A stretch of DNA of 32,036 nucleotides. It comes from Actinomycetes bacterium. Lineage in GTDB: Bacteria; Actinomycetota; Acidimicrobiia; Acidimicrobiales; Palsa-688. Location of the stretch: NCBI GenBank assembly GCA_021808785.1, contig JAKBAX010000015.1, positions 1-32,036 of the forward strand, written 5' to 3'. The position numbers and the translations under genes are program-made. This document shows, piece after piece, positions 1-32,036 of the stretch. A model generated the notes under the pieces. It did not search any database. It had not been told where the DNA came from and saw only the letters and a program-made list of their open reading frames with translations. Each line of letters opens with the position of its first letter. Within the stretch, counting starts at the first letter, position 1.

Positions 1-32
1 GCGGCTAGCGGCCGCTGAGGATGGGAAGGCGG

Positions 33-2345
33 CTAGCGACCGCCGGTTGCTACCGTCCCCGACGCCGACAGGCCGGCCCGCTCCTCGGCGGAGAACCCGA
101 TCTCGGCCAGCACCTCGTCGGTGTGCTCACCCAGGCCCGGGATGGACCCCGCTGCGCCCGGCCGCGGCACCGGGCCGAAGCGGGGCGGGAACACGGGCTG
201 GTCCAGCCGGCCCCGCTCGCCCCAGGGATAGGTGACGACCCGGCCGAGCTGCCGGTTGACCGGGTCGTCGACGATGCCGGCGACGAACGCCTCCCGGTCG
301 GCGTCGGGCACCTCCTCGCAGGGCACCCCGGCGGCCCGCAGGTCCGACACCCACACGGCCGCCGGCCGTTGGCGGAACCCCGCCTCCAGGGCCAGCTCCT
401 CGGGCTGGCGGCCGCCCCCGGGCCGCCCGAGCGGTGGCGGGTCGGCCGGCAGGCCAACCTCGACGGCGGACGAGACGGCCGAGACCAACCGGGTCCAGCA
501 GTCGGCGTCGGGCACCGCGAGGGCCAGCCAGCGGCCGTCGCCGCCCTCGTAGAGGCGGTAGGTGGCCCCGTAGCCGAGCTGGTCGGCGTCGAGCTCGGGA
601 CCGGCCACGACGCGCCCCCCGGAGACGAAGGCCCCCGACGCCAGCATCAGCCCGGCCCCCAGGAGGTTGCTGGCCACCCGCTGGCCGCAACCGGTGCGGC
701 GCCGGGCGTAGAGGGCGGCCAACACCCCGCAGGCCGACACCCACCCGGCGGCCACGTCGACCGCCCCCCAGACCAGGAAGGTGGGGGTGGCCCCGGAGCC
801 ACCCTGACCCTGCTCGATCCCGGCCAGCGCCTGGATCAGCTGGTCGTTGGTAGGCAGCGGGGCCCGCCGGCCGGTCTCGCCGAACCCGCTCGAGAAGGAG
901 TACACGGCGTGGGGGTTGGCGGCGCGCACCGCGGCTTCGTCGTAGCCCAGGCGTTCGGCCAGCCCCACCCGGGAGTTGTGGTGGACCACGTCGCTGGCGC
1001 GAAACAGCCGGGCCAGGACCGCAGCCGCCCCGGGTGCCTTCAGGTCCAGCGCGACAGCCCGCTTGCCCCGCTGGCCGGCCGCGAACATGGGTTCCATGCC
1101 GCGGTGGGCGTCACCCGAGACGGGCTCCACTTTGACCACATCGGCCCCCATCTCGGCCAGTACCAGTGGCATCACCGGTCCGGCCAGATAGGCGGAGAGA
1201 TCGAGCACCCGCACCCCGCAGAGCAGAGGGCCCGGCGAGGGCCGCGGCCCGCCGGCGGGCGGCAGGTCGGCCGCCGCCCGGGCCTTTACGACCACGGGCG
1301 GACCGGCCACGGTCATGGAGCCGCCTTCGACCCCGACGGCCATCCCGGCGGCCTGCACGTCGGCGTCGAGGAGGGCCTCGCCGGGCCGCAGAACCGGCTC
1401 GCAGCGGAAATCCCGGCCGGCCAGCTGCTCCAGCCAGTGGGCCCGGTCCCGGGTGGCGAAGCGCTCGGCCCACCGCCGACCCCGCTCCACCATGGCCCCG
1501 CTGACCAGCTCGGCTCGGTATCCGGCCTCGCTCGGCCGGTCGCCGAACTGGTCGAGGAACTGCTCGTAGGCGCCCTTGGCGCCGAACCACAGCTGGATGT
1601 ACCCGCCGTCGGCGCAGCGGTAGACCAGCGCCTCGGCCGGACCCTGCTCCTGCCACAGGAGCCGGGTGGTGGGCGACGGGTGCTCGACCCGGCCGAGGAT
1701 CATGGGCAGCAGGGCGAGCAGGCCGTCGTAGAGGGAGGTCTCGGCCCACCGGCCGGCGCCCGACCCGGCCCGCTCGTACAGGCCGGCCAGCACCCCGACC
1801 GTCGCCGACAAGGCGGCTCCGGCCTGGGGCACCGCCAGGGTGGGAAAGGCCGGCCGCCCCGGGTGGTGGGCCCGGATCTGGGTGGTCAGGCCGGCCCGGG
1901 CCGCTACCAGCAGGTCCAGGTCGGGCAGGGAGCCGGCGGCCCAGAAGCTGGGCCGGATGCGGGCGCCGACCAGCTCGGGGTGGTGGCGCGCCAAGTGATG
2001 GGCGCCGATCCCGACCTGCTCGATCAAGCGCTCGGGCCCACACAGCACGACCGCGTCGGCAGTCGCGGCCAGCGAGCGGACCACGCCGGCCGCCGCCTCT
2101 GCATCGTCGCCCCCACCGGTCGGGAGGGCCACGATCTCCTTGCCGTGGTTCCAGGCCCGGTCCCATTCCACCCCGGCGTCGAGCGGGGCGCGTGGCGCGG
2201 ACTGCACCCGCAGCACCTCCGCCCCGAGGTCGCGCAGGAGGGCCCCGGGCAGGGAGGTGGCCAGACCGGCTCCGACCACTGTGGTGCCGAGGGCCACTTC
2301 GACCACCCGGACACCGGCCAGCGGGGCGCCGGGGGCGGCGCTCAA
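33..2345 (-). CDS. Two-domain family III (CaiB/BaiF) CoA-transferase
   Basis: This 770-residue protein carries two consecutive CaiB/BaiF family III CoA-transferase modules, roughly residues 8-350 and 374-770. Family members usually move CoA between an acyl-CoA and a free carboxylic acid through an aspartyl-CoA thioester. The second module shows the classic features: RVLDLSAYLAGP, ADVVKVEP, GKRAVALDLK and SGFGETG, with the predicted catalytic Asp at D530 (GAVDVAAG). The first module is divergent. The aligned position is Q174 (VPQAGAA), so it is probably structural or regulatory. The TTG start overlaps the stop of the upstream amidohydrolase gene as TTGA, which implies translational coupling. 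Tandem-domain members of this family are known (DddD is one), so the fusion is not unique. The acid or CoA donor cannot be read from the sequence; the nearby P450s and amidohydrolases suggest a lipophilic or aromatic acid (inference). Confidence 0.9.
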   Translation of the reverse strand: MSAAPGAPLAGVRVVEVALGTTVVGAGLATSLPGALLRDLGAEVLRVQSAPRAPLDAGVEWDRAWNHGKEIVALPTGGGDDAEAAAGVVRSLAATADAVVLCGPERLIEQVGIGAHHLARHHPELVGARIRPSFWAAGSLPDLDLLVAARAGLTTQIRAHHPGRPAFPTLAVPQAGAALSATVGVLAGLYERAGSGAGRWAETSLYDGLLALLPMILGRVEHPSPTTRLLWQEQGPAEALVYRCADGGYIQLWFGAKGAYEQFLDQFGDRPSEAGYRAELVSGAMVERGRRWAERFATRDRAHWLEQLAGRDFRCEPVLRPGEALLDADVQAAGMAVGVEGGSMTVAGPPVVVKARAAADLPPAGGPRPSPGPLLCGVRVLDLSAYLAGPVMPLVLAEMGADVVKVEPVSGDAHRGMEPMFAAGQRGKRAVALDLKAPGAAAVLARLFRASDVVHHNSRVGLAERLGYDEAAVRAANPHAVYSFSSGFGETGRRAPLPTNDQLIQALAGIEQGQGGSGATPTFLVWGAVDVAAGWVSACGVLAALYARRRTGCGQRVASNLLGAGLMLASGAFVSGGRVVAGPELDADQLGYGATYRLYEGGDGRWLALAVPDADCWTRLVSAVSSAVEVGLPADPPPLGRPGGGRQPEELALEAGFRQRPAAVWVSDLRAAGVPCEEVPDADREAFVAGIVDDPVNRQLGRVVTYPWGERGRLDQPVFPPRFGPVPRPGAAGSIPGLGEHTDEVLAEIGFSAEERAGLSASGTVATGGR

Positions 2346-3985
2346 CTTCGAAGGAGACGGCCGGGGGCGGCCCCGTCCACCTCCTCCCCGGCCCGGCGCG
2401 TCGCCACCCCGTTGACCCAGACGTGCTCGATGCCCGTCGGGCGCACCAGCAGCCGGTCCGCGCCGCCCGGTTGGTCACGCACCCGCTCCACCGGGGTGGT
2501 ACCGACCGTGTCGGGATCGAACGCCACCAGGTCGGCCAGCATCGCCTCCTGCACCAGGCCCCGTTCGGCCACCCGGAAGGCCTGGCGGGGCTGGCCGGTC
2601 AACCGCCACACCGCATGCTCGAGTGACAGCGCCCGGCGTTCCCGGACCCAGTGGCCGAGCAGGTGGGTGGAATAGCAGGCGTCGCACAGCTGGCTGGCGT
2701 GGGCCCCGGCGTCGGAGAGGCCGAGCAGGGTGCGGTCACCGGCCAGGAGGTCGCCGATCTCGTCGTCGCCGTCGTTGTCCATGACGACCCGGAAGCGGGT
2801 GGCCAACCCGTCCTCGAGGGCCAGGTCGACCATCAGATCGAACGGGTTGGTGCCCCGCTCGGCCGCCAGGCGGTCGAGGGCGATACCGATGAGCCGGGGG
2901 TGGGCGCCGGTCTCGTCCACCGCGGTCTTGGCCCACCGGTGGTGCCACGCATCCAGCGTGGCCGGCCGGGCCCGCACCCGCCACGCCGGATCGGCCAGCA
3001 GGCCGGCCCGCTGGTCACGAGCCGCACCCAGCACCTCCTTCCATTCGTCCACCTCCCCGAGCGGGGTGGGATCGGCGAGGGTCATCTGCATCACGATGGG
3101 CCGGCAGGCGATCTGGGGGTACACCTCGCCCGGCAGGGCGGCTCCCCGCTCCACCGTGCGCCGAGCAGCGCCCGGGCGGTCGGCGCGGGCGACCAGGGCG
3201 GTCCAGGTGACCGGGATCCCGCAGGCGACGGCCAGCTCGGAGAACTGCTCCAGCCACAGTCCCGGGCCGATCGACACGGCCAGCACCCCCCGGCCCAGGT
3301 CACCCAGCACCGAGGTCAGCGCGTACACCTCGTCCACCTCGGCGAACCGGCTGGGCACCGGCCGGCCGAAGGCGCCCTGGTGGTTGGGCTGGCGCGAGGT
3401 GGAGAAGCCGATGGCCCCGGCCTCCATACCCTCGCGCAGTAGCTGCTGCATGCGGGCCACCTCGGCTGCGGTGGCCGGCCGCTCCTCCGGACCGACGACG
3501 AAGAGGCGCAGTGCGGAGTGACCGACGAAGGCCCCCACGTTGATCCGCTTGTCCCGACCGTCGACGGCGGCCAGGTACTCGGGGAAGGTCTCGAAGCACC
3601 AGTCGATGCCCTCGTCGAGGGCTTCTATGGACATGCCCTCGACATTTTCCAGGGTCCGCACGATCAGGTCCCGGTGCTCGGGGTGGGTGGGAGCCACGCC
3701 GAAACCGCAGTTGCCCATGACCACGCTGGTGACGCCGTGCCAGCTCGACGGGGTCAGATCGCCGTCCCACAGGATCTGCGCGTCGTAGTGGGTGTGCACG
3801 TCGATGAAGCCGGGGGCCAGCACCAGCCCGCCCAGATCCACCACCTCGGTGCCGGCCTCGGGGGCCAGCGAACCGGCCTCGGCCACCGCGGTGATGCGGT
3901 CGGCTTCGACGGCGACGTCCGCCGGGCGGGCCGGGGCCCCCGTCCCGTCGATGAGCGTCCCGCCGCGGAGCAGCATCCGGTGCAT
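2342..3985 (-). CDS. Amidohydrolase, N-acyl-D-amino-acid deacylase-like
   Basis: This is a metal-dependent amidohydrolase of the D-aminoacylase type. The N terminus has the beta-sandwich strand LLRGGTLIDGTGAPARPADVAVE, followed by the metal motif GFIDVHTHYDAQ, then NCGFG and GHSALR. Near the C terminus is the SDAGAHASQLCD segment with the late metal-ligand Asp, followed by a return to the sandwich (ADLVAFDP). Members hydrolyse N-acyl or cyclic amide bonds; many actinobacterial homologues lie in lipid-degradation clusters with no proven substrate. The track start at 4048 is a GTG inside an inverted repeat, so I prefer ATG 3985 or ATG 3976. The GGAGGG at 3988-3993 lies 2 nt from the first and 11 nt from the second, so the choice is open. 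The gene overlaps the downstream CoA-transferase start by 4 bp and diverges from the P450 at 4069. Confidence 0.87.
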   Translation of the reverse strand: MHRMLLRGGTLIDGTGAPARPADVAVEADRITAVAEAGSLAPEAGTEVVDLGGLVLAPGFIDVHTHYDAQILWDGDLTPSSWHGVTSVVMGNCGFGVAPTHPEHRDLIVRTLENVEGMSIEALDEGIDWCFETFPEYLAAVDGRDKRINVGAFVGHSALRLFVVGPEERPATAAEVARMQQLLREGMEAGAIGFSTSRQPNHQGAFGRPVPSRFAEVDEVYALTSVLGDLGRGVLAVSIGPGLWLEQFSELAVACGIPVTWTALVARADRPGAARRTVERGAALPGEVYPQIACRPIVMQMTLADPTPLGEVDEWKEVLGAARDQRAGLLADPAWRVRARPATLDAWHHRWAKTAVDETGAHPRLIGIALDRLAAERGTNPFDLMVDLALEDGLATRFRVVMDNDGDDEIGDLLAGDRTLLGLSDAGAHASQLCDACYSTHLLGHWVRERRALSLEHAVWRLTGQPRQAFRVAERGLVQEAMLADLVAFDPDTVGTTPVERVRDQPGGADRLLVRPTGIEHVWVNGVATRRAGEEVDGAAPGRLLRS

Positions 3986-4032
3986 CACCCTCCGATCGGT
4001 CGCGCCCCACCTCCGAGCGATGGTGCGGTCCA

Positions 4033-4060
4033 CTAAGGTAGCAAACACTCGCTCACTTAG
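4033..4060. promoter_or_regulatory. Imperfect inverted repeat, candidate TetR-type operator
   Basis: CTAAGGTAGC and GCTCACTTAG form 10-bp arms (8 of 10 positions complementary) around an 8-bp spacer. The element lies in the short divergent gap between the amidohydrolase and P450 genes and ends just before the P450 ribosome-binding site (GGGAGG). That position would suit a repressor controlling both genes. The TetR gene at 5324-5926 is a candidate partner (inference). Confidence 0.45.
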
Positions 4061-4068
4061 GGGAGGCC

Positions 4069-5298
4069 ATGGTGACCGATACGACGGCTGGGGACGCGGC
4101 CATCATCACCGACGACTGGTGCCGGGAGCACTTCGACCACCTGGCGCCCGAGCTGGCCGCCGACCTCCAGGCCACCCTGGACCGCATGCGCCGGCACTGC
4201 CCGGTGGCCCACAGCGACCGTTACGACGGGTTCTGGGTCTTCACCCGCTACGAGGACGTGCTGGCCATCGCCCAGGACTGGCAGACGTTCAGCTCGGCCC
4301 AGGGTCTGACGGTGCCGGTGAGCCCGATCGCGGTGCGCAACCTGCCGGTGGAGATCGACCCGCCCCTGCAGCGGGCGTTCAAGCGGCTGATCAACCCGTA
4401 TTTCACCCCGGCCGTGGTGGCGCGCTGGGAGGAGCCGACCCGGGATCTGGTCCGCCACCTGATCGACGGCTTCGGGGCGGCCGGCCGGTGCGACTTCATG
4501 GCCGACTTCGCCCGCCCCTACCCGGCTCTGTCGTTCTTCCGATCCGCCATCAACGCGCCCGCCGAGGACGTGGAAAAAGTGGCGTACCTGGCGTCCAAGT
4601 CCGGGACGCCCAACGATCCCGAGGCGGCTGCCTGCTGGGCCGGGCTCTCGGAATGGATCCGGAACTTCGTCGACGCCCGGCGGAGCGGCCCGCCCCTCGG
4701 TGACGTGGTGGATGCCGTCATCGGCGCCGATATCGAGGGTCGGCCGATAACCGACGAGGAGGTCATCGGAACCGTCCAGCTGCTGATCCTCGGAGGGTTG
4801 GAGACCACCGCGGGGGCGCTCGGCGCCATGATGATCCGATTCTGCCGGGAGCCCGAAGTGGCCGATCGGTTGCGCCGGGACCCCGACGCCATCCCGGCCG
4901 CGGTGGAGGAGCTGCTGCGCCTGGATGGACCGTTCATCTCGATCGCCCGCACGGTGACCCGGGACACGGAGCTCGGCGGCCAAGTGCTGAAGGCCGGTGA
5001 GAAGGTGATCATCTACTGGGCCTCGGCCTCCCGGGACCCGGCCCAGTTCGAGCACCCGGACCGCTTCGACCCGGAGCGGGCCGGTAACCGGCACCTGGCC
5101 TTCGGCGCCGGCCCCCACCGCTGCGCCGGCTCCCATCTGGCCCGGATGAACCTCCGCGTCGCGCTCGAGGAGCTGCTGCCCCGCCTCGACGACCTGCGCC
5201 TGCAGGAGGGGGCGGACATCAGGTTCCACTCCACTTTCAACCGGGCCCCGCTGAGCGTCCCGATCCGGTTCCGCCCCGGCCGCCGCCTGGCCGGCTGA
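4069..5298 (+). CDS. Cytochrome P450 (bacterial class I type)
   Basis: This 409-residue soluble cytochrome P450 is a heme-thiolate monooxygenase that would need a separate ferredoxin and reductase, neither of which is in this window. It shows the I-helix oxygen-activation motif GGLETT (about 242-247), the K-helix ExxR in EELLRLD (about 280-285) and the heme loop FGAGPHRCAGSHLA with axial ligand Cys352. The length is normal for bacterial P450s. ATG 4069 lies only 2 nt after GGGAGG, so GTG 4072 is an alternative start. It is transcribed divergently from the amidohydrolase/CoA-transferase pair and converges with the TetR gene, leaving a gap of 25 bp. The subfamily and substrate cannot be assigned; steroid-, terpene- or fatty-acid-type substrates are typical for actinobacterial P450s in such clusters. 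Confidence 0.95.
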   Translation: MVTDTTAGDAAIITDDWCREHFDHLAPELAADLQATLDRMRRHCPVAHSDRYDGFWVFTRYEDVLAIAQDWQTFSSAQGLTVPVSPIAVRNLPVEIDPPLQRAFKRLINPYFTPAVVARWEEPTRDLVRHLIDGFGAAGRCDFMADFARPYPALSFFRSAINAPAEDVEKVAYLASKSGTPNDPEAAACWAGLSEWIRNFVDARRSGPPLGDVVDAVIGADIEGRPITDEEVIGTVQLLILGGLETTAGALGAMMIRFCREPEVADRLRRDPDAIPAAVEELLRLDGPFISIARTVTRDTELGGQVLKAGEKVIIYWASASRDPAQFEHPDRFDPERAGNRHLAFGAGPHRCAGSHLARMNLRVALEELLPRLDDLRLQEGADIRFHSTFNRAPLSVPIRFRPGRRLAG

Positions 5299-5323
5299 AG
5301 CGCCAAGGGGCCGGACCCGACGG

Positions 5324-5926
5324 CTAGGGCCGGGCTCCCCCCTTGATGGCGTCCTCCACCAGGCCCAGCACCCACAACATGGCCCGGATGGCCTCCTTGG
5401 GCGCGATGGCCCAGTCGGCCACCAGGCGTTCGTAGGACACCGGGCTCCACAGCACGTCCAGCACGGCCGCCGCCAGCTTCCGGTCGGCCGGCGACCACTC
5501 CCGCGCCGCCCCCCGCACGGCCGCGGCGAGCACCGAGCGCTGGCGCTCGTTCTCCGCCGCCACGCTCGGGTCGGTGGCGGTCCGGGCCTCGATGGGGAAA
5601 GAAGACACGTACTCGAAGATGCGCGTCGCCACCCCTTTGAGGTCGTCGAGACCCATGCCATCGATGTCGACGCCGGCCTCTTCGCGTAGTCGGACCAAGA
5701 CCGCGTCGCGCAGCTCCCGCTCGCCGGCGAAGTGACGGTACACGGTGCGCTCGTGGACGCCGGCCCGTTCGGCCACGGCCCGGATGGTGAGGGCCGACCA
5801 GTTCCAGACGGGGAAGCGGTGCAAGAGGTCGGCCCCGGCGGTGATGATGCGCTCGCGGGTCTCGGCCGCCTGCTGGCGGCGGAGCGGGCTGTCGTAGGGC
5901 CGTCGGGCCGGCGTCGGCGGTATCAG
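5324..5926 (-). CDS. TetR-family transcriptional regulator with non-canonical start
   Basis: This is a TetR-type regulator with the N-terminal helix-turn-helix LTIRAVAERAGVHERTVYRHFAGERELRDAVL and a helical ligand-binding C-terminal part ending in GGARP. The track begins at TTG 5824, which would cut helix 1 of the DNA-binding domain. In the same frame the sequence continues upstream as RQQAAETRERIITAGADLLHRF, normal TetR helix 1. Between the P450 stop (5945) and TTG 5824 there is no in-frame ATG, GTG or TTG. The only likely initiator is CTG at 5926, preceded by GGTGGGGGA, giving about 200 residues, which is normal TetR length. The gene follows the P450 stop by 18 bp and is probably co-transcribed with the GntR and P450 genes. 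A CTG start or a sequencing error upstream are both possible. Confidence 0.85.
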   Translation of the reverse strand: MIPPTPARRPYDSPLRRQQAAETRERIITAGADLLHRFPVWNWSALTIRAVAERAGVHERTVYRHFAGERELRDAVLVRLREEAGVDIDGMGLDDLKGVATRIFEYVSSFPIEARTATDPSVAAENERQRSVLAAAVRGAAREWSPADRKLAAAVLDVLWSPVSYERLVADWAIAPKEAIRAMLWVLGLVEDAIKGGARP

Positions 5927-5944
5927 AGGTCCCCCACCGTCGCC

Positions 5945-7144
5945 CTAGGGGATCACCGTAGGCAGCGTTTCCCAGCCCCGGACGGTCGATGTGCTGGCCA
6001 TCTTCATGGCGTCCTGATCGAGCTCCCATTCGGGAAAGCGCTCGAGCACCTCCTCCAGGGCGATCTTGCCCTCCAGGCGGGCCAGAGCGGCCCCCAGGCA
6101 GAAATGGATGCCGTAGCCGAAGGCCAGGTGGGCGCCGATGCGCCGGTGGACGTCGAACGTGTCGCCGGCGGGGAAGCGGCGGTCATCGCGATTGGCCGAG
6201 CCCGTGAGGAACATCATGACGCTGCCCTCCGGCACGACCTGGCCCAGCACCTCGATGTCACGGCTGACATATCTGGCGATGTGGTGGGCCGGGGGCTCGT
6301 AGCGCAGGAGCTCTTCCACCGCGTTGGGGATGAGAGAGGGATCGGCGACCAGGTCCCGCCGCTGATCGGGGTGCTCGGCCAACACCTTGCCGGCCCAGCC
6401 GATCAGGCGGGCGATGGTCTCGTTACCGGCGCCGGCCACCACGTTGATGTAGGTGAGCAGCTCCTGGCGGGAGAGACGACACAGGGCCCCGTGCTCGTCC
6501 TCGAACTCGGCATTCATCAAGTCGGTGATCAGGTCGTCGGTGGGGTGGTCGGCCCGCCAGTCGACGTAGTCGGCGAATATCTCGCCATTGGCGAGGGCCC
6601 CCTCGGTGAATCGCTGCGGCTTCCCGGGAGTGGTACGCAGGTCGGCGTCGACCTTGTCGCGCACCGCTTCTTGGTCGTCGAAGGGGATCCCGAACAGCAT
6701 GCCGACCACCCGCATGGGCATCTGGCGGCCCAGGTCCTTCACGAAGTCGAAGCGCCCGGCCCCGACGTGGGGATCGAGTGCCTTGACGCAGTACTCGCGG
6801 ATTTCCGCCTCCAGCGCCTTCATCTTCTTGGGGGTGAAGGCCCGCGAGAGCAGCCGGCGGTGGATGGTGTGGGCGGGCGGATCCTCGAAGATCAAGGTGC
6901 CGGGGGGCATCTCGATACCGGCCCGGATCAACTCGAGGATGCCGCCCCGTCCGGAGATGTAGGTGGAGTGGTCCACGAGGCCCCGCTCCACGTCGTCGTA
7001 GCGGCTGAGGGCGTAGAAGTCGAGCTCCTCGTTGTAATAGAGGGGCGCTTCCTCCCGCAGCCGCCGGTAGACGGGGTAGGGATCGGCCTCGATCTCGACC
7101 TTGTAGGGGTCGTAGTAGACGTCGTCGGCACTCGAGGGGCTCAC
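5945..7144 (-). CDS. Cytochrome P450 (second, unrelated subfamily)
   Basis: This 399-residue bacterial cytochrome P450 has the substrate-side motif FEDPPAHTIHRRLLSRAFTP, the I-helix AGAGNET (about 237-243; Asn and Glu sit where other P450s have the acid-Thr pair), the K-helix EELLRYEPP and the heme loop FGYGIHFCLGAALARLEG with Cys349. The AGAGNET helix and the YxP-type N terminus differ clearly from the P450 at 4069, so this is not a recent duplicate. The GTG start is the first one in frame; its ribosome-binding site is weak (GGCGGGG). It lies 52 bp downstream of the GntR gene and 18 bp upstream of the TetR coding region, so the three probably form one leftward transcript. The redox partners and the substrate are not in view. 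Confidence 0.95.
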   Translation of the reverse strand: MSPSSADDVYYDPYKVEIEADPYPVYRRLREEAPLYYNEELDFYALSRYDDVERGLVDHSTYISGRGGILELIRAGIEMPPGTLIFEDPPAHTIHRRLLSRAFTPKKMKALEAEIREYCVKALDPHVGAGRFDFVKDLGRQMPMRVVGMLFGIPFDDQEAVRDKVDADLRTTPGKPQRFTEGALANGEIFADYVDWRADHPTDDLITDLMNAEFEDEHGALCRLSRQELLTYINVVAGAGNETIARLIGWAGKVLAEHPDQRRDLVADPSLIPNAVEELLRYEPPAHHIARYVSRDIEVLGQVVPEGSVMMFLTGSANRDDRRFPAGDTFDVHRRIGAHLAFGYGIHFCLGAALARLEGKIALEEVLERFPEWELDQDAMKMASTSTVRGWETLPTVIP

Positions 7145-7196
7145 CCCGCCATATTGATGTCAGACGACCATGGCGTCAATAGCGGGGGCGACCGCG

Positions 7197-7886
7197 TCAG
7201 CCGGCCTGTTGCTTCACCGCACCATCGGGTATCACGCCGCGGCGGGCCAGCTCTTCGATGACCTCCTCCGCGGTAGCCCGGGCCTCCGACCGGCGCAGCT
7301 CGGACGACCGGCGCTCGTCGCCCGCCTCGATGGCCTCGATCACCCGGGTGTGGGCCTCGACCATCTGGGCCACGGAGCGGCGGCTGCTGTTGCGCGCCGC
7401 CCAGTTGAGAAAGCCGTCGAAGCCGCGCAGCTCCGCCCGCAACCGGGGGGTGGCGCCGGCGCGGTGCTCGGTCCGCAGGATGTCGGTGGCCACCTCGTAG
7501 GCCCGGGCGGTGGCGTGGTCGGGCAGGGCGGCCAGCTCGGCCAGACCCTGCCGGAGCTCGGCGATGACCTCGGGATCGCGGTTGCGGGCGACCCGGGCCA
7601 CCGCCACTCCGCTCAGCATGCCGAGCACGTGGAAGTCCGCCCGCAGGGTGCGGGCGTCGAAGTGCTCGACCAGGGCCGAGCGGTGCACCCGGGTGGACAC
7701 GACCCCGTCGCGCTCGAGCAGGGTCAGGGCCTCGCGCACCGGGGTCGGGCTGACCCCGAGCGCGGCCGCCACCTGCTCGACGTCGACGCGGTCCCCCGGC
7801 CGCAGGCGGCCCTCGAAGATCTCCTGGACCAGGTGCTCGACGACGGCCCGGCTGGTCCTGGCCCGGCGCAGACCCGTGAGAGCCAT
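7197..7886 (-). CDS. GntR/FadR-type (FCD domain) transcriptional regulator
   Basis: This 229-residue regulator has an N-terminal winged helix-turn-helix of the GntR family: RPGDRVDVEQVAAALGVSPTPVREALTLLERDGVV, about residues 28-65. An all-helical C-terminal FCD effector domain follows. FCD proteins usually bind a small organic acid, often through a metal held by Asp/His residues. Here the last helix reads EAHTRVIEAIEAGDERRSSELRRSEAR, and the usual final His (as in RAHL) appears to be missing, so ligand binding may be metal-poor or altered. ATG 7886 is clear. It heads the leftward GntR-P450-TetR set and diverges from the amidohydrolase at 7992. The perfect 27-bp palindrome in the shared gap is the obvious candidate binding site. 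Confidence 0.92.
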   Translation of the reverse strand: MALTGLRRARTSRAVVEHLVQEIFEGRLRPGDRVDVEQVAAALGVSPTPVREALTLLERDGVVSTRVHRSALVEHFDARTLRADFHVLGMLSGVAVARVARNRDPEVIAELRQGLAELAALPDHATARAYEVATDILRTEHRAGATPRLRAELRGFDGFLNWAARNSSRRSVAQMVEAHTRVIEAIEAGDERRSSELRRSEARATAEEVIEELARRGVIPDGAVKQQAG

Positions 7887-7914
7887 TGCCTCAACATAGC
7901 GTCGGCCCGGTTTG

Positions 7915-7941
7915 CAATTTCCAATTTTCTATTGGAAATTG
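7915..7941. promoter_or_regulatory. Perfect 27-bp palindrome, candidate GntR operator
   Basis: CAATTTCCAAT and ATTGGAAATTG are perfect 11-bp inverted arms around a 5-bp spacer (TTTCT). This very AT-rich element stands out in GC-rich DNA and sits in the divergent gap between the GntR gene and the amidohydrolase. Its position and symmetry fit an operator for the adjacent GntR regulator acting on both promoters. A TATGTT hexamer (minus strand, 7893-7898) close to the GntR start may be its -10 box. Confidence 0.65.
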
Positions 7942-7980
7942 GGGGGCGGTGGCACCCGCCGGTGGGTGGCGCCGTGACGA

Positions 7981-7986
7981 GGAGGG
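7981..7986 (+). promoter_or_regulatory. Ribosome-binding site fixing the amidohydrolase start
   Basis: GGAGGG lies 5 nt upstream of GTG 7992. This places the true start far inside the 667-residue track ORF, whose first 274 codons run across the opposite-strand GntR gene and the palindrome. Confidence 0.65.
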
Positions 7987-7991
7987 ACCTG

Positions 7992-9173
7992 GTGTTGCAA
8001 CTGGCCGAGGGACTGCGGGTGGTGGATGCCGACTCCCACATGACGGAGCGTCACGACCTCTTCACCGAGCGGGCCCCGAAGGGGTTCGAGGACCGGGTGC
8101 CCCATGTCGAGCACATCGACGGGATGGACATGTGGGTGATCGAGGGCAAGAGCTTCGGCAAGGCCGGCTCCGGGGGCACCATCGACCCGGAGGGCCGCAA
8201 GCACCCGTTCCGCGATTCGCAGGGCGGGTCCTGGCAGATCGGCGACGTGCACCCGGCGGCCTGGGATCCGGCCGAACGGCTGCGGCTCATGGACAGCCTG
8301 GGCATCCACGCCCAGGTGCTCTTCCCCAACGCCATCGGCCTCGGTGGTCAGAACCTGGTCAACTCCGGGATCGACCCGACCCTCATCATGCTCTGCATCG
8401 AGCTCTACAACGATGCCATGGCCGAGGTGCAGGAGGAGTCGGGCGACCGCTTCCTGCCCATGCCCATCATGCCGGCATGGGACATCGAGGCCTGTGTCCG
8501 CGAGGCCGAGCGGTGCGCGGCCATGGGCTACCGGGGGGTCAACATGACGGCCGACCCCCAGGACTCTGGTTCACCCGACCTCGGCCACCCGGCGTGGGAC
8601 CCCTTCTGGGAGGTGTGTGCCGGCATGGACCTGCCGGTGCACTTCCACATCGGGGCCAGCCAGACGGCCCTGTCGTACTTCGGCACCACCTTCTGGCCCA
8701 GCCAGGACGATTACGTCAAGCCGGCCATAGGCGGGGCGTCGCTGTTCCAGAACAACTCCCGGCTCCTGCTCAACAGCGCCTACTCGGGCATGTTCGACCG
8801 CCACCCGGGCCTGAAGATGGTCTCGGTGGAGAGCGGCATCGGGTGGGTGCCGTTCATGCTCGAGGCCATGGATTACGAGCTGGAGGAGAACGCCCCGGAG
8901 TGGTTCCACAAGCTGCAGAAGCGGCCCTCCGAGTACTTCCGCGATAATTGGTTCGCCACCTTCTGGTTCGAGACCGGCCGGGGCGACCTGCAGCATCTCA
9001 TCGACGCCGTCGGCGAGGACAAGGTCCTGTTCGAGACCGACTTCCCCCACCCGACCTGCCTGCACCCCAACCCGGTGGAGATGGTGGCGGAGAAGGTCGC
9101 CACCCTGCGCCCGGAGACCCAGCGCAAGGTGATGGGCGAGAACGCGGCCCGGCTGTACCGCATCGACTCCTGA
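7992..9173 (+). CDS. Amidohydrolase 2 (ACMSD-like) metal-dependent hydrolase or decarboxylase
   Basis: This is an amidohydrolase-2 superfamily protein of about 393 residues, related to 2-amino-3-carboxymuconate-6-semialdehyde decarboxylase. Family members use a single metal in a TIM barrel for hydrolysis or non-oxidative decarboxylation of aromatic acids. Visible motifs are VVDADSHMTE near the N terminus (residues 10-18, with D14 and H16), the middle metal-His segment LPVHFHIGAS and the late catalytic Asp in LFETDFPHPTCLHPNP. Homologues of this subtype are common in actinobacterial clusters with P450s and CoA-transferases, where the substrate is unknown. I start it at GTG 7992 because of the GGAGGG 5 nt before it; TTG 7995 is also possible. 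It diverges from the GntR-P450-TetR set and is probably controlled with it through the shared palindrome. Confidence 0.9.
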   Translation: MLQLAEGLRVVDADSHMTERHDLFTERAPKGFEDRVPHVEHIDGMDMWVIEGKSFGKAGSGGTIDPEGRKHPFRDSQGGSWQIGDVHPAAWDPAERLRLMDSLGIHAQVLFPNAIGLGGQNLVNSGIDPTLIMLCIELYNDAMAEVQEESGDRFLPMPIMPAWDIEACVREAERCAAMGYRGVNMTADPQDSGSPDLGHPAWDPFWEVCAGMDLPVHFHIGASQTALSYFGTTFWPSQDDYVKPAIGGASLFQNNSRLLLNSAYSGMFDRHPGLKMVSVESGIGWVPFMLEAMDYELEENAPEWFHKLQKRPSEYFRDNWFATFWFETGRGDLQHLIDAVGEDKVLFETDFPHPTCLHPNPVEMVAEKVATLRPETQRKVMGENAARLYRIDS

Positions 9174-9197
9174 AGCCGGGCCACGTACCCTCGACCT

Positions 9198-9257
9198 GTG
9201 GATCCGCCCTCCCTACAGGCGGTAGTGGCCGACGACGCCGACCGGGCCGGCGAGTAG
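9198..9257 (+). other. Possible 19-codon leader ORF overlapping the acyltransferase start
   Basis: GTG 9198 opens a short frame (begins VDPPSLQAVVADDADRAGE) that ends in TAG sharing one base with GTG 9257 of the acyltransferase (TAGTG). It may be a coupled leader peptide or chance; no ribosome-binding site supports it. Confidence 0.2.
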
Positions 9258-11287
9258 TGTCCGCCGGCTCCTACCGACCCCAACTGGATGGGCTGCGGGC
9301 GGTGGCCATCGCCATGGTCGTGGCCTACCACCTGGGCTACCTGCGAGGTGGATGGATCGGCGTCGATCTGTTCTTCGTCCTGTCCGGCTACCTGATCACG
9401 TCGATCCTCCTCCACCAGCCCGATCACGGCATCAATCGCCTCGGTCGTTTCTGGGCCCGGCGGGCCCGGCGGCTGCTGCCCGCGGTCCTCCTGGTGCTGA
9501 GCGTGGTCCTGGTGTACGGCTGGGCCGGGGGCCCCGGCGTGGTGCCCGCTCAGCTGCGGGCGCCGGCGTTGGCCACGGTCTTCTACGGGGCCAACTGGCA
9601 GCAGATCATCGCCGGCCACAGCTACTTCGCCAGTTTCCGCGCGCCCAACCCGTTCCAACACACCTGGTCGCTGGCCATCGAGGAGCAGTACTACCTGGTG
9701 TGGCCCCTCCTCCTCGGACTGCTCGGGCGCCTGAGCCGGTCACGCCCGGGCCGGCCCCGGCCGGCGGTGCTCGTCGTCGTCGGCGTCCTGGCGGTCGTCT
9801 CCATGGCGTGGATGGGGGCGGCCGCCCACCTCTTCGGGGCCAACCGGGCCTACCTCGGCACCGACACCCGGGCCTGGGAGCTGCTGGGCGGGGGCCTCTT
9901 GGCCATGATCTGGCCCGCCTACGAGGAGGGCACGGGAGGGCGGGCGTGGGCTTTCCTGGCTCCCCTCGGCCTGGCCGGAGTCGTGGCCGGGGCGGTGGTC
10001 GCCGGCGGGCCGCCGGCTTGGGTCTGGGATGGAGGTCTGGTGGCCATCGCCGCGTGCGGCGGCCTGGCCATCGTCGGCAGTGTCCGCCACCCGGCCGGCT
10101 TGCTGGTCCGCCTGCTGGCATCGGGACCCCTGCGCTGGCTCGGCCTGGTGTCGTACAGCCTCTACCTGTGGCACTGGCCGGTGATCGTCTTGATGACGCC
10201 GGACAACACCGGCCTGGGCGGCGCCGCCCTGCTCACGGTTCGAGTCGTGGCGATGCTGGCGGCGGCGGGGCTCAGCTACTACCTCGTGGAGAGCCCGCTG
10301 CGCCGGATGGACTGGGCCGGGCTCGGGCGGCGACTCCGGGTACCGGCCTTCAGCTTCTGGTCGGCCGGTCTGATCGGGGCCACCATACTGACGGTGGCGG
10401 CCACCGTCGGGCCGCCTCGGGCCGGCACCGGGCAGCTGGCCCTCTCGGCGGCCACGAACCGCCCGAGCCCGCATCCCCAGGCCGGGCTGGGCCCGGTGGT
10501 CCTGGCGTCGGGACCGGCCGCCGACCCCTACCGGGTGTGGCTGTTCGGCGACAGCGTCATGAAGGATGCGTCACCGGGCATCCGGGCCGCCCTGGACGCG
10601 ACGGGGAGAGTGACGGTGGTGGCCAACACCAGCTTCGGGGGTTGGGGGACATCCACCGACCGGGCCTGGCCCGGCGACGTCCTCCCCACCGTGGCCCGGA
10701 CCCACCCGCAGATCGCCATCGGCACCTGGTCCTGGGACGACACCCAGGCGCAGCAGGATCCGAGCGGTTACACCGCTCGACTGGAGTCGGCACTACGTAC
10801 TCTCACCGGTCCGCGCTTTGGCATACAGCTCGTAGTCCTGGTGCAGTTCCCGCAGCCCGGCCCGGTGAACGCCGTCGCCGATCCGGCGGCCCGCTACGCC
10901 GGCTGGGCCCAGCAGACCTCGGTCCAGGACGCGTGGGATGCGGCGGCCCGACGGGCCGCGGCCGCCTTTCCCGGCCGGGCCCTCTACGTGACCACCGACC
11001 AGTTGTTCGCTCCGGGCGGCCGCTTCTACACGTGGTTCCCCACCACCGGGGGAGCCTGGGTGCGGGCCCGCAAGCTCGACAACGCCCATTTCTGCCCGCT
11101 CGGGGCGGCCGAGTTCGGGCGGCTATTGACCAACGATCTCTCCGAGCTGTTCCACCTGCCCGGACCGGTGCCGGGCTGGCAGTACGGGTCGTGGACCCGC
11201 GACCCTCGCTACAACGATCCTCCCGGCGCCTGCCCCGCCGATCACCCGCCACCGGGTTACCGGGGTCTGGCCGTCCCCCCCGGCTGA
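9257..11287 (+). CDS. OafA-type membrane O-acyltransferase with C-terminal SGNH domain
   Basis: This 676-residue integral membrane protein has two parts. Residues about 5-350 are an acyltransferase-3 domain with around ten membrane helices. It shows VVAYHLGYLRGGWIGVDLFFVLSGYLIT (catalytic-type His25), the RFWARRARRLLPA arginine segment and the family signature TWSLAIEEQYYLVWP. After a further helix near 365-385, an extracellular SGNH-hydrolase-like domain follows, with the block I motif FGDS (Ser433) and the final DNAH (D608, H611). Such proteins acetylate or otherwise acylate surface polysaccharides, peptidoglycan or secreted glycosides. GTG 9257 is chosen because the conserved N-terminal YRPQLDGLRA follows at once; the track start at 8948 lies inside the previous gene. 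Its 3' end overlaps the convergent hydrolase gene by 31 bp. Confidence 0.92.
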   Translation: MSAGSYRPQLDGLRAVAIAMVVAYHLGYLRGGWIGVDLFFVLSGYLITSILLHQPDHGINRLGRFWARRARRLLPAVLLVLSVVLVYGWAGGPGVVPAQLRAPALATVFYGANWQQIIAGHSYFASFRAPNPFQHTWSLAIEEQYYLVWPLLLGLLGRLSRSRPGRPRPAVLVVVGVLAVVSMAWMGAAAHLFGANRAYLGTDTRAWELLGGGLLAMIWPAYEEGTGGRAWAFLAPLGLAGVVAGAVVAGGPPAWVWDGGLVAIAACGGLAIVGSVRHPAGLLVRLLASGPLRWLGLVSYSLYLWHWPVIVLMTPDNTGLGGAALLTVRVVAMLAAAGLSYYLVESPLRRMDWAGLGRRLRVPAFSFWSAGLIGATILTVAATVGPPRAGTGQLALSAATNRPSPHPQAGLGPVVLASGPAADPYRVWLFGDSVMKDASPGIRAALDATGRVTVVANTSFGGWGTSTDRAWPGDVLPTVARTHPQIAIGTWSWDDTQAQQDPSGYTARLESALRTLTGPRFGIQLVVLVQFPQPGPVNAVADPAARYAGWAQQTSVQDAWDAAARRAAAAFPGRALYVTTDQLFAPGGRFYTWFPTTGGAWVRARKLDNAHFCPLGAAEFGRLLTNDLSELFHLPGPVPGWQYGSWTRDPRYNDPPGACPADHPPPGYRGLAVPPG

Positions 11288-12009
11288 CCGCTCGTCGGAT
11301 CATCGACGGTCGTAGACGAGCTTCCAGCCGGCTGACGCGACACGAATTCGTTGACCAAGTCGGCCAGCTGCTCGGGCTGGGTGACCATGACGGTGTGACC
11401 GGCGTCGATGGTCCGCCGCTCGACGTGGGGGCCCAGGTTGGCGGCCATCCGGGCGGCCAGCTCCGGGGGGACCGGTACGTCGGCGCTCATGTCGACATAG
11501 AGGGTCGGGATGCCACGCGGGTACCCGCTCAGGGCGGCGTTCATGAGCGCCACCGCCTCGGGGACCAGCCCGCCATAGTGTTCGGCCCACTGGTCGTCGG
11601 TCATGTCGTTGCCGAACAGGGCGCGGGCCCGTTCCTCGGTCATGTCGGTCATTGCGTCGAGGGGCTCTCCGAACATGACGATCGAGGCGTTCGAGCCCGG
11701 GGGCGGCACCAGGGCTCCCACCAATACCAGATGGGTGACCCGGTCCGGATGGCGGTAGGCGGTTTCGGTGGCCGTGACCCCACCGAGGGAATGAGCGACC
11801 AGAGCGAAACGGGCGAAGCCGGCCCGCTCGGCTTCTTCGAGCACCGCGTCGACGCAATCGCCCAGCGTCACCGTGTCGAGCGGCGCCGGCCGTGACCCCC
11901 GCCCCGGCAGGTCCACGGCCCGGACCGGCACGTCGATCAGAGGGACGATCAGCTTCCAACAGGCCCCGGTGTGCAGTCCTCCGTGCACCAGCACCATCCC
12001 GTCAGTCAT
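11257..12009 (-). CDS. Alpha/beta hydrolase (esterase-like)
   Basis: This 250-residue alpha/beta hydrolase resembles the plant-esterase/methylesterase-like group with a short cap. It shows the oxyanion-hole segment MVLVHGGLHTGACW at the N terminus, the nucleophile elbow VAHSLGG with Ser74, and the catalytic His in DAGHTVMVTQPEQLA. The probable substrate class is a small ester or thioester; nothing here defines it. The C terminus has a low-complexity Ser/Thr/Gly/Pro tail that runs antisense across the last 31 bp of the acyltransferase gene. ATG 12009 follows GGAGG by about 11 nt, with a second ATG at codon 5. A weak TAGGGT -10-like hexamer lies upstream on this strand. It is separated from GH3 by 171 bp and so probably has its own promoter. 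Confidence 0.9.
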   Translation of the reverse strand: MTDGMVLVHGGLHTGACWKLIVPLIDVPVRAVDLPGRGSRPAPLDTVTLGDCVDAVLEEAERAGFARFALVAHSLGGVTATETAYRHPDRVTHLVLVGALVPPPGSNASIVMFGEPLDAMTDMTEERARALFGNDMTDDQWAEHYGGLVPEAVALMNAALSGYPRGIPTLYVDMSADVPVPPELAARMAANLGPHVERRTIDAGHTVMVTQPEQLADLVNEFVSRQPAGSSSTTVDDPTSGQPGGTARPR

Positions 12010-12156
12010 CGGTCCGGCCCCCTCCAGTCCTGTCGTCGACCGCTCCGCCGGCGGACCCTACCCCACCCGGCCGGGCCGCTCAGGAGACCGAGCGGTACCT
12101 GCTGGCAGGCCGACTCAGGGGCGGTCCAGGTGACCGGCGTCTTACTCGGAACTTCT

Positions 12157-12169
12157 GGGCTATGAGCCC
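12157..12169 (-). terminator. Small hairpin just after the GH3 gene
   Basis: GGGCT-ATG-AGCCC forms a 5-bp stem with a 3-nt loop, 11 bp beyond the GH3 stop. There is no T-run, so termination is only a possibility. The rest of the 171-bp gap (12010-12180) shows no gene or strong site. Confidence 0.25.
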
Positions 12170-12180
12170 GTGCTGACGTC

Positions 12181-14715
12181 TCACTCTGGCCCGCCTTGCA
12201 CCCGGATACCGACTCGATGGGCGAGGTCGTCCGAGGCTCGCCCGATGAGCAGGTCGTAGTCACCCGGATCGAGCTGCCATCCGGTCGGTCTGGGGCCCGC
12301 CGGCTCGCCCTGGCCGGGCAGGAAGCTGATGGGCTGGCGAGCCCGGACCTCTTCGTAATCGGCCTGGCCCGGATCCCAGTAGGAGAACGACCGGCCGTCG
12401 AGGACCAGCTCCACCGTCGTCGACTGGCCGGCGTCGAGGCGGACCTTGGCAAAGGCCACCAGCTCCTTGGCCGGCCGCACCAGACGGGACTCTCGGGGGC
12501 TGACGTAGCACTGCACGACCTCGCTCCCCCGGCGAGCTCCGGTGTTGGTCACCTGGACCGTCACCGTGAGCTGTTCCCCGGCCCGCAAGACGGTGTTCGA
12601 CGGTGCCGGGGGGCCGATGTCGAAGCTCGTGTAGCTCAGCCCGTGGCCGAAGGCGAAGAGGGGGGTGATGCACCGGTGGTCGTAGCCCCGGTAGCCCATG
12701 AAGAGACCCTCGCCATAGCGCAGCTCCCCGTTCTCACCCGGGAAATTGTCGTAGGACGGGTTGTGCTCGAGCCGATGGGGGATCGTGGCCGCCAGCCGAC
12801 CGCCCGGCTCGGACCGACCCAACAGCACATCGACCACTGCGCGGTCCATCTCCTGCCCGCCGAACCAGCACTGCAGCACGGCCCCCACCTCGTCCACCCA
12901 TGGCATCGAGACCGGCGCCCCGGCATTGATCACGACGACGGTACGACGGTTGACAGCCGCCACCCGCGTGATCAGCTCGTCCTGGCGCCCCGGAAGCCCC
13001 AACGTGGTCCGGTCGCGCCCTTCGGTCTCCCATTCGGCCGTGGTACCGACGAAGACGATCGCCGCGTCACACTGCTCGGCCGCAATGACCGCTCGGTCGA
13101 GCAGCCGGTCGGCATCCACGGTCCGGAACCCGACCTTGAACCCGGCCAGCAGGGCTTCGTGGCGGTCGAACTCGACGACGATCTCGTAGGACCTACCCTC
13201 GATGAGGTCGAGCTCGGCGGTGAGATCCCTGCTGGCCATACCGAAGAAGTCGACCCCGCCCCCAGGCGGCGGGTCGGACACGCCGTCGAGCAGGAGGTCA
13301 CCGTCGAGGTAGACACGGGCCCGGCCGCTCTGGGCCAGGGCCAGCTCGAACCGGCCGCCCTCGTCGGCGACCACGGCCCCCCGCACCCGCATGCACCACG
13401 GTCCCTCGGGATACCCCTGTGCCATCGAGTTGAACGCGACCACCCTGAGCTCGTCGAGGTGGTGGGAGCTGTGCACCTGCCCCAGCGGCGACTGACCCTC
13501 GAAGACCTCCGCCACGAATCCGTCCGGGGCCCGCAGCACGTTCCGGCCGATCGTCGTAGCCGACCGGTCGACCTCGCATCCCCGCTCCAGCATCAGCTGC
13601 GCCTCCCCGACGGCGGCGGCCAGCGCGTCGCGGAACACGACCGGCCGGTGCGGCACCACTCCGGCGGAGCCACCGCCGACCATCTGACCATCCAGGGCGT
13701 GCATGCCGAGCACCGCGATGCGGTCGGACCCTGTAGGGGCCAGTGGCAGCACCCCGTCGTTGGTCAGCAGCACCGTGGCCTCGGCGGCGGCCCGCCGGAT
13801 CAGGCCGAGATCGTCGGGCGAGGGAGGATTCGGGGCCACTGGCTGGGTCGGGGCGTCGAGGGCCCCGATACGGTCCAGTCCGCCGAGCAACCGGCGCACC
13901 GCCTGGTCGAGATCCTTCTCCTCGACCCGGCCCTCCTGGATGGACTCGACCACCTTCGAGCCGAGCGATCGACCTGGACCGGGCATCTCCAGATCCAGGC
14001 CGGAGGCCAGGGACTCCCCGGCATTCACGACGGCGAACCAGTCGGTCATCACCAGACCCTCGAAGCCCCACTCGTCGCGCAGGATGTCGAGGAGGAACGA
14101 CGGCTGCTCGACCAACCAGCGGCCATTGAGCCGGTTGTAGGCGGTCATGATGCCGAGAGCCCGGCCCTCCCGAACCGCCATCTCGAACGGTCGCAGGTAC
14201 AGCTCCCGCAGCGAACGCTCATCGATGACCGAGCTGATCGAGTTGCGTTCGAACTCGGCATCATTACCCACAAAGTGCTTGACGGTGGCGAACACCCCCT
14301 CGGCTTGGACGCCGCGGGTGTAGCCGGCGGCCAGCTTCCCGGTCAGGAACGGGTCCTCCGAGTAGCACTCGAAGTTGCGCCCCGCGAGCGGGGAGCGCTG
14401 CAGGTTGACGGTCGGCGCCAGGATGCCGCGGCAGCCACGATCCAGTGCCTCGCGGCCTACCAGGCCTCCGAGCTCGGCCGCCAGATCGGGATCCCAGCTG
14501 GCCCCGATGGCCGACCCACAGGGGATGCACGTCGATGACGGACCCCCGATGCCGGGGTAGCTCTCGCCCCTTGCTCCAGAGGGGCCGTCGGTCACCCGCA
14601 CCTTCGGGATGCCGAGCCTCTCGACCGCGACCAGCGAGAACATGTCCTCTCCGGCGGTGAGAGACGCCTTCTCCTCCAGGGTCAAAGACGCCATGAGCGC
14701 ATCGATATCTGCCAT
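12181..14715 (-). CDS. GH3 beta-glucosidase with PA14-like insert and Fn3-like C terminus
   Basis: This 844-residue glycoside hydrolase family 3 enzyme removes non-reducing beta-linked glucose (or related sugars) with retention. The N-terminal TIM barrel has GPSGARGESYPG, the substrate-binding KHFVGND segment and the nucleophile in VMTDWFA (D225). The C-terminal sandwich begins near 305 (AAAEATVLLTNDGVLPL). It is interrupted at about 395-535 by a PA14-like beta domain (FELALAQSGRARVYLDGDLLLDG), then resumes with the acid/base candidate TEGRDR (E565). The Fn3-like tail is VTVQVTNTGARRGSEVVQCYVSP. PA14-bearing GH3 enzymes often act on aryl or natural-product glucosides. There is no signal peptide, so it is probably cytoplasmic. 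GGAGG lies 6 nt before the ATG. It follows the LivHMG fusion gene by 25 bp and is probably the last gene of the transporter operon. Confidence 0.96.
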   Translation of the reverse strand: MADIDALMASLTLEEKASLTAGEDMFSLVAVERLGIPKVRVTDGPSGARGESYPGIGGPSSTCIPCGSAIGASWDPDLAAELGGLVGREALDRGCRGILAPTVNLQRSPLAGRNFECYSEDPFLTGKLAAGYTRGVQAEGVFATVKHFVGNDAEFERNSISSVIDERSLRELYLRPFEMAVREGRALGIMTAYNRLNGRWLVEQPSFLLDILRDEWGFEGLVMTDWFAVVNAGESLASGLDLEMPGPGRSLGSKVVESIQEGRVEEKDLDQAVRRLLGGLDRIGALDAPTQPVAPNPPSPDDLGLIRRAAAEATVLLTNDGVLPLAPTGSDRIAVLGMHALDGQMVGGGSAGVVPHRPVVFRDALAAAVGEAQLMLERGCEVDRSATTIGRNVLRAPDGFVAEVFEGQSPLGQVHSSHHLDELRVVAFNSMAQGYPEGPWCMRVRGAVVADEGGRFELALAQSGRARVYLDGDLLLDGVSDPPPGGGVDFFGMASRDLTAELDLIEGRSYEIVVEFDRHEALLAGFKVGFRTVDADRLLDRAVIAAEQCDAAIVFVGTTAEWETEGRDRTTLGLPGRQDELITRVAAVNRRTVVVINAGAPVSMPWVDEVGAVLQCWFGGQEMDRAVVDVLLGRSEPGGRLAATIPHRLEHNPSYDNFPGENGELRYGEGLFMGYRGYDHRCITPLFAFGHGLSYTSFDIGPPAPSNTVLRAGEQLTVTVQVTNTGARRGSEVVQCYVSPRESRLVRPAKELVAFAKVRLDAGQSTTVELVLDGRSFSYWDPGQADYEEVRARQPISFLPGQGEPAGPRPTGWQLDPGDYDLLIGRASDDLAHRVGIRVQGGPE

Positions 14716-14740
14716 GTGTGGCCTCCGCGTGATTGATTGA

Positions 14741-17581
14741 TCAGGTTGCGACGCGGGAGCTGTCGCTCCGGGTGATGGCCCGCTCGTCGGTGCCGAGATA
14801 GCTGGCGATGACCCGGGGATCGTTGCGCACCTGCTGCGGGTCGCCTTCGGAGATGATCTGACCCGCCTCGAGGCAGTAGACCCGGTTGCTGATCGCCATG
14901 ATGAAAGGCATGTCGTGCTCGATGACCAGCATCGAGGCGCCCAGTTCCCGCCGGATCTCCACTAGGAGCGGTCCGAACGCCTCGGTCTCGCGCTGGGCCA
15001 CCCCGGCGGTCGGCTCGTCCAGGCAGAGCACCCGGGCCGACATGGCGACAAGCCCGGCCATCTCGACGATTCGGCGCGTGCCCGTCGACAGGTCGCTCAG
15101 ATAGTGCTCGGCGTAGCGACCGAGCCCCAGGAAGGTCAGGATCTCCGATGTCTCGGCCCGTTGGGCCCGCTCGGCTCGCACCTGGTGGGGCAGGACCAGC
15201 GCGGTGGAGAGCAGACCGGTACGCCGGCGGGATTCGAGGGCGACCTGGACCGTCTCGCGCACGGTGAGCTCGGGGAAGAGCCGAGCGGCCTGGAAGGTGC
15301 GGCCGAGACCGCGGCGGGCCCGTCCCTCGGGGGAGGTGTGCGAGACATCCTCGCCCAGCAGCTCGACCCGACCCCGGGCCGCAAGGAAGCCTCCGATGGC
15401 GTTCATGAGGGTGGACTTGCCCGCCCCGTTGGCCCCGATCAGACCGACGATCTCGTCACCGGCGATGCGGATGGACACCCCACCGACGGCGGTCAGGCCG
15501 CCGAAACGCACTTCCACGGTGTCCGTCGCCAGGGCGTCGCTCCCCGGCTCCAGCGGCGCGGCGCGTCCGCGGGCGAGTGCGGATGCCACGGCGGGGGGCT
15601 TCGTGGTGGCCGTGGCCGGTACCCGGGGGCCCGCCCAGTCGATGACCGCCTCGCGGAGCCGGTAACCGACGCCGACCAGCCCGGTCGGGAAGTAGAGGAG
15701 CAGCAGGAGGAGGCCGAGGCTCGACGTGAGCAGCCCGACCAGCGCGTTGGTCGGGTCGAAGGCAGGCAGCCCCACGATCCAGAGCGCGCCGAGGACCGGA
15801 CCGGTCGTCGAACCCAGCCCACCGATGACCACCAGGGAGATCAGCGCCAGCGAGTCGGTGACCTGAAACTTCTCCGCGAAGTCCACCTGCTGCACCACTC
15901 CGGCGAAGAGGGCACCACCGAGCCCGGCCAGCGCACCCGCCAGCGCAAATGCCTGCACCTTGACCCGGGCCGGCGACACGGTGTATGCCGCCGCGCTCTC
16001 CGGATTATCCCTGACCGCGATCATGGCCCGACCCACTCCGGACCGGCGCAGTCTGGCCACCAGGACGAGGACCAGGATCAGGACCACCAGAACGGCGTAG
16101 TAGTAGGAGCGCTCGGAGCCCAACGACAGGCCGAACAGCCGGCCCCGGGGGAACAGTTCGCTTCCCTGCGCGTGACCGTTGAGGACCGGCCGGTTGTAGA
16201 AGTACTCCTCCGCGGCCAACCCGAATGCAAAGGTGGAAACGGCCAGCAGGAGACCGCGCACGCGCAGCGATCCCACGCCGATCACCACCGCCAGCAGCGC
16301 CGTCACCACCACTGCGATGGCGATCGAAACCCAAAACGGCTCGCCTGTGAAGGCAGTGTTGATGATCCGGGTGCTCCCCCAGCCGATGTCGAGCGACATC
16401 CCCTGCCGGAGGCTGGCCGCCAGGAGGGCCCCGATACCGGCGAAAGCCATCTGGCCCAGCGACACCTGACCGGACCAGCCGGTGAGGACCGTGAGCGAGG
16501 TTCCGCAGATGGCGAAGGCCAGGACGAAGGCGTAGGTCTGGATCCTCGACGGCTCGGTCACCACCAGCGGAAGCATCACTGCGACCACAGTCAGTACCAG
16601 CACACCGGAGCGGTCCAGGAGGCGCATCCACCAGAGCCCCCTGAGATGTTCCGGTACCGGCCGGCGCTTGGGGGAGAAGGCGAACTGGTGGACGCCCTCC
16701 GACGTGTCCCGGCTCTGGAACCAGACCGCGATCAATACACCGACGAGGACCAGGACGTCGATGAGACCGGGCGTGTTGAGGTAGTTGAAGCCGATGAGGG
16801 AATCGGCCAGCTCGATGACGACCGCCGCCACCAGCGTCCGGCGGAAGGACCTCATGCCGCCGATCACCGCTGCGGCCAGGGCTCGGACCAGGGTGTCGGG
16901 CCCGAAGTTGGTGATGGTGCCGGCCGTACCGGTCGTACCGGCAACCAGGATGAGCGCGACCGAAGACAGCAACCCGGCGATGCCCCAGACCATCGTGGAT
17001 ACCAGCTTCGGGTTGACACCCGAGAGCCGGGTCAAGTCGCTGTTGCTGGCCGATGCCTTCACCGTCTTGCCTACGTCGGTGCGGGCCAGGAACCACGAGA
17101 GGGCGAGCATGGCGAGCGGGGCGACGACGATGATCGATATCTGGGGGCCGCCGATCTGCAGACCCCCGACGCTCCAGGTGCTGCCCAACGGCACCGGGAA
17201 CCGGGCGCTGCCGTCGGACACGGAGGGGTAGGCCGTGGCCACGGTGAGGGCCAGCTGGGAGATGCCGATGGTGGCCACCAGGACGATTACCCGGGGCGCG
17301 TTGAACAGCCGGCGGATGACGGCGAGCTCGACGATGACCGCGAATACCGTGCCGACCGTCAGCGCCACCGGGAGGGACACCCAGAACGGGACGTGGTACT
17401 GCACGTCCATGAGCGCCAGCAGGCCGGCGGCCACCACGCCCATGTTGCCGACCGCGAAGTTGATGACACGGGTGGCGCGGAAGATCAGGACTATGCCGAT
17501 GGCCAGCAGACCGATCCCCAGACCGTTGATCAGACCGTTGAAGACGACCTGCTTGGTGATCCACGCGGAAGCGAGCAGCAT
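14741..17581 (-). CDS. LivH-LivM-LivG triple-fusion ABC importer subunit
   Basis: A single polypeptide of 946 residues joins three proteins that are normally separate in branched-chain-amino-acid-type (HAAT) importers. Residues about 1-290 are the LivH permease (GLINGLGIGLLAIGIVLIF, TRVINFAVGNMG, AAVIGGMRS). About 325-640 are the LivM permease (TGWSGQVSLGQMAFAGIGA, AVRDNPESAAAYTVSPARVK, VVIGGLGSTTGPVLG). About 685-946 are the LivG ATPase, with Walker A GANGAGKST, a degenerate signature LSTGTRR, Walker B VLCLDEPTAGV and switch His VIEHDM. The start is ATG 17581, one base after the upstream stop (TGA-C-ATG), with GAAGGAGG 5 nt before it; the track start lies 11 codons upstream inside the preceding gene. 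The partner LivF ATPase lies in the preceding gene. The linkers (about 290-325 and 640-685) are Pro/Ala/Arg-rich. Confidence 0.95.
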   Translation of the reverse strand: MLLASAWITKQVVFNGLINGLGIGLLAIGIVLIFRATRVINFAVGNMGVVAAGLLALMDVQYHVPFWVSLPVALTVGTVFAVIVELAVIRRLFNAPRVIVLVATIGISQLALTVATAYPSVSDGSARFPVPLGSTWSVGGLQIGGPQISIIVVAPLAMLALSWFLARTDVGKTVKASASNSDLTRLSGVNPKLVSTMVWGIAGLLSSVALILVAGTTGTAGTITNFGPDTLVRALAAAVIGGMRSFRRTLVAAVVIELADSLIGFNYLNTPGLIDVLVLVGVLIAVWFQSRDTSEGVHQFAFSPKRRPVPEHLRGLWWMRLLDRSGVLVLTVVAVMLPLVVTEPSRIQTYAFVLAFAICGTSLTVLTGWSGQVSLGQMAFAGIGALLAASLRQGMSLDIGWGSTRIINTAFTGEPFWVSIAIAVVVTALLAVVIGVGSLRVRGLLLAVSTFAFGLAAEEYFYNRPVLNGHAQGSELFPRGRLFGLSLGSERSYYYAVLVVLILVLVLVARLRRSGVGRAMIAVRDNPESAAAYTVSPARVKVQAFALAGALAGLGGALFAGVVQQVDFAEKFQVTDSLALISLVVIGGLGSTTGPVLGALWIVGLPAFDPTNALVGLLTSSLGLLLLLLYFPTGLVGVGYRLREAVIDWAGPRVPATATTKPPAVASALARGRAAPLEPGSDALATDTVEVRFGGLTAVGGVSIRIAGDEIVGLIGANGAGKSTLMNAIGGFLAARGRVELLGEDVSHTSPEGRARRGLGRTFQAARLFPELTVRETVQVALESRRRTGLLSTALVLPHQVRAERAQRAETSEILTFLGLGRYAEHYLSDLSTGTRRIVEMAGLVAMSARVLCLDEPTAGVAQRETEAFGPLLVEIRRELGASMLVIEHDMPFIMAISNRVYCLEAGQIISEGDPQQVRNDPRVIASYLGTDERAITRSDSSRVAT

Positions 17582-17582
17582 G

Positions 17583-19796
17583 TCAGCCTCCTTCGCGGCC
17601 GAGGAACACCGCACGGGCCAGGTCGTCCCGGTCCACCAGCTGCTTGATCGGCCCGTCGAAGAGCACCCGCCCCTTCTCCATGAAAACGGCCCGATCGCTG
17701 ATCGACGCCGCGACGTTGAGTGACTGCTCGACCACGATGATGGTCATACCGTCGGCCTTCAGCCGCTCGACCACCCTGATCAGCTCCTGGACGACAATGG
17801 GGGCCAGCCCGAGCGACAGCTCGTCGATGATCAGGACCTCGGGGTCGTGCAGGAGGACCCGTCCGAGGGCCAGCATCTGCTGCTCCCCGCCCGACATGGA
17901 CCCGGCCAGGGCGTCCCGGCGGGCCGAGAGCGTCGGGAACAGCTCGAAGACCCGGTCCATCCGCCGGCGCCGGTCCGGGGCATCGGAGCGGTAGATGAAC
18001 GATCCCATCTCCAGGTTCTCCGTGACCGTCATCTCGGGAAACACCCCCTTGCCTCCGGGGAGGAGCTGGATGCCCAGGCGCACGCGCTGCTCGGGCGACA
18101 CGAACGTGATGTTCTGCCCGTTCAAGCGGATCACGCCACGAGACGGAGTGCCGAGCCCGGCCACTGCTCGCAGGACGGTCGACTTGCCCGCTCCGTTGGT
18201 GCCGAGGAGGGCCAGCACCTCGCCGCGATGCACTTCACAGCTGACGTCGAAGAGGACCTGGACCTGCCCGTAGGAGTAGTCGACATGACTCACCTGGATC
18301 ACGGGCACGCTCTGCGGGTCCGCCTTCTGACGCTCGTACTCGACAAGCTCCTCCCTCAGTTCCCCCACGACCAGCGAGAGGTCGTTGCGGATGAAGCGGG
18401 AACTGCGGACGATCAGCCCCCCGCCGATGATCGTCGAGGGGATGATGATGGTGAGGATCGCCACCCGTACGTTGAACATGCTCGTCAACAGTGCGGACAA
18501 AAGGGCGCCCCCGGTCGCGCCGATGAAGAACGTGTACACCGAGCCGACCGCACTGCCTATCCCTCTCAGCCGGTACGGCACGACCGACTGCAGCACCGCC
18601 CCCATCACGTAGTAGGAGGGGATCATCAACATGGTCTGGGGGATGGCCAGCGCCGTGAACAGGTAGATGTTCGGCATGAAGTACTGGACCGGCGTCAGTA
18701 CCGCGGCCGGCATCAGGGTCATCCCGATGAGGCGGAGGGCCCGGGCCGGGTCCTCGCGGTAGAGGCGGTCGTAGTACCGGCCGATGAATGGCAGCACCAC
18801 CAGCGCGCCCAGTCCCCCGATGGTGCCGACCAGCCCCCGCTTGAAGGTGTCGAGGTGGAAGTGGTCCTGGAGGAACAGGTTGCCCAGGATCGGCACGGTG
18901 AAGAGCCCGAAACCCAGTGCGGAGAAGGCCATGATGGTCGTCTTCAGCGTCTTGATCTGCAGGATCCGGGCGAACCCGGCCTCGATCGAGGAGGGCACGG
19001 GCTTGTCGTGGTGCACCACCTCACCCAGTACGTGCATCATTTCGTTCTGGCCCCGGGGCGGCTCCGGCAGCCGGAAGGCCAGGATTCCGACCACTGCCAC
19101 CGGCAGGCCCAGCATCACGAAAGCCCATCTCCATCCCGACCCTCCGCCGATGCTGGCGACGGCACCGACCAGAAGAGGGCTGAGCGCGCCGAGCACGCTG
19201 GCAACGAAGCCGTTGGTCGCGGCGATGCGGCCCCGGACCCCGATCGGGTAGGCGTCGGCCATGAGGGCGCTGCTCACTGGACCGGTGCTCGACTGCGCCA
19301 CACCCGCGCCCAGGCGGGCCCAGAAGAACATGAACACATTGACCGCGAGCCCCGAGAAGACCGACATGACCGAGAAGATGAGCGCCGAGATGCCGAGTAT
19401 CCGGCCCCGCGGGTAACGATCGGCCAGCCAGCCCATCGGCAGCGCCCCCACCACGAGGAACGCGCCGGATGCCGACGTGACGAACACGATCAATCCGTTG
19501 CTGACGTGGAAGCTCTGGCGCAGGTTGGGAGAGAGGATCGACAGGGCCGGCAGCTGGAACAGGTCGAGCGAGAAGAGCAGCAGGCACACGACGAAGGTGC
19601 CCTTACCGTGCTGGGCCAGCCCTTGGGCGAGCGTGATGTCTTCGGCCCCGACTCCTGGTAGGAGATCGTCGGCGAAGAGCACCTCCTTGGCGTCGGCCGC
19701 CTGGCGGGACTCGCGCTCGGCCTCGGCGTCGAGCACGGTCCGGACCAGGTCCGCCGCAGCCGGATCCGGGCCCCCCCGGTCACCGGTAGTGAACAC
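17583..19796 (-). CDS. MFS permease fused to LivF-type ABC ATPase
   Basis: This is a 737-residue hybrid. After an acidic, helical cytosolic leader (about 1-60) comes a major-facilitator permease of about 12 helices (about 64-465), with motif A GWLADRYPRGRILG (122-135) and the equivalent half-repeat loop FIGRYYDRLYREDPAR. A charged linker (about 466-498) joins it to a complete LivF-type ATPase (about 499-737): Walker A GTNGAGKST (about 532-540), signature MSGGEQQ (about 634), Walker B VLIIDELSLGL (Leu replaces the usual Pro) and the Gln switch VEQSLN typical of LivF. The reading frame is unbroken, so this is a true fusion. It supplies the second ATPase for the LivHMG fusion encoded 1 nt downstream. 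The MFS half may add proton-driven transport or a membrane anchor. The GTG start lies 5 bp after the substrate-binding-protein stop. Confidence 0.94.
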   Translation of the reverse strand: MFTTGDRGGPDPAAADLVRTVLDAEAERESRQAADAKEVLFADDLLPGVGAEDITLAQGLAQHGKGTFVVCLLLFSLDLFQLPALSILSPNLRQSFHVSNGLIVFVTSASGAFLVVGALPMGWLADRYPRGRILGISALIFSVMSVFSGLAVNVFMFFWARLGAGVAQSSTGPVSSALMADAYPIGVRGRIAATNGFVASVLGALSPLLVGAVASIGGGSGWRWAFVMLGLPVAVVGILAFRLPEPPRGQNEMMHVLGEVVHHDKPVPSSIEAGFARILQIKTLKTTIMAFSALGFGLFTVPILGNLFLQDHFHLDTFKRGLVGTIGGLGALVVLPFIGRYYDRLYREDPARALRLIGMTLMPAAVLTPVQYFMPNIYLFTALAIPQTMLMIPSYYVMGAVLQSVVPYRLRGIGSAVGSVYTFFIGATGGALLSALLTSMFNVRVAILTIIIPSTIIGGGLIVRSSRFIRNDLSLVVGELREELVEYERQKADPQSVPVIQVSHVDYSYGQVQVLFDVSCEVHRGEVLALLGTNGAGKSTVLRAVAGLGTPSRGVIRLNGQNITFVSPEQRVRLGIQLLPGGKGVFPEMTVTENLEMGSFIYRSDAPDRRRRMDRVFELFPTLSARRDALAGSMSGGEQQMLALGRVLLHDPEVLIIDELSLGLAPIVVQELIRVVERLKADGMTIIVVEQSLNVAASISDRAVFMEKGRVLFDGPIKQLVDRDDLARAVFLGREGG

Positions 19797-19801
19797 TCGG
19801 T

Positions 19802-21136
19802 TCAGCTCGCCACATGGGAGTCGAAGGCCTCCTTGGCGCTGTTCCAGTCGTAGATGACGATCGGTGCATTGCCGTCGTGGTACTGAGCGCTGAAGGTCAT
19901 GGGCCCGGCCGCACCGGATCCCGGGATGACGACGTTCTTCAACGACTCTCCCCCCGCGTTGAACGTCTGGTTGTCGAGGTTGTGGCCTGCAGCTCTGAGG
20001 ATGTCCTCGAGCAGCGTGATGTTGGTGCAGGCCTGCTCGGCCGACACCCAGGTAGCCGGCTGCTTGGTCTGGTTGGCCGCGGTGGGGACGATGACCGGCT
20101 CACTCGGATGGGCGGCGCTGATCAAGGCCGCGCAGCGCGCCATCCCCGCTCCCTGCCAGGCCGCCACGTTGTCCTCGCTGCCGAGCGCGGTGACCGCACC
20201 GTTCAGTACGGCCGGCTCGTATCCGCCCTTGCCGGTGATCCAGGCGTACAGAGAATCCCACTCGGTGGCCACCAGCTTCGGGAGGTAGGTGCTGTGGTTG
20301 GCCTGGAGGGATGCCGGCCAACCCTGCGAGGCCGATTCCCCGACCGCCACCACGGCCGTCGCTCCGGCGGACTGGAATTTGAGGCCGATCGTGGCGTATT
20401 CGCGGTAGGCGGCGCTCACGTCGGTCGGGCTCACGTCGTTGATGGCCGTCTGCACCACGTCCACCCCGAGCTTCTTCAGCTCCGGCAGGACCAGGCCCAT
20501 CTGGGACTGGTCGGCGGCGGCCGCCACCACCGCGACCTTCTGGCCCTTGAAGACGCCCTCCTTTTCGAACACGTCCATCTCCTTCGGGAAGAGGTGGCCG
20601 GGGGTGAGGGTGGTGGTAAACCAGGTGCCTTTCTCGGCCGCCTGCTGGGCCGGGCTCAGAGACGCCCCGGTGGCCGGGCCGCCGATGATGTTGACTCCGT
20701 GGGTGTCGAGGTAGCAGAGCGGATCAGTGCCGTTGAAGAAGCCCAGCACGACAAAGACGTGGTCGTCCTCGGTGAGCTGGGTGCAGGCCTGGGCCGCCGG
20801 AGCGGTGCCGATCGGGTTGACCGGCGCGAAATAGAGCTGGATCTTGCGCCCGTCGATCCCACCCTTGGCGTTGATGTCGTCGACCAGGGCCTGGTAAGAG
20901 GTGCGGAAATCACCCTGGTCGATGTTGACTACGTTCCGGATGGCGGAGAAGTCCACGTAGGTGACCCCGACCCGGATGCTCGACGAGGTGACACCCTGCG
21001 CCGGTGATGGCGCGCTCGGCACCGATGATCCCGTGGTCGAACCGCTCGTGGCCTTCGGTGTCGTCTTCGTGGAGCACCCGGCGAGCAGCCCGATGCCGGC
21101 GACGAGGACCATACCGACGGTCGATATCTTTCGCAC
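19802..21136 (-). CDS. HAAT-family substrate-binding lipoprotein (LivK-like)
   Basis: This 444-residue periplasmic-binding-protein type I (Peripla_BP_6) lipoprotein would capture the solute outside the membrane for the two fused transporter proteins encoded downstream. The N terminus RKISTVGMVLVAGIGLLAGC is a lipoprotein signal with lipobox LLAGC (Cys21). It is followed by a Ser/Thr/Pro-rich tether and then IRVGVTYVDFSAIRNVVNIDQGD, the first strand of the fold. VDDINAKGGIDGRKI is a hallmark of this family. The GTG start with a basic n-region is preceded by GGGGGGAAGG. It lies 31 bp after the dioxygenase and 5 bp before the MFS-LivF gene. HAAT receptors bind amino acids but also amides, aromatic acids and other organic compounds; the ligand here is unknown, and a glycoside or aglycone is inferred from context only. 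Confidence 0.94.
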   Translation of the reverse strand: MRKISTVGMVLVAGIGLLAGCSTKTTPKATSGSTTGSSVPSAPSPAQGVTSSSIRVGVTYVDFSAIRNVVNIDQGDFRTSYQALVDDINAKGGIDGRKIQLYFAPVNPIGTAPAAQACTQLTEDDHVFVVLGFFNGTDPLCYLDTHGVNIIGGPATGASLSPAQQAAEKGTWFTTTLTPGHLFPKEMDVFEKEGVFKGQKVAVVAAAADQSQMGLVLPELKKLGVDVVQTAINDVSPTDVSAAYREYATIGLKFQSAGATAVVAVGESASQGWPASLQANHSTYLPKLVATEWDSLYAWITGKGGYEPAVLNGAVTALGSEDNVAAWQGAGMARCAALISAAHPSEPVIVPTAANQTKQPATWVSAEQACTNITLLEDILRAAGHNLDNQTFNAGGESLKNVVIPGSGAAGPMTFSAQYHDGNAPIVIYDWNSAKEAFDSHVAS

Positions 21137-21167
21137 TGCCTTCCCCCCTTGTTTTCGAAGAACCCGG

Positions 21168-22424
21168 CTACAGGTCGAAGTTCGCCAGACGGGCGCTCGA
21201 AGCCCGGTCGGTGCCGTGGCGGTCCAGGACGTGGTCGTTGAGCACCGCCCGCTGGCGGCGGATCTCGGCTTCGTCGACGACGACCGGCCGGTCGCCGTCC
21301 CTCGGGGCCAGGCCGAAGCCGGTGTAGACGACGCGACGTTCGGCGGAGACCGGCGGGCGGCTCATGTGCAACGTGCACGAGCAGTGCACGGTCAGATCGC
21401 CGGTCGTGGTCGGCAGCGGCAGCCGGGGCAGATCGAGTCCCTCGATACCGAGCGCCGCCACGTTGGCCCGGTGCGAGCCTGCCACCACCCCGAGCTCGCC
21501 GTTCTCCCGGCGGGCTCCGGTCACCGATATCCCGACCGTGAGCCCGCAGCACCCCCGGCTGTGGCCCCCCATGGCGCAGTCCTTGTGCCAGCTGACGTCG
21601 GAAATGCCTTCAGTGACGCCGACCTTCTTGAGCAGGCCTTCGGCGGAATCGCCGTGATCGGGCGGACGCTGCACGTAGACGTCGTCGGTGAATGTACCGA
21701 TCCGGCGGAAGCGGTCGCGGCCGAGCAGCTCCCGCAGGGACGCGGACTTCTGGTTGAAACCGAGGATGCGGGAGGCGTACCACTCCCCCGCCTCGGTACA
21801 GGCCCACCACGAGGCACCGTCGTCGCGTCGGGCCGCGGCGATGGCCCGGTCCAGATCGGCGGAAACGGCGGCCATCTCCTCTTCGGTGAAGACGCCGGCG
21901 ATGTGGAGGAAGCCGGCCTCGGCCAGGAAATGGCCGATCTCCTCGTCGGAGTCGTCGAGGGTGAAGGAGCGCCGCAGATCCAGAGGTGAGCCGTCTTTGG
22001 CCCGGAGCTCGATGCTGCCCGGCTCGTATACCGGCCGGCCGTCCAGGAAGGTCCGCAGCACCGGTTCCCACCCGATGAAGTCGTCTACCGAACCCTCGAC
22101 TATGCGGGCTCGGCCGGTCATCTGGAGCCCGAAGGTGGACGCCGTGTCCTGGAGCAGCTCTGCCAGGCCGACCCGGTCCATGCTGGCGACGAGCGGGGCG
22201 TTCCCGCCGGAGGAGACCCCGAGCGCCGATCCGTTCCTCGCGAAAGTGATCCTTTCCCCCTCTACCTCCAGGGTGAGGGGGGGCAGTCCATAGCGCGACA
22301 TCCCGGCGGCGGCGTCGGATCCGTGGAGGTCGATCAGTCGGGGGCCGTCTTCGGCCACGAAGGCCGCGGGGTCCACCGGGGCCGGGGCGTCACGCAGCCG
22401 GGTCCGGAAATCCACACTGACCAT
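21168..22424 (-). CDS. PhyH-family Fe(II)/2-oxoglutarate dioxygenase with extra N-terminal domain
   Basis: This 418-residue protein has a C-terminal phytanoyl-CoA-dioxygenase-like double-stranded beta-helix (about 155-395). The iron facial triad is WHKDC (H280, D282) with distal H353 (CTLHMSRPP), and Arg364 (ERRVVYTGF) is a candidate 2-oxoglutarate clamp. The family hydroxylates fatty acyl-CoAs, terpenoids, alkaloids and other natural products. The first about 150 residues are not part of the usual PhyH fold. Residues about 50-130 (GERITFARNGSALGV ... GLQMTGRARIVEG ... LRTFLDGRPVYEPG) have a strand/helix order that reminds me of SCP2 sterol-carrier domains; this is inference and not certain. 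GGAGG lies 6 nt before the ATG. The gene sits 34 bp after TetR and 31 bp before the binding lipoprotein, which ties an oxidation step to this import operon. Confidence 0.88.
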   Translation of the reverse strand: MVSVDFRTRLRDAPAPVDPAAFVAEDGPRLIDLHGSDAAAGMSRYGLPPLTLEVEGERITFARNGSALGVSSGGNAPLVASMDRVGLAELLQDTASTFGLQMTGRARIVEGSVDDFIGWEPVLRTFLDGRPVYEPGSIELRAKDGSPLDLRRSFTLDDSDEEIGHFLAEAGFLHIAGVFTEEEMAAVSADLDRAIAAARRDDGASWWACTEAGEWYASRILGFNQKSASLRELLGRDRFRRIGTFTDDVYVQRPPDHGDSAEGLLKKVGVTEGISDVSWHKDCAMGGHSRGCCGLTVGISVTGARRENGELGVVAGSHRANVAALGIEGLDLPRLPLPTTTGDLTVHCSCTLHMSRPPVSAERRVVYTGFGLAPRDGDRPVVVDEAEIRRQRAVLNDHVLDRHGTDRASSARLANFDL

Positions 22425-22458
22425 CAGGTACCTCCTTCGGGGCGGCTCGGCCGCCTGC

Positions 22459-23052
22459 TCATGCCAATGCCTCTGTGGCCGCGGCCAGGGCGCGCCGTAG
22501 GCGGGACCGCTGGGGCAGCGGTAGTCCCACCGCCTCTTTCAGCCCGATACCGCCCTGCAAGTAAGTGATGACCCACGCCGCGGTGTCCGGGTCGGTCGAC
22601 TCCGACGCCGCCTCGGTGATGCGCTTGTGCCGATCGAGATAGAACTCGGCCAGCCCGGCCGCCACGTCGGGGTCGTGCCGGGCCGCCGCGGCCGCGTCGA
22701 CCTCGAGGAGGCGGATGTCCCGGCTCCGGGCTTCGAACATCAGCTCCACACCCTCTTCCGGGACCGCGCTGGCCCGTTCGAAGTCGATCGTCTGATCCCG
22801 CTCCGCGATGAGCCACCGGATCACCTCGACCAGCAGCTGACCCTTGGAGCGGAAGTGACCGTACAGAGCGCCTTTGGTCAGGTCGGCCGCCGCCGCGATG
22901 TCGCGCATCGAGACGGCGTGGAACCCCCGCTCGACGAACAGCTCGGCGGCCGAGCCCATCAATCGGACGCGGGTCCTCGCCGCCTTTGGGGTCCGCGGCG
23001 GAGCTGGAACGAAGGCCTGGTGGGCCATTCGTCGGATTTGCACGTCAGCCAC
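22459..23052 (-). CDS. TetR-family transcriptional regulator of the transporter operon
   Basis: This is a TetR regulator with a full N-terminal DNA-binding domain: AARTRVRLMGSAAELFVERGFHAVSMRDIAAAADLTKGALYGHFRSKGQLL. An all-helical ligand domain follows. The track start at 23073 is a TTG. GTG 23052 follows GGGGGGGA by about 5 nt and is preferred; ATG 23028 is also plausible and would still keep the whole HTH. It is the first gene of the leftward TetR-PhyH-lipoprotein-MFS/LivF-LivHMG-GH3 run and diverges from the GH78 rhamnosidase. It probably represses both directions through the inverted repeat at 23110-23130 and is released by a substrate-derived ligand (inference from the usual TetR logic). 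Confidence 0.92.
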   Translation of the reverse strand: MADVQIRRMAHQAFVPAPPRTPKAARTRVRLMGSAAELFVERGFHAVSMRDIAAAADLTKGALYGHFRSKGQLLVEVIRWLIAERDQTIDFERASAVPEEGVELMFEARSRDIRLLEVDAAAAARHDPDVAAGLAEFYLDRHKRITEAASESTDPDTAAWVITYLQGGIGLKEAVGLPLPQRSRLRRALAAATEALA

Positions 23053-23109
23053 CTGGTCCCCCCCATCCGCCAAGGCCGCGGATCAAACGCCGATAATCGA
23101 CTCAGGGTA

Positions 23110-23130
23110 TATTATTCCGCGGGAACATTA
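23110..23130. promoter_or_regulatory. Inverted repeat in TetR/rhamnosidase divergent promoter
   Basis: TATTATTCC-GCG-GGAACATTA has 9-bp arms with 7 of 9 complementary positions around a 3-bp centre. It lies in the AT-rich part of the 131-bp gap between the divergent TetR and GH78 genes. TATATTATT-like -10 sequences overlap it. It is a reasonable TetR operator for control of both transcripts. Confidence 0.45.
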
Positions 23131-23183
23131 CTTGTCGACCCCCAACTCACTCGGGGTTCGTCGGCGGCCGGGGAGGGTACGGG

Positions 23184-25694
23184 ATGCAGACAGGCACTCG
23201 GGCGACTGCGGTCCGATCGACGTGGCCCGGTTCGCTGATCACGGCTTCGATCAGCCACCGCGACGAGGGGCGGCCGGCGCCGTACTTCCGCAAGGAGCTC
23301 CTGATCGGACCCGGGGTACGGCAGGCCACCCTGCAGTACACGGCCCTGGGGCTCATCGAAGCTTTCCTCAACGGCAGCCGGGTCGGCGACGAGGTGCTGT
23401 TCCCGGGGTGGACCTCGTACGACCACCGCCTGATGGTGAGCTCCCACGACGTGACCGATCTGCTGCGCGACGGCGCCAACACGCTGGGCGCCATCGTCGG
23501 CGATGGCTGGGCCGTGGGGCGGCTCGGTTGGGACGGCCGTCGGGCCTACTGGAGTGACCGGCCGGCGGCCTACATGCAGCTGGTCCTCGAATACCCCGAT
23601 CGTACCGAGGTGGTGGTCACCGACGAGTGCTGGCGCGTCGCCACCGGAGGCATACGGGCCGACTCGATCTACGACGGCGAGACCTACGACGCCCGCCTGC
23701 ATCCTCGCGGCTGGGACCAGCCCGGCTTCGACGATTCGGCCTGGGAGCCGGCCCGGGCCCTGGACTGGGACCTGTCGCGGCTCGAGCTCCCCGAAGCTCC
23801 GGCCATCCGGCGGGTGGAGGAGGTCCCGGTGCGGGAGCTGATCAGGACCCGCCACGGCCGGACCGTCGCCGATTTCGGGCAGGTCCTCACCGGATGGGTC
23901 CGCATCTCGGTGGCCGGCCCGGCCGGAAGCGCCATCACTCTGCGCCACTGCGAGCTGATGGTCGACGGAGAGCCCGAGTTCGAGTCGAACCGGACGGCCG
24001 AGGCCACCGACCGGTACATCCTCAGAGGCGGCGGGCGCGAGACATGGGAGCCTCGATTCACCTTCCACGGGTTTCGCTACGTCGAGATCGACGGATGGCC
24101 CGGAGATCTCGATCCAGGCGACCTGGTAGCAGTGGTCGTGCACTCCGACCTGACCCGGACCGGTTGGTTCGAGACGTCCGATGAGCAGATCAACCAGTTG
24201 CACCGCAACGTGGTGTGGTCGTTTCGGGGCAACGCCGTCGGTGTGCCGAGCGACTGTCCTCAGCGCGACGAGCGTCTGGGCTGGACCGGCGACATAAACG
24301 CCTTCGCCGCCACCGCCGGGTTCCTCTTCGACGTGCGCACCTTCCTCGGGTCCTGGCTGGTGGACCTGGCGGCCGAGCAGGAAGCGTTGGGCGGGGTACC
24401 CATGGTCGTACCGGACGTCCTGAGCCAGGGCGGCGCGCCCAACACGCCCACCGCGCTCTGGGGTGACGTGGCCGTCAGCCTCCCCTGGACCTTGTACATG
24501 GAGTACGGCGACCCCGAGGTCCTGCGCCGGCAGTACCGGTCGATGAAGGCTTTCGTCGAGTCCGTCCTCCCCCTCCTGGACCGCAGCACCGGCTTGTGGA
24601 CGGGATTCCAGCTCGGGGACTGGCTCGATCCCACCGCGCCCGGCGGCGATCCGGCCAAAGCCAAAGCCGAGGCCACCCTGGTCGCCAACGCCTACCTCTG
24701 CCGGTCCCTGGACCAACTCGCAGCGAGCGCCGACATTCTCCGCCGCCCAGAGGACGAGGCCTGGGCCAGGAGCATCAGGGCTCGTGTGGTGGAGGCGTTC
24801 CGCCACGAGTGGGTCGCTCCATCGGGGCGGCTGGCCAACGAATCGCAGACGTCGTACGCACTGGCCATCTGCTTCGGACTGCTCGACGACGGGCAGGTGG
24901 CCCGCGCCGGCCAGCGGCTGGCCGACCTGGTGACCAAGGCCGGTCTGCACATCGGAACCGGCTTCGCCGGCACGCCGTGGCTGCTCCCGGCCCTATCCTC
25001 GAGTGGCCAGCTCGAGACCGCGTACCGGCTCCTGCTGCAGGTCACGCCTCCTTCGTTCCTCTACCCCGTGACCATGGGGGCCACCACTGTCTGGGAACGC
25101 TGGGACGCCGTCCTACCCGACGGACGGCTCAACTCCACCGGCATGACTTCTCTCAACCACTACGCGTTGGGGGCCGTGGCCGACTGGCTCCACAAGGTGG
25201 TCGGCGGCATAGAAGCAGCCGAGCCCGGCTACCGGCGGGTGCGCATCGCGCCGCGTCCCGGCGGCGGCCTGACCTCCGCCCGCGTCGCGCACGACAGCCG
25301 CCATGGCCGCATCTCAGTGGAGTGGACCACTCACGAGGGGCAGCGCACCGTCGGGGTGGCGCTGCCCGATGGCATCTGCGGCGAGGTGACCCTGCCCGGG
25401 CACCCGGAGGGGCGGACCGAGCAGGTGGAGGGCGGCGATCACCAATGGACCTACGGGATCCGGTCCGAAGTGTGGGCCTACAACCTCGATACCCCGCTCG
25501 AGGTCCTCCAGGCCGACACCGCGGCATGGGAGCGGGTGGTCGCCGCCTTCAGTCGGGCCGATTCGCGGGCGGTGGACCACATGGGCTACCTGATCCGGCG
25601 ATATCCCACGCTGCGGGCCATCCTCGACGAGCTGATGAGCGGGGACCGCTCGGCGGATCTCCAGATGGAGCTGGTCAAGGCCCTGGAGGGCTGA
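23184..25694 (+). CDS. GH78 alpha-L-rhamnosidase
   Basis: This 836-residue inverting glycoside hydrolase of family 78 releases terminal alpha-L-rhamnose. It has the N-terminal beta domains (YFRKELLI, LFPGWTSYDHRLM), the linker domain with ADFGQVLTGWV and the (alpha/alpha)6 barrel from about 325. The barrel carries the catalytic signature DCPQRDERLGWTGD (predicted general acid E363) and the base motif GATTVWERWD (E638), followed by a C-terminal beta domain. The last about 75 residues (from YGIRSEVWAYN to the end) form a helical extension beyond the usual GH78 end. No signal peptide is visible, so it is probably cytoplasmic. GGGAGGG lies about 6 nt before the ATG. It is divergent from the TetR-transporter operon, and its end overlaps the convergent GH1 gene by 20 bp. 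Confidence 0.96.
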   Translation: MQTGTRATAVRSTWPGSLITASISHRDEGRPAPYFRKELLIGPGVRQATLQYTALGLIEAFLNGSRVGDEVLFPGWTSYDHRLMVSSHDVTDLLRDGANTLGAIVGDGWAVGRLGWDGRRAYWSDRPAAYMQLVLEYPDRTEVVVTDECWRVATGGIRADSIYDGETYDARLHPRGWDQPGFDDSAWEPARALDWDLSRLELPEAPAIRRVEEVPVRELIRTRHGRTVADFGQVLTGWVRISVAGPAGSAITLRHCELMVDGEPEFESNRTAEATDRYILRGGGRETWEPRFTFHGFRYVEIDGWPGDLDPGDLVAVVVHSDLTRTGWFETSDEQINQLHRNVVWSFRGNAVGVPSDCPQRDERLGWTGDINAFAATAGFLFDVRTFLGSWLVDLAAEQEALGGVPMVVPDVLSQGGAPNTPTALWGDVAVSLPWTLYMEYGDPEVLRRQYRSMKAFVESVLPLLDRSTGLWTGFQLGDWLDPTAPGGDPAKAKAEATLVANAYLCRSLDQLAASADILRRPEDEAWARSIRARVVEAFRHEWVAPSGRLANESQTSYALAICFGLLDDGQVARAGQRLADLVTKAGLHIGTGFAGTPWLLPALSSSGQLETAYRLLLQVTPPSFLYPVTMGATTVWERWDAVLPDGRLNSTGMTSLNHYALGAVADWLHKVVGGIEAAEPGYRRVRIAPRPGGGLTSARVAHDSRHGRISVEWTTHEGQRTVGVALPDGICGEVTLPGHPEGRTEQVEGGDHQWTYGIRSEVWAYNLDTPLEVLQADTAAWERVVAAFSRADSRAVDHMGYLIRRYPTLRAILDELMSGDRSADLQMELVKALEG

Positions 25695-26940
25695 GGGCGT
25701 TGCCCCGCGCCACCTGGCCCAACCAGCGGGCCGAGGGCTTGACCGTGCGGGCGAAGGTCTCGGGATCGAAGGAGATGAGCCCGAACGTCTTGGCATAGCC
25801 GGCCGTCCACTCGAAGTTGTCCAGCAGGCTCCAGTGGAGGTAGCCCCTGACGTCGATGCCGGCCTCGATGCACGCAGCCAGGCCCTCGAGTGCGCCGTGG
25901 GTGTACACGATCCGGGCCCGGTCGTCGTCGGTGGCCATCCCGTTCTCCGTCACCAGCACCGGCACCTGGGCCCGCTCGGCGGCCAATGCCACGGTGTGAC
26001 CGAGGGCCGGAGGGTAGACCTCCCAGCCCGTCTGCATCGTCGGCGCGTCCTCGCCCGGAGGAATCTGGCCCTCGGGACCGAGCACGGTGCGGGAATAGGT
26101 CTGCACCCCGACGAAGTCGTCGTCCCGGGACACGTCCAGCCAGTCCTCTTCACCGTGGCGACGCGCCCGGCGGCAGCGCTCCTCGCCCCCGGGGCCCGAT
26201 TGCAGGTCGATGAGGGCGAGAGTCCAACCGACCTTCTGCCGACCTGGACCGGACTTGATCTCGGTCACCGCCCGCCGATGGGCTTCGGCCATGTGATCGA
26301 GGTCGGCGCTGCTCAGACCGGGGCGGTATCGGGCCGGGTCGTGGCCCCCGACGCCGCTCGGTTCGGACCCGGCCGCGCCCGGGGCGGCCCGGTCGCTGGT
26401 ACCCATCGGGATGACCCCGGTGTGCTCGAGCAGGGACATGACGTTCGGCTCGTTGAGCGTGCACACCCACTCCACCAGGTCGCCCACGTGCCGGGTGAGA
26501 CGAGCCGCGTAGCGGGCGAAGTGATCCGCGGCGGTCTCCGAGGCCCATCCGCCCTGGCCCGCCATCCATCTGGGCAGGGTGAAGTGGCTGTAGCTCACCA
26601 CCGGGGTCACCCCGCTCTCCAGGCAGGTCGAGATCATACGGCGGTAGTGCTCCAACGCGGCCCGGGAGAAGAAGCCCGGTTCGGGTTCGATGCGCGACCA
26701 CTCGATGGAGAAGCGGTAGGCGTTGAGCCCGACCTCCCGCAGGAGCGCGATGTCTTCGGCGTAGCGGTGGTAGTGGTCACACGCGTCGCCCGACGGCTCG
26801 GTGAAGTGGGTCTCGGCGCCCCATTCCACCGGCCACAGATCGGCGTTGACGTTACCGCCCTCCACCTGATGGCCCGCGGTGGAGGCTCCCCACAGAAAGC
26901 CGGCGGGAAACGCACCACCTCGGGTGTGGGTTGGCGACAT
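25675..26940 (-). CDS. GH1 beta-glucosidase
   Basis: This 421-residue retaining glycoside hydrolase of family 1 acts on beta-glucosides, often also beta-galactosides or beta-fucosides. It shows the N-terminal GFLWGASTAGHQVEG, the acid/base motif TLNEPN (E164), the nucleophile motif LVTENG (E332) and the C-terminal glycone-binding segment HWSLLDNFEWTAGYAKTFG. The length is slightly short but complete. There is no signal peptide. The ATG follows GGAGG by 8 nt and lies 3 bp after the Gfo/Idh/MocA stop, so the two are one transcript. It differs from the GH3 enzyme in fold and operon, which suggests two beta-linkages or two regulatory conditions. Its end overlaps the GH78 gene on the other strand by 20 bp. 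Confidence 0.96.
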   Translation of the reverse strand: MSPTHTRGGAFPAGFLWGASTAGHQVEGGNVNADLWPVEWGAETHFTEPSGDACDHYHRYAEDIALLREVGLNAYRFSIEWSRIEPEPGFFSRAALEHYRRMISTCLESGVTPVVSYSHFTLPRWMAGQGGWASETAADHFARYAARLTRHVGDLVEWVCTLNEPNVMSLLEHTGVIPMGTSDRAAPGAAGSEPSGVGGHDPARYRPGLSSADLDHMAEAHRRAVTEIKSGPGRQKVGWTLALIDLQSGPGGEERCRRARRHGEEDWLDVSRDDDFVGVQTYSRTVLGPEGQIPPGEDAPTMQTGWEVYPPALGHTVALAAERAQVPVLVTENGMATDDDRARIVYTHGALEGLAACIEAGIDVRGYLHWSLLDNFEWTAGYAKTFGLISFDPETFARTVKPSARWLGQVARGNALSPPGP

Positions 26941-26943
26941 GTG

Positions 26944-27918
26944 CTACTCCTCCGGGTAGATGACGCCCAGATGGCTGCGGATGGAGTCCATCGTCTGGGC
27001 CATGGAGAGGGACTCGTGGAGCGCCATCACCGTCGATTCGCTCGACCCGGCGGCCATACAGCGGTGGACCTCCTCGATCTCGAAGCGCAGCCCATCGCCC
27101 TCGAAGGTGGCGTCGATACGCTCGCTGCCCTGGGGGGAACGCACGTCGAAGTGGTCGGGACAGTGCATGAAGGCCGGAATGTCGATCCAGCCGTCCGACC
27201 CGGCGATGCGGGCCTGGCAGCCCATCGGCACCCGGATGGCGGCCTTGACCACGCCCAGGCTCCCGCTCGGGTGATGCAGCACCGCCGCGACCTGCTCGTC
27301 CACACCGGTGGCGCCCACCTGGCCGTCGGCGGTGACCCGGTCGGGCGGGCCCAGGACCAACTGGCACAGATGCAGCGGATAGATGCCGAGGTCCAGCAAT
27401 GCTCCGCCACCCAGGCTGCGGTCGAAGTAGCGGCTGTCGGGCTGCACGTCGATACGGAACCCGAAATCGGCCTCGACCAGTAGAGGCTGACCGATGCGGC
27501 CTTCGGCCAGGACATCGGCCAGGCGCCGGTAGGCGGGCAGGAAGCGGCTCCACAGCGCCTCCATCAGGAACGTCCCCCCCGCTCGGGCTGCATCCACCAT
27601 CTGGCCGACCTGATGGGCGGAAAGGGCGAGGGGTTTCTCACACAGGACCGCCTTACCGGCCCCGATGGCGGTCAGCGCGTCGCGCAGATGCCGGGAATGG
27701 GGGGTCGCCACGTAGACGGCATCCACCCGATCGTCGGCGGCCAGGGCGGCCACGTCGTCGTAAGCGCGCGGGATGGCGTGCTCCCGGGCGAACTCCTCGG
27801 CGCGGGGCATCGATCGCGACGACACCGCGGCGATCTCTCCTCCTTCGACCATCTGCATGGCCGATGCGAACCGCCGGGCGATACCGCCCGTGGCGACGAC
27901 TCCCCACCCGACGGTCAT
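26944..27918 (-). CDS. Gfo/Idh/MocA-family NAD(P)-dependent dehydrogenase
   Basis: This 324-residue oxidoreductase has an N-terminal Rossmann domain (WGVVATGGIARRFA, then SSRSMPRAEEFA) and the CEKPLA active-site Lys95. The C-terminal sheet domain contains EALWSRFLPAYRRL and GGGALLDLGIYPLHL with D176 and H183. The pattern resembles dimeric dihydrodiol dehydrogenase/xylose dehydrogenase-type members, which oxidise sugars or sugar-like diols with NAD(P). Some relatives oxidise glycosides at C3 before bond cleavage, which would fit the neighbouring glycosidases, but the sequence does not prove that reaction. It is the first gene of the leftward pair with GH1 and diverges from uronate isomerase across a 115-bp gap that holds a LacI-type operator. 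Confidence 0.93.
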   Translation of the reverse strand: MTVGWGVVATGGIARRFASAMQMVEGGEIAAVSSRSMPRAEEFAREHAIPRAYDDVAALAADDRVDAVYVATPHSRHLRDALTAIGAGKAVLCEKPLALSAHQVGQMVDAARAGGTFLMEALWSRFLPAYRRLADVLAEGRIGQPLLVEADFGFRIDVQPDSRYFDRSLGGGALLDLGIYPLHLCQLVLGPPDRVTADGQVGATGVDEQVAAVLHHPSGSLGVVKAAIRVPMGCQARIAGSDGWIDIPAFMHCPDHFDVRSPQGSERIDATFEGDGLRFEIEEVHRCMAAGSSESTVMALHESLSMAQTMDSIRSHLGVIYPEE

Positions 27919-28001
27919 CCGCTGAAACCCCTCACTGGCACCTTCTCTCTCGGCAACGGACCGGTGATCCCGCAGGCTACTTGCCCGCGGGGCTCCAGGT
28001 C

Positions 28002-28015
28002 TGCAAACCTTTGCA
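28002..28015. promoter_or_regulatory. LacI-family operator upstream of uronate isomerase
   Basis: TGCAAACCTTTGCA is a perfect 6-bp inverted repeat around CC and fits the LacI/GalR-family operator pattern TGNAANCGNTTNCA except for one central base. It ends 1 bp before the AGGAGG ribosome-binding site of the uronate isomerase gene. A LacI gene lies downstream at the window end, so local control is likely. Confidence 0.68.
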
Positions 28016-28033
28016 CAGGAGGTCTGGCCAACC

Positions 28034-29455
28034 GTGCTCAGCGACGACCGACTCTTCCCCGCCGATCCCGGTGTGCGCCGGCTGGCCCGACGCCTCTACC
28101 AGCACGTCCGCGAGATGCCGATCGTCAGCCCCCACGGGCACTGCGATCCGGAGCTCCTCGCCGCCGACCGGCCCATCGTCGACCCGGCGGGGGAGCTGGT
28201 CACGAGGGATCACTACCTGTTGAGGATGCTCTACAGCCAGGGTGTTCCCCTGGAGGCGCTCGGCGTCAGCCCGACCGGAGGCGGCGGCGCGGAGACCGAC
28301 GGTCGGAGGATCTGGAGGCTCCTGGCCGACCACTACCACCTCTTTCGCGCCACACCGTCGAAGCTGTGGCTGGACTTCACCATTCAGCACGTGTTCGGCT
28401 TGGACTGCGCCCTCGGGCCCCAGACGGCCGACCGGATCTACGACCACCTGGTCGAGCGGCTGGCCGACGCCGACTTCCGGCCCCGCCGGCTGTTCGAGCG
28501 CTGTCACATCGAGTTCCTGGCCACGACCGATCCCGCGGTGGACCCACTCGAGCACCATGACGTCATTCGCCGATCCGGTTGGCGAGGAACTGTGGTGCCC
28601 ACCTTCCGTCCCGACGGCGTCGTGGATCCGGACCGCCCCGACTTCGCCACCGGCCTGGTCACGCTGGGCGCGATGACCGGAGAGGACACGGGCACCTGGG
28701 ACGGCTACCTGCGGGCGCTGCGAGCCCGCCGGGCGGCCTTCGCGGCGGCGGGCGCCACGGCCACCGACCACGGGCACCAGTCGGCGTCGACCGCCGATCT
28801 ACCATCGAGCGAGGCCGCGCAGCTCTTCCAGAGGATCAGGAAGGGTGATCACCAGCCGGCCGAGGCGGAGCTCTTCCGGGCTCAGATGCTGGTCGAGATG
28901 GCGGCCATGAGCATGGACGACGGTCTGGTCATGCAGTTGCACGCCGGATCGTGGCGCGGCCACAACGCCCGTCTGACGACCCGGTACGGGCCGGACATGG
29001 GAGCCGACATCCCCCGGTCCATGGACTACGTCGCGTCCCTCGAGCCACTGCTCGACCGCTTCGGTAACGAGCCGGCCCTCACCTTGATCGTCTACACCCT
29101 CGACGAGAGCAGTTACAGCCGGGAGCTGGCCCCCCTCGCCGGCCACTACCCGGCGCTGAAGCTCGGCCCGCCCTGGTGGTTCCACGACAGCCCGGAGGGC
29201 ATCCGCCGGTTCCGCCGGCTCGTCACCGAGACGGCCGGGTTCGCCAACACCGTCGGTTTCAGCGATGACGCCCGATCACTGCTCACCATCCCGGCCCGCC
29301 ACGACATGGCTCGTCGCATCGACGCCGGGTTCCTGGCCGGGTTGCTGGCCGAGCACCGCCTCGAGGAGGAAGAGGCCTTCGAGGTGGCCGAGGACCTGGC
29401 CCACCGTCTGGCCCGCGCCGCCTTCGGGGTGCCGGCCCCCACTCTCACCGTCTAG
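28034..29455 (+). CDS. uxaC: Uronate isomerase (glucuronate/galacturonate isomerase)
   Basis: This 473-residue member of the amidohydrolase superfamily interconverts D-glucuronate and D-fructuronate (or galacturonate and tagaturonate), the first cytosolic step of hexuronate breakdown. It shows the metal motif SPHGHCDP (H34, H36), FLATTDPAVDPLEHH, the distinctive LHAGSWRGHN, and the C-terminal GFSDDARSLLTIPARHDMARR. The length matches the family. GTG 28034 follows AGGAGG by 11 nt, rather long but with no better start. The stop TAG overlaps the AGGAGG of the beta-glucuronidase gene, so the two are coupled: glucuronidase frees glucuronate and this enzyme consumes it. The next pathway enzymes (mannonate dehydrogenase and dehydratase, KDG kinase) are not in the window. 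Confidence 0.95.
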   Translation: MLSDDRLFPADPGVRRLARRLYQHVREMPIVSPHGHCDPELLAADRPIVDPAGELVTRDHYLLRMLYSQGVPLEALGVSPTGGGGAETDGRRIWRLLADHYHLFRATPSKLWLDFTIQHVFGLDCALGPQTADRIYDHLVERLADADFRPRRLFERCHIEFLATTDPAVDPLEHHDVIRRSGWRGTVVPTFRPDGVVDPDRPDFATGLVTLGAMTGEDTGTWDGYLRALRARRAAFAAAGATATDHGHQSASTADLPSSEAAQLFQRIRKGDHQPAEAELFRAQMLVEMAAMSMDDGLVMQLHAGSWRGHNARLTTRYGPDMGADIPRSMDYVASLEPLLDRFGNEPALTLIVYTLDESSYSRELAPLAGHYPALKLGPPWWFHDSPEGIRRFRRLVTETAGFANTVGFSDDARSLLTIPARHDMARRIDAGFLAGLLAEHRLEEEEAFEVAEDLAHRLARAAFGVPAPTLTV

Positions 29456-29459
29456 GAGG
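29454..29459 (+). promoter_or_regulatory. Ribosome-binding site overlapping the uxaC stop
   Basis: AGGAGG begins inside the uxaC TAG stop and lies 3 nt before ATG 29463. It sets the GH2 start well inside the 660-residue track ORF and indicates translational coupling. Confidence 0.65.
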
Positions 29460-29462
29460 ATC

Positions 29463-31247
29463 ATGCTCCGACCGCAGGACAACTCCGTTCGGGAGACCAG
29501 AAAGCTGGACGGCCTATGGGACTTCGCCATCGACCGTGACGCCGCGGGCCGGGTCGGGGAGTGGTGGAAGGATCGGCTGCCAGGTGCAGTGAAGATGGCG
29601 GTACCGGCCAGCTACAACGACATCCTCGTGGGGGCCGAGGCCCACGACCACGTCGGTGACGTGTGGTACCAGCGACTGGTGCCGGTGCCGGTCGGGTGGG
29701 CCGGCCGACGCATCGTGCTCCGGCTGGACTCGGCGACACACCGGGCCCGGGTCTGGGTCGACGACACCGAGGTGGCGGCGCACGAGGGTGGCTACACCCC
29801 TTTCGAAGCCGACGTCACGGAGTGGGCCCGCCCGGGTACCACCATCCGGATCACCGTGGTGGTGGACAACACCCTCACCTGGCAGTCGATACCGCCCGGG
29901 ATCGTCGACGAGTCCGCTGACGGGCGACGGCGCCAGCGGTACTACCACGACTTCTTCAACTATTCCGGGTTGCACCGAAGCGTCTGGCTCTACTCCACCG
30001 CTCCCGCCCGCCTGGAGGACCTCACCGTCACCACCGACATCCGGGGAACCACCGGCGTGGTGCGCTACCACGCCGGGGTCGCCGGCCCCGACCGGCTGGA
30101 GACCCACGCCACCCTGGTCGACCCGGACGGCCGGACCGTGGCCGATGCCGTAGGCCCGACCGCCGAGATGACGGTACCCGACGCCCTGCTGTGGGGTCCC
30201 GGTCAGGGAAACCTCTACCAGCTGCAGATCGATCTACGCGACCTTGAAGGTCTCGTCGACCGCTACGTCCTACCGGTCGGCATCCGCACGGTGAGAGTGG
30301 AAGGAGAGCGATTTCTCATCAACGGCAACCCTTTTTACTTCCGTGGCTTCGGAATGCACGAGGACCACGAGGTGCGGGGCAAGGGTCACGACGACGCGTC
30401 GATGCTCCACGACTTCGAGCTGCTCCGGTGGATGGGCGCCAACTCGTTCCGGACCTCCCACTACCCCTACGCGGAGGAGATTCTCGACCACGCCGACCGT
30501 CTGGGGATCGTGGTCATCGACGAAACGGCCGCCGTGGGCCTCAATCTCAACATCGGCGCCGGGCTCTTCGGGACCGGCCCCCGACCCACCTTCTCCGATG
30601 AGACGATCAACGCCACCACCCAGGCCCACCACCTGCGGGCCATCGAGGAGTTGATCCACCGGGACAAGAACCACCCGTCGGTGGTGCTCTGGAGCGTGGC
30701 CAATGAGCCCGAGTCGAACACCGAGGCGTCCCACGCCTATTTCACCCCGCTGTTCGACGCCGCCCGTCGGGCCGACCCCTCGCGCCCCGTCGGGTTCGTC
30801 AACATGCTTCTGGCCACACCCGACGTGTGCCGGGTCACTGAGCTGGCAGACGTGATCATGCTCAACCGCTACTACGGGTGGTACGTCGAGCCGGGCGACC
30901 TGGATCTGGCCGAACGCATGCTGGAGGACGAGCTGCGGGCCTGGTCGCAGCGCTATACCAAGCCCATCATCGTCACCGAGTACGGGGCGGATGCGGTCGG
31001 CGGCCTACACAGCCTCGAACCGGTGCCCTGGAGCGAGGAGTACCAGGCAGCTCTGCTGGACAGCTATCACAGGGTGTTCGACCGGACCGACGCGGTCGTC
31101 GGTGAGCACGTGTGGAACTTCGCCGACTTTGCCACCGGTCCGTCGATCATAAGGGTGGACGGCAACAAGAAGGGCGTCCTCACCCGCAATCGCCGGCCCA
31201 AGGCCGCCGCCCACCTGCTCAGAAAGCGCTGGCACGACGAGGCATGA
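29463..31247 (+). CDS. uidA: GH2 beta-glucuronidase
   Basis: This 594-residue retaining glycoside hydrolase of family 2 removes terminal beta-D-glucuronate. It has the N-terminal jelly-roll sugar-binding domain (KLDGLWDFAIDRD, VPASYNDI), an Ig-like domain and a C-terminal TIM barrel with acid/base E415 (VANEPES) and nucleophile E506 (VTEYGADAV). The NxK motif that marks glucuronidases by gripping the uronate carboxylate is present as GNKKGVLTRNRRPK (N568, K570). This separates it from GH2 beta-galactosidases. The segment after ETAAVGLNLN is short, so I see no long substrate loop as in enterobacterial enzymes. There is no signal peptide. It lies 7 bp after uxaC in the same transcript, and its end overlaps the convergent LacI gene by 29 bp. 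Confidence 0.96.
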   Translation: MLRPQDNSVRETRKLDGLWDFAIDRDAAGRVGEWWKDRLPGAVKMAVPASYNDILVGAEAHDHVGDVWYQRLVPVPVGWAGRRIVLRLDSATHRARVWVDDTEVAAHEGGYTPFEADVTEWARPGTTIRITVVVDNTLTWQSIPPGIVDESADGRRRQRYYHDFFNYSGLHRSVWLYSTAPARLEDLTVTTDIRGTTGVVRYHAGVAGPDRLETHATLVDPDGRTVADAVGPTAEMTVPDALLWGPGQGNLYQLQIDLRDLEGLVDRYVLPVGIRTVRVEGERFLINGNPFYFRGFGMHEDHEVRGKGHDDASMLHDFELLRWMGANSFRTSHYPYAEEILDHADRLGIVVIDETAAVGLNLNIGAGLFGTGPRPTFSDETINATTQAHHLRAIEELIHRDKNHPSVVLWSVANEPESNTEASHAYFTPLFDAARRADPSRPVGFVNMLLATPDVCRVTELADVIMLNRYYGWYVEPGDLDLAERMLEDELRAWSQRYTKPIIVTEYGADAVGGLHSLEPVPWSEEYQAALLDSYHRVFDRTDAVVGEHVWNFADFATGPSIIRVDGNKKGVLTRNRRPKAAAHLLRKRWHDEA

Positions 31248-32036
31248 CGCGACCGGTCGAGTCCCTCACCACCAAGGTTCCCGCCAGTGAGATCGATGAC
31301 GGGGGCTCGCCGAGCAGTTGCACCGCCCGCTCCCCCGCCTCACCCGTCGGCAGCCTGATAGTGGTGAGCGGGGGGTGGACCATCGAAGCCATGGGCACGT
31401 CGTCGCATCCCACCACGCTCATGTGCTCTGGAACGGATATGCCCAGGCGGGCCAGGCCGGCGAGCGCACCGAGGGCCATCTGGTCGTTGAAGCAGAGCAC
31501 CGCGGAGACCGGTGAGGACGCCAGCCGGGGGGCCAGCCGCGCCGCGGCCTCGAAAGTGGGCTCCTCGGGCGCCAGCTCCACGACGTCGAGGCCGATGGCT
31601 CGCGCCGTGCGGCGCAGCGCGTTCCTCCGCTCCGACGCCGCCCACGATCCTCTCGGCCCGCCCAGGTACGCCACCGCCGGGTGGCCGAGGGAGGCCACGT
31701 GCTCGAGTGCCCGGGAGATGGCCGGGGCGGTCCGGAGCAGCACCGAGGAGTGGCCGGGCACGGGCCGGTTGACGAAGGTGGCCGGCTTGGTGCCGAGCGC
31801 GTCGAGATCCTTGTGGAGACGGCGGGGAGACACGATGACGAAACCGTCCACCTCCGCCATCAGCGCCCGCGCCGCCCTTGCCTCTTCGCGCTCGTGCTCG
31901 CCCGTATCGGCCAGCAGTACCTGCATGTCGGAGGCTCGGGCCGTTCTCTCGACGGCCCGTACCAGGGCCGCGAAATGGGGATTGGTGATGTCCGGGACGA
32001 TTACTGCGATGTTGCCGGTGCGACCGGTTATCAGAC
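31219..32036 (-). CDS. LacI-family regulator, N-terminal HTH cut by the window end
   Basis: This is the C-terminal ligand-binding part of a LacI/GalR-family regulator, running off the right edge. The track starts at an internal ATG (31926), but the frame continues upstream as TGRTGNIAVIVPDITNPHFAALVRAVERTAR, the standard first strand of the core domain. Later motifs are HPAVAYLGGP, AVLCFNDQMALGALAGLARLGISVPEHMSVVGCDDVPMASMVHPPLTTIRLP, all typical. The DNA-binding domain lies outside the window. It is convergent with the beta-glucuronidase gene and probably governs uxaC-uidA and the Gfo/Idh-GH1 pair through the operator at 28002-28015, with a sugar or uronate as inducer (inference). Confidence 0.93.
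   Translation of the reverse strand, partial: LITGRTGNIAVIVPDITNPHFAALVRAVERTARASDMQVLLADTGEHEREEARAARALMAEVDGFVIVSPRRLHKDLDALGTKPATFVNRPVPGHSSVLLRTAPAISRALEHVASLGHPAVAYLGGPRGSWAASERRNALRRTARAIGLDVVELAPEEPTFEAAARLAPRLASSPVSAVLCFNDQMALGALAGLARLGISVPEHMSVVGCDDVPMASMVHPPLTTIRLPTGEAGERAVQLLGEPPSSISLAGTLVVRDSTGRVMPRRASAF

Follow-up and report, generated by a model that had tools for sequence, protein, structure and literature searches.

Primary and secondary transporters are commonly regarded as distinct classes. The locus described here lies on an actinobacterial contig of 32,036 nucleotides (JAKBAX010000015.1; this whole stretch of analyzed DNA is referred to as the window), and encodes a HAAT-type importer laid out as two chains, one of which incorporates an MFS carrier. 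It raises the question of whether the two chains act as a single machine, and of what the MFS domain contributes to it.

Gene organization and domain identity

The minus strand from 17581 to 14741 reads as one frame from ATG to TGA (946 codons, with no internal stops), and Pfam places two BPD_transp_2 stretches, an ABC_tran domain and a BCA_ABC_TP_C domain in its product, bearing out an earlier note on this DNA which claimed that LivH, LivM and LivG are encoded as a single 946-residue chain. The same interval (14741–17581) read on the plus strand falls in a different frame with an early stop, and the coding strand is thus the minus strand. The mechanically called reading frame begins at a GTG located 11 codons upstream of the ATG, within the 3′ end of the preceding gene; the ATG is the better start. 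Within this protein (LivHMG), the LivH permease domain corresponds to approximately residues 10–290 (16712..17554, minus strand) and the LivM permease domain to approximately residues 317–653 (15623..16633, minus strand, assigned from the best BPD_transp_2 stretch), with modelled helices in both; the LivG ATPase domain comprises approximately residues 681–933 (14783..15541, minus strand). Comparison with E. coli LivG identifies its Walker A (GANGAGKS), Q-loop (RTFQ), signature (LSTGTRR), Walker B (LDEPTAG) and H-loop (IEHD) motifs.

The adjacent gene on the same strand (17583..19796, GTG start) encodes a 737-residue protein, MFS-LivF, with MFS_1 and ABC_tran domains. Its carrier domain spans approximately residues 64–465 (18402..19607, minus strand; MFS_1 E-value 2.8e-33), with conserved landmarks at an acidic residue in TM1 (D78) and in motif A (A125-D126-R127..R130). 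The LivF ATPase domain (approximately residues 499–733; 17598..18302, minus strand), for which the best solved relative is 1ji0, contains a Walker A sequence of GTNGAGKS, a Q-loop of PGGK, a signature of MSGGEQQ, a Walker B sequence of IDELSLG and an H-loop of VEQS. The best NCBIfam matches are LivG and UrtD for the LivHMG ATPase, UrtB, LivM and UrtC for its permeases, and UrtE and LivF for the MFS-LivF ATPase, all of them under equivalog cut-offs.

The two genes belong to a run of five on the minus strand. A PhyH-type dioxygenase, identified with Pfam (21168..22424), is followed by a substrate-binding lipoprotein (SBP; 19802..21136) with an LAGC lipobox and a Peripla_BP_6 domain, then by MFS-LivF, LivHMG and finally a GH3 glycosidase with a PA14 insert and no evident signal peptide (12181..14715). 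The successive gaps are 31, 5, 1 and 25 bases; together with the shared direction, they are consistent with a single transcript. A TetR-family regulator (22459..23073, minus strand) lies upstream of the run, and the neighboring genes include a divergent GH78 alpha-L-rhamnosidase (23184..25694, plus strand) and a GH1 family glycosidase (25675..26940, minus strand). All HAAT-type parts are present at the locus (a permease pair, a LivG-type and a LivF-type ATPase, and the Peripla_BP_6 lipoprotein). The earlier description of an importer cut down to a lipoprotein and two giants agrees with these frames and domains, as well as with the recurrence of the pair elsewhere (see below), and the fusion does fix the ratio of LivH to LivM to LivG, at 1:1:1.

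AlphaFold2 monomer models, computed from alignments of 47–48 relatives, reached a mean pLDDT of 85.1 and a pTM of 0.85 for LivHMG, and of 84.8 and 0.78 for MFS-LivF. In the latter model the membrane part extends to approximately residue 465 and is connected by a helix (residues 469–492) to the ATPase, which begins at residue 499; the membrane part is a bundle of helices in which motif A lies in the loop between TM2 and TM3, as expected of an MFS protein. Foldseek matches were to ATPase domains, chiefly LptB and 1ji0, and because these dominated both searches they carry little information on the permeases or the MFS domain. A PDB search with the LivH-LivM region alone as query returned no solved sequence relative.

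Distribution and history of the fused architectures

LivHMG stands beside MFS-LivF in at least 81 distinct loci after removal of duplicates among the fetched loci. The remaining fetched loci comprised 18 with LivHM and an MFS-LivF-LivG fusion (type B), six with MFS-LivF, LivHM and a separate LivG, and 10 that were incomplete. Matches to MFS-LivF occur in 27 of 61 near relatives at a threshold of 1e-60, which also lets in some stand-alone LivF proteins, and in 80 of 296 genomes of the class and 19 of 397 of the phylum at a threshold of 1e-80. A scan of GTDB contigs gave at least 588 confirmed stretches, of which the best 80 were kept.

The hosts of MFS-LivF loci are soil and water actinobacteria, mostly Acidimicrobiia, with additional isolates of Frankiaceae, Embleya, Yinghuangia and Jiangella (among them Frankia nepalensis, Parafrankia colletiae, Embleya scabrispora, Yinghuangia seranimata and Jiangella muralis). 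The pair is also found on a complete Embleya replicon, a plasmid whose record carries no gene calls over this stretch, and in Embleya sp. NBC_00888 both giants, the binding protein and a GH3 gene are adjacent. The pairing of the two fusions, described earlier as striking, is thus real but not singular, being standard in a clade that includes Acidimicrobiia, Frankiaceae, Embleya and others. A mirror-tree comparison of the MFS-LivF and LivHMG proteins gave r = 0.92 over 67 loci (none of 2000 permutations as high), a correlation that may reflect only an operon travelling as a unit. With 81 loci and this correlation, the paired architecture recurs far beyond chance. Among titles and abstracts of the open-licence literature, searches that also covered the substrate yielded no account of MFS-LivF or LivHMG fusions; in annotation, fused proteins of this kind can easily pass for plain LivG, LivF or MFS proteins.

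Hosts titled Bifidobacterium or Terriglobia are metagenome bins that may be mislabelled or contaminated; for two loci from bins titled Bifidobacterium breve (L103 and L118), both bearing the system, the title is probably wrong or the contig a contaminant. In some genomes, frames of 1700–1900 residues around MFS-LivF resemble a five-domain mega-fusion. Domain placement rejects this reading, since the extra length is a long in-frame upstream extension that overlaps the LivHM gene in another frame.

The rearranged HAAT clade takes several forms: MFS-LivF with LivHMG, LivHM with MFS-LivF-LivG, and, in the absence of an MFS domain, a one-chain HMFG, LivHM with LivFG, and LivF with LivHMG. In a tree of LivF domains, the MFS-fused forms group with these three MFS-less forms; the presence or absence of the MFS domain changes five times on that tree, in which many deep branches are weak. 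The fused MFS domains fall on one side of a branch with a support of 99 against 13 free MFS proteins, a narrow sample drawn mostly from the host genome. The simplest reading of these trees is that the MFS domain was recruited once and subsequently lost in places, and a single origin is probable.

The host genome itself encodes other rearranged HAATs. Contig C506 (L054, 3878–6688) carries a second LivHMG fusion, of 936 residues, next to LivF, and contig C229 (L056, 4742–8092) carries a 1116-residue LivH-LivM-LivF fusion next to LivG, both without an MFS domain; a further arrangement is LivHM with LivFG. The C506 protein groups with ordinary HAATs on the LivF tree, and its fusion appears to be independent of that in the window. 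Fusion of LivHMG is not tied to the MFS domain, and some relatives go further, with the entire HMFG core in one chain. Seven loci (L177, L181, L183, L185, L186, L187 and L188) show this MFS-less form, in mechanically called frames of 1245–1382 residues.

ATPase sites, MFS domain and candidate substrate

ABC ATPases form a head-to-tail sandwich. Motif positions set by alignment to E. coli LivF and LivG reveal a one-sided pattern in this clade. The LivF Q-loop residue is glycine in 131 of 133 clade members (115 of 117 from loci with an MFS domain, and all 16 from MFS-less loci), while it is glutamate in E. coli LivF and in all eight ordinary LivF proteins of the host. The clade LivF nevertheless retains an intact signature (SGG[QE]) and catalytic glutamate. 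Its H-loop residue is glutamine; part of the asymmetry is ordinary, because that glutamine is shared with E. coli LivF. In the clade LivG, the Q-loop glutamine, the catalytic glutamate and the H-loop histidine are intact, and the signature reads LSTG[TSM] throughout the MFS loci. The site composed of the LivG Walker A and the LivF signature looks canonical, whereas the site composed of the LivF Walker A and the LivG signature looks degenerate, because it has neither the Q-loop side chain nor the H-loop histidine. We infer that one site may carry most of the hydrolysis; with the LivF Q-loop side chain lost across the clade, this would then be a natural importer in which one ATP site alone may fire.

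Purifying selection on the MFS domain resembles that on the permeases. Across 113 pairs of related loci, the median dN/dS is 0.24 for MFS, 0.276 for LivH, 0.241 for LivM, 0.161 for LivG and 0.14 for LivF (pairwise counts from pairs that are not independent and in which dS is often high). Most members of both architectures retain the acid at position 78 in TM1, as well as D126, R127 and R130 of motif A. The closest NCBIfam model is the aromatic acid/H+ symporter model TIGR00895 (66.9 bits against a cut-off of 418.55), and the closest named subfamilies, at scores far under their cut-offs, import aromatic acids and galactonate with proton coupling. Taken together, these features are good evidence that the MFS domain is functional, and weak evidence as to its direction of transport or substrate.

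The genes around the operon encode GH3, GH78 and GH1 glycosidases, a GFO/IDH/MocA oxidoreductase, two P450s, amidohydrolases, a CoA-transferase and PhyH. Judging by the neighboring GH3, GH78, GH1 and P450 genes, the substrate may be plant-type glycosides, and the lack of an evident signal peptide on the glycosidases (their N-termini judged by eye) suggests that glycosides are imported intact. GH3, GH78, GH1 or GH2 genes lie near 12 of 48 close loci and near none of 19 type B loci, for which the available stretches are shorter. Because three quarters of the close loci have none of these families nearby, a glycoside substrate could apply to no more than a sub-clade, and it is a lead for the sub-clade of the window and not for the whole family.

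The window as a whole holds a dense catabolic run for glycosides or secondary metabolites (33–27918), including two amidohydrolases, a type III CoA-transferase and a TetR regulator. Within it, a 667-residue frame (7170–9173) matches Amidohydro_2 in its C-terminal half only, the first 350 residues having no Pfam match.

Proposed mechanism and comparison with known systems

We consider it somewhat more probable than not that the two giants form a 1:1 complex, a HAAT-type ABC importer with a probably working MFS carrier. LivHMG would supply the permease pair and one ATPase, and MFS-LivF the other ATPase, joined by its short helix to an MFS carrier placed beside the permease. The lipoprotein would pass substrate to LivH and LivM, LivF would close against LivG upon ATP binding, and hydrolysis would probably occur mainly at the site formed by the LivG Walker A and the LivF signature, the opposite site, with its LSTGT signature, being degenerate. 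The MFS domain would probably transport in its own right, expressed together with the importer and situated next to it, and would move a related substrate or a breakdown product. At the locus in the window the cargo would probably be a plant-type glycoside, cut in the cytoplasm by the GH3, GH78 and GH1 enzymes. A more tightly integrated version, which we hold only tentatively and regard as rather unlikely, is a physically integrated ABC and MFS hybrid with two active paths that use a common ATPase subunit and operon and are linked mechanically or kinetically; ATP might, for example, drive glycoside import while the MFS path exchanges its product.

The role of the MFS domain is where the principal alternative lies. 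The complex might be an ordinary fused HAAT in which that domain does not transport but serves as a scaffold or regulator, placing LivF or sensing the state of the membrane or substrate. The MFS-less relatives with the same ATPase motifs, which imply that the importer can do without the domain, speak for this, as does the faster sequence divergence of the MFS domain than of the ATPases; on the other hand, a mere anchor would need neither the permease-like dN/dS nor the retention of motif A and the TM1 acid in both architectures, and we regard this possibility as real but clearly the less probable one. Somewhat less probable again than either the scaffold or the hybrid is gene fusion with function unchanged, in a lineage that fuses HAAT genes in many ways (three of them in the host genome alone); fusion by itself would entail neither the Q-loop and signature changes specific to this clade nor the constraint on the MFS domain.

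Each chain does combine a membrane part with one complete ATPase domain, and the two could in principle be separate machines, with an MFS-LivF homodimer in which ATP aids the MFS carrier and a LivHMG homodimer formed through LivG. In such a LivF homodimer, neither site would have a Q-loop side chain or an H-loop histidine. The one-chain HMFG relatives in the same LivF clade indicate that LivF and LivG domains of this kind belong to one transporter, and type B joins MFS, LivF and LivG while leaving LivH-LivM apart; two independent machines are thus very improbable. Joint action of the two ATPases is supported by the one-chain relatives and by the way the motif changes in LivF are matched by changes in LivG. 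That adjacent genes were joined by assembly collapse or in a chimeric contig, the refuting possibility named in the earlier note, might be suspected since the window comes from a fragmented genome of 538 contigs; the presence of the same frames in independent assemblies, in isolates and in single-contig genomes excludes it for practical purposes.

What sets this system apart from plain subunit fusion is the joining of an MFS carrier to an ABC importer, together with the one-sided pattern of its ATPases. A widespread fusion of an MFS carrier to an ABC ATPase, apparently of single origin, provides a direct test bed for the sharing of an energy source or substrate between the two transporter classes.

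Like E. coli LivKHMGF, the system consists of a binding protein, two BPD_transp_2 permeases and LivG and LivF ATPases. The E. coli importer is encoded by five genes, whereas the window encodes two polypeptides plus the lipoprotein; the LivF Q-loop residue is glutamate in E. coli and glycine here, the LivG signature is LAYGDQR in E. coli and LSTGTRR here, and only the protein in the window carries an MFS domain on LivF. Separate subunits are an organizational and not a defining mechanistic trait of HAATs, other fused forms existing, and an acidic LivF Q-loop residue is a usual HAAT trait without established family-defining status. The one-chain HMFG and LivHM with LivFG systems of the same bacterial order share the LivF clade and the ATPase motifs, but differ in the absence of the MFS domain and in the order and division of their domains. 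The 18 type B loci share the position of the MFS domain directly before LivF, with MFS domains probably of one origin, and differ in carrying LivG on MFS-LivF rather than on LivHM. The families of TIGR00895, DgoT (D-galactonate) and MhpT, the best subfamily matches of the MFS domain, have the aspartate and arginine of its motif A as well; the position of the DgoT TM1 aspartate is occupied in the alignment by a glutamine of the protein in the window, and in contrast to MFS-LivF these families have no ATPase attached.
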